Shown here piece after piece: positions 1-64,000 of a DNA stretch of 64,000 nt. The translations under genes were made by a program, and so were the position numbers. The stretch's first letter is position 1. Every line of letters begins with the position of its first letter. The notes beneath the pieces are model-generated. The model was not told where the DNA came from. It saw nothing but the letters and a program-made list of their open reading frames with translations, and did not search any database. This stretch comes from Terriglobales bacterium. GTDB taxonomy: Bacteria > Acidobacteriota > Terriglobia > Terriglobales > Acidobacteriaceae. Where the stretch lies: contig JAICSO010000001.1 of assembly GCA_025936825.1 (NCBI GenBank), positions 930,001 through 994,000 of the forward strand. Reading direction: 5' to 3'.

Positions 1-2
1 GT

Positions 3-644
3 GTTGGATGCGTCGAGCACATCGCGAATCCCATCTGTGCCGCGCGAAAGGTTCTCAGCGAAAGTCCGCATGTCTATTTCGTCGCGGAGGGTGCTGAACG
101 CTTTGCCGAAGAGCACGGAATCCCGCTGTGCAAAAACGAAGATCTGATCATTCCGCGCGAGGTCGAACGCTTGCGTGCCTTTCAGGCCAGCGCCGAAGCT
201 CAAAAAGAAGACCTATTTTCCTCCCACACGATTTCGCACGATACAGTGGGTGCCGTCGCGCTTGACGTCAACGGAAATATTGCTGCCGCGACCTCGACCG
301 GGGGCACGCTGAACAAGGCACCTGGCCGGCTTGGAGATTCATCTCTGATCGGCTGCGGGTGCTATGCCGACAACGCCAGTGCCGCGGCTTCAACCACCGG
401 ATGGGGCGAGCCCATCATGAAATTAGTTCTGGCAAAATGGGCGGCGGACCGCGTTGCTTCCGGCAATCTGCCGCAGTGGGTGGCGGCGGAAGCAATGAAT
501 TACCTTAAAGATCGCGTCAGCGGCCACGGTGGAATTATTCTGCTGGATACCCAAGGCCGCGTCGGAATTGCCCACAATACACCTCGGATAGCTTGGGCCC
601 TGAAGACAGTAAAGGGCTTTGAGTCAGGCGTGGTTCGCTCCTGA
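3..644 (+). CDS. Isoaspartyl peptidase/L-asparaginase (Ntn hydrolase), 5' end outside window
   Basis: The reading frame is already open at the window edge and carries V-x-x-V-E-H-I-A-N-P-I, then H-D-T-V-G-A-V-A. In this family the Thr of HDTVGAVA is the N-terminal nucleophile exposed by autocleavage between alpha and beta chains. The beta chain continues with TSTGGTLNKAPGRLGDSSLIGCGCYADN, a near-canonical substrate-site segment (shown here by key blocks GGT, GRLGDS and GCGCYAD). The enzyme class hydrolyses isoaspartyl dipeptides and L-asparagine, usually in protein-damage turnover. About 213 codons are visible, so roughly a third of a ~310-residue protein is missing upstream. It is separated from the next gene by about 180 bases. 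Family call is firm; substrate preference is not visible. Confidence 0.93.
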   Translation, partial: VGCVEHIANPICAARKVLSESPHVYFVAEGAERFAEEHGIPLCKNEDLIIPREVERLRAFQASAEAQKEDLFSSHTISHDTVGAVALDVNGNIAAATSTGGTLNKAPGRLGDSSLIGCGCYADNASAAASTTGWGEPIMKLVLAKWAADRVASGNLPQWVAAEAMNYLKDRVSGHGGIILLDTQGRVGIAHNTPRIAWALKTVKGFESGVVRS

Positions 645-821
645 TCCGGTCTGGCAGTGTCTGGTGGCGCAACAAATGCCCAACGTTCTTGCTTGCTTTC
701 GCACTATAAAGTGATGTAAAACCAGCCGAAACCTTCGCGTTCCAAAAAAACACGCTTCACCAGCCTCCGAGCATGGTCGCTTGGACCCACCTCGGATACT
801 CCGTGCGCGGGAGGAACCTAT

Positions 822-3800
822 ATGCGAATTCAGAGACTCTGCCTGGTAGTCGCCTTCCTAATGCTTGCATCCTTAGCCCTCGGGCAAGGTGTTGCCACCG
901 GCGACCTGCATATCCTTGTGAAAGATCCGCAAGGGCAGGCGGTCACGAATGCCACAGTGGTCGTTCGCGATCAGGCCAAAGGTGTGCAACGGGCAGCCTC
1001 GGCGAACGGGGTCGGCGGATACGATCTCATTGCTCTGCCCCCAGCTTCCTACGCGGTCACGGTTACGGCGGCGGGATTCGCAACGCTGACAGCGAATGAC
1101 GTCACAGTCACGGTCGGCGGCTCCGCAACTCTGCCTGTCACACTCTCGATTCAGGGGACGAAAGAGACGGTTACGGTCAGCTCCGAATCGGACCTGATTG
1201 AAACTACGCGTACGTCCACGACCGACCTGGTCGACCAAAAACGCATTGACAATCTCCCGATCAATGGTCGCAACTACATCAACTTCACGTTGACTGATTC
1301 GCAGGTGCTGCGCGATTCAGCTCCCAACACTGGCGCCGCTCCCACATCGGGCTTGAACATGAGCGGCCAACGCGCCCGCTCGAACCTGGTGAACGTCGAT
1401 GGCGCGGACGCCACCGACAACTCCATCAACGGCGTCCGCTCGACCGTCTCGCAGGAAGCGGTGCAGGAGTTTCAGATCATCACCAACAGCTACTCGCCGG
1501 AATATGGCCGCGCGGCCGGCGGCGTAGTCAACATCGTGACCCGTTCCGGCGGGAATGACTTCCATGGCGATGTTTTCGGATATCTGCGCAATCGTGCGTT
1601 CCAGGCTGTCAATCCCTTCAGCACAGTAAAGGATCCGGCCTACACTCGCGTGCAAGCCGGTGCTGCGTTTGGCGGAGCGATTAAGAAGGACAAGACTTTC
1701 TATTACTTTTCCTACGAAGTAACGCGCCGACATGAGACGGGATTCTCCAGCATCGGAGCGAACGGTTTTGATTTGTCGCCGCTCGATGTGTCGCCATTTT
1801 TTGGTGCTCCCGCGGGCTCTGGAATAGCTGTTATTAACGCAACGAATGCGCAATCGGCTTTCCTGTCGCCCTACCTCAGTGCGCCGCCTGCGCCGCTCGT
1901 TCCCTTTTTCCAGGCATACTCCGAGATTGTCGGCGCCAGTTCCGGGATGGCGGTCAAGGGTCAATGGCCTGCGTTTATGGGAGGCGCGAGCGGTTTCTTT
2001 TCTACCTGCCAGTCTCCTCCGTGCTTCGTGCCCTCTTCGTTCCAAAACCTGGCCTCGCAGCAGGGCAATTTCCCGGTATTCGAAGGAACGAGTCTTTATT
2101 CGCTCAGACTCGACCACAGTCTTACAGACCACAATCGTGTGATGCTCCGTGGCAACGTGAGTCCCAGCACGATAAACGGCATTGAGGTGAGCGGCCAGGA
2201 CCAGCCATTCGGACAAAACGCCTACTCACGCACTTCGCAGCAGACCTATCGTGATGTCGCCATCGTTGCCCAGGACACCGCGACAATCGGTAACAACAAG
2301 GTCAACGATTTTCGCTTCCAATATGCGCGGCGCGGACTGTCGTATTTCTACAACACGGCGATTCCGGGCGGCTCCGACCCGGCGGTGAATATTCCCGGCT
2401 TCGCGTACTTCGGTCGCGAGCCATACTCGTACATCCAGCGCACCGAAACTCGCTACCAATTTAGCGACAATTTGTCGTGGACGATGGGTGCGCACAGCAC
2501 GAAGTTGGGCGCGGATTTTAATTACATTCCGCTGAAGGCGGTGTTCACCGTGAATTACGGTGGCGTCTATGACTTCGGTAGCCTTACAGCCGCGGATGTT
2601 ATTCCGTCCGCCATTTACAGTTCGCTGCCCACCCAGTTCGCGCAGACGATCGCGCCGTTCTCGGCCGTGCAGGCTTACGGCCTGGGCGTTCCGGGCGACT
2701 TCATCCAAGGTCTCGGCAGTCCGAGTGACTCCTTTACCAATTTCCCCATGGGATTTTTCTGGCAGGATTCGTGGCGGGCGCGGCACAATCTGACGCTGAA
2801 TTATGGCGTGCGTTACGACGTAGAGATTCCGCCCAAGTTCAAAGCACCGACCGGACTTGCGGCTTCGGGCTACAACTACCTTGGCCTGCAAAAGGGAATT
2901 CAGACCGACAAGAACAATTTTCAGCCACGTGTTGGAATTGCTTGGGATGTAAGGGGCGACGGTAAGACCGTGATCCGTTCCTCGTACGGAATGTTCTATG
3001 ACCACCCGCTACTTGGCTTGTATTTCCTCGGCGATGCGTCCGATGGTTCTACCAGCGGTCAGTTGGCGTTCGCGGGAACGGGCGGTTGCAGCAACCCCAG
3101 TGGTTTTGGAAACCCAGCCAACTTGAACGCTGTGCCGATCTTCCAGGGGTTGCCGATCAACTCAACGACTGGGCCGTGCTCGGTTTCCGCAAACCCTGCT
3201 GTCGCTGCCGCTCTCGGTTTTCAAAACAACGGACAGGTCTTTCAAGCTCTCAACTTCCCGCAATCGATTTTCCTGAACCAGAACTACCTCAACCCAAGTA
3301 CGTTTCTCCCAGTTGGGTTCCAGCCGTTCGGGTATCCCCAGTCGAAGAATTTTGTGTATGCGTATTCTCAACAGGCGAACTTCACTGTCGAGCATGATTT
3401 CGGTCGCGGATATTCGTTCAGCCTGGCTTACAACTACAACGGAGGACGGCACCTCAACCGCCCGATTAATGCGAACACGATTCGCGGGGATCTGATGGTG
3501 GCGAATTTTGAGGCGGCATTAGCCGATGCCGCGGTCGTCAATAATCCGGCGATTCTGCCGGCTCCGAGCAGTCCATTCACCGTCAGCCAGTGCAATCCGG
3601 CGGGAGGGCCGCTGGGACCGTTTCCGTTTATCGATGCGTCCCTGATGAATTTCTTTCGGCCGAGCGGCATTAATCCATCAATTGCCGGAGGATACATTGC
3701 GGCCGGTGGCGCAGGCTGTGTCGGCCTGGCTGAGCAGATGGTGCAAGGATTAAAAGGCCAGGGCTTCAATACTGCCTGTGATCCTCTGAGTGGTTCGTTC

Positions 3801-4571
3801 AATAATTGCGTGCCGTTCGGCGATATGGACGCCAACTACTCCAACGGCAGCTCGGTCTATCACGGGCTGACTGCCAATCTGCGCAAGCGCTTCGGCAATC
3901 ATTACGAGTTCCTCGCGTCGTACACGTGGTCGCACGCGATCGACGATTCGACGGACCTCCAATCCACGCTGACGCCGCAGGACAGTTTCTTCCCGGCGCT
4001 CGATCGCTCGACATCCCTATTTGATCAGCGGCACCGGTTCGTGTTCAGCGGCGTGTACCAGACGGGCCACCTGAGAAGCGGAGCTCTGGGTGCGCTGCTC
4101 AGCGACTGGACATTTGCTCCACTGATCGAGTTCAGTTCCGGTCGGCCGTTTAACATCATCACGGGTAACGGGGATAACCTGCAGCTTTCGTCTCTAACTG
4201 GCAGGCCGAACACGACCACCAACCCGGCGTGCGGTCAGGTGGTGAAATCGAAATTCTCACCGACCGGCGTTCTACAGGAACCCTGCGTAGCGCAATTTGT
4301 CCTCGCTGGTGTTGCGCCGACTTTGCTGCAACTTGATGGCAACCTCGGCCGCAACGCGGGCCTGACACCGTGGACGGTATTCAATGACCTGCGAGTTTCC
4401 AAGCGCATTCCGATCCGCGAACGCGTCAACATGGAATTCATCGTCGACATGTTCAACCTAGCGAACCGGTATAACGTGGCAGCGGTCAGCCCCCTCTTTA
4501 CCAATGCGGGACAACCGACGGCGGCCTACGATCCACGGCAATTCCAGTTTGGAATGAAGCTGAACTGGTAA
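822..4571 (+). CDS. TonB-dependent receptor, Oar-like, with N-terminal carboxypeptidase-regulatory domain
   Basis: A 1249-residue outer-membrane receptor. A signal peptide (about residues 1-22, ending LALGQG) is followed by a carboxypeptidase-regulatory-like beta domain (about 25-105), a TonB plug (about 120-240, with the conserved LPINGRNY and VNVDGADATDNS blocks and SPEYGRAAGGVVNIVTRSG), and a long barrel ending in an aromatic terminus (KLNW). Acidobacteria encode many such receptors, thought to import oligosaccharides, peptides or siderophores; the ligand cannot be read from sequence. The start is set by GGGAGGA six bases before ATG. It stands alone, with a repeat element downstream. Confidence 0.93.
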   Translation: MRIQRLCLVVAFLMLASLALGQGVATGDLHILVKDPQGQAVTNATVVVRDQAKGVQRAASANGVGGYDLIALPPASYAVTVTAAGFATLTANDVTVTVGGSATLPVTLSIQGTKETVTVSSESDLIETTRTSTTDLVDQKRIDNLPINGRNYINFTLTDSQVLRDSAPNTGAAPTSGLNMSGQRARSNLVNVDGADATDNSINGVRSTVSQEAVQEFQIITNSYSPEYGRAAGGVVNIVTRSGGNDFHGDVFGYLRNRAFQAVNPFSTVKDPAYTRVQAGAAFGGAIKKDKTFYYFSYEVTRRHETGFSSIGANGFDLSPLDVSPFFGAPAGSGIAVINATNAQSAFLSPYLSAPPAPLVPFFQAYSEIVGASSGMAVKGQWPAFMGGASGFFSTCQSPPCFVPSSFQNLASQQGNFPVFEGTSLYSLRLDHSLTDHNRVMLRGNVSPSTINGIEVSGQDQPFGQNAYSRTSQQTYRDVAIVAQDTATIGNNKVNDFRFQYARRGLSYFYNTAIPGGSDPAVNIPGFAYFGREPYSYIQRTETRYQFSDNLSWTMGAHSTKLGADFNYIPLKAVFTVNYGGVYDFGSLTAADVIPSAIYSSLPTQFAQTIAPFSAVQAYGLGVPGDFIQGLGSPSDSFTNFPMGFFWQDSWRARHNLTLNYGVRYDVEIPPKFKAPTGLAASGYNYLGLQKGIQTDKNNFQPRVGIAWDVRGDGKTVIRSSYGMFYDHPLLGLYFLGDASDGSTSGQLAFAGTGGCSNPSGFGNPANLNAVPIFQGLPINSTTGPCSVSANPAVAAALGFQNNGQVFQALNFPQSIFLNQNYLNPSTFLPVGFQPFGYPQSKNFVYAYSQQANFTVEHDFGRGYSFSLAYNYNGGRHLNRPINANTIRGDLMVANFEAALADAAVVNNPAILPAPSSPFTVSQCNPAGGPLGPFPFIDASLMNFFRPSGINPSIAGGYIAAGGAGCVGLAEQMVQGLKGQGFNTACDPLSGSFNNCVPFGDMDANYSNGSSVYHGLTANLRKRFGNHYEFLASYTWSHAIDDSTDLQSTLTPQDSFFPALDRSTSLFDQRHRFVFSGVYQTGHLRSGALGALLSDWTFAPLIEFSSGRPFNIITGNGDNLQLSSLTGRPNTTTNPACGQVVKSKFSPTGVLQEPCVAQFVLAGVAPTLLQLDGNLGRNAGLTPWTVFNDLRVSKRIPIRERVNMEFIVDMFNLANRYNVAAVSPLFTNAGQPTAAYDPRQFQFGMKLNW

Positions 4572-4587
4572 GAAGAACAAACGCTTT

Positions 4588-4724
4588 CCCACAGAGGACA
4601 GCCGTTCGACCGTTTTCGTTGCGCTCGGTTGCTGAAGGCAGGCTCGGTATACGAAGGAACGGCACAGAGAAACGTGCCTGATCGCCTCTGTGTTTTCCTC
4701 CGTGTAACTTTGTGTCCTCTGTGG
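4588..4724. repeat. Dispersed CCACAGAGG/CCTCTGTGG palindromic repeat
   Basis: Segment bounded by CCACAGAGG on the left and CCTCTGTGG on the right, with internal CTCTGTGT and CTCCGTGT words. The same word set occurs at 36058-36130 and 37095-37186, so this is a dispersed intergenic family able to form a hairpin. It lies between two convergent genes, so it could fold in either transcript; no long T-run is present. Confidence 0.7.
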
Positions 4725-4750
4725 TGAAGGTTTTCTGTTTGCCGCTGCGG

Positions 4751-6091
4751 TCACTTCAACAAGTCATCTATGCTCTGGACGTCGACGAGCCCCTGACACC
4801 CGTATATCGCGGGCAGTGCTTTCCCGGCAGGATATTTACGCCGCAGTTCCGCAACCTTCTCAGTTCCTGCGCGATACGCCGGGAGGTACATGCGCCCGAG
4901 CAAGGGATGTCTCCCCCACGCCCCTGACAACTTGTCGGCACGCTCCTCGGTGACCAGAAAATCCCGGCGCAGCGTCGCCGCAACCTCCCCTTGAGGCTCT
5001 TTCTCTCCCCAGGTTAGATAGGAGGACTGATTCTTCGCATCGTCCTGCAGCAGAGCGAGCAGCACGCCAATCTGCAGATCTTCGTCCGGTAGGTCCTCAA
5101 CTCGGGTCACCCCGTGAGCGATGAGAATCGCATTATTGGCGATCCCCTCGAACAATGTAGCCGCACGCGTATTCATGGTAAGCACAGTCGCTTCAAAGCC
5201 GGCCTTGCCGCGGACGTATAGATTCTGCAGATACGCGAAGGTGGTTACGTGCCCGGGCACGACTTCATGACTCACCAGTTGCTCGAACTCCGGAAATGAC
5301 ATTTGCAGCGAGGCATTAATCTCGTAGCTAGCTTCGTACCTGGGCGAGCCGTCCTGGTTGCGCGCGCGGCCAAGGTAGTTCATGGACCCCGAGAACCACG
5401 CGTCCTTGATGGGAAGGAACTCGATGTTGGCACGGGGAACGCTCGCCAGTTCTGCAGGGAGATGTGGAACGAGGTTCGCCGCGCTGAGGTGGTCGAACTC
5501 AGCAATGGCCGCGGCACCCAGTCCGCGGACCGACGCCATCGGGATGATCCGGTCGCGGCGCCATGCATCCACAGCCTGTAGTAGTTCAGCGTCAGTCGAT
5601 GACTTGAATCCAGCGCGTCCTAGCAGTTCCGCAACGCGTGCGCGTTTTGATTCTGGACGCGATGGTTCAGGTGGCTTCGCGGTTGAGGCTTCCACGCTGC
5701 GCGCATATGGCACCGGATCGCCTTTGCCCAGCACTTCCATCGCGAGGTCCCACATGGCTTCCATGCAGAGCGCCAGGCCTTCGAGATATGACCGCCGAAG
5801 TTTTTCCGCCTTGGCTGCCTCGCTGCGAATGCCATGAATTGCTTTCGGCAAATCGACTTCACGCAGATACAATTCCGCCGCCTCGCGGTCCACATTCTTG
5901 CTGGCCACTCCACCGCAGGCGCGCAGCCGTGCGGCCGCAGGATGGGTGTAAGCCACAGGCAGCGGCTCATCCGAAAACCACGAATCCGCGATGAACCTCC
6001 CGGTGCCCGACGGGCACATCACATCTCCACCCCATAACGTGTCGATGCCGAGCACCGCATCCGCAACATACTTTCCGACTTGATCCATCAT
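4751..6091 (-). CDS. DUF885-like zinc metallopeptidase (HExxPGH motif)
   Basis: A 446-residue protein with SHEVVPGHVTTF near residue 277, matching the HExxPGH zinc motif of DUF885 proteins. A downstream LFEGIANNAI (about 315) could supply the third Glu ligand, and the extended family shows a conserved C-terminal G-R-H-P-L-L-G-R segment. DUF885 proteins are usually about 550-600 residues and often secreted; this one is shorter and has no signal peptide, so it is probably cytoplasmic and a divergent branch. The start has AGAAAGG close upstream of two tandem ATG codons (6091 or 6088). Transcribed in the same direction as the OPT transporter but separated by a repeat, so operon membership is uncertain. 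Confidence 0.75.
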   Translation of the reverse strand: MMDQVGKYVADAVLGIDTLWGGDVMCPSGTGRFIADSWFSDEPLPVAYTHPAAARLRACGGVASKNVDREAAELYLREVDLPKAIHGIRSEAAKAEKLRRSYLEGLALCMEAMWDLAMEVLGKGDPVPYARSVEASTAKPPEPSRPESKRARVAELLGRAGFKSSTDAELLQAVDAWRRDRIIPMASVRGLGAAAIAEFDHLSAANLVPHLPAELASVPRANIEFLPIKDAWFSGSMNYLGRARNQDGSPRYEASYEINASLQMSFPEFEQLVSHEVVPGHVTTFAYLQNLYVRGKAGFEATVLTMNTRAATLFEGIANNAILIAHGVTRVEDLPDEDLQIGVLLALLQDDAKNQSSYLTWGEKEPQGEVAATLRRDFLVTEERADKLSGAWGRHPLLGRMYLPAYRAGTEKVAELRRKYPAGKALPAIYGCQGLVDVQSIDDLLK

Positions 6092-6168
6092 GCCTTCTCT
6101 TTCTCTTATGAAAAGACTAACCGTATCAGAGGCGCTCGAACGCGATGTTTCGGCTAGAGATGTGTTTT

Positions 6169-6325
6169 GGGTGGAGCAGCGCTTGCAGCCCTGCGTTCAA
6201 GCACTCTCGAAACCCGGCTTTAGCCGCTGAGGGAAGTTGTGTGAGCGCAACAAGCATCCCTCAGGGGCTGAAGCCCATATCTTTTTTGCTGACCCTTATG
6301 CAGGCCTGGAAGGCCTGCTCCACCC
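6169..6325. repeat. MITE-like intergenic element with 11-bp terminal inverted repeats
   Basis: GGGTGGAGCAG at 6169-6179 is exactly complementary to CTGCTCCACCC at 6315-6325, giving a 157-base element with perfect 11-bp ends. The interior holds the small palindromic words CTTTAGCCGCTGAGGG and CCCTCAGGGGCTGAAGCCC. It fills most of the 293-base gap between the metallopeptidase and OPT genes. No ORF is credible in it. Confidence 0.6.
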
Positions 6326-6384
6326 TAATCCGACTCCCGCAGAAATATGCTTATCAGGAATTTCACAAGATGTTCAGAATTCCA

Positions 6385-8382
6385 TTACGCCTTCTCTTTC
6401 TTCACCGAGCCGAACCATATGTACAGGCACAAGCCAATAAAGGCTACCGCAGATACCGTCTGCGAAATGGGCTCATTAGAGTAATGCGGCAACTTGATCC
6501 AGTCCTCGCGGAAGCTGGGGATCAGCCGCAGCGCTGCGCCGATCACGCCGCCGATTGCGCCACCCGCCATTAATCCTGATGCAATGATCACCCCGCGTTC
6601 GCGAATGCGTTTGCCGGGCTCGCCTCCCATTTTCACCGAGCGCTGGTTCAAGAAATGCGAGATGAAGCCGCCGACTAGTGCGGGAGTGTTCAGTTCAAGC
6701 GGGAGATACATGCCAAGCGCAAATATTAATGAAGGCTGGCCGAGCATTTCCAAAACGATCGCCACCACGGCGCCAACGCCGAACAGAAGATATGTGACCG
6801 GCTGGTGGCTCATGAAGCCTTCGACCAATGCTTTCATAATTGAAGCCTGCGGAGATGCCAATACCGGCCGCACGTCGCCGGCCACGGCTTCGCCAAATTG
6901 GAAAGTTTTGGCCAGCATGCCGATCGTCAGACCAACCGCAATGGCCGATGCGATCACGCCGAGGAATTTCACCTTCTCCTGTGCCGCTGGCGTTGAGCCT
7001 AACCAATAGCCGGCTTTTAAGTCGGTGATCGTCTGTCCTGAAACCGAGAGCGCAGTACAAACCATTCCAGCGATTGCCATCACGAAAAACATGCCGCTTG
7101 TACCCGACACACCGAAGCGCAGCAGCACGACGGAAGAAATGATGATGGTCAGCATGGTCATGCCAGAAACCGGATTACGAGCGATGGTCGCTATCGCGTT
7201 CGCGGCGACAGAAGTGAAGAAGAACGAGAACACCAGAGTCAGCAGCAATCCGATCAAGACCACCGACCACGAGACCGGCAATCTTCCGAGAAACAGCGCC
7301 ACCGCAATCGCGCTGATTACGACGCCGGCGAGGATCGTGATCATCGGAATATCGCGATCAGTGCGTTCGCGCTCGGCATCTGCACCTGCGCTGCCGAATG
7401 TCCGCAGGGCAATGCCAAACGATCGCGCAACCACTCGCAGCGATTTGATGATGCCGAAAATTCCGGCTGTGGCGATCGCGCCTACGCCGACGAAGCGCAC
7501 ATAGTTTCTGAAGATCTGAGCCGCGGTCATCTTCGAAATCGGGATTATCGCCGGGTAAATCGCCGAATCAATGTGGCTCCCGATAAACCAGATCAGCGGC
7601 ACCAGGACAAAATTGGCCAGAAATCCGCCCGCGCAGAGAATGAGAGAACTGCGGAGGCCCATCACATAGCCGAGGCCGAGAATGAATCCGATCGCGTCAA
7701 AGTTGAACGCCATGCGGGCGCGGTCGGTGAGGGTCCGCATCACTGGGAGGAATTGAAAATCTACGTATTCCTTCCAGACTTGAAACGTAGTGACGAACAG
7801 GTCGTAGATGCCAGCAATCGCGGTGGCCTGCAGCAGCAGCTTGGCTTGCGAGCCGCCCTTCTCTCCGGTGACCAGCACTTCGGTGATCGCGGTGGCCTCG
7901 GGATAGGGAAGCAGGCCGTGCATGTCGCGCACGAAGTAACGCCGCAGAGGGATGAGAAACAACACGCCCAGGCATCCGCCAGCCAAACAAATGAAGATAG
8001 TCTGCACCGGGTGCGGATCCAGCTTCAGAATGTATAGCGCCGGCAGTGTGAAGATCGCGCCGGCGACTACTGCGCCCGCAGCCCCGCTGATTCCGGTGAC
8101 GATCACGTTTTCCAGCAGGCTCGAGCGTCGGCGGTACATTCGCGCTACGCCGATGGTGAGAATCGAAACTGGAATGGCGGCTTCCATCACCTGGCCGACT
8201 TTCAGCCCTGAGTACGCTGCGGCCACGGTGAAGATCACGCAGAAGGCGGTGCCCCAGAGAAGCGAGCGCCAAGTCAGTTCCGGTACCTTTTGATCCGGCG
8301 CAATGATCGGCGGATACGTCTCTCCTTGGCTCAATGCACGGTATGCATTCTCTGGCAGTGATTTGGTTTCGACTTCGCTCAT
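6385..8382 (-). CDS. OPT-family oligopeptide transporter
   Basis: About 665 residues with some 14-16 hydrophobic segments. The N-terminal block around AAYSGLKVGQVMEAAIPVSI and the later GGEPGKRIRERGVIIASGLMAGGAIGG region (key residues GLK-x-G and ERG-x-x-x-ASGL-x-AGG) are typical of bacterial OPT transporters, which import oligopeptides or metal chelates across the inner membrane. The start at 8382 is chosen over an upstream ATG because AAGGA lies six bases before it and family homology begins there. It is divergent from the secreted protein at 8629, and a CRP-type palindrome lies between them. Substrate unknown. Confidence 0.9.
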   Translation of the reverse strand: MSEVETKSLPENAYRALSQGETYPPIIAPDQKVPELTWRSLLWGTAFCVIFTVAAAYSGLKVGQVMEAAIPVSILTIGVARMYRRRSSLLENVIVTGISGAAGAVVAGAIFTLPALYILKLDPHPVQTIFICLAGGCLGVLFLIPLRRYFVRDMHGLLPYPEATAITEVLVTGEKGGSQAKLLLQATAIAGIYDLFVTTFQVWKEYVDFQFLPVMRTLTDRARMAFNFDAIGFILGLGYVMGLRSSLILCAGGFLANFVLVPLIWFIGSHIDSAIYPAIIPISKMTAAQIFRNYVRFVGVGAIATAGIFGIIKSLRVVARSFGIALRTFGSAGADAERERTDRDIPMITILAGVVISAIAVALFLGRLPVSWSVVLIGLLLTLVFSFFFTSVAANAIATIARNPVSGMTMLTIIISSVVLLRFGVSGTSGMFFVMAIAGMVCTALSVSGQTITDLKAGYWLGSTPAAQEKVKFLGVIASAIAVGLTIGMLAKTFQFGEAVAGDVRPVLASPQASIMKALVEGFMSHQPVTYLLFGVGAVVAIVLEMLGQPSLIFALGMYLPLELNTPALVGGFISHFLNQRSVKMGGEPGKRIRERGVIIASGLMAGGAIGGVIGAALRLIPSFREDWIKLPHYSNEPISQTVSAVAFIGLCLYIWFGSVKKEKA

Positions 8383-8468
8383 GGCAGTCCTTGGCAGGCG
8401 TTGCTCTAGGTGCAGGGAAGCGCCGCAACTCAGAACAGCCATGATGGGCTGCAAAAACAGGTGGGGTC

Positions 8469-8484
8469 TGTGATGACGGTCACA
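8469..8484. promoter_or_regulatory. CRP-type palindrome TGTGATGACGGTCACA
   Basis: Perfect TGTGA-N6-TCACA in the divergent region between the OPT transporter and the secreted protein gene. For the rightward gene a TTGACT box (8511-8516) with a weak TAGGCT 17 bases later would put the site about 68 bases upstream of the start of transcription. Two other perfect copies exist at 18694 and 60094. The sequence match is direct; binding by a CRP/FNR-family protein is inferred. Confidence 0.6.
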
Positions 8485-8628
8485 GGGGCAGGTGCGCTAA
8501 GTTCCTGCCCTTGACTTCTCTGCTTGTGGGGCGTAGGCTCCGCCCTGCTCTGGGATTGGGGCTCCCGGGCTTCCAATCTCATCCAAGTTCGGTCTGAAGC
8601 CACTTCAATGACCCAGGAGGGTCAATCC

Positions 8629-9489
8629 ATGAACAAGATATTCAGCGGTGTGTTGGGAGCGTTGTTCTTATGGGGAGGCTTGGGAATTGTTATGGCACAG
8701 GAAGCGCCAGCCACGACTCCTCCGCCAAAAGTCCTGCAGGTTATCCGCGAGTTTGTGAAACCAGGAAAAGGCGGCGCGGCACACGAGAAAGGGGAAAGCG
8801 CATTTGTGCAGGCATTTGCGCGAGCCAAGTGGCCGACTCATTACTTTGCGGCGACTGCGGTGACCGGACGATCGCGGGCACTGTTCTTCGTTGGCTACGA
8901 TTCATTTGAGGCTTGGGAGAAAGACAGCCTCGCTACGCAGAAGAATGCGGCTCTGTCCACGGCGCTTGACCGCGCTTCGGCAAACGATGGCGACTTGTTG
9001 AGCGATACGGATACGTCGGTCCTGACCTTTAACGAAGAGCAGAGTCTGCGCGCTGCGGTCGATATCGCCCACATGCGGTATTTCGAAATCTCCCTCTACC
9101 GCGTGCGTCCGGGACATCGCGGTGAATGGAATGATCTAGTCAAGCTGGTGAAAGCGGCGTACGAAAAGCTTCCGGACGTTCATTGGGCGATGTACCAGGC
9201 GATGTTTGGGCAGGAAGATCTCACCTACGTGGTGTTCATCCCGAGGAAGTCGGCCACGGAGATCGACCACGACATGATGAACGAGAAACAGTTTGTCGAC
9301 GCCATGGGTGAAGAAGGGATGAAGAAGTTGGCGGAGTTAGAGTCAGCGGCGGTGGAGTTTACGCAAACCAACCTGTTCCAGTTCAGTCCGGCCATGAGCT
9401 ATCCGCGGGACGAGTGGGTAAAGGCGGATCCGGAGTTCTGGAAAGCTCACGCTCCGAAGCCGGCGAAGACTGAGGAGGCGAAACCGTAG
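8629..9489 (+). CDS. Secreted protein of unknown function with two ferredoxin-like repeats
   Basis: A 286-residue protein with a signal peptide (hydrophobic 5-22, cleavage near VMAQ). The mature part seems to contain two related alpha/beta halves: one starting VLQVIREFVKPGKG and another starting YFEISLYRVRPGHRGEWNDLV. Both have the strand-then-R/K-PG-x-x-x-E/W pattern of dimeric alpha-beta barrel (NIPSNAP/ABM-like) domains. The fold is an inference; no function is recognised. The start is set by AGGAGG nine bases before ATG. It is divergent from the OPT transporter and shares the CRP-type site with it. Confidence 0.8.
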   Translation: MNKIFSGVLGALFLWGGLGIVMAQEAPATTPPPKVLQVIREFVKPGKGGAAHEKGESAFVQAFARAKWPTHYFAATAVTGRSRALFFVGYDSFEAWEKDSLATQKNAALSTALDRASANDGDLLSDTDTSVLTFNEEQSLRAAVDIAHMRYFEISLYRVRPGHRGEWNDLVKLVKAAYEKLPDVHWAMYQAMFGQEDLTYVVFIPRKSATEIDHDMMNEKQFVDAMGEEGMKKLAELESAAVEFTQTNLFQFSPAMSYPRDEWVKADPEFWKAHAPKPAKTEEAKP

Positions 9490-9526
9490 ATGCCGTTTTG
9501 CGAAAGACTTGCGGCGGGACGATTTG

Positions 9527-9694
9527 TATCGGGGCACGCATTCATGCGTGCCATAAAGCTCGCCAGAACTGATGTGCCTTTTTAGGCGATGGTTCGGAAG
9601 CTCTGTCTGGCTAGCAAATGAACTCGCTTGAGCAGGGGCTAAAGCCCCGCCTCGACCTGGTTATTGAACGGCAGGTGAAGACATGCCCCGATAC
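9527..9694. repeat. Intergenic element with 11-bp inverted ends and internal hairpin
   Basis: GTATCGGGGCA (9527-9537) and TGCCCCGATAC (9684-9694) are exact inverted copies bounding 168 bases. Inside is a perfect 9-bp hairpin (9533-9552, GGCACGCAT/ATGCGTGCC) and the word AGGGGCTAAAGCCCC. This accounts for most of the 325-base gap between 9490 and 9814; the rest shows no feature. It resembles a miniature repeat with no coding capacity. Confidence 0.6.
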
Positions 9695-9814
9695 GAAGTT
9701 CGATTCAATAACCCCTAACGACAGCCAGTGTTTAGCGGCCGGAGTGCGAAAAAACTACCGCCAGAGTAAGACTTCTTTAGACCAGAAAGTTCCAGTGATC
9801 GATCGCATGCTATT

Positions 9815-10177
9815 TCAGAACTGCAGCAGTACCACACCCATCGCTACCAGCGTGGCGGCGGCCCAGCGGCGAGAACGGACGTCTTCGCCGAGGATGTACT
9901 TGGCAAGGAGCGTCTCCAATAAGTAGCTCGCCGCGGTCGCCGGGACTGCGAAGCTGACATTTGCGATGGAGAGCAGTGATAACAACGCGAAGAACGACAC
10001 CGCCATCGCGGCAATCCCAGCGATAACGTAGGGATTAACCGCGGCCCGGCGAACCATCCAGAAAAGGCTTCGCGGACGGAGGTCCTCGACTTCACCCTGC
10101 CGCTTCATGCCGGCGGTGTTGAGAACATCGCCAAGGGTGTTGCAGATCGCAATGATTCCCACCAGGATCCATCTCAT
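9815..10177 (-). CDS. Small EamA/SMR-type membrane protein (pair partner B)
   Basis: 120 residues with four predicted membrane helices (about 2-20, 46-66, 70-92, 100-119), the size of a small multidrug resistance or half-EamA unit. Conserved features are a C-terminal V-P-A-T-A-A-S-Y-L-L-E-T-L-L-A-K segment and G-V-V-L-L at the end. Its ATG overlaps the stop of the upstream paralogue by four bases (ATGA), implying translational coupling and a heterodimer, as in the ArnE/ArnF or EbrA/EbrB pairs. Substrate cannot be read. Confidence 0.8.
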   Translation of the reverse strand: MRWILVGIIAICNTLGDVLNTAGMKRQGEVEDLRPRSLFWMVRRAAVNPYVIAGIAAMAVSFFALLSLLSIANVSFAVPATAASYLLETLLAKYILGEDVRSRRWAAATLVAMGVVLLQF

Positions 10178-10587
10178 CGCAGGTGCTCCGGTGGGCCTTT
10201 GGTGGTGCGGCTTGGGGTCTCTTCGGCGAGAATTACGCCACCGGTGATTAACAAAATGCCCATCCATCGTTCCCACGAAATGTGGTCGTGGAGGAGGAAT
10301 TTCCCGAACAGCGCAACCAGAACATACGCGCTGGCGGTTACGGGCAAGACGAAGCTGAGGTCCGCGCGGCTGAGAAGGGCCAAGTCGGAGAGCATCCAGA
10401 CGGCAAGGATGCAGATGCCGATAATAGTCCAGGGATTGGCAAAGGCCTTCACGTAGTCCAATGGCGAGGCTGAGACGATCCGCCCAACCTGATGCATGCC
10501 ATGGCTCAGCGACACGTTTCCAATTACGTTGCTGATGACAACGATGAGTACCAAAAGCTGAGTTTTGCGATTGCCGTTGGCGTTCAT
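10174..10587 (-). CDS. Small EamA/SMR-type membrane protein (pair partner A)
   Basis: 137 residues with four membrane helices and the motif LSFVLPVTASAYVLVALFGKFLL near the third and fourth helices, parallel to FAVPATAASYLLETLLAKYIL in its partner. The two proteins are therefore paralogues made as a coupled pair. DMT-superfamily half units of this kind export small cations, lipid-linked sugars or metabolites. The tail is hydrophilic and basic (about 118-137). Expressed first, with partner B translated from the overlapping ATGA. Confidence 0.8.
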   Translation of the reverse strand: MNANGNRKTQLLVLIVVISNVIGNVSLSHGMHQVGRIVSASPLDYVKAFANPWTIIGICILAVWMLSDLALLSRADLSFVLPVTASAYVLVALFGKFLLHDHISWERWMGILLITGGVILAEETPSRTTKGPPEHLR

Positions 10588-10628
10588 CCGCTCGCGGGGA
10601 CAGCAGTGCCGCTTAGAGACATTAACAG

Positions 10629-10816
10629 GATTGAAGCAGCGGATTGAACCATTGAATCATCGGAGGATTGAATCATTGAACAGCAGTGAGCGATGAGCAA
10701 CGAGCCGTGAGCTAATATTTCAATCCGCCCAAGATCGCTCATTGCTCACTGCTCACGGCCCAAAGCGTCTGCAGTGATTCAATCCCTCAATGATTCGATG
10801 ACTCAATGACTCAATT
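10629..10816. repeat. GATTCAAT-family palindromic repeat, long form
   Basis: Outer arms are runs of ATTGAATCATTGAA-type words on the left and TGATTCAATCCCTCAATGA-type words on the right. An inner pair is formed by GAGCGATGAGCAACGAGC and GCTCATTGCTCACTGCTC. The same family occurs at 30541-30630 (short form, invaded by a transposon) and 55203-55394 (long form). It fills the gap between the membrane-protein pair and the metallothionein gene. Confidence 0.8.
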
Positions 10817-10819
10817 CTT

Positions 10820-10987
10820 CTACGCTGCCATCGCGCTGGAGCACTGCGGATGCGGACAGGCGCAGCGGTCATTGCGTCCGCTGCCTTCGGCGGCATCGGA
10901 GCAGGCTTGGCTGCAATACTTTTCTCCGGCGGATACGGGACAGGTGCAATTCGGGTGGGCGCAACGTTCCTGGGTAGCTTCTGGCAT
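10820..10987 (-). CDS. Bacterial metallothionein (SmtA-like), 55 residues
   Basis: A cysteine-rich small protein: C9 and the block HPNCTCPV, then KYCSQACSDAAEG, then RCACPHPQC. The spacing and the His residues next to Cys pairs match prokaryotic metallothioneins, which chelate Zn, Cd or Cu in the cytoplasm. The start at 10987 is supported by AAGGAG six bases before ATG. Genes this short are often missed. A long frame on the opposite strand covers the same DNA but has no family features. No metal-responsive operator was recognised upstream. Nine cysteines are present. Confidence 0.85.
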   Translation of the reverse strand: MPEATQERCAHPNCTCPVSAGEKYCSQACSDAAEGSGRNDRCACPHPQCSSAMAA

Positions 10988-11167
10988 GACGGGCTCCTTC
11001 AGACTGGAATCGGTATCAAAATGGAACACCTTTCGATGCCGTCCCGGAGAATGGCGGTGCCCGGCTATTCCGTAAGTAACCACCCCTGGGTACGTTCGGC
11101 GTTGACCCTGAAAAGTGAGGGGAGTACGATCATAAAATCCGCAATGGGAATTGGCGGTAAGTTATAG

Positions 11168-13180
11168 ATGGAAATGAAGATCAACAGGTTTGCGCTGATC
11201 GCAATCTCGGTGGCATTACTGGCCGGTTGCGCCTGTTCTGGGAAGAAGCCCAGTGCGGCTGCTCCTGCCGTTCAGAAGACCCCGCCACCGCCGATCCAAG
11301 CCACCAGACAAGCCCAAAAGTCGCCCCAATCGAATGTTGCGGCCTCCAAGGATCCTGCGCCTGCGGCAAAGGCTCAAGAGCCTGCTCCAGTTCATGCGGA
11401 GGCCAAACCTGCGCCACCCGCCGATCCCGTTGCCGATCTGATTGCCAAGGTCGAGAAGGAATACCAGTCCGGCCAGCAGGAATACACCAACGGGCACAAC
11501 GACATAGCCAAGCAGCACTTTTCTCAGGCGTTCAACCTGCTGCAGGGGAGTCCGGTCAATGTCCGTTCCGATCAGCGGTTTCAGCGTGAGATGGACCGCG
11601 TGCTGGAGGGCATGAACAATATCGAATTGTCAGCCCTACAGACAGAACCGCCACCGGCGGAAGCTCAGCAGAAGTCTGAGCCCGCCCCGATTGACGAAGC
11701 CAACGAGGTCTCGAACTATCCGGTCGACCCCAACGTGAAGGCCAAGGCCGCCGCTGAGATCAAGGCCACGCACTCCGATTTGCCGCTGATGCTCACCGAC
11801 CAGGTCGCCAGTTACATCAACTACTTCTCAAACCGGGGCCGCGGGACCCTGGAGCATGCTCTCGAACGCAGCGGACGCTATCGCGACATGATCGAGCGCA
11901 CGCTGAAGGAAGAAGGTGTTCCGCAGGATTTGATCTATCTTGCGCAGGCCGAGTCAGGATTTCATCCTTATGCGGTCTCGCGTGCCGGAGCTCGAGGCAT
12001 TTGGCAGTTCATGGGAAGCCGTGCCCGCGCCTACGATTTGCACCGCGACTCCTGGGTCGACGAGCGCCAGGACCCGGAGAAGTCCACTCGCGCCGCGGCT
12101 CGCCACCTGAAGGATCTCTATAACCAGTTCGGTGACTGGTACCTGGCCATGGCGGCCTACAACTCCGGTCCGGGAACGGTTCAGAGCGCGGTGAAGCGCA
12201 CCGGCTATGCGGACTATTGGGAGCTGTGGAAGCGGAACGTGCTTCCCAAAGAAACTCGTAATTATGTGCCGATCATTTTAGCCGTTACGATCATGGCCAA
12301 GAACCCGGGGCAGTATGATCTCGAGTCCATCGTTCCGGACCACGCAATCACCTACGACACTGTCAAGATTAACTATCCGGTTGATTTGCGCCTGGTCGCC
12401 GAAGCTGTGGACACAACGGTTGACGACCTGCAGGATCTGAACCCCAGCCTTCTTCGGATGGTCACGCCGAAGGGGCACTACGACCTGCATTTGCCCGCTG
12501 GAACCTCGCAGAAATATCAGAGTGCGATTGCCGCCATTCCTCCTGATATGCGGGTCTGGTGGCGTTTGCACAAGGTGGAAAGCGGCGACACACTGATGTC
12601 TGTCGCACGCCACTACCACACGACAGCGCGAGCGATCGCTCAGAGCAACCAGCTTGATCTCAGCGCGGATCTTGAGCCAGGAGGCAAACTGATAGTTCCA
12701 GTTGCCCCCGGACGTCATGCAACCGGCGACGCGCAAACCTACGCCAAACGATTGACGGTATATCACGTGCGCAAGGGTGACACGGTGCAGCGCGTTGCCG
12801 ATAACCTGGGCATTCCGCCTACAGTAATCCGTCGGTGGAACCGGTTGAAAGGGGACAGCCTAGCTGGGCGCAGGGTGCTGTATGTCCATCTGCCAATCAG
12901 CCCAGGTGCTGCTGCTGCGGCTCGATCCGTTTCGACTAAATCGAAACGGAGCAGTCATTTAGCTAAGACCAGCGCTGGAACTACGGGGACCGCCGAGCCA
13001 GCGGCGGGGAAACCGGCAACTAAGACGGCTTCCACCCGCCGCCACACAGTCCGGCGCGGCGAAACGCTGTATTCCATCGCGAACAGTTACAACACCACGG
13101 TTAAAGCAATCAAACAAACCAATGCCGATGTGGCTACGCTGCGTCCCGGCATGGTGCTAATCATCCCGCCACAACAGTAA
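11168..13180 (+). CDS. mltD: MltD-like lytic murein transglycosylase lipoprotein with three LysM domains
   Basis: 670 residues. A lipoprotein signal (ALLAGC, Cys about 21) is followed by a Pro/Ala/Lys-rich linker (to about 90). Then comes an SLT catalytic domain (about 240-350), with the catalytic Glu in YLAQAESGFHP and the downstream ARGIWQFM and YNSGPGTV blocks. Three C-terminal LysM repeats begin near residues 465, 528 and 622 (SGDTL, KGDTV, RGETL). The enzyme cleaves peptidoglycan non-hydrolytically at the outer-membrane inner face. Typical E. coli MltD has two LysM repeats; this one has three. Rightward and apparently single-gene. Confidence 0.93.
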   Translation: MEMKINRFALIAISVALLAGCACSGKKPSAAAPAVQKTPPPPIQATRQAQKSPQSNVAASKDPAPAAKAQEPAPVHAEAKPAPPADPVADLIAKVEKEYQSGQQEYTNGHNDIAKQHFSQAFNLLQGSPVNVRSDQRFQREMDRVLEGMNNIELSALQTEPPPAEAQQKSEPAPIDEANEVSNYPVDPNVKAKAAAEIKATHSDLPLMLTDQVASYINYFSNRGRGTLEHALERSGRYRDMIERTLKEEGVPQDLIYLAQAESGFHPYAVSRAGARGIWQFMGSRARAYDLHRDSWVDERQDPEKSTRAAARHLKDLYNQFGDWYLAMAAYNSGPGTVQSAVKRTGYADYWELWKRNVLPKETRNYVPIILAVTIMAKNPGQYDLESIVPDHAITYDTVKINYPVDLRLVAEAVDTTVDDLQDLNPSLLRMVTPKGHYDLHLPAGTSQKYQSAIAAIPPDMRVWWRLHKVESGDTLMSVARHYHTTARAIAQSNQLDLSADLEPGGKLIVPVAPGRHATGDAQTYAKRLTVYHVRKGDTVQRVADNLGIPPTVIRRWNRLKGDSLAGRRVLYVHLPISPGAAAAARSVSTKSKRSSHLAKTSAGTTGTAEPAAGKPATKTASTRRHTVRRGETLYSIANSYNTTVKAIKQTNADVATLRPGMVLIIPPQQ

Positions 13181-13358
13181 GAACTCCCGTCTTTTCTTCG
13201 CCGCGCGAATGTGGTTGCGAGTGCGACCTTGACCCGTTATAATCCGGCGCCGTCGCAGTTTTGTCTTTTTTTAATTTCTCTCGCGACCTGGGCCGCCCGT
13301 GATGGCTTCCCGCGTCGCACAATCGGCGCCGAGGCGCCCAAGATTCGAGGAGGACAGA

Positions 13359-13760
13359 ATGATGTTCGAGGAAACCCTCTACCTGCGTGACGATGAAGCC
13401 GACGAGTTCGGTGACTCTGGCGCTTACGGCGACACGCTCGAAGAAGATTACGACGAAGAAGAAGAGGAAGAAGAAAGCGAGCTTCCTTCCGCTATGGAGG
13501 ATGAGCCTGAGCCTGCAGCGGAACCAGAACCCGCCGCGCCCGCGCCAACTGCCGGCGGAGGCGGAGGAGGTTCGTCGCGACCGGCGCGTAAAGCTCCGGC
13601 GAAGAAGAAAGCGGCCAAGAAGACCGCAAAGAAAAAGGCGCCCAAGAAGGCGGCGAAGAAGGCTAAGAAGCCCGCCAAGAAAGCTGCCAAGAAGCCTGCA
13701 AAGAAGGCGGCGAAAAAGGCCAAGAAGCCTGCCAAGAAGTCCGCGAGGAAGAAGAAGTAG
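13359..13760 (+). CDS. Histone-H1-like protein: acidic N-terminus and Lys/Ala-rich tail
   Basis: About 133 residues. The first half is strongly acidic (a run of D/E near 30-40) and Pro/Ala-rich. A Gly linker follows, and the last 60 residues consist of KKAAKK/KKPAKK-type repeats like eukaryotic H1 tails and bacterial H1-like proteins. Such tails bind DNA or polyphosphate. The start is placed at the first of two tandem ATGs because GAGGAGGA precedes it; an upstream in-frame ATG at 13299 lacks an RBS. A strong terminator follows directly. DNA binding is inferred from composition only. Confidence 0.82.
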   Translation: MMFEETLYLRDDEADEFGDSGAYGDTLEEDYDEEEEEEESELPSAMEDEPEPAAEPEPAAPAPTAGGGGGGSSRPARKAPAKKKAAKKTAKKKAPKKAAKKAKKPAKKAAKKPAKKAAKKAKKPAKKSARKKK

Positions 13761-13780
13761 GAAGCGTTCTCGAGGGATAC

Positions 13781-13812
13781 AAAGCCGCAGCCATGATGCT
13801 GCGGCTTTTTGC
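13781..13812 (+). terminator. Rho-independent terminator of the H1-like gene
   Basis: Perfect 10-bp stem AAAGCCGCAG / CTGCGGCTTT with an 8-base loop, followed by T residues. It sits exactly between the H1-like gene and the convergent radical SAM gene, whose stop codon is at 13813-13815. Confidence 0.9.
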
Positions 13813-15259
13813 TTATACCGCGACCTTCAGGATTTCGTCAGCTTTTTCCGTAACAGGCAATTTTGATTTTGCCGACGCGCTCGTCACCTTCGACAGCACG
13901 CCTTCCAGCAGCGGCGTCACATGTGTCAGTTGACGCATACGGATCATGAGATCCCATACCGGCTCGAATTTCTTCCACCCGGACGCGTAGAAGAAATGCT
14001 TCGCCTGGTGCTTCAGTGTTCCGTGATGGAGTGAAGCCCGCGCGATTGATGACCAGCGGTAGAACTCCTGGTTAGCCCAGTCGTATCCCTCTTTCAGAAC
14101 TTCCGGCTTGAGTTGTGCGGGCCGATATACCACGTGGCGAGTATCGAAGAGATTCCAGTCGCGAGTGAGCATGCGTCCTTCGCGCTGCATGCGCGCATAG
14201 AGGGCAGTGCCCGGATACGGTGTCTGGATGTGGAATGTAGCCGTCGTGATACCGTGCTCGACCGCCCAATCGACGGTGCGTCGGAAGACGTCTTCGCGGT
14301 CGTCGTCCATGCCGAAGACGAAGCTGCCATTGATCATGATGCCGAGCGAATGCAGACGATCGGCCACCGCCTTGTAGTCGCGGCCCAGGTTCTGGCGCTT
14401 GTTGCTGCGCCGCAAATTCTCCGGCGCGAGCGTCTCGAATCCCACGAAGATGCTGCGCAGTCCTGCTTCGGCAGCCCGTTCGATCAGATCGCCCCGCAAG
14501 ATGGAATCCACGGTGGCGGCGCCTTGAAACAGGCGCCCCATGCCTTTCATGCCTTCAAATAGAGCTTCGGCGAAGCGGCGATCGCCCAGCAGATGTCGTC
14601 GAGAAAATAGAGGTGACGTCCGGGAAGGCGATTGATCTCGGCGAGCGCGTCGTCCACGCGCTGCGTGTAGAAGCCGCGGCCGCCTTGGAAGAAGGCGTCC
14701 TTGTAGCAGAAGTCGCAATGCTGCGGACAGCCGCGAGTGACGACGATGGAATTTGGCACCAGGTAAAGCCGGCGCTGAATAAGATCGCGCCTGATCGGCG
14801 GAATGCGCTCCAGCGTACGGCCTGAGGTTGAAATGTATGTGCGTTGCGGAGCGCCGGCGCGGAAGTCTCGAAGGAATTGCGGGAATGTTTGCTCGCCAGG
14901 GCCGAGAAAGATGGTGTCCGCATGAGCGATTGCTTCTTCCGGAAGTGACGTGACGTGCAGGCCCCCGAGGCAAACGAATGCCCCACGCTTTCGATAATGG
15001 TCGGCGAGTTTATAGGCGCGGTATGCATTGGTGATGTAGACCTGAATGATGACGAGGTCTGGCGTGTCGTCGAAAGTGAGTGGTTGTACGTGCTCGTCCT
15101 CGATGACGGCGCAGTCGTCTTGAGACAAATACGCAGCAAGGGTTGCAAGTCCAAGCGGCGGAAACAACGAGTACTTAATCGGACGCCAGTAGGGATCGGT
15201 GGCCTCCGTCAGTGCGGGAAGGATGAACTTCGCTTTCAGCGGACGATTGCCGGGCGCGA

Positions 15260-15263
<4 letters not shown>
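13813..15263 (-). pseudogene. B12-binding-domain radical SAM protein, interrupted by a 1-base frameshift
   Basis: Two adjoining frames together make one protein of about 483 residues. The N-terminal part (15263 down to about 14596) has a Rossmann-like B12-binding domain (PPLGLATLAAYL, CLGGLHVTSLPEE, GPGEQTFPQ) and the radical SAM CxxxCxxC in RGCPQHCDFCYK. The C-terminal part, in a different frame, continues SAM-barrel features (ILRGDLIERAAEAG, FVGFETLAPENL, GSFVFGMDDD, PYPGTALYARM) and a DUF4070-like end (DTRHVVYRP). The match breaks after FLDD, where HLLGD is read only if one C is restored near 14595. Its start overlaps the uppS stop (ATGA), so the pair is coupled. Function is unknown; the uppS link and family make lipid or hopanoid modification a guess. 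Confidence 0.85.
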
Positions 15264-16015
<752 letters not shown>

Positions 16016-16039
16016 GGTTCGCTTATCGCTCCTAAAAGT

Positions 16040-16110
16040 CATACGTCGTATGTCGTACGTCGTAGGACAGAACACGCTTTTTGGGCCGTACCTCGTATGT
16101 CGTAGGACAA
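16040..16110. repeat. Short TACGTCGTA/TATGTCGTA direct repeats
   Basis: Several near-identical words (CATACGTCGTATGTCGTACG, and CTCGTATGTCGTAGGACA twice in related forms) lie between uppS and creD. They look like a small dispersed or tandem repeat; no gene or terminator was recognised in it. Confidence 0.5.
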
Positions 16111-16150
16111 AACACCCCATTTCGACATCCGAGTCCGTTCCCGGTGTTAC

Positions 16151-17527
16151 CTAACCTGGCGTTCTTTCTCCCGCCGGCGGCAGGGAACCGTACCAATCGA
16201 TTCTGCGAGTGAAGTACATGGCAGCAGCGACGGCCAGGAAACTGGCGATTGCGCCAACCAGCAGCGCATTGTCCTCGAGGCGAAGCAGGAGGTAGATGAG
16301 TCCATAAAGACAACCAAACGTCGCCAAGGCGCGCACCCCTTGCGCTCGGCTCTCGAAGATCCACGCCGCGTTCAAAGCGAGCAGGGTCACAGTTGCTGCA
16401 CTCGCAAGTAGAAATCCGAGATCAAAGCCGATGCGCTCGGCGAATGACAACAACAGGAGATAGAAGATGACTTGGGCGATCCCGATCAAAACATATTGAG
16501 CGAGATGAACCCGCTTTCCAGTGGTCACTTCGAAGATGAAATACGAGATGAATACCCATCCGAGAAAAAGGGGCACATACTTCAGCGCGCGATTTACGGA
16601 TTGATAGGGATCGGCAACTTCAATGAAGGAGACACCGAGTGCAGTCGCGCCCAGCCCTGTAATTGTGCCCGCCTCTCCTTCGGCGCGAACCCCGCGCGCA
16701 ATGAACGGGACGGACCATTCGGCGGTAAAACCGCTTGGCGAGATGGTTCGATTGACCGGCAGGAATCCGCCGTCAAAACCCGGGCTAGGCCAATCGCCTT
16801 GACTGCTCACATGCGTGGTCTTGCCGTATGCCAGCACCGCGATGCGCTGGGCTCCCGAGAATCGCAGATTCGACGTGACATTGAAGTGCGTATTCGGTTT
16901 CACCGCTCCTTCCAACTTCGATCCAAATAGCGTCAGCTTCAGTTGCGCACCCTGGTCCGCGTTGAAGGACATGTTCTGTGCCGATTCGGCGGGGACAAGG
17001 GTAGAGGTCTTGCCGTCAATCGTGGTGGTAGCATCGGCCAGTGCGCCGCGCGCATCCGTAACTCCTACGAGAATTTCCGTGTGGCTCCAGTCCAGTTGAG
17101 CGTTTGCAGGAAGGGCGCTGGGCACGCCAGTGAGATCGAAGCTGGCGTCAAATCTCAGGTCTGCCTGGAAAACCGGCACCTTGAACAATGAGCGACGACG
17201 TTCCTCGGTGGTGGTCTTCAGCTTGGCCGAAGCTTCCGCGGGAAAGAGAATATATGTGCCATGCGCTTCATAATCGCTTCCCGGCTGCTGCGGAATTTTG
17301 TACGGCACGCTGAGTGTCGGGCCCAGAAAGGTTTGCTGTCCCCCAACGTGCGCACTGATTTCGCTGACAACCTGCGCCTCGCGCGTGGTCCGTTCGTCAA
17401 TCAGGCCTCCGACCAGGAACGCGGGAATCAGCATGATGAGTGCTAACGCGCACACGACGAAAAGTTTTACGCCTAGCGACCGAAGTTTCGACTGGAGGGT
17501 CGAATGCCAGTTTGAGATGTCGTTCAT
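16151..17527 (-). CDS. creD: CreD-family inner membrane protein
   Basis: 458 residues. An N-terminal membrane helix (about 19-40) is followed by a periplasmic domain with the CreD words GQQTFLGPTLSVPY and SDYEAHGTYILFPA. A C-terminal bundle of about five helices starts near residue 320 (ALKYVPLFLGWVFISYFIFE, then HLAQYVLIGIAQVIFYLLLLS). CreD links to envelope stress and, in some bacteria, beta-lactam or colicin tolerance; its molecular activity is not established. Start 17527 is preferred because GGAG lies six bases upstream. It lies downstream of a winged-helix regulator in the same orientation, with its own copy of the operator palindrome at 17551. Confidence 0.92.
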   Translation of the reverse strand: MNDISNWHSTLQSKLRSLGVKLFVVCALALIMLIPAFLVGGLIDERTTREAQVVSEISAHVGGQQTFLGPTLSVPYKIPQQPGSDYEAHGTYILFPAEASAKLKTTTEERRRSLFKVPVFQADLRFDASFDLTGVPSALPANAQLDWSHTEILVGVTDARGALADATTTIDGKTSTLVPAESAQNMSFNADQGAQLKLTLFGSKLEGAVKPNTHFNVTSNLRFSGAQRIAVLAYGKTTHVSSQGDWPSPGFDGGFLPVNRTISPSGFTAEWSVPFIARGVRAEGEAGTITGLGATALGVSFIEVADPYQSVNRALKYVPLFLGWVFISYFIFEVTTGKRVHLAQYVLIGIAQVIFYLLLLSFAERIGFDLGFLLASAATVTLLALNAAWIFESRAQGVRALATFGCLYGLIYLLLRLEDNALLVGAIASFLAVAAAMYFTRRIDWYGSLPPAGERTPG

Positions 17528-17550
17528 AAGCGTCTCCATAACGCAAAGTA

Positions 17551-17565
17551 CTTTATACTGCAAAG
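17551..17565. promoter_or_regulatory. Putative operator upstream of creD (CTTTATACTGCAAAG)
   Basis: Fifteen-base imperfect palindrome in the 54-base gap before creD. It matches, in inverse orientation, the copy at 18597-18611 at 14 of 15 positions, and shares the CTTT...AAAG ends with the copy at 18574-18588. Position and repetition point to binding by the winged-helix protein encoded just upstream. Confidence 0.6.
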
Positions 17566-17581
17566 CTAACAAGCAAAAAAT

Positions 17582-17965
17582 TTACGCCGGCGAAATCGCC
17601 AATCTACGCAATAGATGTGGGAGAGCTTCGTCCTTGCCAGCCTTCGCGGCGTCGCGGACCACTTGCTCCAGCGTAGTCAGATACTCCAGGTAACGCTTGC
17701 GCCCGTTGGACGTGATGCGGCACACCGTCAGTGGGCGATTCTTGTCGTGTCCCTTCACGATTTCGATGAGCTTGGCGTTCTCCAGCACTCGCAAGTGCCG
17801 GCTCAGATTGCCATCGGTCAGCGAGCAGAGCTGCTTGAGGTCGTTGAAGGTCAGTCCTTTGGGATTGGCGATTAGCGAGGTCAGCACGCTGAGGCGCGCG
17901 CGCTCGTGGATCACGCGGTCGAGGCCTTCGTAGGCGAAACGTCCTTCGCTGGATTTAGTCTTCAT
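17582..17965 (-). CDS. Winged-helix transcriptional regulator (HTH_34/MarR-ArsR-like)
   Basis: 127 residues. The winged helix includes ARLSVLTSLIA, GLTFNDLKQLCSLTDGNLSRHLRVLENAKLI (key recognition helix residues TDGNLSRHL) and a wing with RPLTVCRITSNGRKRY. No metal-binding Cys cluster is visible, so the inducer is not obvious. Start 17965 has GAGGAG five bases upstream and overlaps the membrane protein gene by 11 bases. Three CTTT-N7-AAAG palindromes flank this operon, suggesting autoregulation and control of creD. Confidence 0.88.
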   Translation of the reverse strand: MKTKSSEGRFAYEGLDRVIHERARLSVLTSLIANPKGLTFNDLKQLCSLTDGNLSRHLRVLENAKLIEIVKGHDKNRPLTVCRITSNGRKRYLEYLTTLEQVVRDAAKAGKDEALPHLLRRLAISPA

Positions 17966-18569
17966 TGCGCTCCTCATTTGCCGTGAAGTACAGAATGCCG
18001 GCGACCAGCAGCTGACCGAAGGCATAGGGAACGCCCATCGCCCACGGCGAGAGTGCGCGAGCGTCGCCGAAAGAAATGCAAATCAGGCCGGTGGCCATGT
18101 ACCAGATCCCGGCTGCTACCATCGGGCGCGGAAGGAATCGGCAAGAGGAGAACACCCCCAGGCTGAAGATCACTTGCCAGAGCCCTGGCAGGATCCATGC
18201 GACTTGCGTCACATAACGCGCGAGAACGAGGGTGATCAACGCTCCCGCCAGTGCCGCGGGCAGGAACTGTTCCACGGCCATGCGGATCATTTCGTCGGCG
18301 AGGCCGGAGTGCAGGCGGCGCGAGCGCGTCTGCATTTGGATGCCGATCAGTGCGGCCGATGCCATGGCTGTCCAGATCCAGATACTCAGGTAAGCCCCGA
18401 CGTGTTCCGCGGGACGCGGCACCCAGCGCGATTGCGCCACCGACGCCAGGACTGCAAAAGCGGCCGTGGTAGCCAGCGTGGCAGGGCCATATCCGCGAAA
18501 CTCCGTGCTGCGGGCCATCTGGCGTCGCATGCTGCTGATATCGCCGAGCGCTTTGTGCAGGTCGGTCAT
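17955..18569 (-). CDS. Six-TM-type membrane protein of creD operon
   Basis: 204 residues with about five or six hydrophobic helices (near 28-45, 60-75, 98-118, 125-142, 148-165, 178-197). No enzymatic motif is seen. It is the first gene of a unit that continues with the regulator (11-base overlap) and CreD. The arrangement suggests a regulated membrane module; the protein may sense or participate in the stress that the regulator answers. Function unknown. Confidence 0.85.
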   Translation of the reverse strand: MTDLHKALGDISSMRRQMARSTEFRGYGPATLATTAAFAVLASVAQSRWVPRPAEHVGAYLSIWIWTAMASAALIGIQMQTRSRRLHSGLADEMIRMAVEQFLPAALAGALITLVLARYVTQVAWILPGLWQVIFSLGVFSSCRFLPRPMVAAGIWYMATGLICISFGDARALSPWAMGVPYAFGQLLVAGILYFTANEERNED

Positions 18570-18573
18570 GACA

Positions 18574-18611
18574 CTTTACGTTACAAAGCGAGTCTACTTT
18601 GCAATATAAAG
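18574..18611. promoter_or_regulatory. Two tandem 15-bp operator palindromes upstream of the membrane protein-regulator-creD unit
   Basis: CTTTACGTTACAAAG (18574-18588) and CTTTGCAATATAAAG (18597-18611) have centres 23 bases apart and lie directly before the start codon at 18569. Both fit CTTT-RYR-N-YRY-AAAG closely. The third copy precedes creD at 17551. Arrangement is typical of an autoregulated repressor. Confidence 0.65.
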
Positions 18612-18693
18612 CGTGTCAAGAAGAATGTTGGTGGCCGGAAGCGCTCCTCTAGATGCACAAGAGAGTTCCAGTTTGGTAAACGGCTACAAACAT

Positions 18694-18709
18694 TGTGACG
18701 TCTGTCACA
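18694..18709. promoter_or_regulatory. CRP-type palindrome TGTGACGTCTGTCACA upstream of comM
   Basis: Perfect TGTGA-N6-TCACA, extended by one further base pair on each side (T and A), 48 bases before the comM start. In gammaproteobacteria comM belongs to a CRP/Sxy competence regulon; here the match is seen directly and any shared regulation is inference. Confidence 0.6.
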
Positions 18710-18756
18710 AAGAATTCCCGAACACAGGCGTAGTGTGATCGTGGAAATCTCTGTCC

Positions 18757-20382
18757 ATGCTCTACAAGACGCTGAGTGCCGCAGTGTATGGGATCGATGC
18801 CAACATCATTGAGGTCGAGGTCGATGTCTCAGGGATAAAAACGGACGAGGATCATTTCCACACAGTAGGTCTACCCGATGCTGCGGTGCGCGAGAGCCGC
18901 GATCGGGTGCGGGCAGCGTTGCGGAACTGCGGATATGACATACCGCTGACCCATATCACCATCAACCTCGCCCCAGCCGACATCAAGAAAGAAGGTTCGG
19001 GTTTCGACCTGCCTATGGCGCTGGGCATTCTGGGTGCCTATGGAGGATTGAACAAGAAAGAAGTGCCAGATTGCCTGTTTGTGGGGGAACTGTCGCTCGA
19101 TGGCGGAGTTCGCCGGATTCGCGGTGCGCTGCCGATCGCGATTGAAGCCAGGGGACGTCGAATTTCGCGGCTCGTCGTTCCGGAGTTGAATGCAAAGGAA
19201 GCAGCGATGGTAAGCGGCGTGGGAGTGTATCCGGTGAAGTCGCTGCTCGACGTGATTCATTTCGTGAACACCGGGAACGGCATAGAGCCGACCGTGGTGA
19301 ACCAGGAGGCGCTGCTCAACGAAGCACAACATTTCCCCATCGACTTCAAGGACGTTCGTGGACAACAGACTGCGAAGCGAGCACTGGAAGTTGCGTGCGC
19401 GGGCGGGCACAACATTCTCATGATTGGGCCGCCGGGATCGGGGAAGACGATGCTGGCCAAGCGTGTGCCAACCATCCTGCCGCCGTTCACGTTCGAAGAG
19501 GCACTCGAGACCACAAAGATTCACAGCGTGGCGGGAGTGCTTGATCCAGGGGCGGGACTAGTGGGTTTTCGGCCATTTCGCTCGCCGCATCACACGATCT
19601 CGGACGCCGGACTGATCGGCGGGGGAATTATTCCAAGGCCCGGGGAAGTTTCCCTGGCGCACAACGGCGTTCTGTTCTTGGATGAACTGCCAGAATTTCC
19701 CCGCAATGTGCTGGAAGTGATGCGGCAGCCGCTGGAAGATGGAACAGTCTGCATCGCACGGGCGGCCATGTCGCTGACATTTCCGGCGCGATTCATGCTG
19801 GCTGCAGCGATGAATCCATGCCCGTGCGGATTCTTCAACGATCGCTCGCGCGAGTGCCGGTGCACGCAGCCGATGATCCAACGCTACATGCAGAAGATTT
19901 CCGGGCCGCTGATGGACCGTATCGACATTCACATTGATGTCCCAGCGGTGAACTACAAGGAGATGCGATCGACCTCAGAGCCGGAGGGCTCGGGACAAAT
20001 TCGCGAGCGGGTGATGAGAGCACGGGAAATTCAACTCCGGCGATTCGGCCGGTCGACAGTTGTTCAGGTGTCGAACGAGAAAGCGACGCCTCCTGACACG
20101 TCTGTCTTACGATCCGCCGAAGGTAGTCTCCGTGCCTGCAAGACTTACTGCAACGCGCAGATGACCCCAAGACAGATTCGTGCTTTCTGCGAGCTCACGC
20201 CGGACTGCGAGCGTCTTCTCGAGAGAGCCATGATGCAGCAAGGGCTGACGGCCCGCGCTCACGATCGCATCCTTAAGGTTGCACGCACTATCGCTGATCT
20301 CGAAGGCGCGCAGGGAATCCAACCCAAGCACATCGCCGAGGCAATCCAGTATCGAACGTTAGATCGAACCTTCTGGGCGTGA
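18757..20382 (+). CDS. comM: ComM/YifB-family Mg-chelatase-like AAA+ ATPase
   Basis: 541 residues, slightly longer than the usual ~510. An N-terminal Lon-like ChlI domain ([39 protein letters not shown]; key GLPD and DIKKEG) precedes an AAA+ core with Walker A GPPGSGKT (about 224) and Walker B FLDELPEF (about 307). A C-terminal Mg_chelatase_C region follows ([26 protein letters not shown]). ComM is a hexameric helicase that promotes branch migration during natural transformation. Stand-alone gene divergent from the creD unit; a CRP-type palindrome lies upstream. Confidence 0.95.
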
Positions 20383-20439
20383 AAAGAACCCAGATTATTT
20401 GTTCGAATGAACGTGTAGCGCTAACGAAGACTCGGAATA

Positions 20440-20612
20440 TTGGAGCCCAGCCCCGGAGAGAGGGAACATCTCCCAGGAGGGGCTCAGAAGATCGGTGAGC
20501 CGCGAAGGGCGTGGGAGATCTCCAGGAGGGGCGCAGAAGATCGCTCAGGCAGAAAATCGCTCAGCCGCGAAGCGGCGCCAGAATAGAGCCCGGGGCGTAA
20601 GCCCCGGGGAAG
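20440..20612. repeat. REP array upstream of RAYT, including inverted REP CCCGGGGC/GCCCCGGG
   Basis: Contains repeated AGGAGGGGC-x-CAGAAGATCG words, GCCGCGAAG/CGAAGCGGCG palindromic pieces and the perfect hairpin CCCGGGGC-GTAA-GCCCCGGG at 20589-20608. The same hairpin in opposite orientation lies at 21140-21159 beyond the transposase gene. This paired-inverted REP arrangement is typical of RAYT loci. Confidence 0.75.
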
Positions 20613-20646
20613 ATTGCAACGGAAAAGCCCTGAAAGGGCGAAAGAC

Positions 20647-21100
20647 GTGTCACACGCAGCGTCCAATTTGCTCGTTCATTTCATTTTCAGCACGAAAGGG
20701 AGAGCACCTTCAATCTCTGGCGAAATCCAGGACGACTTGCATGCTTACCTCGGTGGGATCATACGCGAAATCGGAGGCAAGGCGCTGATCGTTAATGGAG
20801 TCATTGACCATGTACATCTGTTGATTCGAACTCCCACCACGCGATCGAACCGCGGAAATTGTTCGGCTGTTGAAAGCAAATTCCTCGAAATGGATTCATC
20901 AGAAGTGGCCGCAGCAGCGCGGATTTACCTGGCAATCAGGATATGGAGCATTTTCGGTGAGCGAATCGGCTGTAGAAGACGTCAAAGCCTACATTGCGAG
21001 CCAACAGGAACACCACAAGAAAATTTCGTTCCAAGACGAATTCCGGGCATTCTTGCGGAAGAACAATATTGCGGTGGATGAGCAGTATCTTTGGGATTAG
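20647..21100 (+). pseudogene. REP-associated tyrosine transposase (RAYT, IS200-like), frameshifted
   Basis: The first part reads NLLVHFIFSTKGR and VNGVIDHVHLLIRTP (the HVHLL is the HUH metal-binding motif). After about codon 64 the family continues in another frame: EIVRLLKANSSKWIHQKW, FTWQSGYGAFSVSES (catalytic Tyr is expected in this YGAFSVS region) and DEQYLWD. One extra base between 20840 and 20855 explains the switch. The start is taken at GTG 20647. It sits between inverted REP hairpins. Intact RAYTs act on REP palindromes; this copy as written cannot make the full protein. Confidence 0.82.
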
Positions 21101-21245
21101 TTCTTTCGCCGCTCCGCGGCTTGGTCGTGGCTCGCAGCACCCGGGGCTTACGCCCCGGGCTTTATCCTGGCGCCGCGTTGCGTCTCAATTGTCGTCCCAT
21201 CTAACCGGTGATCCCCGGCAGCCTCTCCTGGCGCCGCTCCGCGGG
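21101..21245. repeat. REP array downstream of RAYT
   Basis: Includes CCGCTCCGCGGC hairpins (twice, ends near 21118 and 21242), the inverted REP CCCGGGGC-TTAC-GCCCCGGG (21140-21159) and TCCTGGCGCCGC words. Mirrors the array at 20440-20612. Confidence 0.75.
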
Positions 21246-21303
21246 TAAGATGGCATCTGATCAGGCGAGCCTTGACGCCGGCATCAAAGGCGATCGTGCC
21301 GTC

Positions 21304-22899
21304 TCAGTCTTTTGCGTCGTGGTGGCCAAAGTCCAGGCCGAAATGCGGCTCGGACTTTGTGCCGGTGATTTTTACGGGAAGCTCCGTCCCCGTACCGTGT
21401 TTGCTGAAGAAGGGGTCCACAGGTTTGAGGAGAATGGATTTGAAGCCGGTGGTCATGTGCGAGAGCTTGGCCTGGAGCCGGGCTTTACCATGAAAATCGA
21501 ATTCGTTGCCATCGAGGCTGTAGCGGCCAGTCATATTGACTTCAGTCCCGGGCACTGTGAACTGCAACTTCGAAAACGAAAGCACGCCAGCGCGGAGCTG
21601 AAATCTGCCGCCAACATCGGAGAGTACGGTGTCGGCCAAGTCAGTTTTGGCCAGCTTGGGTTTGCCCTGGCTCTTCAAGCTGAGTGCGCCAACTTTATCC
21701 TGGATTTTGGCATTGGAAAAGTGGGCCGCCGAGATCTGAAAATTGCCGTCGAGTTTCAGCCGGTCGCTGAGGTCCGCTTCTGCCGGAGGCAAATCGAACT
21801 TTGTGTTCAAGCGAACTTTCCCGGTCATCACCGGCGGATCGGTGCGTACTCCCAGCTTCAGTAAGTCTTGAATGTTTCCCGAACCGATCTCGACGTTCAG
21901 GGTCACGCGATGTCCGGCAGGATCGGCGACCTTGACCACGGAGCCGCGTGCAACGAACGATGTGTGCAAGACTTTTGCATTTACCGGCTGCAAGTAGGTG
22001 TCGCCGCTCGTGCCGTCGACGATGGCGTGGAACTCAGTGGTGAGCGGAACCGCGTGGCCGCTACGCGCCACCTTGAAATCTGGCGTATCAGTTTTGCCAT
22101 CGACAACGATGTTGTCAAGCGTACCGTCGTACCGACCCACGGACGACAGAATTCCACCGATACCCTTGATGGTGCTCAGGTCAGCGCCGCTGAACGAGTA
22201 AGCACCTTTGACCGGAGTGTCTTGCGGGCTCTCCTCGTTGAACGGGCCGAACTGGCCACTCGAATGGATCATTCCAACCGGTTTGGGATTCGCAAGATCA
22301 GCCTCGAACCTGAGCGCCTGTCCGGGTTCAGGGTCATCCATGACGAGGTTCTGAATGTCGAATACGAGTGGGAACTTGCCGGGAACTGAGGTGTTGATGA
22401 CCAACTCTGCGTGGTCGCATTCGAAGTGATCAACGAATATTTTGGCCTTGCCATGCTTTCGCATGCCTGCCATTTGCCTGCGCTGGTTCTTCGGCGGGAT
22501 GTTGAGTGAGAGGCCTTGCAGATGCACTCTGTCGACGTGAGTTGGCGTATGCAGAAGGTTCCACCATCCGATGGTGAAGCTGAAGTTGGCGATGCCGATC
22601 AGTGGCTGCACGCCAGGTTGGTGGCTGTTGGGATCGTGTCTGCCAAAGATGCGGAGGTCCTGGCCGGAAACATGGAAACCGTTCTTTATCGTGACATGGA
22701 AGGCACGAAGTTCAACCGTGCTCTGAAAGCGATCGGAGAGTGTCTGAATGACTCGCCCGCGAAGGATAGGGCCGGCGTCATAGGCAGAGATGACGAGAAC
22801 GACCGCGAACACGATCGCAAGGCTGAGCGTTGTCCAAACTAGCCAGCGCCCACGAGTGTGCTTGCGTTGTTGCGGGTAGATTTCGGCTGCGAGTGGCAC
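21304..22899 (-). CDS. AsmA-like envelope protein
   Basis: 531 residues: basic N-terminus, one membrane helix (about 21-43, WLVWTTLSLAIVFAVVLVIS region), then an AsmA-type start (LRGRVIQTLSDRFQSTVELRAF, with key VxxxxSDRFQS) and a long periplasmic beta-rich repeat region. The C-terminal half has DUF3971/AsmA_C-like words (GRYSLDGNEFDFHGKARL; LPVKITGTKSEPHFG). AsmA-family proteins bridge inner and outer membranes and are linked to phospholipid transport. Assigning lipid transport here is inferred from family. It follows the malectin gene in the same direction. Confidence 0.8.
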   Translation of the reverse strand: MPLAAEIYPQQRKHTRGRWLVWTTLSLAIVFAVVLVISAYDAGPILRGRVIQTLSDRFQSTVELRAFHVTIKNGFHVSGQDLRIFGRHDPNSHQPGVQPLIGIANFSFTIGWWNLLHTPTHVDRVHLQGLSLNIPPKNQRRQMAGMRKHGKAKIFVDHFECDHAELVINTSVPGKFPLVFDIQNLVMDDPEPGQALRFEADLANPKPVGMIHSSGQFGPFNEESPQDTPVKGAYSFSGADLSTIKGIGGILSSVGRYDGTLDNIVVDGKTDTPDFKVARSGHAVPLTTEFHAIVDGTSGDTYLQPVNAKVLHTSFVARGSVVKVADPAGHRVTLNVEIGSGNIQDLLKLGVRTDPPVMTGKVRLNTKFDLPPAEADLSDRLKLDGNFQISAAHFSNAKIQDKVGALSLKSQGKPKLAKTDLADTVLSDVGGRFQLRAGVLSFSKLQFTVPGTEVNMTGRYSLDGNEFDFHGKARLQAKLSHMTTGFKSILLKPVDPFFSKHGTGTELPVKITGTKSEPHFGLDFGHHDAKD

Positions 22900-23017
22900 A
22901 CTGCTTAGAGTTGTTGATGGCCTGAACAGATGTCTGGCGGCGAATGGAACTGCAAACCGGAGTTATTCACCAAGAAGGGCGCGAAGGTACACGAAGGAAA
23001 TACTAGAGAAATGCCAG

Positions 23018-24541
23018 CTATTCCGGAACCACCTCGATTGCACTCACGGTCGCATACTGGCTGGTTGGTACAAACTCCAGAAGCAGTTTGCCTTGTGCGT
23101 TTGGTTGCAGGCCCGAGATTCGCCGAATCAGGGCATGATTCTGTCCCGCCTCGCGGGTCAGGTTCAGTTGCCGGATCACGAGTCTTCCGTTGCAAAAGAC
23201 GTCGAATATGCGATCGGCGCTCATGGGACCATCGTTCGGAGCCGTGGAAACGGCTCGCTGTGTACCGCGCTCGACGAAATGCAGGGTGAGCCGATATTGT
23301 CCCGACGTGACCGGTATGGCATAAGAGAAGTGTCCCCAACGCTCGGTCTCGTACAGTTCAGGATCGTCGTTTCCGATAACGGGTTCCTCACTGCCCGCAA
23401 ACTGGCCGCCTTTGAAATATGTGTCGGAACTCCACCACTGGCTGTCATTGGAATAGTAGGGAACGTCGCGGGCGACGATGCGCACCGGTCGCATGTGCGC
23501 GCGATAGCCCGGGAGAATCTCAATGGCCGAAACCATGCCTCGCCCGGTCGCGGAGGAGAAGGCCAGGTGCAAGGTTCCGTCCTGAGCAGGTGAGATGTCG
23601 CTGAAGACTTTAACGTCGGCCGTCCGGCCACCGCTGGCATCGGCAAGTACATCGAGGCCGGAGACCAGCGGCTTTCCATTAGCGGAGACATTCATCACCC
23701 TACTGCCCTCACCGCCGCCGCCCGGATCTTCAGGACCATAGTAAGTCTCCGCAAAGTGTAGGCGAAGTTCGTAAACCCCGGGTTTTAGGGGAATGTCGTA
23801 GCTGAAGTCGCCTTGACGAGAGCTGCGGTAGATAGCTGTATCCTGGGTGCGCCAGATATGTTGGACAGAACTGCGCATCACGGTTCCACCGGTGAAATAT
23901 GTGTCGGGGTTCCACAATTTTCCGGAACGATCGACATAGCTGCGGGTTGAGCCGGCGAGAATTCGAGTTTCGTCTCCAACTGGCAATCCGACTTTGGGAG
24001 TCGCGGGCTCAAGGACTGACGTCACGACTGGCGTCTCCAGCTTCTTCGATAAGCTGCGTCGAAGGATGAAAAATGTGCTTACTCCCGCTGCAACAATGCA
24101 CAACCAGGCAGCGCCCAAGATCCAGAGCCGCCAGTTCGAGGTCCGGTGTGATTCTTCAATATTCACATCAGCAACTCCGGCTTCGGCGGTTCCGTGTTCT
24201 TCGAGCACTGGCACATACGTGCCTATCGGGATCGCGATGTGAACTTTGTGTTGCTTACCCTCGCTGGCATAGTAATCGGCGAGACGTTTCCGCAACCGGT
24301 TTGCCTGCACGCGAACGATGGAATCGCTGTCCTGATCGAACGAATCCTGGCGGCCAAAGACGTCAAGCGCGATGGAATATTCCTTAACCTGGCCGCTTTC
24401 ACCGGCAAGCACCTTCTCGCACAGATAGGACAAAAGACGGGACAGTCCGGGCGAGCGCGCAAAGGATTGAGACTGCAGGATGGAATGCAGTTCCGCGCGA
24501 ATTTCCTCGACGCGGGCAGAGTCGGCCGTCATCGAAGGCAT
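23018..24541 (-). CDS. Transmembrane protein: acidobacterial N-terminal DNA-binding-like domain plus two malectin domains
   Basis: 507 residues. The N-terminal ~115 residues (FARSPGLSRLLSYL, EYSIALDVFGRQDSFDQDSDSIVRVQANRLRKRL in essence) are a domain common in acidobacterial signalling proteins, often at the front of adenylate-cyclase or TPR regulators. One membrane helix (about 138-160) is followed by two malectin-like domains (about 195-350 and 365-505). These have the YELRLHFAETY and YRLTLHFVE signatures and both end in VSAIE(I/V)LPG/VPE. Malectin folds bind carbohydrates. The start at 24541 has GGGAGG upstream. A polysaccharide sensor is plausible but inferred. Confidence 0.82.
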   Translation of the reverse strand: MPSMTADSARVEEIRAELHSILQSQSFARSPGLSRLLSYLCEKVLAGESGQVKEYSIALDVFGRQDSFDQDSDSIVRVQANRLRKRLADYYASEGKQHKVHIAIPIGTYVPVLEEHGTAEAGVADVNIEESHRTSNWRLWILGAAWLCIVAAGVSTFFILRRSLSKKLETPVVTSVLEPATPKVGLPVGDETRILAGSTRSYVDRSGKLWNPDTYFTGGTVMRSSVQHIWRTQDTAIYRSSRQGDFSYDIPLKPGVYELRLHFAETYYGPEDPGGGGEGSRVMNVSANGKPLVSGLDVLADASGGRTADVKVFSDISPAQDGTLHLAFSSATGRGMVSAIEILPGYRAHMRPVRIVARDVPYYSNDSQWWSSDTYFKGGQFAGSEEPVIGNDDPELYETERWGHFSYAIPVTSGQYRLTLHFVERGTQRAVSTAPNDGPMSADRIFDVFCNGRLVIRQLNLTREAGQNHALIRRISGLQPNAQGKLLLEFVPTSQYATVSAIEVVPE

Positions 24542-24817
24542 GGGCGCCTCCCTGGCCACTCCGGCTACTCCTTTATACACCTGCCTGTCGGGCGAAGTTC
24601 CGTGTCATTTTGGCAGTAACCGGCTACGGATTCCGGCAGCGGACTGGTAACGGGATGTAACCTCGATCCATGCCATAGCCAGCCCTGCGTGGCAGGGCAA
24701 AAGCGCCGTCTCCAATTGGCCTGTAAGCGCTTGGATAGCAAAGGTCAGGCTACTTCCGTACGTAGCACTTGGGTAGCGCCCCTAACCTTGTTTGTTTTCC
24801 CCTGTTCCGCGTGATAA

Positions 24818-24880
24818 CTGCCGCAGATAGCGGAGGGCAGGAACCCGGAGGCCAAGGGGCCTGACGGATGCTTCTCCGGG
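24818..24880 (+). promoter_or_regulatory. Structured 5' leader of TPR gene
   Basis: Two nested hairpins precede the TPR start: CTGCC/GGCAG (24818-24822 with 24836-24840) enclosing CCGC/GCGG alternatives, and a perfect 7-bp CCCGGAG/CTCCGGG stem (24844-24850 with 24874-24880) with an internal GGCC-type arm. The 24620-24893 gap otherwise shows nothing coding. It does not match a riboswitch consensus I can recall, so it is listed as an unassigned structured leader. Confidence 0.4.
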
Positions 24881-24893
24881 AAAGAGGCTCACT

Positions 24894-25649
24894 ATGCGGA
24901 AACTAATCGGGAACGTTCTGATCGTGACGCTGTTCGTGAGTGTTGCGACATACGTGTTTGGAGACGGCATCGATCAGGCCTCCTCCGGGACAATGACTGT
25001 GGCGCAGCTGGAAAAGGCGGGAGACCAAGCAAGAGCTGTCAAGCAGTACGAAGATGCAAGAGACTACTTTCAGCTCGCAATCCGCAAGGACAGCAAGAAC
25101 CCAGTTCTCTATAACAAGCTGGGTCTGACCTATCTCAGAATGAACGACTTCAGATCAGCAGAGTCGTCGTTTCAAAAGGCGGTGAAGCGCAACTCGAAGT
25201 ACGCCGATGCGGTCAACAATATCGGCGCTGTGTACTACATGCGCAAGAACTACGGAGGAGCCAGCAAGTACTTCAAGAAAGCGGTGGCCCTCGAAGAGAC
25301 TCGGCCATCGTTCCACGTGAACCTGGGCGCGAGTTGGTTTGCCCAGAAGCAATTGGAGCGTGCTATTGCTGAATATGCGCGGGCGCTGGAGTTGGATCCG
25401 GATGCGCTGACCTCCGGCAATACCGGCGTGGCCGCTCAGATCTCGAGTCCGGAAGAGCGTGCGCGATATGCCTACATGCTGGCGAAGATCTTTGCCACTC
25501 GCGGTGACGCCGACCTGTGCATCAAGAACCTCAGAAAAGCCAAAGAAGAGGGGTTTCGCGAACTGACCAATGTGTACAAGGACGCGGAGTTTGCGAGGGT
25601 GCGGAGTGATCCCAGGCTTGCGGAGATTGTCCCAGCGCCACAGAAATGA
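24894..25649 (+). CDS. Secreted TPR protein
   Basis: 251 residues with a signal peptide (about 1-23, ending YVFGDG). At least three tetratricopeptide repeats run from about residue 38 to 165 (KAGDQARAVKQYEDARDYFQLAI, PVLYNKLGLTYLRMNDF, ADAVNNIGAVYYMRKNYG, SFHVNLGASWFAQKQL; each shown by its G/Y/A core). A C-terminal region resembles two further degenerate helical pairs (YAYMLAKIFATRGDADLCIKNLRKAKEEG). A probable protein-protein scaffold in the periplasm. It has a structured leader and a strong terminator. Confidence 0.88.
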   Translation: MRKLIGNVLIVTLFVSVATYVFGDGIDQASSGTMTVAQLEKAGDQARAVKQYEDARDYFQLAIRKDSKNPVLYNKLGLTYLRMNDFRSAESSFQKAVKRNSKYADAVNNIGAVYYMRKNYGGASKYFKKAVALEETRPSFHVNLGASWFAQKQLERAIAEYARALELDPDALTSGNTGVAAQISSPEERARYAYMLAKIFATRGDADLCIKNLRKAKEEGFRELTNVYKDAEFARVRSDPRLAEIVPAPQK

Positions 25650-25667
25650 TTCGTGGGCGGAGGCGGC

Positions 25668-25697
25668 AAGGGCTCCCGTGCGCGGGAGCCCTTTTTT
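25668..25697 (+). terminator. Rho-independent terminator of TPR gene
   Basis: 11-bp stem AAGGGCTCCCG / CGGGAGCCCTT with a 4-base loop and a run of six T, 19 bases after the TPR stop. Confidence 0.93.
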
Positions 25698-25897
25698 GTC
25701 CTCCGGTGGCGAGCATTGTACCCCGTTTTCCTCCGGGTGAGCTCTTTGCATGGATAAGCTGCTGAGTACCGAACAGGAAGTCGCTGAAACTCGGTTCGGA
25801 TAAGCATTGTTGAGTCAGCAACATAGAGCATACTCAAGAGCTGTTTATCGCAAGCCGGCGCCGGTACCATCCCGGCCAACGTAGTTCAATAAATTCC

Positions 25898-25926
25898 TTG
25901 ACGCAGTGCGCGTTTCCCTGTAGGTT
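25898..25926 (+). promoter_or_regulatory. Sigma70-type promoter for omega-like gene/rho region
   Basis: TTGACG, 17 bases, then TAGGTT. A transcript from here would have a leader of about 240 bases before the omega-like start at 26176. In the 25698-26175 gap this promoter and a 17-codon reading frame at 25750-25803 (beginning MDKLLSTEQEVAE, resembling the start of an excisionase-type HTH) are all I see. Confidence 0.45.
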
Positions 25927-26175
25927 TAAACGTTCCGAAGGCCTACGAAGCCGGTTCTTGATGGATCTCTCCGAACCAGGCGGTTCAAAGGGTAATTGAG
26001 AAACTTTCAGCCCCTTCGGCGCATCTATACAAGTAACCAGAGCTTGTTCCGGTAGAACTCTTCTGTAATCAGTAGCTTACGTCTTCTGGTCGGCTGTCTC
26101 GTGCCGCTTGCGAGTTCTCGGAAGGAGCAACTCCTCAAACGTGGACACATCCCTGGAGAGAAAGGACAATCGCTA

Positions 26176-26391
26176 ATGCGCTCGGATCGCGTTTTTGACG
26201 CCCTACACACTTTGCGGAACCGTTACATGCTTTGCCAGCTTGCCTCGAAGGCAACTCGCAAATTCCACAAGCCGAACACTCGGATCCAGGAGACCATGAA
26301 CGAGGTACTGGACCGGATTGCCAGCTCTGAGAAGCAGACGGTTCTGTCGGAACCCGAACATTTTGTTGAGGCACAACGGCGGGCTGCTTAA
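26176..26391 (+). CDS. RpoZ/omega-like small protein
   Basis: 71 residues. The core NRYMLCQLASKATRKFH aligns by eye with the omega-subunit block N-R-x-x-L-V-x-x-A-x-x-R-A-R, and NTRIQETMNEVLDRI follows where the omega C-terminal helix would be. Proteins with this form are annotated as DNA-directed RNA polymerase omega subunit in Acidobacteria, to my recollection. It lies just upstream of rho (95-base gap), a fitting neighbourhood. AAAGGA sits nine bases before the ATG; a longer frame from 26101 has no supporting RBS. Confidence 0.6.
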   Translation: MRSDRVFDALHTLRNRYMLCQLASKATRKFHKPNTRIQETMNEVLDRIASSEKQTVLSEPEHFVEAQRRAA

Positions 26392-26486
26392 GCAAGCAGT
26401 CCCGCTTTCCTGCCTTGCAGTAATCTGAATTCCCCTTAAAAATTCTGAAAACCCGCCTTCATTTCTGATCCTTCGCAGGTGAACCA

Positions 26487-27737
26487 ATGACCATTGCAGA
26501 ACTCAAAGAAAAGAACATAACCGAACTCACAAAAATCGCACGCTCGCTGGACCTCCCCGGCGCGAGCGGCATGCGCAAGCAGGACCTGATCTTCAAGATC
26601 CTGCAGGCGCAAAGCGAAAAGGAAGGGCACATCTTCGCAGAAGGCGTGCTGGAAATCCTTCCCGACGGTTATGGTTTCCTTCGCTCGCCCGACTACAACT
26701 ACCTTCCGGGCCCCGACGACATTTACGTTTCCCCGTCGCAGATCCGCAAGTTCGACCTGAAAACCGGCGACACCATTAGCGGTCAGGTGCGGCCTCCGCA
26801 CGAGGGCGAAAAATACTTCGCGCTGGTAAAGATCGAAGCGGTCAACTTCGAATCGCCCGACGAGGCGCGTAACAAGATCCTGTTCGATAACCTGACGCCG
26901 CTTTATCCGCAGGAGCGGATCAAGCTTGAGACCGTAAAGGAAAACATCAGCGCCCGCGTAATGGATCTGCTGACGCCTCTCGGCAAAGGGCAGCGCGGTT
27001 TGATCGTATCGCCTCCGCGCGCCGGTAAGACCATGCTGCTGCAGAACGTGGCGAACTCGATCACGACCAACCATCCGGAAGTCGTCCTGATGGTGCTGCT
27101 CATCGATGAGCGCCCGGAAGAAGTCACTGACATGCAGCGTTCGGTAAAGGGCGAAGTGATTTCATCGACCTTCGACGAGCCCGCCGCACGGCACGTCCAA
27201 GTTGCCGAAATGGTGATCGAAAAGGCCAAGCGCCTGGTCGAGCACAAGCGCGATGTCGTGATCCTGCTTGATTCCATCACCCGTCTGGCACGCGCCTACA
27301 ACACCATTGTTCCGCCTTCGGGCAAGGTGCTCTCCGGCGGCGTGGACTCCAATGCGTTGCAACGTCCGAAGCGTTTTTTTGGATCGGCCCGAAATATCGA
27401 GGAAGGCGGCTCGCTGACCATCATCGCCACGGCCCTCATCGACACCGGGTCGCGCATGGACGACGTGATCTTCGAAGAATTCAAAGGCACCGGCAACTCG
27501 GAAATCATTCTCGACCGCAAGCTGGTCGACAAGCGCACCTTCCCGGCCATCGACATTCAGCGCTCCGGAACCCGTAAGGAAGAGCTGCTCATTCCGAAGG
27601 ACGATCTGGCTCGCATCTGGGTGCTGCGCAAAGTGCTGAACCCGCTCTCGCCAGTTGAAGCGATGGAACTGCTGATTGAGCGCCTCGCCAAGGCTGGCAC
27701 GAACAGCGAGTTCCTGGCGAAGATGAGCCAATTGTAA
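26487..27737 (+). CDS. rho: Transcription termination factor Rho
   Basis: 416 residues with Rho_N helix-extended-loop domain ([18 protein letters not shown]..., about 1-45), cold-shock RNA-binding domain (about 50-120, [18 protein letters not shown]) and RecA-type ATPase. The P-loop is in [10 protein letters not shown] (about 175), Walker B in [16 protein letters not shown], and the Q-loop/R-loop region contains SGGVDSNAL. It is a hexameric 5'-3' RNA translocase that ends transcription. Length is standard. A terminator hairpin follows 40 bases later. Confidence 0.97.
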
Positions 27738-27776
27738 GCAGGCGCCAGGCCTCAGGCGTCAGCCTTCAGGAAACTT

Positions 27777-27805
27777 AAGCACGGGGATTCCCGCCCGTGC
27801 TTTTC
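27777..27805 (+). terminator. Rho-independent terminator of rho
   Basis: 9-bp stem AAGCACGGG / CCCGTGCTT, loop of 8, then TTTTC. Lies 40 bases after the rho stop. Confidence 0.85.
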
Positions 27806-27839
27806 TATTCTTTCCACTAACGCCTTTCGCCGTGGAACG

Positions 27840-28163
27840 ATCCCGTGCGCTGCATGTGCAGAATTCTGCACTTTCGGGAATGGTTACCAAAGCGTCCGAG
27901 TTACACGGGAGTAGTCCCGAAAACCCTTGCCCAGCAAGGGTTTTGGTAAGTCGAAGTAACAGTCGTAAACGGCCGTGCATTTGGCCGGGGAAGTGCTCTT
28001 TAGCCATATACAAGAAAGAGGCCGTACATGAGTTCGATCCTCTTCTGTTCTCGACCCATCGACCCGAGCCGCTCTTTCAGCGGGGCGGCTCTTCTCAGCG
28101 AATCTTGAGTTGTCCTGCCAACGCCTCTTTGGAAACGCGGCCCCGAACCTGGGGCCGCTTTTT
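27840..28163 (+). ncRNA. Candidate structured intergenic RNA with terminator
   Basis: The 467-base gap between the rho terminator and the M28 peptidase holds several perfect foldbacks. They are a 16-base palindrome GTGCAGAATTCTGCAC (27856-27871), an 11-bp hairpin AAAACCCTTGC/GCAAGGGTTTT (27920-27944), GAGCCGC/GCGGCTC (about 28065-28093) and a terminator at 28137-28163. A 26-codon frame (28028-28108, preceded by AAAGAGG) lies in it and might be translated. I cannot assign it to a known RNA family. Confidence 0.3.
28137..28163 (+). terminator. Rho-independent terminator in rho-M28 intergenic region
   Basis: 8-bp GC-rich stem GCGGCCCC / GGGGCCGC with loop GAACCT and five T. It lies ahead of the M28 gene with no known gene before it except rho (already terminated), which implies a separate transcript. 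Confidence 0.88.
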
Positions 28164-28182
28164 CATGTGCTCAGAAGCATCC

Positions 28183-28209
28183 AGCACTCAGCCATGCGGG
28201 CTGAGTGCT
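28183..28209. other. 11-bp perfect hairpin upstream of M28 peptidase
   Basis: AGCACTCAGCC / GGCTGAGTGCT with a 5-base loop, 64 bases before the peptidase start. No T-run follows, so it is more likely an operator or RNA-stability element than a terminator. Confidence 0.5.
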
Positions 28210-28272
28210 GATGACGATCCACAGCGTCTTTAGCTCATGATTAAATATGCCATCACCTTCTAAGAGGACGCG

Positions 28273-29727
28273 ATGCGAATTTTGACTGCGGTGGTCTTGC
28301 TGTCTTTCGGTGCGTGTGCGGCTACGGCTCAGCTTGCCAAACCCTCTTCCTGGGACGAGGTTCCTCACGAAGCGGCAAGCGCCACGCGAGAGTTCTCCCC
28401 GGAATTGCGCAACGAGTTAGCGCGAATCCGGGACGCCGCGCTCGAAGACAACTACGCCTACACGGAATTGGAGCACTTGACCGACAGCATTGGACCGCGG
28501 CCAATCGGCTCTGCTCAGGCCGACACCGCCGTTCACTACGTGGCGGACGAGCTGCGCAAACTCGGGCTGGAAGTCAGGCTCGAGCCGGTAATGGTGCACC
28601 GTTTTGTTCGTGGCAATGACACCGCGGAACTCGTCGAATATCCCGGCCAAGCGCCGGGTACGAAGCAGAAGATCGTGGTGGCTGCGCTGATGGGAAACAC
28701 ACCAACTCCAGAACAGGGGATTACCGGCGAGATTGTCGTGGCGCACAGTTTCGATCACCTGATCTCCCTTGGCCGAGACAAGGTCGCAGGTAAGATTGTT
28801 CTGTTCGATTATCCCTACGACTCACGCAAAGCGGCCGCAGGCCGGTCTGGTGCGGCCTATGGAGAATCGGTTCGCTATCGCTCCTCCGGACCGGTGGCAG
28901 CGGCGAAACTCGGTGCAATCGCGTCGCTGGTTCGCTCGACAGGTGACGGTGCGTATCGTCTGGCCCACACGGGTTATAGCGCCGATGCACACATTCCGGC
29001 GGCGGCGGTCACTGCCGAAGACTCCATGCTTATTGACCGCTTGGCGCAAAAAGGCCCGGTGAGAATCCATTTATCGCTCCCCACCCATGTCGGTCCCGAG
29101 GTGCAGAGCTACAACGTAATCGGCGATCTAAAAGGTTCGGAGCACCCTGACCAAATCGTGATCGTTTCCGGGCACCTCGACTCATGGGACCTTGGTACCG
29201 GTGCGATCGACGACGGTGCAGGAGTTGTTGTCGCGATGGAAACGGCTGAACTGCTGCACCGGCTGAACCTGCACCCAAAGCGCACGATCCGCGTCATTGC
29301 CTGGATGAATGAAGAGATGGGCGCGACCGGCCGCGATCTCTACACCAAGGAGAACGACTCTCAGATCGCCAATCACATTGCTGCCATGGAGAGCGACCTT
29401 GGCGCGGAGCATCCGCTTGGGTTTCACGCTCGAATCAGCGAGGCCGCCCAGCAGGAGCTTTCTCCGGTGCTGGATGCACTGCAGCCGATCGGCGCGAATC
29501 TCTTCGATGTCGTGACGAGTTCTCCGGAAACGGACATCGAGCTGCTTTCCGACAAAGGTGTCCCAGCGTTCGGAATTTGGCAGAATGGGATGAAGTATTT
29601 CACCTACCATCACACTGCGGCCGACACGCTCGACAAAGTGGTTCCTGGAGAACTGCGAGAGAATGCAGCGTGCATGGCGGTGATGTCGTACGCCTTGGCA
29701 CAGACGCCCGATCCACTGCCTCGCTGA
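28273..29727 (+). CDS. Secreted M28-family metallopeptidase (carboxypeptidase Q-like)
   Basis: 484 residues. Signal peptide 1-19 (ATAQ), a PA-like insert (about 120-250, with IVLFDYP and an H-rich region) and the M28 zinc site. The site contains SGHLDSWDLGTGAIDDGAG (His and Asp ligands), WMNEEMG (Glu base and ligand), DLGAEHPLG and YHHTAADTLD (last His). It removes amino-terminal residues or dipeptides from peptides in the periplasm or outside. GAGGA lies just before the start. Confidence 0.92.
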   Translation: MRILTAVVLLSFGACAATAQLAKPSSWDEVPHEAASATREFSPELRNELARIRDAALEDNYAYTELEHLTDSIGPRPIGSAQADTAVHYVADELRKLGLEVRLEPVMVHRFVRGNDTAELVEYPGQAPGTKQKIVVAALMGNTPTPEQGITGEIVVAHSFDHLISLGRDKVAGKIVLFDYPYDSRKAAAGRSGAAYGESVRYRSSGPVAAAKLGAIASLVRSTGDGAYRLAHTGYSADAHIPAAAVTAEDSMLIDRLAQKGPVRIHLSLPTHVGPEVQSYNVIGDLKGSEHPDQIVIVSGHLDSWDLGTGAIDDGAGVVVAMETAELLHRLNLHPKRTIRVIAWMNEEMGATGRDLYTKENDSQIANHIAAMESDLGAEHPLGFHARISEAAQQELSPVLDALQPIGANLFDVVTSSPETDIELLSDKGVPAFGIWQNGMKYFTYHHTAADTLDKVVPGELRENAACMAVMSYALAQTPDPLPR

Positions 29728-29787
29728 CTGACGTTGACGAAGGCAGCCTGAATTCGTGGGGAATAGGTTTGACAGCCCATTCCCTAG

Positions 29788-29943
29788 CGTCATCCCGAAC
29801 GCCCGCGCATTCGCGAGCGGGCGGAGGGATCCGGCGTGCAACACATCAAATGCTTGTACGCAGCAGAAGTCACCGACAAAGTGCATTCTCACCCCACGCG
29901 AGATCCCTCCGTCGGCTGAACTGCACCGCCGTTCGGGATGACG
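29788..29943. repeat. CGTCATCCCGAAC palindromic repeat
   Basis: 13-bp perfect terminal inverted repeats CGTCATCCCGAAC (29788-29800) and GTTCGGGATGACG (29931-29943) bound 156 bases with internal GAGGGATCC and GAGATCCCTCC arms. A diverged copy is at 54549-54661. It fills most of the 29728-30170 gap; the rest has no recognised gene. Confidence 0.8.
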
Positions 29944-30170
29944 GTATCACGGGGGCGGCTGAAGTACGTTGTCCAAAGGAAATCACAGTACTGAGGCAGC
30001 TTCCGGGAATGGCACATGCGCCACGTGCATACCGCGTACGATACAGGAGCAGTTTCCGGGGGTGATCTGCTGCACCCATTCGTCCAGTTGACGCATCTTA
30101 ACTGACGCGCATATTATTCCCGTTTGGCTTTAGGAGTCTGGGTTAGTGAGTAGCTGAGGTTCGGACAGCA

Positions 30171-30539
30171 ATGGACAAGAAGAAGGTAGAAGCATTCAAA
30201 AAGCGCTTAGAGACGCGGCAGCAGGAGCTGCGGAAGATGGTCTCGCGCACGCAGCAGGATGGCCGCTCAGCCGATGAAGACGTCGCGCAGGACATCGCTG
30301 ATAAGGCTGCAAGCTCCTACAACAAGGAATTCTTGTTTCACCAGAGCAATGCCGACCGCCAGCTCCTGCAGATGGTAGAAAATGCACTCGCGCGCATCCG
30401 CGAAGGCTCCTTTGGTGAGTGCATTTCCTGCGGCAAAGACATCAATCCGAAACGGTTGGAAGCCGTCCCCTGGACTCGCCACTGCATCGAGTGTCAGGAA
30501 AAGCTAGAAAACGGGATGCTGGAAGAAGCCTCGCGGTAA
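30171..30539 (+). CDS. DksA/TraR-type C4 zinc-finger protein
   Basis: 122 residues. A coiled-coil N-terminal half (EAFKKRLETRQQELRKM) with acidic tip region DEDVAQDIADKA is followed by a C4 zinc finger GECISCGKDINPKRLEAVPWTRHCIEC (key CxxC-x17-CxxC). DksA-family proteins insert into the RNA polymerase secondary channel and alter promoter kinetics with ppGpp. The tip lacks the exact DxxDxA of E. coli DksA but has a similar DEDVAQDIADKA. Stand-alone. The repeat and transposon follow. Confidence 0.9.
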   Translation: MDKKKVEAFKKRLETRQQELRKMVSRTQQDGRSADEDVAQDIADKAASSYNKEFLFHQSNADRQLLQMVENALARIREGSFGECISCGKDINPKRLEAVPWTRHCIECQEKLENGMLEEASR

Positions 30540-30540
30540 T

Positions 30541-30630
30541 TGAGTCATTGAATCAGCGGATCATTGAATCATTGAAAAGCCCAGGGTTGTTGGTTCGGCA
30601 ATGATTCAATCCTTCAATGACTCAATGATT
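30541..30630. repeat. GATTCAAT-family repeat, short form, interrupted by the transposon
   Basis: TGAGTCATTGAATC, ATTGAATCATTGAA arm on the left and ATGATTCAATCCTTCAATGA on the right; after the transposon the sequence resumes as CAATGATTCAATG at 34007-34019. Removing 30631-34014 rejoins a continuous repeat. Related long forms are at 10629 and 55203. Confidence 0.8.
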
Positions 30631-30658
30631 GGTAGTGGGTCAGTTTGAATTTTCACAG
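30631..30658 (+). repeat. Left terminal inverted repeat of the transposon
   Basis: Starts GGTAGTGGGTCAGTTT, then a diverged middle and CACAG; it is preceded by CAATGATT. It is the mirror of 33979-34006 at 23 of 28 bases. Confidence 0.85.
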
Positions 30659-30696
30659 ACTCGCTTTAGCATCCTTTGGCATGGCATGATGTGAGC

Positions 30697-30954
30697 ATGA
30701 CAGTCGGCAAAGGGAAACGTCCGCGAGACCCCAACCAGCTTGCTAAATGGATAGTTGAACAATCCACCAGTGAAAAGCAAGAGGAAACCCCTTCCGAGAT
30801 TCCGTCAACACCTGCCGACATATCGGCCTACATGGCGAGCATTGGCCGCAAGGGTGGTCAGATTGGCGGGAAGCGCCGATTGAAAACCATGACCAAGGAA
30901 CAACGCCGCAAGGTCGCAGCTAAGGCCGCTAAAGCACGCTGGAAAAACCGCTAA
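30697..30954 (+). CDS. Small basic passenger protein of transposon
   Basis: 85 residues. The N-terminal half is mixed and acidic (KQEETPSEIP). The C-terminal half is basic, with GGQIGGKRRLKTMT-type residues and the end KVAAKAAKARWKNR, which resembles an amphipathic nucleic-acid-binding tail. Similar Lys/Arg/Ala-tailed small proteins are common and unassigned. It is the first gene inside the left TIR, read in the same direction as the membrane protein and transposase. Start at ATG 30697; no clear Shine-Dalgarno, but translation fits the tail pattern. Confidence 0.6.
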   Translation: MTVGKGKRPRDPNQLAKWIVEQSTSEKQEETPSEIPSTPADISAYMASIGRKGGQIGGKRRLKTMTKEQRRKVAAKAAKARWKNR

Positions 30955-31064
30955 ACAACTTTTTATTTTGCGGCAGGCATAGTAAAATTCCGCGCAGAAT
31001 TGCCAGAGTACGGACTAACTCCTTCCCCCCGCAAAGCCGTATTCAGCACAAACGAGAGGTGACG

Positions 31065-31682
31065 ATGAGCGGTAATGATGCTGCCGTGTCCAAGCCTGTG
31101 GGGCAAGTTGGGGTAGTTAAATTCCCAGTAAAACTCTCTGTGGTATTGACGATCCTTGTGGCGATTGCAGGAGCCATTTTTTGGTACTGCCCTAGGCTCC
31201 ATGATGAACTGACATTCTTCGGGACAGCCTTTGCCATGGCTGCTGGGGTATTAGCGGCCTACTACATTGGAAAAACGCTACAAATCACCGTCATTCAGCG
31301 CGAAGAGGGACTGAAGGCCGTTCGCATCGAAAAAGCATTCAGTTATATACATCGATGGAACGCTGCCCCTTTCCAAGATCGGCAACAATGGAGAGCCTTG
31401 TTGGATAAGATGCACGGAATGACGCCAGCTCAAATTGCCAATCTCCTCCAAAACGAGCGCGCAGATAGGGCAGTGATTGTGGATGTTCTCAATTTCTTTG
31501 AAGAAGTGGCCTTAGCAGTGAACGAAGGACTAGCCGATGAGCAGACTCTTTTGAAATTCTTCCGCGACATGCTGGAAGGATATTTCCACCAATCGGCAGA
31601 ATGGATAAACCGACTGAGGACGGATGGGAACCGTCCTCGGCCCAAGGTCTATCTTCAGTTTGAAACTATGATTAAAAGGTAG
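31065..31682 (+). CDS. DUF4760-type membrane protein (transposon passenger)
   Basis: 205 residues with two N-terminal membrane helices (about 21-42 and 50-68) and a cytoplasmic domain containing FFEEVALAVNEGLADEQTLLKFF, the hallmark stretch of DUF4760-like proteins. No catalytic motif is seen. GAGAGGTGA lies just before ATG 31065, which decides the start. Its position between TIR and transposase marks it as cargo. DUF4760 has no established function to my knowledge. Confidence 0.75.
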   Translation: MSGNDAAVSKPVGQVGVVKFPVKLSVVLTILVAIAGAIFWYCPRLHDELTFFGTAFAMAAGVLAAYYIGKTLQITVIQREEGLKAVRIEKAFSYIHRWNAAPFQDRQQWRALLDKMHGMTPAQIANLLQNERADRAVIVDVLNFFEEVALAVNEGLADEQTLLKFFRDMLEGYFHQSAEWINRLRTDGNRPRPKVYLQFETMIKR

Positions 31683-31935
31683 AGAAATTAGAGGGTAGGA
31701 TCCATTCCTTCAGAGCAGTTCATTTCGTCTCCTTCGGGGGATGCACAGAACCATACATCCGCCTCGCGCACGCTGTCAATCGGTTTTGTTCCCAGGCGAT
31801 TCATAAGTAATTAGATGCCTCACCGGCACCTATTGTTTCAAATCCCAACACTTGCGCTGCAAGTCAGATGCCGTTCTTGAGCGTGAAGTTGCGCCTTTAG
31901 ATTCAGCAAATCCAGACTCCCTATTCGTTCCAGTA

Positions 31936-31980
31936 TGACACAAAATGTCACTTGACATGCTAAAGCGGCTATAGTATAAG
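31936..31980 (+). promoter_or_regulatory. Transposase promoter with operator palindromes; possible leaderless transcript
   Basis: TTGACA (31952-31957), 17 bases, TATAAG (31975-31980). The transposase ATG at 31988 starts about where transcription would, so the mRNA may be leaderless. TGACACAAAATGTCA (31936-31950) is a perfect 5-bp inverted repeat overlapping the upstream edge, and TGTCACTTGACA overlaps the -35 box. The 31683-31935 stretch has no other feature. Confidence 0.6.
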
Positions 31981-31987
31981 AGTCAGT

Positions 31988-32881
31988 ATGAATTGCCTAC
32001 CCATACAAACCCGGGCCAAGGTGATTAGTTGCTTGATTGAAGGCTGCTCCATCCGCGCCACAGTTCGTATGACCGGAGTTGCAAAGAACACAATCGTTAA
32101 ACTGCTAGCCGATCTCGGCTGTGCTTGCGCTGCTTACCACAATCGCCATGTTCGTAATCTGAAGGTGCGCCGCCTGCAGGCCGACGAAATCTGGTGCTTC
32201 GTAGGTTCCAAGGCCAAGAACACGCGCCTTGAAAAGAAGCAACAGGGATGGGGTGATATTTGGACTTGGGTTGGAATTGATGCAGACACGAAACTTGTGG
32301 TCTCGTACCTCGTCGGCGGACGCGACGGGGGCTGGGCAAAAGAATTCATGGAGGACTGTGCCAGCCGGATTACCAATCGGGTCCAAATCACAACAGACGG
32401 GCATCGCGTTTATCTTGATGCAGTCGAGAATGCTTTCGGGGCGGACATAGATTACGCACAACTACAGAAAATCTATGGCGCGGTCTCTGAAACCGAAACC
32501 CGATACTCCCCAGCAAAATGCATTGGTTGCGATTTGAAGGTAGTCAGCGGCAACCCCGACCCCAAGCATGTGAGTACATCGTTTGTGGAGCGGCAGAACT
32601 TAACGATGCGGATGCACATGCGGAGATTCACCCGCTTAACGAATGGGTTTTCCAAGAAGGTGGACAACCATCGGCACTCTGTTGCTTTGCATTACATGTT
32701 CTACAACTACTGCCGTCAGCACCAAACGCTTAAGGTCTCGCCAGCGATGGAGGCAGGTCTTACAGATCACATGTGGAGCATAGAAGAATTGTGCGAGCTT
32801 CTGCCGAAGCCGATGGTGAAAGGTTCCAAGATAGAAAATGAGCTACTGCGAAAGGCGCTGGAGGAAAATGCCAGAGCTTAG
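31988..32881 (+). CDS. IS1-family-like DDE transposase
   Basis: 297 residues. An N-terminal HTH resembles IS1 InsA (CSIRATVRMTGVAKNTIVKLL). It is followed by DEIWCFVGSK (first Asp), ITTDGHRVYLDAV (second Asp) and SFVERQNLTMRMHMRRFTR (catalytic Glu), the DDE order of IS1 and IS1595-like enzymes. IS1 itself makes its transposase by frameshifting from two frames; this one is a single frame. TIRs and the 8-bp duplication fit its activity. The enzyme looks intact. Confidence 0.88.
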   Translation: MNCLPIQTRAKVISCLIEGCSIRATVRMTGVAKNTIVKLLADLGCACAAYHNRHVRNLKVRRLQADEIWCFVGSKAKNTRLEKKQQGWGDIWTWVGIDADTKLVVSYLVGGRDGGWAKEFMEDCASRITNRVQITTDGHRVYLDAVENAFGADIDYAQLQKIYGAVSETETRYSPAKCIGCDLKVVSGNPDPKHVSTSFVERQNLTMRMHMRRFTRLTNGFSKKVDNHRHSVALHYMFYNYCRQHQTLKVSPAMEAGLTDHMWSIEELCELLPKPMVKGSKIENELLRKALEENARA

Positions 32882-32965
32882 CTTGCTACTTTCTCGCGCA
32901 AACTCCGCGCACGTTCCGCAGCGGTCATAGACCGCAAGCGCGAAAGCAACCGTCGAAGTGCGCGC

Positions 32966-33905
32966 TCACGCTGACGCTCGCCTTGCTCCATTACCTGTCC
33001 CTGGCGTCTCGACGGGAACTGGCAATTTTCTCCGGCTGCTCTTCGTGGCTGGTTTCTTGCCGATAGCAGGTTTTGCGAATCCCATGAACGGTATGTCATT
33101 GTTCATCAGTCCTGTCAAAGAGTTTATCAACATTTTCTCGTGCGTGATCGGCATACGTTGAACCGGAAGGCCAATGGCCTCCGCCTCTTGGTAGTCAATC
33201 ACGAAATCGTGAGCTGGATAGTCCCAAACAAGGTGCTCTGCCAATTCTTCCGCATTTGGATGCTTGGTGGATTCCAGGAGTCGCCTAGCATATTCCTCGC
33301 CCTCAGATAGCGCCCTGCGATAAGACCCGACTTTGCTTGGATCGATATGCGAGTAGAGAGGATTCATTATTCCAACCACTCCGGCAATCGATTCATGAAG
33401 AGCCTGTTTCACACTCATTCCGCGCTCTGCCAAGGCGTGCCCGAAGTAGTCAAGGATGCCAGTGGCGTACTCCTTCATGAACTCCATAGACTTGAATTCA
33501 TCCAGTGGAGAGAAGTAGTTGAACCCTTTGTCCAATTCGTCGCGCAGTTGAGCGTCCAACGGGCCAAGCTCCGCGAATTTCGCCCATATAGATGTTGTCA
33601 GCATTCAAGCAAAAGAGGGTAGCTGCGCTCTTCGCCATCATTGGAACCAAAATGTTCAGTTCCCGGCAATGGCCGCGAAAAAACTTAGCCAAGCGATACG
33701 CGACGTGCGCGTGACCTCCAGGCGACTGAACCAGTATTTCGAGTGTGTCGATCTTGCCGAACTGGTCACGCCGCCGTAGCGCTCCCCAGAAGTCTGGGGA
33801 ACAGAGGTGATATGGGCCAGGATGTACAATCGCATAGATACGCGATTTTCTTTGCTTCTCTAGCGATAGCAGCGTTTGGTTGAACTGAGAAACCGGGTCT
33901 GACAT
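32966..33905 (-). pseudogene. SDH-type serine proteinase (ClpP/crotonase fold), 1-base insertion
   Basis: Two adjoining frames give one protein of about 313 residues. The first (33905 to about 33578) has LVQSPGGHAHVAYRLAKFF and MMAKSAATLFCLNADNIYMGE: the SPGG oxyanion-side and SAATL nucleophile-Ser motifs of serine dehydrogenase proteinases (SDH_sah). The second continues with FAELGPLDAQL, as expected in that family, if one A is removed from the AAA at 33576-33578 (minus-strand GAAATTC). The rest is a helical C-terminus. It lies inside the transposon, opposite to the transposase. If the indel is a sequencing error, the gene is intact. Confidence 0.8.
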
Positions 33906-33978
33906 TTGGCCGTCATTGTACCCCAATCTCCGCACAATTCAACCTGATACACCTTTCCGTTCTAAAAAGCTAATTTCC

Positions 33979-34006
33979 CTGTGGAAGCCGAAACTGACCC
34001 ACTACC
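33979..34006 (-). repeat. Right terminal inverted repeat of the transposon
   Basis: Reverse complement begins GGTAGTGGGTCAGTTT and ends CCACAG; followed by CAATGATT at 34007-34014. Confidence 0.85.
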
Positions 34007-34096
34007 CAATGATTCAATGTTTTGACCTTCCCAAATCCACACTGGTAAACTGAAGCTTCCGATCATTCCACCCAGAACCAGGCAGAAGGGAAGTTC

Positions 34097-34822
34097 GTGC
34101 GCGCAGAAACCCGTCGTCAACTCAAACAAGACAAATTCAGCAAGGCAACCCTACAGGTAGCAGAGCAGACCGTCCACTGGTCGGCCGAGCACAAGGGCAA
34201 GCTTATCGCCGGGGCAGTCGTGGTGGTAGTCATAGTCGCCGCTATATTGGGGGGCTTTTACTACTTGACTATGCAGGACCAGAAGGCCAGCGTTGAATTC
34301 AGCAAAGCGGTGCAGACCCTGAGCGAGCCCATCCGCCCGGCAGGCATGCCACCGCAACCGGAATACCCGTCGTTTGCATCGGCGAACGAGCGCGCCACCG
34401 AAGCACACAAGCAATTTCAGGCAATTGCAGACAAGTACCCGCATACACATGCTGGCGATTTTGCGCACTATTTCCTGGGTGTGACGTCATCGCAGTTGGG
34501 CGACAATGTTGCCGCCGAGCGCGAGCTGAAGTCGGTGGCTGATTATCACAATGCCGACATCTCGGCACTGGCTAAAATGGCACTCGCTTCGGTGTATCGC
34601 AACACCAACCGCAACAAGGATGCAGAAGACCTTTATAACCAGCTGATCCAGAAGCCGACAAGCACCGTCAGCAAGACTTCGGCGCAGATGCAGCTGGCAG
34701 AAACCTACGTCGCTGACGGCAAGGCCAGTGACGCGAAGAAGATTTACGAACAGATTCAGAAAGACGCTCCCCAAAGCGAAGCCGCCCAGCTGGCTTCGAA
34801 CCGGCTACAAGAGCTCAAATAA
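34097..34822 (+). CDS. YfgM-like TPR membrane-anchored protein
   Basis: 241 residues. A basic cytoplasmic start, one membrane helix (about 35-57) and a periplasmic TPR-like domain (about 90-240, FQAIADKYPHTHAGDFAHYFLG..., ALAKMALASVYRNTNRNKDAEDLYNQLI). The layout matches the YfgM/TPR_21 ancillary SecYEG or periplasmic chaperone-network proteins. GTG start with AGAAGGGAAG upstream. Confidence 0.82.
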   Translation: MRAETRRQLKQDKFSKATLQVAEQTVHWSAEHKGKLIAGAVVVVVIVAAILGGFYYLTMQDQKASVEFSKAVQTLSEPIRPAGMPPQPEYPSFASANERATEAHKQFQAIADKYPHTHAGDFAHYFLGVTSSQLGDNVAAERELKSVADYHNADISALAKMALASVYRNTNRNKDAEDLYNQLIQKPTSTVSKTSAQMQLAETYVADGKASDAKKIYEQIQKDAPQSEAAQLASNRLQELK

Positions 34823-34896
34823 ACAGATTCGTTTCACGCAAGCCCAATTCACGCAGGCGGTTGATTCTTGCCGTTCTGCAATTCAATTGAGGACCC

Positions 34897-36033
34897 ATGC
34901 GTAAGCTGATTCTTCTCTGCCTACTTCTGTCCGTTTCTGCGTTTGCCCAAAACAATTCTTCGCTTGCTCAACAGCGTGCGCGACATCTTCGCCGCGGCAT
35001 CAATCTGAGCGAATGGTTCGCTCAGGTTTACGATCCAAAGGGATACACAAAAGAACACTTGGTCGGCTGGGTGACGGCGGATGACGTTGCTCTGATCAAG
35101 TCCATGGGCTTCGATCATGTGCGCCTCAGCATCAATCCGGCTCCGATGATGCACCACAATGAAGCCGATCGCATTCCCGGGGATTACCTCGGCTACCTCG
35201 ATGGCGCGGTCAAAATGGTTCTTGACCACGGCCTCGCGGTCATTCTCGACATGCATCCGGACAGCGACTTTAAGGCCAAGCTCGTGCAGCGCGACGACGA
35301 GGTCGAACAGTTTTCGGATTTCTGGCGCGCGCTGGCTCGCCACTACTCCACTTACGATCCTGAAATGGTGTATTTCGAAATTCTGAATGAGCCGGAATTT
35401 CGCGATCGATATCGCTGGGCGGGTGTGCAGGCAAAATTGGCGGCTGCAATCCGTGATGGCGCACCCAAACACACAATTATCGCGGCGGGAGCGAATTGGT
35501 CCGATATTGATGATCTGCTGGAACTCACGCCACTTTCCGATCTCAATGTCATTTACAACTTCCATTTCTACGATCCGCACACCTTCACACACCAGGGCGC
35601 AACGTGGGGAGAGAACTATTGGCACTTCGAAACCAAGCTGGCGTACCCGGCTGAAATGCATAATGCGGAGCAAGTTGCCTCGGAGCAGCCCGATCGTCTG
35701 AATCGCCTGCGAGTTTTGCGGTATGCGCTCGATCACTGGGATGCCAACCCAATCGCGGTTGAAATTGGGCAGGCTGCCGAATGGGCCAAACACTGGAACG
35801 TGCCGCTCACCTGCAATGAATTCGGTGTCTATCGCCGCGACGCGGACCCGCAAGACCGGGCCCGCTGGATTCATGACGTCCGAGCTACGCTCGAGCATGA
35901 CGGCATCGGCTGGAACATGTGGGACTACGGCGCGCGCGACGGTGGACAGGGCTTTGGCGTTGTGAACGGCCCCAAAGAAGGTCCCAACACACCGGACGAA
36001 GTTACGGTGCAAGCGCTAGGGCTGAAGCACTAG
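34897..36033 (+). CDS. Secreted GH5-family glycoside hydrolase (endoglucanase-like)
   Basis: 378 residues. Signal peptide 1-17 (SAFAQ), then a GH5 barrel: RRGINLSEWF near the start, VRLSINPAPM, VILDMHPD, the acid/base Glu in YFEILNEPEF (about 168) and the nucleophile Glu in CNEFGVYRR (about 309). It hydrolyses beta-1,4 or related glucans outside the cytoplasm. GAGGA precedes the start. A long frame on the opposite strand is a codon-bias shadow. Confidence 0.92.
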   Translation: MRKLILLCLLLSVSAFAQNNSSLAQQRARHLRRGINLSEWFAQVYDPKGYTKEHLVGWVTADDVALIKSMGFDHVRLSINPAPMMHHNEADRIPGDYLGYLDGAVKMVLDHGLAVILDMHPDSDFKAKLVQRDDEVEQFSDFWRALARHYSTYDPEMVYFEILNEPEFRDRYRWAGVQAKLAAAIRDGAPKHTIIAAGANWSDIDDLLELTPLSDLNVIYNFHFYDPHTFTHQGATWGENYWHFETKLAYPAEMHNAEQVASEQPDRLNRLRVLRYALDHWDANPIAVEIGQAAEWAKHWNVPLTCNEFGVYRRDADPQDRARWIHDVRATLEHDGIGWNMWDYGARDGGQGFGVVNGPKEGPNTPDEVTVQALGLKH

Positions 36034-36057
36034 GCCGACACTCGAACGCTTTTTGGT

Positions 36058-36130
36058 CACCACGGAGACACAGGGACACGGAGAACACATTCAAGTTTGG
36101 TTCTCTCCGTGCCTCTGTGTCTCCGTGGTG
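36058..36130. repeat. CACCACGGAGACACAG palindrome
   Basis: 27-base arms (36058-36084 and 36104-36130), matching at 25 positions, give a very stable hairpin. It belongs to the same family as 4588-4724 and 37095-37186. Confidence 0.85.
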
Positions 36131-36182
36131 AACCGGTTCTCGCGCGGTGAAATTTCTCGCACTCCGGAGTAGGATGTCCGGC

Positions 36183-37025
36183 ATGGAAATCACTCGCCGC
36201 AGTTTCGTCGCCCTCTCTGCTACTCTGCCGTTCGCCATGCGCGCCTACGCCAAGAAATCATCTGTGCCTATCGGTCTCGAACTCTACTCGGTGCGGGATG
36301 AACTGCAGAAAGACCCTGAGGGAACAGTTCGAGCGGTTGCCCAGATGGGATATCAGTGCGTGGAGTTCTACTCGCCGTATTTCGATTGGACAGAACCGCA
36401 GGCCAAGTCGATGCGCAAGCTGCTCGACGACCTTGGAATCCACTGCTATTCCACGCACAACAGCGAGGAGTATTTCAGCAAGGACGAGATCAGCAAGGCC
36501 CGCGATCTGAACCTGACGCTTGGAACCAAGTACATGGTGATGGCGAGTTCCAATCCCAAGCCGGGAATCGACGGGTGGAAAGCAATTGCCGACGAGCTTA
36601 ATTCGGCCGCGGACTTCTTGGCGCCCGCCGGACTGAAAACGGGATATCACAATCACCAGCCGGAGTTTAAGACGGAGGATGGCGTGCGGCCGATCGAAAT
36701 CCTCGCCAAGAACACCAAGCCCAGCGTGATGCTGCAACTTGATGTGGGCACTTGTCTGAACTCGGGCGGCGATCCGGTGGCTTGGATTCGCTCCAACCCT
36801 GGCCGCATTCGTTCGATTCACTTGAAAGACTGGTCTTCCGATCCGGCGAAAGGCTACCAGGTTCTCTTTGGTGAAGGCGACGCCAAGTGGAAGGAGATCT
36901 TCGCGGCCGCGGAGAGCGTTGGCGGGGTCGAATATTATCTCCTTGAACAAGAGGGAAGTCGCTTCGGGGAACTTGAGACTGCGAAGCGCTGCCTGGAGGC
37001 GTATCACAAGATTCACGGCGCCTGA
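36183..37025 (+). CDS. Tat-exported sugar phosphate isomerase/epimerase-like TIM barrel
   Basis: 280 residues. Twin-arginine signal TRRSF (about 4-8) and an ATLPFAMRAYA cleavage region. It is followed by an AP-endonuclease-2/xylose-isomerase-like barrel with GLELYSVRDEL, VEFYSPYF, HCYSTHN, YHNHQPEF (His and Glu metal ligands), LQLDVGTCLNSGGDP, IHLKDW and YYLLEQEGS. The family includes sugar isomerases, epimerases and lyases; its reaction here is not determinable. An alternative start at ATG 36174 lies nearer to GGAG. Confidence 0.88.
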   Translation: MEITRRSFVALSATLPFAMRAYAKKSSVPIGLELYSVRDELQKDPEGTVRAVAQMGYQCVEFYSPYFDWTEPQAKSMRKLLDDLGIHCYSTHNSEEYFSKDEISKARDLNLTLGTKYMVMASSNPKPGIDGWKAIADELNSAADFLAPAGLKTGYHNHQPEFKTEDGVRPIEILAKNTKPSVMLQLDVGTCLNSGGDPVAWIRSNPGRIRSIHLKDWSSDPAKGYQVLFGEGDAKWKEIFAAAESVGGVEYYLLEQEGSRFGELETAKRCLEAYHKIHGA

Positions 37026-37094
37026 CATCGTATTCCATCGCAGAGAGTCGACGGAACAGCGGTCTGATATATCTGAGAAGACGCCAAACCTCTA

Positions 37095-37186
37095 CCACAG
37101 AGGATGCAGAGTTCCACGAAGAAAGACACAGAGGTCAAAAGACTTCCTCTGTGGCGTTTCTCCGTGTTCCTCCGTGTCCTCCGTGG
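37095..37186. repeat. CCACAGAGG/CCTCTGTGG-family repeat
   Basis: CCACAGAGG and ACACAGAGG on the left; CCTCTGTGG, TCTCCGTGT, TCCTCCGTG on the right. A foldback covering most of the gap before the MFS gene. Confidence 0.75.
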
Positions 37187-37274
37187 TAAGGTTTTTCCCG
37201 CGGCAGCCCGGAAAACATTAGTTTGCAGCAGTTGAATCCAATTTGCTGACCTCGAGTCTATCCTGAAAGATCTC

Positions 37275-38435
37275 ATGCGAAACCGAGCCCTGCGCTTTGT
37301 GCTGTTGATCGGCATCATGAGCTTCTTCGCCGACTTTGTTTACGAAGGAGCTCGCAGCGTCAATGGCCCATATCTCGCGGTGCTGGGAGCGAGCGCGACC
37401 CTGGTGGGATTCATCGCCGGGCTAGGAGAGCTCCTTGGTTACGGCTTGCGAATCGTGTCGGGCAAGCTGAGCGAGCGCACGCACGAATTCTGGCCAATCA
37501 CAATATTCGGCTACCTCGTGCAGATGAGTGCAGTTCCGCTGCTGGCCGTCGCGCGAAGCTGGCAGATGGCGGGCTTGCTTATCGTACTTGAACGCGTCGG
37601 CAGAGCGATTCGCAACCCACCTCGCGATGTAATGCTTTCGCACGCCGGCAAGGAAGTCGGGCTGGGCTGGACCTTTGGATTGCACGAAGCGCTTGATCAG
37701 TTCGGAGCATTGTGCGGTCCCCTGGTGCTTGCGTGGATTCTGGCCCGCCACGGCGATTACAAAGTTGGCTTCGCCGTGCTGGCTATTCCTGCGGTGATCA
37801 CCATTGCAATCTTGATCGGCGCCCGCATTTCCTATCCACGGCCGGAGGAGATGGAAGTCCACGTCCCGGATGTTCACAGCGCGGGACTGCCTCGCGTCTT
37901 CTGGATATATTTGTCCGGTGCAGCGCTGGTCGCCGCCGGCTTCGCGGACTTCTCATTGATGGCGTACCACTTTCAAAGAGCGCACGTAGTCCCGCAGGAC
38001 TGGGTTCCCATCTTTTATGCCGTGGCCATGGCAGTCAGCGGATTGGGATCTTTGGCGTTCGGGAAGATGTTCGACCGTTTGGGAGTGTGGATTCTGATCC
38101 CGCTGACATTGATTGGGGCGGCATCTGCGCCGCTCGCATTCCTGGGTCACGAATGGGTAGCGCTGGCCGGGTGCGCGGTGTGGGGACTCGGGATGGGAGT
38201 TCACGAGAGCATTATTCCAGCAGCGGTGGCGACGATGGTGCCACAACAGCGCCGGCCCTCTGCGTACGGAACATTCACGGCGGGCTACGGAGTTTTCTGG
38301 TTTGTCGGCAGCGTGATTATCGGCAAGCTTTATGAGGTGTCGTTGCCCGCTTTGGTGGGATTCTCTGTGTTGGCGCAACTCGCCGCCATTCCGATCTTCA
38401 TCGTGATAACCCGTAGGGTGCCGAAGCCCGCGTAG
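37275..38435 (+). CDS. MFS transporter
   Basis: 386 residues with about 12 membrane helices. The GKLSERTHEFWP loop (between helices 2 and 3) and ERVGRAIRNPPRDVMLSHA between helices 4 and 5 (key R-x-G-R-A-x-R-x-P-x-R) are shared with a subgroup of bacterial MFS proteins. FDRLGVW in the C-half loop mirrors the first. No substrate motif. Stands alone after a repeat. Confidence 0.88.
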   Translation: MRNRALRFVLLIGIMSFFADFVYEGARSVNGPYLAVLGASATLVGFIAGLGELLGYGLRIVSGKLSERTHEFWPITIFGYLVQMSAVPLLAVARSWQMAGLLIVLERVGRAIRNPPRDVMLSHAGKEVGLGWTFGLHEALDQFGALCGPLVLAWILARHGDYKVGFAVLAIPAVITIAILIGARISYPRPEEMEVHVPDVHSAGLPRVFWIYLSGAALVAAGFADFSLMAYHFQRAHVVPQDWVPIFYAVAMAVSGLGSLAFGKMFDRLGVWILIPLTLIGAASAPLAFLGHEWVALAGCAVWGLGMGVHESIIPAAVATMVPQQRRPSAYGTFTAGYGVFWFVGSVIIGKLYEVSLPALVGFSVLAQLAAIPIFIVITRRVPKPA

Positions 38436-38438
38436 TAA

Positions 38439-38508
38439 GTTTCAAAGTTCAAAGTTTCACGTTGCACCACTAGAAGTCTTGAACCCTTGAAACCTGAAAC
38501 CTTGAAAC
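38439..38508. repeat. GTTTCAAAG/CTTGAAAC palindrome
   Basis: GTTTCAAAGTTCAAAGTTTC on the left and TGAAACCTGAAACCTTGAAAC on the right in about 70 bases between convergent genes; a hairpin with several bulges. Confidence 0.7.
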
Positions 38509-38509
38509 A

Positions 38510-38857
38510 TCATGAATGCCTGTTTTGGTTCTCTTCGCGGACGGCGTAGGCGCCCAACAGATCTGAGATCACGAGGCCGATCACAACCATCCAGATGAGA
38601 TGGTTTCGTGCGGCCGCGTTTTCGATCATCAGGCTGAACCGCGGTTCGAAAAGGAAGATCGCGAAGACGAGTGCCCCCGTCAAAGTGCCAAACATCCCGG
38701 CAAAGTTTCCAAACCGTGCGGCGACAAAGAAGATCACAATCAGGAATACAAGGGGGGCGAAGCTGGTGAAGGGGGTTTGGCTGATGACGGGAGTCAATCC
38801 AGCGGCTGCTACCGCGCAGCACCCCGCACCCACGGAAGCCGACTGCAAGCGGGACAT
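38510..38857 (-). CDS. Small membrane protein with DUF4118/KdpD-like transmembrane bundle
   Basis: 115 residues with about four helices (APLVFLIVIFFVAARFG, GMFGTLTGALVFAIFLFEPRF, LIWMVVIGLVISDLLGAY). The FEPRFS segment and helix order look like the KdpD membrane domain (DUF4118), but no kinase part is attached. A helix pair detached from its sensor kinase or a small sensor itself. The first 20 residues include a Cys pair. Convergent with the MFS gene. Confidence 0.7.
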   Translation of the reverse strand: MSRLQSASVGAGCCAVAAAGLTPVISQTPFTSFAPLVFLIVIFFVAARFGNFAGMFGTLTGALVFAIFLFEPRFSLMIENAAARNHLIWMVVIGLVISDLLGAYAVREENQNRHS

Positions 38858-38975
38858 GCCTCAATGATAGCGGGAGTTCAGAGAAGGTTGTCTGTCAATA
38901 GCGTCAGTGCATTGACCGGGGACGAATCGACCCGTTTTCTTCTAACTTTTGAATGCAACAATGGGAAGGTAAATT

Positions 38976-39051
38976 TGGTGGACCTGGTCGGGATCGAACC
39001 GACGACCTCTTCCATGCCATGGAAGCGCGCTCCCAGCTGCGCCACAGGCCC
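38976..39051 (-). tRNA. tRNA-Ala (GGC)
   Basis: 76 bases with encoded CCA. Acceptor stem GGGCCTG/CAGGTCC, D arm with GCGC-AGCTGGGA-GCGC, anticodon stem CTTCC/GGAAG with loop ATGGCAT (anticodon GGC), and T arm GTTCGATC. All stems pair. Confidence 0.95.
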
Positions 39052-39133
39052 ACAAGGGAAGGAGTGCGAATTCAATTCTCGCCGACACCTATGCGTTAGT
39101 CAAACCCACCAGTCAAAACTTTTGGCCGGCGAG

Positions 39134-39535
39134 TCACTTGTTCGGTAGTTGTTTCAGTGCCTTTGTGATTTTATTCACATTACTTTGCCGTGTGCGTTCA
39201 TTCGGTATGCTTGCGGCCGCGGTCAGTGCCTCTTCAAATGCTTGTCTCGCCTGTTGTGGTCGGCCAAGATGGTTCAGCGCGTCGGCCTTAGTTTGCAGGA
39301 TCCATGAGCGTCGAGCAGGACCTGGCGTTCTCGCAAGACCTCGATCGCACGCACGGAGGGCGTCCGCATAACTTTGTGCGGCGATCTCCATTTGAGCGAC
39401 GCGCAGGGAAGCATTCCAACTGTGCGGCATGGCTTCCTCGGAACTAAGAAGCGCCGGCAGGATCCCCTTCGGGTCGCCAAAGGCCTGGATATTTCCGACT
39501 CGTGCGATGTCGAGCGCGGAGCGTTCTTCATCCAT
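39134..39535 (-). CDS. Small TPR-like protein, possibly C-terminal remnant of a larger one
   Basis: 133 residues. It resembles a helical repeat end: PHSWNASLRVAQMEIAAQSYADALRACDRGLARTPGPARRSWILQTKADAL (key WNA-x-LR, Y-x-x-AL-x-x-CDRGL, PG-x-x-x-RSW-x-LQ-x-KAD). I recall this pattern at the C-terminus of longer thioredoxin-family proteins, which would make this a fragment, but that is memory, not proof. A stop lies just upstream in frame. Contains one Cys only. Confidence 0.6.
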   Translation of the reverse strand: MDEERSALDIARVGNIQAFGDPKGILPALLSSEEAMPHSWNASLRVAQMEIAAQSYADALRACDRGLARTPGPARRSWILQTKADALNHLGRPQQARQAFEEALTAAASIPNERTRQSNVNKITKALKQLPNK

Positions 39536-39680
39536 CAATGCCTAATTGTGCGGGTTCCCCGAGCATATTGCGTCAACCGGCACGTGGACGGCAGATGCAA
39601 TAATCCTTGGTTCCGTGGCCGTTGAGCGAAGTTGCGAAACCTGTGAAAATGAGTATTCTGAGTCGGTACGAGAATATCCA

Positions 39681-40367
39681 ATGAAACTTACCCTAACCCT
39701 TGTTGCTGGATGTCTGCTATCAATATCGCCAGCCGTTGTTTTTGCGCAGGCACCGGCGAACGCTGCCTCTCCTGTTTCGTACACCTCGATTTCTGAACTG
39801 AATCAGATCATCGCGAACCTGCAGAGTGCATCGCAGACCACGCAGCAGGACCTTTCGCATTTGCGAATCGAGAAGTGGAAGACGGACGGGAATACCAAGA
39901 AGCAGACGCAGAGCGACGCGGAATCGATCATGCGGAATCTGCAGAACGCTCTGCCGAGCATTCTCGCCGACCTGAAGAATTCGCCGGAAAACCTGGCACT
40001 GACATTCAAAACGTATCGCAATCTTGATGCGCTTTACGACGTGATGAACTCGGTGGTCGAATCCGCAGGCGCCTTCGGGAACAAGGAAGAATTTCAATCG
40101 CTGAACAATGATCTCGGCGCAGTCGAGAATTCCCGGCGGGCATTCGCCGAGCGCATGGACAAGTTGGCAAATTCCAAAGAAACGGAGATCAGCCAACTCC
40201 GAAACGAACTTCAAACCGCACGTGCCGCAGCACCTCCAAAGAAGGTCGTGGTCGACGATACGGAACCTGCGCCGAAGAAGGCACCCGCGAAGAAGAAACC
40301 GGTCCCCAAGCCGAAAACACCTCCAGCAAAGGCCGCACCTTCGTCCGGAACACCGCCATCCCAATAG
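39681..40367 (+). CDS. Secreted coiled-coil protein with Lys/Pro-rich tail
   Basis: 228 residues. Signal peptide about 1-22 (VVFAQ), helical middle (SISELNQIIANLQSASQTTQQDLSHLRIEKWK) and coiled-coil end (SKETEISQLRNELQTA), then a PKK/PAKK/PKP tail (about 175-228). No family is recognised. The start at ATG 39681 follows a weak GAGAA; a longer frame starts at 39546 but lacks a signal peptide. Possibly bound to the cell wall by the basic tail. Confidence 0.75.
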   Translation: MKLTLTLVAGCLLSISPAVVFAQAPANAASPVSYTSISELNQIIANLQSASQTTQQDLSHLRIEKWKTDGNTKKQTQSDAESIMRNLQNALPSILADLKNSPENLALTFKTYRNLDALYDVMNSVVESAGAFGNKEEFQSLNNDLGAVENSRRAFAERMDKLANSKETEISQLRNELQTARAAAPPKKVVVDDTEPAPKKAPAKKKPVPKPKTPPAKAAPSSGTPPSQ

Positions 40368-40458
40368 CCTTGTTTGGCGGTGAACTGTGCGTAGATTCAG
40401 TAGCCAGCCAGCTCCTGTCCTGGCGTAAGTCTAAGTAGTTGAACAGCTTACGCCTGTG

Positions 40459-40488
40459 GGAACATTCCTCGCCTCTCCGGGGTCTAAA
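40459..40488 (+). promoter_or_regulatory. SigmaE-like ECF promoter upstream of the sigma gene
   Basis: GGAACAT at 40459-40465 and TCTAAA at 40483-40488 (17 bases between) fit the ECF/sigmaE pattern GGAACTT-N15-17-TCTRA. It lies 49 bases before the sigma start and so suggests autoregulation. Confidence 0.55.
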
Positions 40489-40536
40489 CATAGCAGTACA
40501 AGGCTGTGCCGGTGGACCTATAATGGAGGTGGCGCC

Positions 40537-41280
40537 ATGGCAAGCATGGCGGGAGCAGCCAACGTGGGAGACTTTGCCAGCGCAATCGGCGCACGAGGGG
40601 AAGAAGCTGCTGTTATCGCCGAGTTAAAGGCTGGCTCCGAAGACGCGTACGCATGGTTAGTGGGCGAGTTTCACCAGCCTGTATATAGCGTCATCTACCG
40701 CATCCTTACAGATCCGGCCGACGCCGCCGATACTACTCAGGAAGTGTTTTTGAAGGTATTTCGCGGGATGAAGTACTTTCACGGCGAGTCCAGCCTGAAG
40801 ACCTGGATCTATCGCATTGCGATTCATGAGGCTTCGAACCGCCGCCGCTGGTGGTTCCGGCACAAGAGCAAAGAAACATCCGTGGAGCCGGGCGAGACGA
40901 CCTCTGAGTATTCCTCGGTGGCTGCCGAGAATATAGCGTTTGTGGACAAGCGCAAGTCGCCGTTCGACAACGCGGTCGATCATGAATTGAAGGCCCGAGT
41001 GGAAGAAGAATTGAGACAGGTCTCCGAGCCGTATCGCACAGCGGTGGTCCTGCGCGATATCGAAGAGCTGTCCTATGAAGAGATTGCAGAGATCACGCAA
41101 GTTTCTCTCGGCACGGTAAAGTCGCGCATCACGCGCGGACGAGACGCTCTCCGAAAACGATTGAGCGAGTACGTAAGGCAGGCAGGAACAGAATTGGGGT
41201 TGGACATCGACAGTTTGCGATTCAAGCCGCAAGCCGTATCTCAGGTGGAGCGTGGCAGCCGAATTGAGGTGACGCCATGA
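40537..41280 (+). CDS. ECF RNA polymerase sigma factor (RpoE-like)
   Basis: 247 residues. Region 2 (WLVGEFHQPVYSVIYRILTDPADAADTTQEVFLKVF) and region 4 (VSEPYRTAVVLRDIEELSYEEIAEITQVSLGTVKSRITRGRDALRKRL, key LSYEEIA and GTVKSR) are both intact, in about 30-105 and 175-225. The region 2-4 linker is unusually long (about 60 residues with Ser/Glu), and about 30 residues follow region 4. GGAGGT is six bases upstream of ATG 40537. Translationally coupled to the anti-sigma gene (ATGA). Confidence 0.94.
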   Translation: MASMAGAANVGDFASAIGARGEEAAVIAELKAGSEDAYAWLVGEFHQPVYSVIYRILTDPADAADTTQEVFLKVFRGMKYFHGESSLKTWIYRIAIHEASNRRRWWFRHKSKETSVEPGETTSEYSSVAAENIAFVDKRKSPFDNAVDHELKARVEEELRQVSEPYRTAVVLRDIEELSYEEIAEITQVSLGTVKSRITRGRDALRKRLSEYVRQAGTELGLDIDSLRFKPQAVSQVERGSRIEVTP

Positions 41281-41936
41281 CCTGTACACAAGTAAAGTCG
41301 CTGCTCTCCAGCTATCTGGACGGAGCTGTTACCGGAAAGCAGATGTATGCTCTCGGCCAGCACCTGAACGAGTGCGTCGAGTGCCGCTTGCAGTATCAGG
41401 AGCTACGGCAGACGCAGACGCTGTTATCGCGCGTAGGGCCAGCCCGGGTTCCGGATGATCTCTCGTTGAAAGTCCGGTTGGCAATTTCGCGCGAAGCTGC
41501 TCGGCGCCGCGAACCGGTATTCAGCGGCCTTGGTATTCGTGTAGCTAATGCGTTTCGTGCCTTCATGGTTCCGGCAACTGCCGGCGTGGTAGCAACGCTG
41601 ATCATCTTTGGCGTGCTCATGGGCTTCATCACCCCGGTGCAGGCAAATTCAAATGAGCTGCTTCTACTCTCAACAGATCCTGAGATCCAGCAGACCGGGT
41701 TTGGCGGAGCACTGGCGGCGACCACCGATGAATCGTTTGTCATCGAAGCCTATGTTGACGCCAACGGAAGGGTACAGGACTATCGCATCCTGTCCGATCC
41801 TGATCGCCTCAAAGATATTCCGCATTCTTTGAAGAACATGTTGATCTTCACCACCTTCAAGCCAGCTACTCTCATGGGAAGCCCGCGGGCGGGTACGGCG
41901 GTACTCTCGTTTTCCAAGATCAGCGTGAAGGGCTAA
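41277..41936 (+). CDS. Anti-sigma factor with zf-HC2 domain and TonB_C-like C-terminus
   Basis: 219 residues: an N-terminal zinc-finger anti-sigma region (CTQVKSLLSSYLDG, HLNECVECRLQ; H-x3-C-x2-C), a membrane helix (about 100-120) and a periplasmic domain resembling TonB_C (VIEAYVDANGRVQDYRILSDP, FTTFKPATLMG). It would hold the sigma factor at the membrane until a signal reaches the outside domain. A TonB_C-like fold on an anti-sigma protein is uncommon. Coupled to the sigma gene by a four-base overlap. Confidence 0.88.
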   Translation: MTCTQVKSLLSSYLDGAVTGKQMYALGQHLNECVECRLQYQELRQTQTLLSRVGPARVPDDLSLKVRLAISREAARRREPVFSGLGIRVANAFRAFMVPATAGVVATLIIFGVLMGFITPVQANSNELLLLSTDPEIQQTGFGGALAATTDESFVIEAYVDANGRVQDYRILSDPDRLKDIPHSLKNMLIFTTFKPATLMGSPRAGTAVLSFSKISVKG

Positions 41937-41953
41937 AACCGCCCTTCACGCTG
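41921..41953 (+). terminator. 13-bp stem-loop at the anti-sigma stop codon
   Basis: CAGCGTGAAGGGC / GCCCTTCACGCTG with a 7-base loop, containing the stop codon. No T-run follows, so it may be Rho-dependent, an mRNA-end barrier or a regulator of the downstream exopolysaccharide leader. Confidence 0.5.
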
Positions 41954-42245
41954 AGTAAACTCTTCCTTCATCTACTTGCAATCTCAGCGTACTCCTGAGT
42001 CTCGGGCAAGCAACTCGCGTTCAGCAGCTTCCCATCCAACACGCTGTAAAAATCAACCAGGGAGAGGTTTGTAAATCGTATGAGCCGGCCGGATTGATCG
42101 GAGAAGATCCCGAAAAACCGACGAGGCTTCGGGAGTTTTATCTACTCCCTGGTTCCTGCGGATCCACATCCGCAGAGTTGCAGCTTGTTTGCTTCAGGCA
42201 CGGCCTGTAAGTGAGAGGGCGAAGCTGTAGGTTGCAGGCGAACGA
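41954..42245 (+). other. Leader region of the exopolysaccharide operon with two hairpins
   Basis: Contains GGGAGT/ACTCCC (42131-42136 with 42144-42149) and TGCGGAT/ATCCGCA (42157-42163 with 42168-42174). An RfaH ops-like word GCTGTAGGTTGC (42224-42235) sits 10 bases ahead of the NusG-like gene, matching 9 of 12 bases of the E. coli ops core. Nothing coding is visible. Confidence 0.35.
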
Positions 42246-42794
42246 ATGAGTTCAGCTGTCCCGAAATCGTTGTCTACTGCATCGCAGCTTCAGCTGGTGA
42301 CTCGGCCCGAATGGTACGCCGCCTACACTCATCCACGACATGAAAAGAAGGTAGCGCAACAGTTGGAGGAGCGCGGAATTGAGCACTTTCTCCCCGTCTA
42401 TCACTCTATTCGGCTGTGGAAGGACCGGCGCAAAGAACTGGATTTGGTGCTTTTTCCCGGGTATGTCTTCACTCGCATCGATCCTGTCGACAAGTTGCGG
42501 GTGCTGCAATTGCCCGGCGTGGTTCGGTTTGTCTCGTTCAACGGCCAACCCACCCCTTTGGCAGGCGACGATCTTGCCGCTCTTCGCAATGCTTTACAAC
42601 AGGGAATGCGAGCGGAGCACCACCCCTACTTAACCGCAGGTCGGCGCGTGAAAGTCGTTCGCGGGCCACTGACGGGAGCCCGCGGCATCCTTCTGCGTTT
42701 GAAAAACAATTGTCGCATTGTGATTTCGATCGAAGCCATTATGCGGTCTGTGTCAGTGGAGATCGATGAAACGGACGTCGAGGCAATTTTTTGA
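42246..42794 (+). CDS. NusG-like operon-specific antiterminator (UpxY/RfaH-type)
   Basis: 182 residues: NGN domain (WYAAYTHPRHEKKVAQQLEERGIEHFLPVYHSIRLWKDRRKELDLVLFPGYVFTRI; key W-Y, HPRHEKKV, FPGYVF) and a C-terminal KOW domain (RVKVVRGPLTGARGILLRLKNN). Specialised NusG paralogues at the head of polysaccharide operons promote processive transcription of long gene clusters. Position as first gene of the cluster fits that role. Confidence 0.9.
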   Translation: MSSAVPKSLSTASQLQLVTRPEWYAAYTHPRHEKKVAQQLEERGIEHFLPVYHSIRLWKDRRKELDLVLFPGYVFTRIDPVDKLRVLQLPGVVRFVSFNGQPTPLAGDDLAALRNALQQGMRAEHHPYLTAGRRVKVVRGPLTGARGILLRLKNNCRIVISIEAIMRSVSVEIDETDVEAIF

Positions 42795-42840
42795 GAACGA
42801 GTGCCGGACGTCATTTTGCGCATAGCTTGTTGAGGTCCTT

Positions 42841-45800
42841 ATGAAATCCAGGCGCACTGCTTGTGCGGTGCTAGAAATCTTGCTTCTGGCGGCCAGCCTC
42901 GGCGCAGTCGCACAACAGTCCGACTCAGTTCGTAATGCTTCGGAGGAGGAGACCTACGCGTCGCGCACTCGCGCGGTAGATGAAGTCGACTCGCGGGCCG
43001 AAAGAGAAGCTGAACGGCTGGTGTCGCTTCCGCCAGAAAAAATCGTCCTCCTACTGCAGCAAGAGCCAGGCCTCTTTCTCGAGATCAAGAAACTGCTTGT
43101 GCGTCGAGCCTATTCGCAGGGTCGAGTGCTTAATCCGCGAGACTTAACCGACGAGGCGGTCTTCCGCCTGCTCCGTGACGACGAAGAAGTCCGCTCTCTC
43201 GTGACACAACAGATCGTGGATCGGGGCTATGTGCGAGCCAAGCCTACAAGCGATGAGTTGGCCAAGGAAGTGGAACAGGAGCAACGGCTGGCGGAGAGAT
43301 CAGCAAGACAGGCATATCCGTATGGTTATGCGCAAAACGACGGAACGCAGCCGACGAGAGCATACGGCTCATCACAACAGAATGGAGTTCCCAATGGCGT
43401 GCCTTACAATCCGAATGCACCGCAGCAGGGTTCTCCAACGCCTTCGCAGCCTCAGAACCAGATCAATTCAGACCAACGCCGGGCTCTGTTGCAGGCCAGC
43501 GCAAGTGCGGGAGAGAACACAGACGGGCTACCCTTTGAAGCTGTCAGCGGCGGCAACACGCCACCGCAACTCAGCTCAGATCAGATTCAGCAACTGGTGA
43601 ATTCCTACGGCAAGGGTCAGCTTCCTGCTGCATTAGCGGGGCAGGATGTGGGCAAGCTAGCCTCCACTCTTGGCGGGAATTCAACTCAGCAGTTGACGCC
43701 GCCGCAGTCGCAAGAGCAGGCATACATGCAGCAGAACGAAAAGCTGCAACAGTATCGAGCAACTTCCAATCTTCCCTCCGGCCCGGACTTGCCCAATTTC
43801 CGGAACCAACAGCGCTTTCCAGATCAGCCACGGCTCATGCATCGCGCAAGTCCCTATGCGGACGTGCCGTCTCTTTACGACCTTTATTCGCAGTACTCGC
43901 GCCGAACCGGGCCTCTGCGCAGGTTTGGGCTCGACATTTTTGAAAACGGTACCGGAAACTTCGACCAGCTTCCCATGGATCTGCCGGCAGGGCCTGATTA
44001 CGTACTCGGCCCGGGAGATGGAGTAAACATTGATTTGTGGGGGAGTGTTTCGCAGCGCTTGCACCGCGTCATTGATCGCGAGGGGCGGTTGAGCCTTCCG
44101 GAAATCGGCTCCCTTCAAGCCGCCGGGCACACTCTCGGGGAAGTGCAGCAGATGGTGCAAACATCGCTGCGGAGCCAGTTCCGGCAATTGGAGGCGGATG
44201 TTTCGCTCGATCGGCTTCGCACAATTCGAATCTACGTGGTTGGCGATGTCGAGCGCCCTGGCGCCTACGACATCAGTTCTCTCTCCACACCCCTCAATGC
44301 TCTGTATCAGGCGGGTGGGCCTACAACTCGCGGCTCGATGCGGGTCGTGAAGCACTATCGCGGCAATCAGCTGGTAGAAAACGTAGATTTGTACGATCTG
44401 TTGTTGCATGGTGTGCGCGCAGGGATGCAAAGGCTGGAGTCGGGTGACACTATTCTGGTTCCTCCCTTCGGACAGCAGGTCACAATCGAAGGCATGGTTC
44501 GTCGTCCGGGAATCTATGAACTTGCTGGTGAGAAAAATCTTTCTGAGGTCCTCGAACTAGCGGGGGGTGTACTTCCGTCAGGTACGCTGCGTCATGTAGA
44601 TGTCGAACGTGTGCAGGCGCATGAAAATCGCACAATGCTCCGCGTCGACATGCCGGAAACCGACAACAACGCAGCGGTTACAGCCGCGATGGACAACTTC
44701 AGTGTTCAAGATGGAGACGACATCAAGATTTCTCCAATCCTGCCTTTCGCGGACAAGACGGTTTACCTCGATGGGCATGTTTTCCGTCCTGGCAAATATG
44801 CTTATCGCGACGGAATGACGGTCACCGATCTCATCCATTCTTATAGCGATCTCTTGCCCGAGCCTTACAAGGCGCACGCAGAAATCATCCGGCTGAATGG
44901 TCCCGATCTAAAGCCGGAAATCATTTCGTTCAACTTGGGTGACGCGCTCGCGGGACAGAACAAGAATCTTGCGCTCAAACCGTTTGATACAGTGCGCATT
45001 TTTGGACGCTTTGATTTTGAGGACCCGCCCATCGTCACGGTGACCGGCGAAGTGCGTGACCCCGGCGACCACGTGACGAACGGCGCGACGTATTTGCGCG
45101 ATGCAGTTTTCCTCGCGGGGAATACCACTCCGGATGCTGAGATCGACGACGTGCAGGTGTTCCGGAAAACGCACGACGGCAAACTGCAAGTGATCGATGC
45201 GGATTTGCGGAAGGCCATCGCTGGAGACGCTCACGAAAATGTCCTGCTGCAGCCGCAAGACCGTGTCTTCGTGCACAAAAATGTGCAGCGGCTCGATCCT
45301 GCGACCGTGGAAGTTGCAGGTGATGTCGCACGTCCAGGGAAGTACCCCCTTGGCACTGAGATGACAGCGACAGAGTTGGTCAAACTCGCCGGAGGCGTGC
45401 GCCGCTCCGCGTATCTCGAACTTGCCGAACTCACGCGCTACTCGATCGCACAGGGCAACAAAGTCGATACTGAACACATTCCGTTCAGGTTGGGTGCGGC
45501 GCTCAGCGGCGAGGCCGATACCGACATGCGGTTACACCCGGGCGACGTGCTTACGGTGAAGGAAATGACTGGGTGGAAAGACATCGGTGCAACGGTCACG
45601 CTGGATGGAGCCGTGGTTCATCCCGGAACTTACGGCATCCAGGAAGGCGAACACCTGAGCGATGTGATCGAACGAGCGGGTGGATTTCGGTCGGATGCGT
45701 ATCCTTATGGAGCGATTTTCGAGCGCGAGGAAATCCGAGAACTCGAGGAGAAAAACCGCGCACAGCTGATTTCGCAGGCAAAGCAGGAAGGTACTGGACT

Positions 45801-46326
45801 CGGCGGGGCGCTCGAGGATTCGACCAGCAAGGATGCATCGTTGCTGCAATGGCGTGACACGGTCGAAAAGCTTGAGACTACTCCGGCGGTTGGGCGGATG
45901 GTCATCCACATTAGCAGTACGAAGGCGTGGATTCATACCCCGGCCGACGTTCAGCTTCGGAAGGGCGATTCCATCTACATCCCGACAAAACCAAACTTCG
46001 TCATGATTCAAGGTGCGGTTTACAACCAGACGGCGATTTCGTTCAGGCCTGGCAAGAGTGCGAGTTGGTATCTGCACCAAGCAGGCGGCGCAACTTCCAC
46101 TGGCGATAAGAAGAACATATTCATCGTTCGCGCAAATGGGACGGTTGCCGGCGGTGCAAAAGGACTATTCAGTGGCGGAGCGCTGGATGCGCCCATGCAA
46201 CCGGGTGACATGATCGTGGTTCCGAGCAAGGCGCTGGGAGGCGGGTTTAAGTGGAGGGAGACCTTGCAAGTCGCGCAACTCGTCTCAGCGGTCGGGATTG
46301 CGGTCCAGGTGGCGCGCGGGTTCTAA
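42841..46326 (+). CDS. Giant polysaccharide export protein with multiple SLBB domains
   Basis: 1161 residues, about three times Wza. Signal peptide (about 1-24, AVAQQ) without a lipobox. A Gln/Pro/Ser-rich region (about 100-330) is followed by a polysaccharide export domain (GPDYVLGPGDGVNIDLWGSVS..., about 380-470) and then at least six SLBB-type beta-grasp repeats to the C-terminus (GMVRRPGIYEL, LDGHVFRPGKYAY, VTGEVRDPGDHVT, VAGDVARPGKYPL, LDGAVVHPGTYGI, IQGAVYNQTAI). The family makes outer-membrane or periplasm-spanning export channels. Extra SLBB units suggest a longer periplasmic conduit. Confidence 0.92.
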   Translation: MKSRRTACAVLEILLLAASLGAVAQQSDSVRNASEEETYASRTRAVDEVDSRAEREAERLVSLPPEKIVLLLQQEPGLFLEIKKLLVRRAYSQGRVLNPRDLTDEAVFRLLRDDEEVRSLVTQQIVDRGYVRAKPTSDELAKEVEQEQRLAERSARQAYPYGYAQNDGTQPTRAYGSSQQNGVPNGVPYNPNAPQQGSPTPSQPQNQINSDQRRALLQASASAGENTDGLPFEAVSGGNTPPQLSSDQIQQLVNSYGKGQLPAALAGQDVGKLASTLGGNSTQQLTPPQSQEQAYMQQNEKLQQYRATSNLPSGPDLPNFRNQQRFPDQPRLMHRASPYADVPSLYDLYSQYSRRTGPLRRFGLDIFENGTGNFDQLPMDLPAGPDYVLGPGDGVNIDLWGSVSQRLHRVIDREGRLSLPEIGSLQAAGHTLGEVQQMVQTSLRSQFRQLEADVSLDRLRTIRIYVVGDVERPGAYDISSLSTPLNALYQAGGPTTRGSMRVVKHYRGNQLVENVDLYDLLLHGVRAGMQRLESGDTILVPPFGQQVTIEGMVRRPGIYELAGEKNLSEVLELAGGVLPSGTLRHVDVERVQAHENRTMLRVDMPETDNNAAVTAAMDNFSVQDGDDIKISPILPFADKTVYLDGHVFRPGKYAYRDGMTVTDLIHSYSDLLPEPYKAHAEIIRLNGPDLKPEIISFNLGDALAGQNKNLALKPFDTVRIFGRFDFEDPPIVTVTGEVRDPGDHVTNGATYLRDAVFLAGNTTPDAEIDDVQVFRKTHDGKLQVIDADLRKAIAGDAHENVLLQPQDRVFVHKNVQRLDPATVEVAGDVARPGKYPLGTEMTATELVKLAGGVRRSAYLELAELTRYSIAQGNKVDTEHIPFRLGAALSGEADTDMRLHPGDVLTVKEMTGWKDIGATVTLDGAVVHPGTYGIQEGEHLSDVIERAGGFRSDAYPYGAIFEREEIRELEEKNRAQLISQAKQEGTGLGGALEDSTSKDASLLQWRDTVEKLETTPAVGRMVIHISSTKAWIHTPADVQLRKGDSIYIPTKPNFVMIQGAVYNQTAISFRPGKSASWYLHQAGGATSTGDKKNIFIVRANGTVAGGAKGLFSGGALDAPMQPGDMIVVPSKALGGGFKWRETLQVAQLVSAVGIAVQVARGF

Positions 46327-46332
46327 AGCGCA

Positions 46333-48813
46333 GTGAATTCCGTGCGATACCTCGCAGTGTTGGCTTCCACGATTGGTATTAGCCTGTCGTTGGCAACAGC
46401 GCAGAGCCGCACATCTGTTGAGCAAAAATCAGCTACCCGCGTATCAGGATCGCTCGGTTCAGAGGTTGAGAACCGCAGCTACGATCTGCCACCGGGGGCG
46501 GACCCGCAAAACCAGTTGGGGGTGCCGTTCGTCGATCACCTCGCTCAAGACCAGAAACGATTCTGGACTTTTCCAGCGCGATTACGACGGCAAGATCTGA
46601 AATGGATTATCCCAGCGACGGCCGGCATGGCAGGGCTGTTCGCCGCGGACAGCTGGATTTCAAAGCAGGTACCCGATCGCTCCAATCAACTCAGCCGCAG
46701 CAAGACCATTTCTGACTACAGCGCCTATTCCTTGATCGCGGCAGGGGGCGGAGCATACGTGCTAGGCAAGCTCTCGAATCGGGATCACATGTCCGAAACC
46801 GGACTGCTGGCAGCAGAAGCTGCCATCAATGCGACGGCCGTCACCTATGCGTTCAAGTACGCAACTTTACGGCAGCGGCCGTTTTTCGTAACCGGAGACG
46901 GCGAATTCTTTACTGGGCATCACACCAACACGAGCCTGTCCTTCCCGTCGGAGCATAGCGCGATTGCGTGGTCGATTGCGGGAGTAATCGCGCATGAATA
47001 CCCTGGGCCACTCTCGAAATTGGCGGCGTACGGCTTGGCGAGCACTGTCACGCTCACGCGTGTCACCTCACGCCAGCACTTTGCTTCCGATGTAGTGGTT
47101 GGCGGGGTTCTGGGTTGGTACTTTGCCCACGAAGTCTATCGCGCGCACCACAATCCCGAGCTGAGCGGGCAAGCCTGGGGAGGTTATTTCGATTCAAGCA
47201 GCGACGAACCGCGCCAGCGGGTTCCGGAAAATATGAGTTCGCCCTACGTCCCGATCGACAGCTACGTGTATCCGATGTTTGATCGGCTCGCGGCGCTCGG
47301 AGTAGTGAGAACTGCGTATGAGGGCATTCGGCCATGGACGCGAATGGAATGTGCTCGCCTGCTGGAAGAAGCCAGCGAGACAATTCAGAGTGAAGATGGG
47401 TCCCCGCAAGAGGTCGTTGCTATTTACAAAAGCTTGTCGGAGGAATTCGAGCCGGAACTCGGCCGCTTGAATGGAGCGGCAAATCTCGGAGTCAGTCTCG
47501 ATTCAATTTATGCGCGTGCGACCCAGATTTCCGGCCAGCCGCTGAACGATAGCTATCACTTTGCCCAGACGCTGGTGAACGACTACGGACGTCCTTACGG
47601 GCAGGGATTCAACGGGATTTCAGGATTCACCGCACACGCGGTCGCTGGGCCCTTTTCCTTTGCGCTGCAGGGTGAGTATCAGCACGCGCCAGGGATTTCT
47701 CCTTATTCATCAACCATACAGCAGGCGATCGCTGTTGCCGATTGGACCGCGCCATTTCCCGCCGGCAGTTCGGCGGTCAATCGCTTCGACGTGGTCAATG
47801 GCACGGTGGCCGTGCAATTTCACAACCTGCAAATCTCAGCAGGAAAGCAGAGCGAATGGTGGAGCGTTGCGGACGCCGACCCACTCTTGCTTGGCAACAA
47901 CGCCGAGCCGTTTCTCGCAATCAAGATTGATAACGTCTCCCCATACCACTTCCCGATCTTGTCGAAGTTTCTGGGGGATGCGAGGTCCGAATATTTCCTC
48001 GGCAGGCTGGACGGTCAGACGTTTGAGTGGGATATCGATCACCTGATCGGTCCCGGCAATATTCAGCCGCAGCCATTTATTCAGGGCGTGAAACTCAGTT
48101 TCAAGCCGACGCCTAACCTCGAGTTCGGCGCAGGCTTCACCGCCATGTTTGCCGGGCCGGGATCGCCTTTTACATTTCACAATTTCTTGCGGACGTTCTA
48201 TTCGCACACTTCCGATTTCACGAATCCAGGCAAGCGAATCACGAATTTCGACTTCAGCTATCGCGTTCCTGGCCTGCGGAAGTGGCTGACAATCTATCGC
48301 GATTCTCTGGCAGTGGACGAGTACACGCCGCTGACGTCCAGCCGGCCGTCGCTCAACATGGGACTTTACATGCCGCAGATACCGAAGCTGCCGAAGCTGG
48401 ACTTTCGCGCCGAGATCATTGGCACGCCGCACACTCACGAATTTCCGCCAGGATTTGTGTACTGGGATTTCCGTCGCTTTCGCAATGGTTACACCAATGA
48501 TGGCAACCTGCTGGCGAGCTGGATGGGTCGCGCCGGCCGAGGCGGGCAAGGTTGCTTCACCTACTGGTTCTCACCGCGTTCAACACTGCAGATTGGATAT
48601 CGTTATGAAAAGGTCGACCGCAACTTTTTGCAAGGGGGGCATCTTGATGACTTCAGGCTGAGGCCTACTCTCATGTTGACTCGTGATTTGAGCCTCTCCG
48701 GAATGTTACAAGTCGAACACTGGTATTTCCCGCTACTCTCGAATTCTGGCCAAACTAACACGACCGCGCAGCTGCAACTCACGTTCTTTCCTCACCTTCG
48801 TCTCCGCAGGTGA
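46333..48813 (+). CDS. PAP2 phosphatase fused to Wzi-type capsule assembly beta-barrel
   Basis: 826 residues. The N-terminal third carries the PAP2 acid phosphatase triad KYATLRQRP, FPSEHSAIAW and SRQHFASDVVVGG (motifs 1-3, with SEH in place of SGH), with membrane helices. The C-terminal ~500 residues look like a capsule assembly Wzi outer-membrane beta-barrel (repeated QISAGKQSEWW, DGQTFEWDIDHLIGPGN, and a final LQLTFFPHLRLR). PAP2 enzymes dephosphorylate lipid carriers or sugar phosphates. A fusion of a membrane phosphatase and a barrel is unusual. GTG start six bases after the previous stop implies coupling. Confidence 0.85.
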   Translation: MNSVRYLAVLASTIGISLSLATAQSRTSVEQKSATRVSGSLGSEVENRSYDLPPGADPQNQLGVPFVDHLAQDQKRFWTFPARLRRQDLKWIIPATAGMAGLFAADSWISKQVPDRSNQLSRSKTISDYSAYSLIAAGGGAYVLGKLSNRDHMSETGLLAAEAAINATAVTYAFKYATLRQRPFFVTGDGEFFTGHHTNTSLSFPSEHSAIAWSIAGVIAHEYPGPLSKLAAYGLASTVTLTRVTSRQHFASDVVVGGVLGWYFAHEVYRAHHNPELSGQAWGGYFDSSSDEPRQRVPENMSSPYVPIDSYVYPMFDRLAALGVVRTAYEGIRPWTRMECARLLEEASETIQSEDGSPQEVVAIYKSLSEEFEPELGRLNGAANLGVSLDSIYARATQISGQPLNDSYHFAQTLVNDYGRPYGQGFNGISGFTAHAVAGPFSFALQGEYQHAPGISPYSSTIQQAIAVADWTAPFPAGSSAVNRFDVVNGTVAVQFHNLQISAGKQSEWWSVADADPLLLGNNAEPFLAIKIDNVSPYHFPILSKFLGDARSEYFLGRLDGQTFEWDIDHLIGPGNIQPQPFIQGVKLSFKPTPNLEFGAGFTAMFAGPGSPFTFHNFLRTFYSHTSDFTNPGKRITNFDFSYRVPGLRKWLTIYRDSLAVDEYTPLTSSRPSLNMGLYMPQIPKLPKLDFRAEIIGTPHTHEFPPGFVYWDFRRFRNGYTNDGNLLASWMGRAGRGGQGCFTYWFSPRSTLQIGYRYEKVDRNFLQGGHLDDFRLRPTLMLTRDLSLSGMLQVEHWYFPLLSNSGQTNTTAQLQLTFFPHLRLRR

Positions 48814-48874
48814 ACATCTACTCGCGTTCTTTTTCGAAGTAGGGCAACCCTCGTCAGAGTCTTCCCGTCTTTTT

Positions 48875-49504
48875 GTGGTGAATTCCATCCGTCAATGCCG
48901 GCCTTACTTTGAGCTGCTCTCAAAGAGCATTCAAGCTTTGCCTTTCGATGATGTCGATCGCGTGGCCAACCTGCTGGTACGTGCCTATGAGCAGGAATCC
49001 TCAATCTTCCTCTTCGGCAATGGGGGAAGCGCGGCGCTGGCGTCGCACTTTGCCTGTGACCTGGGGAAGGGAACCGTGAATGGATCGAAAAAACGATTTC
49101 GCGTGATGGCACTCACAGACAATGTTCCGCTCATGACCGCGTGGGCGAACGATTCGAAATATGAAGATATCTTCGCGGAGCAGCTGGCAAACTTTGCGCG
49201 ACCAGGCGACATCGCGTTTGCCATCAGCGGAAGTGGGAACTCGCCAAATGTGCTGCGAGCTCTGCGGACAGCGAAAAGCGCAGGGGCTATCACCGTCGGC
49301 CTGGGCGGATTCGCCGGGGGGAAAATGCGCCCGCTCTGTGACGCATGCGTTGTTATCCCCTGTGACAACATGCAGATCATCGAAGACCTTCACCTGTGTG
49401 TTGCCCACTCGCTGTTCACCTGTGTGCGCGCCAAGATCACAGAAACCCACTCTGGGCGTGTTGCCGTTGGTCCGCGATTAGTACAAAGAACAGGGACGCG
49501 ATGA
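48875..49504 (+). CDS. gmhA: SIS-domain sedoheptulose-7-phosphate isomerase (GmhA-type)
   Basis: 209 residues. The SIS core FLFGNGGSAALASHFACDLGKG is close to GmhA GNGGSAADAQHFAAE, with ISGSGNSPNV and the C-terminal EDLHLCVAHSLFTCV. It converts sedoheptulose-7-phosphate to D-glycero-D-manno-heptose-7-phosphate, the first step of heptose activation. Two tandem GTGs at 48875/48878; start chosen at the first. It overlaps the next gene by four bases (ATGA). Confidence 0.9.
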   Translation: MVNSIRQCRPYFELLSKSIQALPFDDVDRVANLLVRAYEQESSIFLFGNGGSAALASHFACDLGKGTVNGSKKRFRVMALTDNVPLMTAWANDSKYEDIFAEQLANFARPGDIAFAISGSGNSPNVLRALRTAKSAGAITVGLGGFAGGKMRPLCDACVVIPCDNMQIIEDLHLCVAHSLFTCVRAKITETHSGRVAVGPRLVQRTGTR

Positions 49505-50943
49505 ACACGCGCAGGTTGGAACTCTGGATCTTGCTGGCGGACCTCGCGTGGATCGCAGCTGCATTCTTCATTTCTGACCTGTTTCGGTTCGGCTTCACTT
49601 GGACTACAGATGAACGAATCTCGATCGACGCTTTAATGCCGTTCGCCGTGGCCACCGCAATTATCTGGATCGGCCTTTCGTTTTTCATGCAGATGGATGG
49701 CTTCCGCGGTGGCTGGAAGTTTTCCACCGTGTTCTCCCACGTTCTGTTCGGCTCCTGCTGCACAACAGCGGTTCTATTAACACTCGGCTATCTCACCAGA
49801 AGTTATGTATCGCGCCTCGCCCTCGCCTATCTTCTGTTGCTGCTCTTCGGAGGATGTTTGGGAATCCGAGTCATGGCACGTGCGATGTTGCGACGCTGGC
49901 ACAAAGGCGGCAACGTCTGGCGGGTGGTGATTCTCGGCGGCGGCCGCGTCGCGCAGGAGGTTGCGACAAAAATCGAACAGCATCCGGAAATGCTCAGCAA
50001 AGTCGTGGGACTGCTGTTTCCGGATGAACCGGTCGAAGAAATCATCCTGCCCACGGCTACAAACATCTTCGGATCGTTGCCGCCGGCCTCGCATCTTTCC
50101 ACGCTTGAGATTACAAACCTGCTTCGTCGGGCTCGGGTCGATGAAGTCATTGTCGCGATGTCGCATGCTCCAACTGTGGAGGTGGGAGCATTATTGGGGC
50201 GTATTCGTGACATGGGTATTGCGACGACCATTGTTCCGCAATCTTATGAGCTGTACGCGTCGCGTCCGAGGCTTATCACGCTCGATGGATTGCCCCTGGT
50301 GCAACTGCGGGACCCGGGACTCCGCCGACGCTACGTTGTCCTGAAGCGACTTCTGGACCTCGCGGTGTCGTCAGTGCTGAGTATTCCGGCAGTGCTGGTC
50401 CTTTTGCCCGCAGCCGCTGTTCTGGCGGCTAAGAAAGGCCGCGCCGTTCGTCTGGAGAGTCGTTGCGGCCAATTTGGTGCTCCATTTGGGATGTTGCGGC
50501 TGAACGTGGATCGGCCTGTAACCTCCAATTCGCGTTTCGAAATGTTTCTCGATCACCTCAGCATCACTGAACTGCCGCAATTGTGGAACGTACTCTGCGG
50601 ACAGATGAGCTTGGTGGGACCGCGGCCGGATCCCGTTGCCTCATTGAGTCGTTATTCGGATTGGCAACAGCGCCGGCTTAAAGTGAAGCCCGGCATGACC
50701 GGACTCGCCCAAGTCCATGGGTTAAGAGAGTTCAGCTCCGCGGAGCAAAAAACTCGTTTTGATTTGCAGTACGTTGTGGACCCCTACCTGTTGTGGGATG
50801 TTTCGCTGCTGCTGCAAACCTTTTGGACTCTCGTCTTACGGGTCTTTCGCACAAGAGCTGCGCGCAGAACATATAACGTGGACTGGGACGGAAAGACAGG
50901 CTTGATCTCCAATGCTCATCGTACGCAGCCCGGTGCGGATTAG
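49501..50943 (+). CDS. Polyprenyl glycosylphosphotransferase (WbaP/WcaJ-like), divergent catalytic site
   Basis: 480 residues: an N-terminal membrane bundle (about 8-130), a CoA-binding-like Rossmann part (VVILGGGRVAQEVATKI, about 140-270) and a C-terminal bacterial sugar transferase domain (about 280-480) with ITELPQLWNVLCGQMSLVGPRP and KPGMTGLAQVHG. The usual DELPQLWNVL has Asp before Glu; here Thr stands in its place. The region before it (GAPFGMLRLN) is shorter than normal. It would add the first sugar-phosphate to undecaprenyl phosphate if active. Coupled at both ends. Confidence 0.85.
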   Translation: MNTRRLELWILLADLAWIAAAFFISDLFRFGFTWTTDERISIDALMPFAVATAIIWIGLSFFMQMDGFRGGWKFSTVFSHVLFGSCCTTAVLLTLGYLTRSYVSRLALAYLLLLLFGGCLGIRVMARAMLRRWHKGGNVWRVVILGGGRVAQEVATKIEQHPEMLSKVVGLLFPDEPVEEIILPTATNIFGSLPPASHLSTLEITNLLRRARVDEVIVAMSHAPTVEVGALLGRIRDMGIATTIVPQSYELYASRPRLITLDGLPLVQLRDPGLRRRYVVLKRLLDLAVSSVLSIPAVLVLLPAAAVLAAKKGRAVRLESRCGQFGAPFGMLRLNVDRPVTSNSRFEMFLDHLSITELPQLWNVLCGQMSLVGPRPDPVASLSRYSDWQQRRLKVKPGMTGLAQVHGLREFSSAEQKTRFDLQYVVDPYLLWDVSLLLQTFWTLVLRVFRTRAARRTYNVDWDGKTGLISNAHRTQPGAD

Positions 50944-51988
50944 TTTTGGCGGCGGGGGAACCGACCTGCCCGCCTACTACCAGCAGTACGGCGGAGCTGT
51001 ACTCAGCACGGCAATCAATAAATATTTCTATACCGTTCTTGGCACGCGGTCGGATCAGAGCATTCAGATCATCTCTTCAGACCTGCGCATTTGCGAGGCG
51101 TGGAACGATTTTACCGCTCTCCAGATGCAGGAGGGTGGACTGGAGATTCCCGTTGCAGTGCTGAAGGACCTCGATCGTGAAGTGTGTGTCGACTTGTTTC
51201 TTGCATCGGAGATCCCACCAGGCACCGGTTTAGGTTCTTCTGCCAGCGTGTGCGTCAATGTCCTCAAGACGCTGACAAGCTATCTTCATATGCCTCTCTC
51301 GAAGCAGGAACTTGCGGAGCGGGCGTTCCACATCGCACGCACCGTGTTGCAGCGCCATGTCGGAAAACAGGACGAATACGCCGCAGCGATCGGAGGGCTG
51401 AACTTCATTGAGTTCTTGCCTGACGGCAACTCTTGCGTTCACCCGATCGATCCCGGGCCATCGGTGATGAGCGAGCTGCAAAACAGCTTGATGCTCTTCT
51501 TTACCGGGGCTGCACACCACTCCTGGAACATTCTTGCTGAGCAGGAGAAGTCAACCGAGCAGGGTAGCCGTCGGCCTGTCGAGGCCCTGCACGAGATCAA
51601 AGGACTTGCCTACCGAATGCGTGACGCCCTGCAGGCTGGAGAATTGCGCGAGTTCGCCGCCATGCTTGATGAAGGCTGGCGTGCGAAAAAGCGGGTTTCA
51701 ACACGCATTTCGAACACTAGAATCGATGCTTTATACGAGATTGCCTGCCGCAATGGCGCTCTCGGCGGCAAGATCACCGGCGCAGGCGGCGGAGGTTTCC
51801 TACTGCTTTTTTGTGAACCTCCTCGGCAGGACGGATTACGCCAGGCTCTTGCAGCCGAAGGCCTGAAGGAAATGACCTTTCATTTTGATTTCCAAGGCGC
51901 GCAGGTCCTGGTGAACGACCCCTTCATCGACAATGACGAACACAGCGCCTCGCGCTGGACTTTCATTCCGGTGGCGTCGTCCGCATGA
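50912..51988 (+). CDS. hddA: D-glycero-alpha-D-manno-heptose-7-phosphate kinase (GHMP kinase)
   Basis: 358 residues. GHMP signature: RSPVRISFGGGGTDLPAYY near the start, the ATP loop PPGTGLGSSASVCVN (about 105) and GGKITGAGGGGFLLLF near the C-terminus. It phosphorylates heptose-7-phosphate at C1, giving the 1,7-bisphosphate of the GDP-heptose route. Overlaps the previous gene by 32 bases and the next by four, all within the operon. The family also has fucokinases, but GmhA and HddC neighbours favour HddA. Confidence 0.88.
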   Translation: MLIVRSPVRISFGGGGTDLPAYYQQYGGAVLSTAINKYFYTVLGTRSDQSIQIISSDLRICEAWNDFTALQMQEGGLEIPVAVLKDLDREVCVDLFLASEIPPGTGLGSSASVCVNVLKTLTSYLHMPLSKQELAERAFHIARTVLQRHVGKQDEYAAAIGGLNFIEFLPDGNSCVHPIDPGPSVMSELQNSLMLFFTGAAHHSWNILAEQEKSTEQGSRRPVEALHEIKGLAYRMRDALQAGELREFAAMLDEGWRAKKRVSTRISNTRIDALYEIACRNGALGGKITGAGGGGFLLLFCEPPRQDGLRQALAAEGLKEMTFHFDFQGAQVLVNDPFIDNDEHSASRWTFIPVASSA

Positions 51989-52698
51989 AAGCGTTCCTGC
52001 TGGCCGCGGGGCATGGGACTCGTTTGCGCCCCTATACCGACACGCTGCCGAAGTGTCTGCTTCCGATTCGGGGAATCCCGATGCTTGAGATATGGCTTGC
52101 ACTCTGTCGCCAATATGGGATTACCGAAGTCCTGGTGAATACTCACGCCCATGCGTCTGCGGTGAAGGCCTTCGTGAGCCGATGGAGAGACGGAGTTCGG
52201 GTCTCGGTCGTTGAAGAGCAAGAACTCTACGGAAGTGCCGGCACGCTTGCGGCCAATCGCGCCTGGGTTGAGCACGATGACAGATTCTGGATTTTTTATG
52301 CCGATGTGCTCACGAATACCGATTTGGCCGCGATGCTTGCGTTTCACCAGGAGCGCTGTGTCGCCACACTGGGCCTGTATGCGGTTCCTGATCCACAACG
52401 CTGCGGCATCGCTACCCTCGATGCGGACTCCAGGATTTCGAGCTTCGTCGAGAAACCCACAACACCGGCTGGGGATCTAGCGTTTGCGGGCTTACTCCTG
52501 GCAACTCCCGACCTGCTCGATTCCATCCCGCGAAAATGCGGGGCGGACATCGGCTTCGATGTGCTGCCGCGACTGGTAGGACGAATGCGAGGTTACAAGA
52601 TACCCGAATTCGTGCTCGACATCGGCACCCGCGAGAACTATGAAGCTGCCCAAAAGCTTTGGCCGGGGCCCGAAAGGGAGTTTTCGGTGAGTTCATGA
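51985..52698 (+). CDS. Sugar-nucleotidyltransferase (HddC-like)
   Basis: 237 residues. Nucleotidyltransferase signature LLAAGHGTRLRPYTDTLPKCLLPI, DRFWIFYADVLTNTD and FVEKPTTPAGDLAFAGLLL. It would transfer a nucleotide (probably GMP in this pathway) to heptose-1-phosphate, forming GDP-heptose. Nucleotide specificity is not visible. ATGA overlaps on both sides. Confidence 0.82.
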   Translation: MKAFLLAAGHGTRLRPYTDTLPKCLLPIRGIPMLEIWLALCRQYGITEVLVNTHAHASAVKAFVSRWRDGVRVSVVEEQELYGSAGTLAANRAWVEHDDRFWIFYADVLTNTDLAAMLAFHQERCVATLGLYAVPDPQRCGIATLDADSRISSFVEKPTTPAGDLAFAGLLLATPDLLDSIPRKCGADIGFDVLPRLVGRMRGYKIPEFVLDIGTRENYEAAQKLWPGPEREFSVSS

Positions 52699-53396
52699 CG
52701 GACCGAGCTCAACCAGCACCACTAGTCTACGAATGCAGCGCCGTCGTCTTCGACATGGACGGTGTGCTCATCGACAGCCACCCAGCACACTTAACGGCTT
52801 GGCGGAAGTTCCTCAAATTGGAACAGATCGATTTCACCGAATCCGACCTCAATTTCATCCTTGAGGGACGCACGCGCAGCGAGATATTGCGCCATTTTCT
52901 CGGCGACCTGTCAGAATCGGAAATCGCTGAATATGGCCGCCGCAAAGACGAAATCTTCCGTGGCATAGAAGCAGAGATCCAGCCGTTTCCCGGCGTCTTA
53001 CCGTTCCTCCGCCAACTTGAGCACCGCGGGGTCGCCAAAGCGGTTGCAACCTCCGCGAGCGAAATTCGGACTGCCTCGACCATCGAACGCATGGGCTTAG
53101 GCGGGTATTTTGACGCTGTGGTAACTTCTGCTGACGTGGTCGCAGGGAAGCCGCATCCTCACGTTTATCAACTCGCGTGCGAGCGCATGAAGGTTCTGCC
53201 CCGCAATGCCCTCGCGTTTGACGACGCTCCTTCTGGAGTGCAGTCGGCGCGCTCGGCGGGATTGCGGTGCATCGGCGTGTCGAACAACGGCCTCACGCAA
53301 GCTTTGTTGAATGCTGGCGCAGAGCGGGTTATCCCGAGTTTCATCGGATTCGGAATGAATTCGCTACTGAGAACTCCCGTAACGTCTGGTTCATAG
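52695..53396 (+). CDS. HAD-family phosphatase (beta-phosphoglucomutase-like)
   Basis: 233 residues. FDMDGVLIDSHPAHLTAWR (catalytic Asp pair), VATSASEIR (motif II), GKPHPHVYQLA (Lys motif) and FDDAPSGVQSARSAGLR (motif IV). This is not a GmhB-type HAD by sequence, but in the operon it could dephosphorylate the heptose-1,7-bisphosphate made by HddA at C7, the missing step of the pathway. That role is inferred from neighbours. Coupled by ATGA. Confidence 0.85.
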   Translation: MTDRAQPAPLVYECSAVVFDMDGVLIDSHPAHLTAWRKFLKLEQIDFTESDLNFILEGRTRSEILRHFLGDLSESEIAEYGRRKDEIFRGIEAEIQPFPGVLPFLRQLEHRGVAKAVATSASEIRTASTIERMGLGGYFDAVVTSADVVAGKPHPHVYQLACERMKVLPRNALAFDDAPSGVQSARSAGLRCIGVSNNGLTQALLNAGAERVIPSFIGFGMNSLLRTPVTSGS

Positions 53397-53511
53397 GTCC
53401 TGAACACCTGCGGATAACAAATTCCTTTTGTGCAACATCCAATTACGTGAGTAGACCGCAGGAGTGCCCGAGTAGTTCGGCAGTAAACAAAATCTTTGGG
53501 TCGCACAGAAC

Positions 53512-53517
53512 TATAAT
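53512..53517 (+). promoter_or_regulatory. -10 element TATAAT for the beta-barrel gene
   Basis: Perfect TATAAT 57 bases before the TTG start at 53574; the -35 region is not convincing. Confidence 0.4.
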
Positions 53518-53573
53518 CCAGAGTACGGGTTTAAGAGTCGATCAGGTGGATTGTCAATGAGAAGGAGACTTCG

Positions 53574-54182
53574 TTGAGAAAGCTATTGTTTTCGCTTGTG
53601 CTTGTGCTGATCTTCACCTTTGCCGGCAGTTTGAACGCCCAGCAGTTCGATGCCGCTCTTGGCTTCGGAACCGTAAAAGCTCCTTCCGCCAACAACGGTT
53701 TCCCCTCGGAAAGTGGAGGGTTATACATCAGCTTTAGTGGGAACGCCCTTCTGTGGATGCATCACCATCTTGGATTCGGGGGCGAGGTTGCGCCCCGCTT
53801 TCGCCAAGCCGGCTACCCGACCTCGTTCGGCACCCTTGGATACCGGCCGATATTCTTTGACTTTAACGGCGTTCTTGGCGGCACGTGGCTAAAGAAGAAG
53901 ATTGGCGCAGACGTGATGGCAGGCATTGGAGCGCAGGACAACCGTTTCTATACGGGATCCTATAACTGCCCAGGTGGTGGTGCTTTCGGCTGCACCAACT
54001 ATCAGGCGGACAAACATTTTGCAGGACATTTTGCGGCTGACTTCCGCTACTACTTCTACGGACACGCGTTCATTCGGCCGGAAGTCCATTACTACGCGGT
54101 TCACAATAACCTGTATTTCAACAATGTGAGTGCCACGCGGTACGCGATCTCAATCGGGTATTCGTTTCTGCCGGGCTTCTGA
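53574..54182 (+). CDS. Outer-membrane beta-barrel protein (OmpA-like barrel)
   Basis: 202 residues with a signal peptide (about 1-22, NAQQ) and alternating strands: FDAALGFGTVK, GLYISFSGNALLWMHHHLGFGGEVAPRF and a C-terminal RYAISIGYSFLPGF (terminal Phe). The terminus and Gly-rich strands suit an 8-strand barrel. TTG start with GAGAAGGAGA upstream. A terminator follows directly. No ligand implied. Confidence 0.85.
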   Translation: MRKLLFSLVLVLIFTFAGSLNAQQFDAALGFGTVKAPSANNGFPSESGGLYISFSGNALLWMHHHLGFGGEVAPRFRQAGYPTSFGTLGYRPIFFDFNGVLGGTWLKKKIGADVMAGIGAQDNRFYTGSYNCPGGGAFGCTNYQADKHFAGHFAADFRYYFYGHAFIRPEVHYYAVHNNLYFNNVSATRYAISIGYSFLPGF

Positions 54183-54202
54183 TCTCCTCAGGAGTGAACC
54201 TG

Positions 54203-54233
54203 AAAAGAGAGCCCTCGCGGGCTCTCTTTTTTT
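54203..54233 (+). terminator. Rho-independent terminator of beta-barrel gene
   Basis: 12-bp stem AAAAGAGAGCCC / GGGCTCTCTTTT, loop TCGC, then T3. Confidence 0.95.
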
Positions 54234-54263
54234 GTATGATGGGCGCTCGGTCGGAAGGTGGAG

Positions 54264-54449
54264 ATGAGCGAAGCATTGCGGAACAGCAAACTGGTTGAAA
54301 CGAGGTCCAACCTGAAACCTGCAACGCCGCCGATTTCTCAGGACCCATCGCGATTTTGCCCGAACTGCTCTTCCGCGCTGAAAGAAAGCCGCTGCAAGCT
54401 GAAGTGCCCACTGTGCGGCTTCTATCTAAGCTGTTCGGATTTTTATTGA
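54264..54449 (+). CDS. Small zinc-ribbon protein, 61 residues
   Basis: CPNC and later CKLKCPLC with a final SCSD supply C4-type zinc-ligand pairs. The start is marked by GGAAGGTGGAG before ATG 54264. It looks like a rubredoxin/zinc-ribbon micro-protein, possibly nucleic-acid or protein binding. No neighbour in the same unit. Confidence 0.65.
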   Translation: MSEALRNSKLVETRSNLKPATPPISQDPSRFCPNCSSALKESRCKLKCPLCGFYLSCSDFY

Positions 54450-54548
54450 TCTTTATCGACTTTGGGGTGCCCCACTTCTGCCCGCTTTTGGCAGAAGTGG
54501 GAAGGGAAGAATTCTGCGGAGTACCTCACTCTGGATTACATCCTGAGA

Positions 54549-54661
54549 CGTCATCCCGAAGCCCATCGTTTTTCAGCTGGGCGAGGGATCTAGCGTGCAG
54601 AATCGAAGGCCCGCGCAAGATCCTTCGCTCCGCCTGAAGAACGGCTTCGCTCAGGATGACG
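54549..54661. repeat. CGTCATCCCGAA-family palindromic repeat, second copy
   Basis: CGTCATCCCGAA (54549-54560) and GGATGACG-type end (to 54661), with GCGAGGGATC and AAGATCCTTCGC arms as in 29788-29943. In the 54450-54699 gap nothing else is recognised. Confidence 0.8.
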
Positions 54662-54699
54662 CCTCTCACGCAAATAGATTCGCCTGAGGCACCACAACT

Positions 54700-55128
54700 C
54701 TACTTCTCGAGTACCGCGTTCATGGTGATCTTGGCGTTCAGGACCTTCGACACCGGGCATCCCGCCTTGGCGTTCTCCGCCGCCTTCTGAAAAGCCGCAT
54801 CGTCCGCGTTCGGGACCTTGGCTTTCACGTCGAGGTGGATCGCGGTGATGGCCCATCCGGCTTCGAGTTTCTCCATCTTCAGGTTGGCAGTCGTATTGAT
54901 GCTCTCGGCCGTGAGGTTTGCTCCGCCAAGCTGGGCAGACAGTGCCATTGAGAAACACGAAGCGTGAGCCGCGGCGATCAGTTCTTCGGGATTCGTTCCC
55001 GGCGCATTTTCAAATCGAGTGGTAAATGAATACGGCACGTGGGAAAACACGCCGCTCGGGGCCGAAAATTCGCCCTTGCCATCCTTGAGACCGCCCTTCC
55101 ACACTGCGCTGGCTTTGCGTTCCATCAT
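54700..55128 (-). CDS. osmC: OsmC-family peroxiredoxin-like protein
   Basis: 142 residues. The first OsmC Cys is in AAAHASCFSMAL and the second in AKAGCPVSKVLN; the N-terminal SAVWKGGLKDGKGEF is also typical. These proteins reduce organic hydroperoxides. AAGGAG precedes tandem ATGs. Length is standard. Confidence 0.95.
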   Translation of the reverse strand: MMERKASAVWKGGLKDGKGEFSAPSGVFSHVPYSFTTRFENAPGTNPEELIAAAHASCFSMALSAQLGGANLTAESINTTANLKMEKLEAGWAITAIHLDVKAKVPNADDAAFQKAAENAKAGCPVSKVLNAKITMNAVLEK

Positions 55129-55202
55129 TGCTCTCCTTGCTGGGATGAAATGTTGCGGATGGGTAATTGTAGATGAAGTGGCGCTCCGGTGTGTGACTCA
55201 GG

Positions 55203-55394
55203 AAGGTTGAACCATCGGATCATTGAATGATTACGAGCGGCGCGCAACGAGTGATGAGCAGCGAGCGATGAGCCAATAGAACCGCGGTTTCCGTGATTTG
55301 CTCATTGCTCACCGCTCACAGCTCATTGCTTGTTTTTCAATGATTCAATGATCCGATGATTCAATGATTCAATCTGTGTTAATGATTCAATTCT
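55203..55394. repeat. GATTCAAT-family repeat, long form
   Basis: Left arm GGTTGAACCATCGGATCATTGAATG; right arm TTCAATGATTCAATGATCCGATG and more. Inner arms GAGTGATGAGCAGCGAGCGATGAGC / GCTCATTGCTCACCGCTCACAG (shown as word pairs). Its right edge supplies the stop of the downstream minus-strand gene. Confidence 0.8.
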
Positions 55395-55683
55395 TCTCAT
55401 CTCCGCTCAGTGCTCGCAGCGCCTTTCTGATTTCGCGATTGATGCGCGCGGCATCTTGCGACGATTGGTCGATCAGTTGAATCCAGCGGCGGCTGTCGAT
55501 ATCGAGTTTGGCGTGGCCGAGCAGATAACAGGCTTGCAGAATCGCTTCCAGCGCATTGCTCAGATCATGCGCGAGCGAGCGCAGTTGCATGATGTTTTCG
55601 TTGGGGGCACTCGGCTGTGCGTTGTTGTTCGCACTCTTGCTGCCAGGCTTGGATTTGGTGGTCTTGCGTGGAGACGATCGCAT
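55387..55683 (-). CDS. Stand-alone histidine-kinase dimerisation (DHp/HisKA-like) protein
   Basis: 98 residues. A basic N-terminal 28 residues precede LRSLAHDLSNALEAILQACYLLG, which matches the HisKA H-box (H-D-L-x-N) and helix, followed by a second helix (about 60-95). No ATPase domain is present. It might be phosphorylated in trans or act as an inhibitor, but as a relic it could also be inert. Its stop codon is provided by the repeat at its 3' end. Confidence 0.65.
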   Translation of the reverse strand: MRSSPRKTTKSKPGSKSANNNAQPSAPNENIMQLRSLAHDLSNALEAILQACYLLGHAKLDIDSRRWIQLIDQSSQDAARINREIRKALRALSGDEKN

Positions 55684-55795
55684 ACAGTTTCACTGTGTTG
55701 AGCAGAGGTTTGACACCCCTTGCTGCCCCTGTAGAATAGATGGGGTAATCTCTTCCATCAAGACGGCCGCTGGCCGTCCCGCAACGCAGTCACTT

Positions 55796-55882
55796 GCCGA
55801 AGTGGCGGAATTGGCAGACGCGCATGGTTCAGGTCCATGTACCCGCAAGGGTGTGGGGGTTCGAGTCCCTTCTTCGGCACCA
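55796..55882 (+). tRNA. tRNA-Leu (CAG)
   Basis: 87 bases including CCA. Acceptor GCCGAAG/CTTCGGC, anticodon stem CATGG/CCATG with loop TTCAGGT (CAG), a long variable arm (TACCCGCAAGGGTG) typical of Leu, and T arm GTTCGAGTC. Confidence 0.95.
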
Positions 55883-55940
55883 TTGGTCTGCGAAATCGTT
55901 CGTTGACTCCTAGTCGAGTCACGCCTAAAATCCGCCCTGC

Positions 55941-57350
55941 TTGTTCTCCGGGACAAACTCCTCCGTGCCTTCTGCCGCACGCGCCGCTCCGGCAGAGCCT
56001 CGCGTCAAAGGCCACCTGCTCCGCATCCTCGGAGTGGGATTCGGCATTGCCGTAATCATTGGCGGCACCATTGGTTCCGGCATTCTTCGCACTCCGGGTG
56101 AAGTTGCCGGGCGCCTGCACAGTCCATCGCTGATCCTTACAGTCTGGTTGTTGGGCGGACTCTACGCCTTCCTCGGGACCGTGAGTGTCGTTGAACTCGG
56201 CACCATGCTGCCGGTGGCGGGCGGTTGGTACGTTTATTCGCGCCGTTCGATGGGGCCTTATGCAGGTTTCGTGGTGGGCTGCAGCGACTGGATGATGCAA
56301 ACCGTCGCTGTTTCTTATCTCGCCGTGGCATTCGGGGAATTTGCTACTCAGTTGCTCCCGCAATTGGCTGGACATGTGAAGCTCATAGGCCTTGCCTTGC
56401 TTGCGGTGCTGATGCTGCTGAACTGGATAGGCCTGCGTTCGGGTAGCCGCACCCAGGAGATATCCAGTTTCCTTAAGGCACTCGCGCTAGTTATTTTCAT
56501 AGCTGCCTGCTTCCTGCCAAAACCTGCGGGAACGGTGCTTGATGCCACGCCGCATGCGGCATTGACGCGGGCGGGAAGCCTTCTCGCCGCTTTAGTTTTG
56601 GCCTTGCAGGCAGTGATTGTTACCTATGACGGCTGGTACCAGGCAATCTACTTCACCGAGGAAGATAAGGACCCGACGAAGAGCTTGCCACGGTCGTCGC
56701 TGGCCGCGGTGTTTGCCTGCATTGCGATCTTCCTGCTTGTGAATCTCGCGCTCGTTTATGTTCTGCCGATGGCGCGCCTCTCGGCTTCACAGATGCCGTT
56801 GGCGGACGCCGCCGCGGTAGTTCTGGGCGCTCGAGGGCGCGAATTTATCCTCCTGGTCTCGCTGCTGACGGTGGTTAGCACGATCAATGCGATTGTGCTG
56901 ACTACGCCGCGAATTTTGTTTGCGATCGGACGCGATGGGTTGATGCCGGCTTGGTTGACCTCTGTCAATCGCGGCGGCACACCCGCGGCCGCGCTGTTCA
57001 CAGGAACCGTCGTGTCCGCCATCCTGGTGATCAGCGGGACGTTTGACACCTTGATCGGAATCGCGTCGATCCTGTTTGTGATGGTTTACTTGTCGGGATT
57101 CATTTCGATTGTTGTCTTGCGCCGGCGAGAGCCTCAACTGAGCCGTCCGTTCAAGGCGTGGTTCTATCCCTGGGGGAACTTGCTGGTACTGCTGGCATCG
57201 GCGGCATTTCTGGTGGGCGCCGTCATCACAGACCTCGAAGACGCACTCTTCACATTGATCTTTGTCGCCCTGACGGTTCCCGCGTATTTCCTGATGATGA
57301 GGTTGAACAGGGCCGCAGCCGCGCAGGAAAGTCAGGCGCCGACAATGTAA
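55941..57350 (+). CDS. APC-family amino acid permease
   Basis: 469 residues with about 12 helices. The family GxGxxxG helix-1 block is VIIGGTIGSGILRTPGEVA. Conserved ELGTMLPVAGGWYVY (helix 3) and YDGWYQAIYFTEE (helix 6-7, with the DGW core) follow. It imports an amino acid or exchanges one by proton or antiport coupling. Start is uncertain: TTG 55941 or GTG 55965, both with poor RBS. Confidence 0.9.
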   Translation: MFSGTNSSVPSAARAAPAEPRVKGHLLRILGVGFGIAVIIGGTIGSGILRTPGEVAGRLHSPSLILTVWLLGGLYAFLGTVSVVELGTMLPVAGGWYVYSRRSMGPYAGFVVGCSDWMMQTVAVSYLAVAFGEFATQLLPQLAGHVKLIGLALLAVLMLLNWIGLRSGSRTQEISSFLKALALVIFIAACFLPKPAGTVLDATPHAALTRAGSLLAALVLALQAVIVTYDGWYQAIYFTEEDKDPTKSLPRSSLAAVFACIAIFLLVNLALVYVLPMARLSASQMPLADAAAVVLGARGREFILLVSLLTVVSTINAIVLTTPRILFAIGRDGLMPAWLTSVNRGGTPAAALFTGTVVSAILVISGTFDTLIGIASILFVMVYLSGFISIVVLRRREPQLSRPFKAWFYPWGNLLVLLASAAFLVGAVITDLEDALFTLIFVALTVPAYFLMMRLNRAAAAQESQAPTM

Positions 57351-57356
57351 CCGACT

Positions 57357-57827
57357 TCACGCTCGCGGGAAGCTGCCTACCAGCTTTTTGATGAATCCGT
57401 GCACCCGGTGTGGGAACTGAGTGTTCGGCAGAAACATCAACGGGCACTCTCCCTCAACGACTCGTATTCCTTTCTCACGGCAGAGCGCGACCGCAACCTG
57501 GCTCCCAGCGCCTTGGCCGCCGCCGCGGTGCATCCAGACCTCACGGATTCCGGCAGCGGCGCAGTCTTGTACAACACTGACGGTCTCTGCGGGCGGCGTC
57601 ATCACAAGCGCAGCGTCCACCGGGGGTTCAATGGCCTTCACGTTTGCGAAGCAGGGGCTCCCTTCGATTTCACTGGCCGATGGGTTTACTGCGACCACAT
57701 CGTATCCGCGAGTGCTCAACTCCTTAAGCAAGTACCGGCTGAAGTGCTTCGGATCTCGTGACAATCCCACCATGGCGATGCGATGGTGTCCCAAAAAACT
57801 GTTGATATCGGCGCGAGTTGTCGGCAT
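57357..57827 (-). CDS. CoA-binding domain protein (YccU-like)
   Basis: 156 residues. Rossmann CoA_binding_2 core: HHRIAMVGLSRDPKHFSRYLLKELSTRGYDVVAVNP, then VWMHRGGGQGAGSQVAVALCREKGIRVVEGECPLM (key GEC-P-M end). The family binds CoA; its exact role is not known. AGGAGG precedes ATG 57827. Confidence 0.92.
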   Translation of the reverse strand: MPTTRADINSFLGHHRIAMVGLSRDPKHFSRYLLKELSTRGYDVVAVNPSASEIEGSPCFANVKAIEPPVDAALVMTPPAETVSVVQDCAAAGIREVWMHRGGGQGAGSQVAVALCREKGIRVVEGECPLMFLPNTQFPHRVHGFIKKLVGSFPRA

Positions 57828-57988
57828 GAAGGCCTCCTGCACTGATATGAGAAACCGTTGCCGTCGCCAAAGCAGTGACGGGCATCACGCGGGCAAGCCG
57901 AGTGGGCGCATTTCTGCTGTTAAAATGTGCTGCGCAGCCGCGGTGCCTCGCATCAGATACCTATCCCAGAAAGACATAAGGAGCACTC

Positions 57989-59020
57989 GTGACCTTACCT
58001 ACTCAACGACTTGGGCGTTCCGGCCTCAACATCACCCGCCTCGGTTTTGGCGCATGGGCCATCGGCGGCGGAGGATGGTATTTCGGCTGGGGACCGCAGG
58101 ACGATGCAGATTCTCTTGCTGCCATGCGGCGCGCAATCGACCTCGGCATCAACTGGATCGATACCGCCGCGGCTTACGGTCTCGGTCACTCCGAGGAACT
58201 TGTTGGACGCCTGCTGCGTGAGTTGCCGGCGAATGAGCGTCCGTACGTCTTCACGAAATGTGGGGTTGTGTATGAAGGCCGAGATCCCATGGGGCCGCCG
58301 CTGCGGAGTTTGCGGCCGGAGTCAGTGCGTAAGGAGTGTGAAGCGTCGCTGCGCCGCTTGGGTGTCGAGTGTATTGATCTGTACCAGTTTCACTGGCCGG
58401 ACCAAACTGGCGCGGCGATGGAGGACTCGTGGGCTACGATGGTCAAGTTGGTTGAGGAAGGAAAGGTCCGCGCCGCAGGAGTTTCGAATTTCACCGTCGA
58501 GCTTCTGAATCGGTGCGAAACGACACGCCACGTCGACTCGCTACAGCCGCCGTTCTCACTGATCAACCGCGCCGTCGGAAACGAGGAGATTGCTTGGTGC
58601 GAGCAACACCAGACCGGGGCGATCTGCTACAGTCCCATGCAGTCGGGGCTATTGACCGATAGCTTTACTGCGGCACGCATGTCAACCCTCGCGTCCGATG
58701 ACTGGCGGCGCCGCTCGCCGGAGTTCAACGAACCGAACCTCAGCCGCAATCTTGCGTTGCGGGATTCCTTACGGCCAATTGCGAAGCGCCACAATACCTC
58801 TGTTTCTTCAGTAGCGCTCGCATGGGTGTTGGCCTGGCCTGGGGTTACGGGCGCAATTGTCGGCGCGCGAAATCCGAAGCAGGTTGAAGGCTGGATCGAT
58901 GCCGCAGGAGTGCAACTGAGCACGCAGGACGTGGATGAAATCTCCGCTGCGCTTCGTAAGACAGAAGCTGGGCGCGGGCCTGTCACGCCGGAAGAAATTT
59001 CCCAGGAACGGGCTTCGTGA
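57989..59020 (+). CDS. Aldo/keto reductase
   Basis: 343 residues. AKR pattern: RLGRSGLNITRLGFGAWAIGG, DLGINWIDTAAAYGLGHSEELVG (catalytic Asp and Tyr), VFTKCG (Lys), DLYQFHWPD (His) and GAIVGARNPKQ near the NADPH site. It reduces aldehydes or ketones with NADPH. GTG start with AAGGAG. Ends 8 bases from the convergent PilZ gene. Confidence 0.95.
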   Translation: MTLPTQRLGRSGLNITRLGFGAWAIGGGGWYFGWGPQDDADSLAAMRRAIDLGINWIDTAAAYGLGHSEELVGRLLRELPANERPYVFTKCGVVYEGRDPMGPPLRSLRPESVRKECEASLRRLGVECIDLYQFHWPDQTGAAMEDSWATMVKLVEEGKVRAAGVSNFTVELLNRCETTRHVDSLQPPFSLINRAVGNEEIAWCEQHQTGAICYSPMQSGLLTDSFTAARMSTLASDDWRRRSPEFNEPNLSRNLALRDSLRPIAKRHNTSVSSVALAWVLAWPGVTGAIVGARNPKQVEGWIDAAGVQLSTQDVDEISAALRKTEAGRGPVTPEEISQERAS

Positions 59021-59027
59021 GAACTAA

Positions 59028-59714
59028 TCAGTCTGCAACCTGCTCCCGTAGCCAGTTCATTAAATCGTCCTTGCAACGCGGAGGAAGGACGCGGAACTCC
59101 ATGCCGCTGAGTCCGTCCTGGCTTGCCCATCGTAATTGGGCGCTCCCTTCAATTGACGTACCCGATTCAAGATCAAACGAGAATTCCACGGTGGAGGAAG
59201 CGGGCAAGAGGCAAGGCATGCGAACCGCCATGCCACCCTGGCTAATGTTCTCCACGATGCCAGGATATGCGATTTCAGCCAAGGTGATCACCACCGGTAA
59301 GGTCACGTCGTGACGGCGGTAGCGGCGCCGTTCTGAAGCAATGATGGACTTAAATGAGCCAATCTTGGCGGCGATTGCTTCCACGCTGAGCGGTTTACTT
59401 AAAAGCGCGTTCGCGCCTCCCTTCAGCGCGACGGCTTCTTCGGCGTCGTTCTTCACGCAAACAAAGGCGAAGGCGCGCGCATTTTTGCTGCGGCGCATCC
59501 GCGCAATGAGATCGAGCGCTGTCTTGATATCGACATCGAGAATCACGCCATCCACTTTGTGACTGGCGACGAGATTTCTAGCTGCATCGAGTGAAGGCGC
59601 ACACTCAACGCTGGCGCCCACTTCTTTCAGCGCAGTCTGGACGGCGTTAACAGTGAAGGACTCACTGGCAACCAGAAGAAATTCAAGTGCTAATGCAGGT
59701 GTTTCAACGGGCAT
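59028..59714 (-). CDS. Receiver-like domain fused to PilZ domain
   Basis: 228 residues. Residues 8-118 form a response-regulator-like fold (LEFLLVASES, VDGVILDVDIK, VKNDAEEAVALKGGANALLSKPL); the phospho-Asp site is VILDVD. A PilZ domain follows (RRRYRRHDVTLPVVI with the RxxxR c-di-GMP arm, and ENISQGGMAVR with N-x-S-x-x-G). It is likely a c-di-GMP-binding output protein. A longer start at 59750 lacks an RBS. Confidence 0.88.
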   Translation of the reverse strand: MPVETPALALEFLLVASESFTVNAVQTALKEVGASVECAPSLDAARNLVASHKVDGVILDVDIKTALDLIARMRRSKNARAFAFVCVKNDAEEAVALKGGANALLSKPLSVEAIAAKIGSFKSIIASERRRYRRHDVTLPVVITLAEIAYPGIVENISQGGMAVRMPCLLPASSTVEFSFDLESGTSIEGSAQLRWASQDGLSGMEFRVLPPRCKDDLMNWLREQVAD

Positions 59715-60093
59715 CGCTCGACCATCCCTCTCTGATCTTCGTTCGGTCATTTGAGGGGAGAAAATCGATTTTATTCCACAGATGGAATCGCTGTGTCACT
59801 TTCCCTAAGTACTTTGGTGCGCGCACTCCTAGTGCAGTAACCTGCCACGTTGATTCCATTGGCCGTGCTCTCAGAACGGTTGGGTTACTCAGATGACCAA
59901 AGACTATCACCACTACCGTTCCGAGTTCGGAACATTTGATTACTCGCTCGATTCACGTTTACTTCAACGATTGCGGATTTAGGTACACGGTGCTTTCCAC
60001 GGTGAACTAAGTTGCGGGGGAGGCTAACTGCCCGATGCTCAGTTCTGCACTTTTACCTACTCCCTATAGGTGCCGCCAAGGGCACCTAGGTGG

Positions 60094-60137
60094 TGTGATT
60101 AGGATCACATTGACTCGCGCCCGGAAAAGCATAAAAT
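60094..60137 (+). promoter_or_regulatory. CRP-type site overlapping a sigma70-like promoter
   Basis: TGTGATTAGGATCACA (60094-60109) is a perfect TGTGA-N6-TCACA. TTGACT (60110-60115), 16 bases, and TAAAAT (60132-60137) follow. The site centre is then about 42 bases before the predicted start of transcription, the class II CRP distance. A hairpin AGGTGCC/GGCACCT lies just upstream (60068-60087). The rest of the 59751-60164 gap shows nothing else. Confidence 0.6.
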
Positions 60138-60164
60138 GTTGGCTAATTTTTCTGGAGGCGCGCT

Positions 60165-60785
60165 ATGCGTCGCAATCTTTCTATCGTAGTACTTCTGTTT
60201 GCCGCCCTTCTCATGGTGGCATGTTCCGAGACCTCAAAGAGCCCCGAGACTACAGCACAGGCGGCTACCACCTCAGCACCGGAGGCGGTAAGCGGCAAGA
60301 CTGCCTATTGGGCGATGTATAAGTCGGCATACACTTGGGCGAACGATGTCGTGCCCTTGAAGCTTGAAAGCAAGACGCTTACCGGCATCAAGAATGATGC
60401 TGGCATGTGGACCGGGACATTTGGTTCCGCGCGCCGGGCTGAAGTGGTCGAGATCACCTATGCCGTTGCCGCTGATGCAGCCAACGACATCATGAAAGGC
60501 GTCAATGTCGGCCATGCAAACCGCTGGTCCGGTCCAACGCCCGAGGTGATGCCGTTCCAGGGTTCAGACATCGTTTTCGATTCGGACGCAGCCTACAAAA
60601 CTGCGACCGTACAGGCCGCGGCTTGGCTAAAAACTCATCAGGACAAGCAGCCCGAGTTCATCATGGGAAACAACCTGCGTACGTTCGCAGCACCGGTTTG
60701 GTACGTGAAATGGGGCGACAACAAAGACGGTTACAACGCCTTCGTAAACACCAAGACTGGCGAGCCGGCGAAGCGAGCGAAGTAG
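60165..60785 (+). CDS. Lipoprotein with PepSY-like C-terminus
   Basis: 206 residues. Lipobox LMVAC (Cys about 20). The C-terminal PVWYVKWGDNKDGYNAFVNTKTGEP resembles a PepSY domain end (P-V-W-x-V, N-x-x-T-G-E), while the middle is unassigned. Probably an outer-membrane-anchored periplasmic protein. It has the class II CRP-type promoter. Confidence 0.75.
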   Translation: MRRNLSIVVLLFAALLMVACSETSKSPETTAQAATTSAPEAVSGKTAYWAMYKSAYTWANDVVPLKLESKTLTGIKNDAGMWTGTFGSARRAEVVEITYAVAADAANDIMKGVNVGHANRWSGPTPEVMPFQGSDIVFDSDAAYKTATVQAAAWLKTHQDKQPEFIMGNNLRTFAAPVWYVKWGDNKDGYNAFVNTKTGEPAKRAK

Positions 60786-60960
60786 CACCGATTACGCAGA
60801 TTAAATGAAGACGCGCACCCGCCTCCAGCGGTCGGATCGCTGATTCGTGCGAGACTTTCGCATCTCTCAACGCAGCGGATTCGGAGTTGCCGGTTGCAGT
60901 GTGGACATCCGGGCAACCTGATACCATTTGTCTGAATCCAGCTATGTGGGGAGGTGTCGT

Positions 60961-61536
60961 ATGAGACAGTCCCTCGTCAGCGCTGTTCTTGCTCCCGTTT
61001 GCTTGGCGACGCTGATGATCGCCCAAGAGGCGACTAACTCAGCGGCCAGGATCGCCACACAATCCCCGGCCTCTCCGTCGAACAATGATCAGGCAAAGCC
61101 CGCGAAGGATGAAAACACTTCGCACAAGTATCACCTGAGAGTGGGCGGCGTGGCTCTGAATGCTGGATATGTGTCTGGACCGATGTGGTATCCCTACGCG
61201 CCTTACGGCTACTACCCGTACTACGGCGCGGCATTCGATCCGTTATGGGCGCCCTTCAGTCCGTACAACTATCCTGCAAGTTTCGCCTATGGCGCTGACA
61301 AGGGTCAGATAGAACTCAAAGCGGATCCCAAAGACGCGTCGGTTTATATTGATGGAGCGTATGCCGGAACAGTCCAGCGTTTGAAGAATATCTGGCTGGA
61401 TCCGGGTGCTTACGATCTTTCGATTCGTGCTGACGGACGGGAACCGTTCCAGCAGAGAGTTTATGTGCTCACGGGGAAGACCTTGAATATTAACGCGAAA
61501 CTCACCGCTGTAGCTGGCGCCAAGGAGGAGAAATAA
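60961..61536 (+). CDS. Secreted PEGA-domain protein
   Basis: 191 residues. Signal peptide (about 1-23), a Tyr/Pro-rich middle (YAPYGYYPYYG) and a PEGA domain (GQIELKADPKDASVYIDGAYAGT, RLKNIWLDPGAYDLSIRADG; key VYIDG-x-x-x-G and LxPGxY). PEGA proteins are surface or sensor proteins. Start ATG 60961 has GGAGGTG upstream. Overlaps the next gene by one base (TAATG). Confidence 0.82.
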   Translation: MRQSLVSAVLAPVCLATLMIAQEATNSAARIATQSPASPSNNDQAKPAKDENTSHKYHLRVGGVALNAGYVSGPMWYPYAPYGYYPYYGAAFDPLWAPFSPYNYPASFAYGADKGQIELKADPKDASVYIDGAYAGTVQRLKNIWLDPGAYDLSIRADGREPFQQRVYVLTGKTLNINAKLTAVAGAKEEK

Positions 61537-62219
61537 TGAGGCGTATCTTCTGGCTGGTTTTGATCACATTCGTGCTGCTGGCGTTTGCCTGGGCGGCTCC
61601 GAAGGGTACGGCTCCGCGTTCATCGGTTTCAGACTATCCGGCGCATGCTCAGCAGGACGGCGCCTCCCTCGGCGCAAAATTGCTCACTTCCCCGGAAGTT
61701 CGTAAGACATTCGTTTCCGATCTCAACCACTGCTGTGTAGTAGTTGAACTCGCAGTTTTTCCCAAGGCAGGGCAGAATCTAGCGGTGTCTCTCGATGACA
61801 TTACGCTCCATGTTGTTGGCACAGAGACCGCGGCAAGACCGTCGAGTGCGACGGTGATTTCTGCAGTCCTGCAGAAAGACGTGCAGGGACAGCGGGATGT
61901 TACCGTCGTTCCCGTCGTGACTGTCGGATATCAGAGTGGCACAGCGTACGATCCTGCGACGGGAACGGTGCGCGGTGGCGGCGTTTATACCGGAGCCGGG
62001 GTCGGCGTCGGAGTTGGACAGGGCGGCAATCAGCCCGGAGCTAGCGAAAAAGATCGCTCGGTGATGGAAACCGAGCTCAGGGAGAAAGGCTTGCCAGAGG
62101 GGGACGCCGCCAATCCTGTGGCAGGATACCTTTATTTCCAAATGCCTAAGAGCAAGAATGCAAAATACGAGCTCCAATACAAATTGAACGGCAATACGGT
62201 GCAGATCAACTTCAAGTAG
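61536..62219 (+). CDS. Secreted protein of unknown function, coupled to PEGA gene
   Basis: 227 residues. Signal peptide 1-20 (AWAAPKG), then VVVELAVFPKAGQNLAVSLDDITLHVVG, a Gly/Val tract (GVYTGAGVGVGVGQGG), and a C-terminal beta part (NPVAGYLYFQMP, YELQYKLNGNTVQI). No family recognised. Starts from the base that ends the PEGA stop, so translation is coupled and the two proteins may work together at the surface. Confidence 0.75.
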   Translation: MRRIFWLVLITFVLLAFAWAAPKGTAPRSSVSDYPAHAQQDGASLGAKLLTSPEVRKTFVSDLNHCCVVVELAVFPKAGQNLAVSLDDITLHVVGTETAARPSSATVISAVLQKDVQGQRDVTVVPVVTVGYQSGTAYDPATGTVRGGGVYTGAGVGVGVGQGGNQPGASEKDRSVMETELREKGLPEGDAANPVAGYLYFQMPKSKNAKYELQYKLNGNTVQINFK

Positions 62220-62254
62220 TCACGCGCCTGTCGGCAAAAGGGAATTGTCGTACG

Positions 62255-62611
62255 TCAGGATTTATGCCGGTGCTCGCAGGTCGGCGTATTGAGGCACGCG
62301 TCCTTCAGCATTAATCGTTCTACTGGCTGCCCGGCGATGACGTGGGAAGTCACAATCTCATCTACGTCAGCTAGCGTCACCCCGCCATACCAGACGGCCT
62401 CGGGATAGATCACCACATTCGGTCCGTGCTCGCATTGGTCGAGACATCCGGACTGGTTCGCACGGACTTTGCCCTTCAGTCCCAGTTCAGCGAGCTTCTG
62501 CTTGAAGCGCTTCTGCAACTCTGCCTGGCCGCCTGGATCGCAACACCCGCGCGGATGCCCTGCTGGCCGCACGTTCCCACAAACAAAAATGTGGCGCTCA
62601 AATTTCGCCAT
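62255..62611 (-). CDS. Thioredoxin-like [2Fe-2S] ferredoxin
   Basis: 118 residues. Cys ligands are in IFVCGN, RGCCDPGG and SGCLDQCEHGP, the order seen in NuoE/Shethna-type thioredoxin-fold ferredoxins. It moves electrons in the cytoplasm; partner unknown. His-Arg-His tail at the C-terminus. Stand-alone on the minus strand. Confidence 0.9.
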   Translation of the reverse strand: MAKFERHIFVCGNVRPAGHPRGCCDPGGQAELQKRFKQKLAELGLKGKVRANQSGCLDQCEHGPNVVIYPEAVWYGGVTLADVDEIVTSHVIAGQPVERLMLKDACLNTPTCEHRHKS

Positions 62612-62773
62612 AGAAGTACCTTATCAAATCACATGCCGCCTGCGTTCTAAATGCCCAGCTGCTTCAAAATGAGACTCGGAATTACTTTGGTAATGTTCGT
62701 CAATTCTGGACGAATCTTTTCCACTCTGCCGTCGACTACATTGCTCACGCAGCCAATACTGCATGGATGCTCG

Positions 62774-62920
62774 ATGGCCGAGAAAAACGAGCCACGGCAG
62801 AGGTCAGAGTACAAATGCCCGTACGGAAATCCCGGTTGTGGGGACAATGCAGGTTACTGCGAGCAGTGCAACAGAGATTATGAGAATTTCCTGGAACTGC
62901 TTGGGATGGAGCCCCGTTGA
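62774..62920 (+). CDS. Small Cys-rich protein, 48 residues
   Basis: YKCPYGNPGCGDNAGYCEQCNRDYENFL has a C-x6-C...C-x2-C pattern suggesting a zinc or FeS site (the longest run here is the motif core). ATG 62774 is the first start after the ferredoxin promoter region; the RBS is weak. No family recognised; low-copy small proteins of this type are often left out. Confidence 0.5.
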   Translation: MAEKNEPRQRSEYKCPYGNPGCGDNAGYCEQCNRDYENFLELLGMEPR

Positions 62921-62938
62921 AGTTCTATCGCCCCAAGC

Positions 62939-63634
62939 TCACCCAGCCGCGATCGCCCTCTTTAACGACGATCGCGCCAGCAACCTGGTCGAATCCAGCG
63001 TCGGAAGCGGAGAATTGGCGTCGTTCATGATGAGCGGGATCTCGGTGCAGCCGAGCACCACGGCGTCGCAGCCGTTGGCTTTCAGGCGCGAGATGACCTG
63101 CTGGTGATAGGCAATCGCTGCCGGCTTGAATACGCCGCAAACCAGTTCATCGAAAATGATGCGATTGATTTCCTCGCGCTGCTCTGGTTCAGGACGCACA
63201 TACTTCAGCCCACGAGCCGTGAGCGCATCCGGATAAACTTCGCTTTCCACAAGATAACGCGTACCGAGCAAGCCGATGCAGCTAAACCCACGCCGGACGG
63301 CATCTTCGGTCACCACCTCGGCGATGTGCAGGAACGGTCGCGGCAACCTCGCCTGAATAAGCGAAAGTGCCTGGTGAATGGTGTTGTCAGGACAAATGAA
63401 AAAGTCCGCGCCGGCATTGGTCAACTTCTCCGTCGATGAGAGCATGAGTTCCCCGACCGCACGCCAGTCGTCCCGCTGGATCGCGCGCATATAGTCAGCG
63501 AAGGAGTGCGTGTGCATCGAGACCTGCGGATGACCATAGCGTCCCAGAAACTGCTCGCCTTCCTGGCAGATGGTCCGGTAGCACAGAGCCGCTCCCTCCG
63601 CAGAACAACCCACAATGCCGATGTGTTGAGGCAT
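62939..63634 (-). CDS. Aspartate/glutamate racemase-family protein
   Basis: 231 residues. HIGIVGCSAEGAALCYRTI near the start, FFICPDNTIHQA (first catalytic Cys in C-P-D-N-T) and VVLGCTEIPLIM (second catalytic Cys) with PLPTLDSTRLLA at the end. The family racemises Asp/Glu or related substrates. The first Cys lies three residues before NT instead of directly before; this subgroup is common, so activity is still likely. Confidence 0.9.
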   Translation of the reverse strand: MPQHIGIVGCSAEGAALCYRTICQEGEQFLGRYGHPQVSMHTHSFADYMRAIQRDDWRAVGELMLSSTEKLTNAGADFFICPDNTIHQALSLIQARLPRPFLHIAEVVTEDAVRRGFSCIGLLGTRYLVESEVYPDALTARGLKYVRPEPEQREEINRIIFDELVCGVFKPAAIAYHQQVISRLKANGCDAVVLGCTEIPLIMNDANSPLPTLDSTRLLARSSLKRAIAAG

Positions 63635-64000
63635 GGGGAAATTCTATAAGGGGACGCAGTTGCTCGTACGCAGACCCTTTTCGCGGATTGCGGCAGGGTA
63701 GGGGGTATGCTCTATACCACGTCGAAAATTAAGTAGCGCTGCGCCGTTGCAATCAAATTCTCATTGGGCTTGGGCCGATTCCGCAGCGTTGGACGAGGAT
63801 GCGCCTCTCCTCTTCATCCAGGATTAGTTTCCGGTCACCGAGTGCGGTGTTTGCGGATCCATTTCCACTCGCAATTAATGAATTGTGCGGGATTTGATCT
63901 GCGTACGCCAGCCCCGAAGGGGCGCAATAGGAAAGCCCGGCACGGCAGTGTCGGGTAAAAAAAGGTGGCGACAAAGTCCGCTTCAGCGGACGGCACATCC
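63635..64000. repeat. Terminal 3' region with REP-like palindromes, no gene seen
   Basis: Near the end are CCCCGAAGGGG (about 63914-63924) and GCCCGGCAC / GTGTCGGGT arms (about 63936-63956) followed by seven A. On the minus strand this gives a T-run ahead of the hairpin. A minus-strand frame of about 81 codons spans it but its start is made of repeat DNA. I support no gene here. Confidence 0.5.

Follow-up and report, generated by a model that had tools for sequence, protein, structure and literature searches.

A probable compact IS1-type transposon family of Acidobacteriota with two exchangeable passenger slots

Introduction

Members of the IS1 family of insertion sequences (IS) share, in the ISfinder consensus, ends of the form GGnnnTG and target-site duplications of 8-9 bp. 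Classic IS1 carries overlapping insA and insB genes with a programmed frameshift; other members with a single open reading frame (ORF) are known as well, and those of the ISMhu11 type reach several kilobases. Acidobacteriota, the main hosts considered here, are common in soil and genetically little studied.

Passenger genes in mobile elements have been described in several settings: IS with passenger genes are termed transporter IS (tIS; PMC9330008), toxin-antitoxin (TA) modules have repeatedly been acquired and exchanged inside Tn3-family transposons (PMC7157771), and Tn7-like transposons carry defence and TA genes as cargo and have spread across hosts (PMC8649781). PD-lambda-2 is an experimentally tested anti-phage TA system (PMC9519451). 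No description of the family reported below was found among the open-access articles searched, as judged from titles and the beginnings of abstracts.

Results

The window, by which we mean the whole stretch of DNA analysed, comprises 64,000 nt of Terriglobales bacterium (GCA_025936825.1, contig JAICSO010000001.1, positions 930,001-994,000, forward strand), and all coordinates refer to it. An earlier note had described an IS1-like transposon with passenger genes at 30631-34006, a description that our analysis supports. Its features are as follows:

30623-30630, no strand: target-site duplication, left copy CAATGATT, identical to 34007-34014, inside a local repeat cluster
30631-30658, plus strand: left terminal inverted repeat (TIR), beginning GGTAGTGGGTCAGTTT, 23 of 28 positions matching the right end
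30697-30954, plus strand: small basic "KGG" protein, 85 aa, backbone gene, motif GG..GG..R ... RW, profile match in 55 of 67 elements
31065-31682, plus strand: slot V1, predicted membrane protein with DUF4760 domain (PF15956), 205 aa, membrane segment judged from sequence
31988-32881, plus strand: IS1-type DDE transposase, 297 aa, single ORF, PF03400 above and NF033558 below cut-off
32966-33604, minus strand: slot V2, C-terminal half of the protease gene of the next line, in a different frame, phrog_21683 positions 96-264 (E 2.9e-19)
33498-33905, minus strand: slot V2, N-terminal half of an SDH-type (ClpP-fold) serine protease gene, PF01972 below cut-off, phrog_21683 positions 29-96
33979-34006, minus strand: right TIR, 23 of 28 positions matching the left end
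34007-34014, no strand: target-site duplication, right copy CAATGATT, identical to 30623-30630

Both the inverted ends and the exact 8-bp duplication that the note had reported are thus present. The draft source genome contains a single copy of the element; a 16-base end pattern, allowing up to two mismatches, hits seven places in this genome, two of which are the ends of the element itself, and the reversed control pattern hits three. The insertion lies between genes, among clustered repeats of the TCAATGATTCAATG type, and a further copy of CAATGATT occurs at 30599, so that the CAATGATT duplication taken by itself is less convincing than such duplications usually are, and the case for the element is carried by its TIRs and by empty relatives. 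In seven loci of relatives, the same two neighbour genes have no element between them; because the repeat cluster is missing from the five intergenic stretches that were compared, these empty sites correspond to gene neighbourhoods and not to alleles, and the comparison of empty sites proposed earlier is borne out to that extent. The element in the window is real.

The transposase ORF is unbroken and matches the Pfam family DDE_Tnp_IS1 (PF03400; E 5.3e-8, 33.7 bits against a cut-off of 24.1), and the catalytic triad D66/D137/E201 is invariant in the aligned elements, including that of the window (64/64, 66/66 and 67/67, respectively), in agreement with the intact IS1-type DDE transposase claimed before. 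The score of 59.3 bits against the NCBIfam IS1 equivalog NF033558 falls short of its cut-off of 100, which marks the transposase as a divergent relative and not as core IS1. The GGTAGTG ends and the 8-bp duplication fit the family consensus given above, whereas the two-ORF layout with a frameshift is absent, the transposase being encoded by one ORF; judged by these features, the element is best classed as IS1-type and kept apart from classic IS1.

The family comprises 67 delimited elements of 1.0-5.1 kb, including that of the window, each bounded by inverted ends and an exact 8-bp duplication (the first 40 elements, 24 later ones and 3 from plasmids), hosted by Acidobacteriota and three alphaproteobacterial plasmids. 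Places without ends are excluded from this count, L084 (a repeat of L053) was dropped, four places of the second batch are repeats of earlier elements, and two weak members are included, namely, L090_9276 (one end starts with GC; transposase fragment) and L083 (ends matching at 14 of 20 positions). Each base of the initial GGTAGTG is 91-100% conserved at both ends across the 67 elements, and the transposase or a remnant of it was detected in 55 of the 297 sampled Acidobacteriota genomes. As a control for chance, left flanks were paired with right flanks of other loci; ends with an exact 8-bp duplication turned up in 1 of 186 such pairs. The same search on true flanks succeeded for 60 of 64, although these 64 were themselves selected for possessing ends. 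The unselected transposase places yielded ends in 41 of 68 cases in the first batch, 28 of 41 in the second and 3 of 5 plasmid loci, leaving 27 and 13 places of the two batches in which they were not found. The statement that most IS1-like elements carry only a transposase runs contrary to this family, in which 64 of 67 elements exceed 1.3 kb.

The small basic gene had been counted as the first of three cargo genes. Ordinary cargo is, however, rejected as its status: its profile matches 55 of the 67 elements, and of the 37 strong matches in the 297 genomes, 31 have a related transposase no more than 5 kb away (compared by eye), with no such ends found nearby for 4 of the 37. In 43 of the 67 elements, it is a plus-strand ORF that starts less than 400 nt from the left end; of the remaining matches, five on the plus strand start beyond 400 nt and seven are on the minus strand, four of these within ORFs longer than 1 kb. 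Since the gene was also unrecognised in 12 elements, it is neither strictly required nor fixed in place. A 542-bp non-autonomous derivative, L122, retains the KGG gene and a transposase remnant between its ends. Across all elements, KGG and transposase identities are only weakly correlated (r 0.15 over 1164 pairs, from local alignments). The protein has no match at E 1 in Pfam or the PDB, its best NCBIfam match has an E value of only 0.11, and its last 34 residues show weak similarity to phrog_2384 (E 2.8e-4); an AF2 model contains only helices (pTM 0.32). Its recurrence indicates that KGG is a constant, backbone part of the element, so that the true cargo in the window amounts to two genes, one of them split, and not three.

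Two intervals of the element vary. The first, V1, separates the KGG gene from the transposase gene; the second, V2, extends from the transposase gene to the right end. In BLASTN comparisons of ten close elements, which were picked for a proteasome-like gene and supplemented with that of the window, the left end with the KGG gene (positions 1 to ~320) and the transposase gene with ~40-50 nt upstream align, as do ~29 nt of the right end in many pairs; most pairs share little else, with short V2 pieces of 48-171 nt aligning in some. L037, L038, L039 and L042 (transposase 70-74%) have no proteasome-like gene. The slots change independently, as L032 and L033 keep V1 and differ in V2, whereas L036, L040 and L041 keep V2 and differ in V1. 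Any cargo homologue is common to only 22 of the 166 pairs with transposase identity of at least 70%, and mean pairwise identity among the nine close elements with a proteasome-like V2 gene is 77% for the transposase, 70% for KGG and 26% for the V2 protein.

This last difference could also arise if the proteasome-like V2 proteins had kept their position and evolved very rapidly, as in an arms race, with no swapping of cassettes. The gene occupies the same slot in the same orientation in the nine close elements and L142, Thr2 and Asp18, which we take to be catalytic residues in the proteasome-like fold, are invariant in 9/9 of the V2 proteins, and the short alignable V2 stretches are consistent with such divergence as well. 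Nevertheless, L032 and L033, with 92% identity in the transposase and 93% in KGG, encode V2 proteins only 30% identical, yet their V1 DNA aligns, and the element of the window, with a transposase 84-86% identical to theirs, has an unrelated protease fold in V2. Fast divergence in place is thus possible but somewhat doubtful, and replacement of the slot contents remains our preferred reading.

In the window, the V1 protein matches DUF4760 (PF15956; E 2.9e-16, 60.3 bits against a gathering score of 25), which upholds its earlier designation as a DUF4760-type membrane protein, the membrane segment being judged from sequence. The attribution of the third gene to SDH-type serine proteases stands with respect to its likeness to SDH and phrog_21683 but not with respect to an intact gene. 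Two overlapping ORFs cover consecutive parts of phrog_21683 (29-96 and 96-264 of 337); the N-terminal half contains the SPGG and KSAAT motifs and the C-terminal half GPLDAQ, so that both motifs are present but in different frames. The Ser of KSAAT is presumably the nucleophile; SDH-type serine proteases combine such a Ser with a GP[IL]D motif. Because the gene is split, the profile scores are low: the N-terminal half reaches 28.2 bits against PF01972 (E 1.2e-6, cut-off 31.3), the C-terminal half has no PF01972 match, and the two score 32.5 and 18.2 against NCBIfam Clp_like_SDH, with a cut-off of 250; the homologue in L042 reaches 74.2 bits against PF01972. The closest relatives of the C-terminal half in the phylum sample are in G202 and G214, genomes without a listed transposase match.

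The overlapping frames, which jointly cover consecutive parts of one family, might belong to a gene whose expression relies on programmed frameshifting, or result from an assembly error, with the module active. There is, however, no obvious slippery heptamer (by eye), and the homologues of L042, L098, L163, L183 and L184 are encoded in a single frame, including those of the C-terminal half in L183 and L184; we regard this reading as unlikely. The frame change points either to a broken protease gene or to an assembly error, and the V2 cargo of the window is probably inactive.

A search for the same cargo elsewhere was partly successful, in that there are many elements with this TIR and some encode SDH proteases, although the pairing of DUF4760 and SDH was not found again. 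By tblastn, both cargo genes matched only the window among the element loci collected at that stage, and in the 297 genomes every other match to PF01972 or PF15956 lay outside the delimited elements and away from related transposases (by eye). Among the DUF4760 matches listed, only that of the window adjoins a related transposase (by eye); the domain occurs in 79 of the 297 genomes, commonly outside elements, and the nearest other SDH match is ~6.7 kb from a related transposase, outside the ends of that element. Local profiles later detected SDH proteases in L042, L098 and L163, so the tblastn negative for SDH is partly due to divergence. A recurring DUF4760-SDH defence pair is accordingly rejected for the loci searched by tblastn and the 297 genomes searched with profiles. 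The combination had been said to be one seen in defence or stress modules; in PADLOC, KGG, the transposase and both SDH halves have no match and DUF4760 has one weak match to a SIR2 model (E 0.031), whereas sister elements do encode homologues of the B component of PD-lambda-2. A defence role of the cargo is a plausible hypothesis.

The sister elements encode homologues of PD-lambda-2, RmrA-type regulators, PIN, Anbu-like proteins and SDH proteases. A set of 91 cargo proteins was called mechanically as ORFs of at least 60 aa from those of the first 40 elements that had such an ORF and from the undelimited loci L032, L034, L037, L058 and L059; the 24 later elements and the 3 on plasmids did not contribute, and the L053 KGG gene and the two proteins of L068 were omitted. 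The tallies refer to the best 25 of 44 PADLOC families and the best 25 of 36 Pfam families. HTH_3 was found in 17 of these 91 proteins, compared with 15 matches in a whole 6.54-Mb genome (plain counts, with one genome as the baseline), and many cargo proteins scanned singly matched no Pfam family. Ten proteins were scanned with PADLOC, and 7 of them are PD-lambda-2_B homologues (E 7e-17 to 2e-50), encoded by elements L043, L044, L047, L072 and L095 and the undelimited loci L059 and L099. In L059, a gene read as HigB-like is followed by B and a third gene; the PADLOC models for A and C matched none of the small partner genes scanned from L043, L059, L072, L047, L095 and L097.

Proteases recur as well. 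SDH proteases are found in four elements, in V1 of L042, L098 and L163 and in V2 of the window, and those of L042 (Acidobacteriota) and L098 (Acidiphilium plasmid), both in V1, are 50% identical over 306 residues. Anbu-like proteins occur in eleven loci, ten times in V2 and once (L181) at the left end; for the L041 V2 protein, the predicted fold matches Anbu (PDB 5nyg) with a Foldseek E value of 5.1e-10, a TM score of 0.65 by query and 16% identity. That an IS1-type element occasionally picks up neutral host genes as incidental cargo with no shared function is rather unlikely, for although the cargo is very diverse with many genes outside any family, DUF4760 is common outside elements and the window protease is split, this reading is countered by the HTH_3 count, the repeated PD-lambda-2_B and RmrA homologues, the recurrent SDH and Anbu-like proteins and the predominance of elements above 1.3 kb.

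Discussion

We consider it likely that these elements constitute a compact IS1-type transposon family whose backbone (left end with the KGG gene, transposase, right end) carries along V1 and V2 as two slots for interchangeable passengers. The anatomy of the elements suggests that the DDE transposase would recognise the GGTAGTG... ends, insert the whole unit and leave the 8-bp duplication, while KGG is probably a DNA-binding protein that may aid or restrain transposition. The comparison of close elements shows that passengers are replaced independently in each slot; the simplest route would be recombination between elements at the conserved blocks. The identity of the cargo suggests that selection may favour TA, phage-defence and protease modules, by which the element would be kept and the host protected; in the window, V1 holds the DUF4760 membrane protein and V2 the now split SDH protease. 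Overall, the KGG/transposase core with two variable slots, often filled with TA, phage-defence-like or protease genes, looks like a compact shuttle.

More speculatively, and in our estimate improbably, the family might be a widespread two-slot plug-in transposon, with the DDE transposase and a histone-like partner as the chassis that exchanges TA, defence and proteasome- or ClpP-fold protease cassettes at a high rate, the proteases forming an undescribed class of mobile defence or addiction effectors and KGG possibly enabling elements of this small size to carry toxic cargo.

With its clear ends and its pair of replaceable slots, the family offers a direct route to uncharacterised TA and defence genes, anything between the conserved blocks being a candidate. 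The recurrence of proteasome-fold and ClpP-fold proteases in the slots makes a role in defence versus in keeping the element testable, and KGG would represent a novel type of accessory protein for transposases of the IS1 type.

Comparison with known systems

The single-ORF, ISMhu11-type members of IS1 in ISfinder have the same IS1-type DDE transposase, GGnnnTG ends, an 8-bp duplication and a single ORF without a frameshift, and since they, too, extend to several kilobases, element size alone is not new; the present family differs in its frequent extra KGG gene, its two cargo slots and its NF033558 score below the cut-off.

Acquisition and exchange of TA modules within a transposon are shared with the Tn3 family (PMC7157771), whereas here the transposase is another, the units are smaller and the cargo extends beyond TA to proteases and DUF4760; no resolvase family is among the best 25 of 36 Pfam families of the cargo. 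Defence and TA cargo and spread across hosts are common to the Tn7-like transposons (PMC8649781), in contrast to which these elements of 1.0-5.1 kb have a single IS1-type DDE transposase and no Tn7-type target-selection set. With PD-lambda-2 (PMC9519451), sister elements share the B component, the A- and C-like partners being unmatched in PADLOC and the element of the window having none. The L041 V2 protein shares with Anbu, an ancestral proteasome-like peptidase (PDB 5nyg), the predicted fold and the conserved Thr2 and Asp18, but is very divergent (16%) and encoded on a mobile element, and the window has an SDH protease instead. Like the tIS (PMC9330008), the family combines one transposase and two ends with unrelated passengers inside, and the passenger genes of the window do lie within IS ends; in contrast to the tIS, cargo is the rule here, in two slots of high turnover and usually with a non-transposase partner gene. 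The family is, thus, a variant of the known IS with passenger genes.

Organization and insertion site of the window element

The anatomy of the element and its relatives supports a mobile IS1-type unit consisting of a transposase, its usual partner gene (denoted KGG) and two replaceable cargo slots, one between the KGG and transposase genes (V1) and the other between the transposase and the right end (V2).

Features of the window element and its flanks
30171-30539, DksA/TraR-like gene, left neighbour (named from reading the translation)
30623-30630 and 34007-34014, exact target duplication CAATGATT
30631-34006, element with imperfect 28-nt inverted ends
30697-30954 (+), KGG gene, small basic protein, weak C-terminal match to phrog_2384
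31065-31682, DUF4760 gene (V1)
31988-32881, transposase gene, PF03400 above cut-off, NCBIfam IS1 at 59.3 bits versus a cut-off of 100
34097-34822, TPR-type gene, right neighbour (named from reading the translation)

The inverted ends and exact 8-bp duplication claimed in the earlier note were borne out, with 23 of 28 end positions matching and CAATGATT on both sides; a single copy was found across the 6.54-Mb draft genome. By itself, the duplication is weak evidence, given that the insertion point lies among clustered TCAATGATTCAATG-like repeats; this cluster is absent from the five relatives' stretches inspected at the empty site. The two flanking genes are adjacent without such an element in seven loci of other genomes (L108, L109, L110, L113, L118, L119 and L120), and an eighth, L116, is consistent with an empty site, though its alignment is only piecewise. 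The palindrome-like TCAATGATTCAATG repeat forms intergenic clusters at 10630-10815, 30539-30628, 34007-34019, 55207-55228 and 55334-55396, within one of which the element is inserted. A promoter-like stretch (TTGAC...TAAACT, 34019-34055), recurring by eye in relatives' loci, lies directly downstream of the element, which may thus alter expression of the TPR-type gene.

The transposase residues D66 (64/64), D137 (66/66) and E201 (67/67) are invariant, window included. The KGG protein of the window has no Pfam family, and its best NCBIfam match is insignificant (E 0.11). The SDH-type serine protease proposed as cargo is not read in one intact frame: two overlapping minus-strand ORFs match successive parts of phrog_21683. 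Since single-frame homologues exist, the gene, judged from sequence, is split or misassembled in the window copy, and one cargo gene of this copy is probably dead. The pairing of DUF4760 with SDH was not found elsewhere.

A family of related elements

Transposase matches were found in 55 of 297 genomes of the phylum (E up to 0.001, fragments counted) and in 73 of 200 genomes of the family (E 1e-20 or better), as well as in 25 loci of genome contigs, 20 plasmid records (cover at least 80% in 8) and one phage record. Inverted ends and an exact 8-bp duplication were sought around these places, delimiting 41 of 68 in a first batch (40 distinct elements), 28 of 41 in a second (24 new) and 3 of 5 plasmid loci. 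Together these make 67 delimited elements, window included, of 1043-5058 bp (median 3174) and with the end consensus GGTAGTGGGTCAGTTTGAAT. Randomly paired flanks from different loci gave ends in 1 of 186 cases; with a stricter GGT start, ends were recovered on the true flanks of 60 of 64 delimited elements tested, as expected because those elements had been selected.

To compare close elements, we aligned by BLASTN the window element and nine others chosen for a proteasome-like gene after the transposase. The recurring blocks were the left end with the KGG gene, the transposase with ~40-50 nt upstream, and the right end; short V2 pieces (48-171 nt) were also common to some pairs. L032 and L033 have V1 in common and differ in V2; L036, L040 and L041 have V2 in common and differ in V1. 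Among the nine, the transposase is on average 77% identical, KGG 70% and the V2 protein 26%; L037, L038, L039 and L042 (transposase identity 70-74%) carry other cargo instead of the proteasome-like protein. Of 166 transposase pairs at least 70% identical among the 67 elements, 22 have any cargo homologue in common (blastp E 1e-6). KGG and transposase identities correlate weakly across all pairs (r 0.15).

The KGG partner gene

A profile built from an alignment of the small protein matches 55 of the 67 elements, 48 on the transposase strand and 7 on the opposite one. Of the 48, 43 start no more than 400 nt from the left end; of the 7, 4 fall inside long ORFs. Matches within longer minus-strand ORFs were seen in L153, L164, L166 and L179; P63C-domain proteins occur in L039 and L060, the latter with a KGG-like stretch by eye. 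Scoring up to 18 candidates per genome, we obtained at least 69 matches in the 297 phylum genomes; among those listed, 37 were strong (>=54.9 bits) and near full length, 31 of them with a related transposase within 5 kb (compared by eye). Among the six others, G055:C242 belongs to a deletion derivative, 542 bp long, in which ends, duplication and a remnant of the transposase are present; G238:C9, close to the end of its contig, comes with a TIR-like end; and such ends were not found near G055:C218, G285:C46, G049:C3 and G245:C23. The 32 weaker matches listed mostly cover the C-terminal part, and a few of them, too, have a transposase nearby. In one plasmid record the gene is annotated as 'histone H1'.

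At L122 (4935-5476), a 542-bp element has ends, a AAGAATAA duplication and the KGG gene, its transposase being reduced to a remnant; it is possibly a non-autonomous derivative retaining KGG. At L125 (1794-5512), a KGG gene without a related transposase lies within quite different inverted ends (18/20, GGCAATAAATACG...) flanked by an 8-bp TTTAGATA duplication; transposons of a different type may carry KGG as well.

Cargo of sister elements

Two kinds of protease recur. Thr2 and Asp18 are invariant in the aligned V2 proteins of L032-L036, L040, L041, L057 and L058; PF00227 is above cut-off only for L033 and weak in the other five scanned, Anbu is the first PDB match of the L041 model (mean pLDDT 75.7), and a local profile extends these proteasome-like proteins to L142 (V2) and L181 (left end). 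SDH proteases occupy V1 in L042, L098 and L163 (L098 and L042, 50% identical). Both kinds match PHROGs (L042 SDH, phrog_11747, E 2.6e-93; L041 V2, an HslV-type family, E 2.4e-5) and therefore have relatives in phage genomes.

In 91 cargo proteins, Pfam matches included HTH_3 (17, against 15 in the whole genome carrying the window element), Peptidase_M78 (6), DUF3467 (3), HigB-like (2), P63C (2) and singletons such as PIN, NYN, nSTAND1, Trypsin_2, DUF4258 and DnaA_C. PADLOC assigned PD-lambda-2_B to 7 and RmrA models to up to 8, overlapping. With proteins scanned singly, PD-lambda-2_B was strong in L043, L044, L047, L059, L072, L095 and the plasmid locus L099, and RmrA was found in L038 (7.8e-137) and L088 (2.4e-58). 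PD-lambda-2 is described as a toxin-antitoxin (TA)-like system with abortive defence, a third component being required against lambda-vir (PMC9519451).

DUF3467-like genes of L061, L068, L077 and L080 group together; the last three loci share a gene read as HigB/Gp49-like (that of L080 without a Pfam match), and in several Xre-type genes are adjacent to it, possibly a three-part TA arrangement. The plasmid transposase copy at L099 (1455-2633) lies near a gene annotated as a Shedu immune nuclease.

From the sister cargo, we infer defence or addiction as the reason for the cargo, the window copy being at most a candidate for defence. Among concepts in the literature consulted, the family comes nearest to transporter IS (tIS), to Tn3 elements that carry TA pairs and to Tn7-like elements whose cargo is defence genes.
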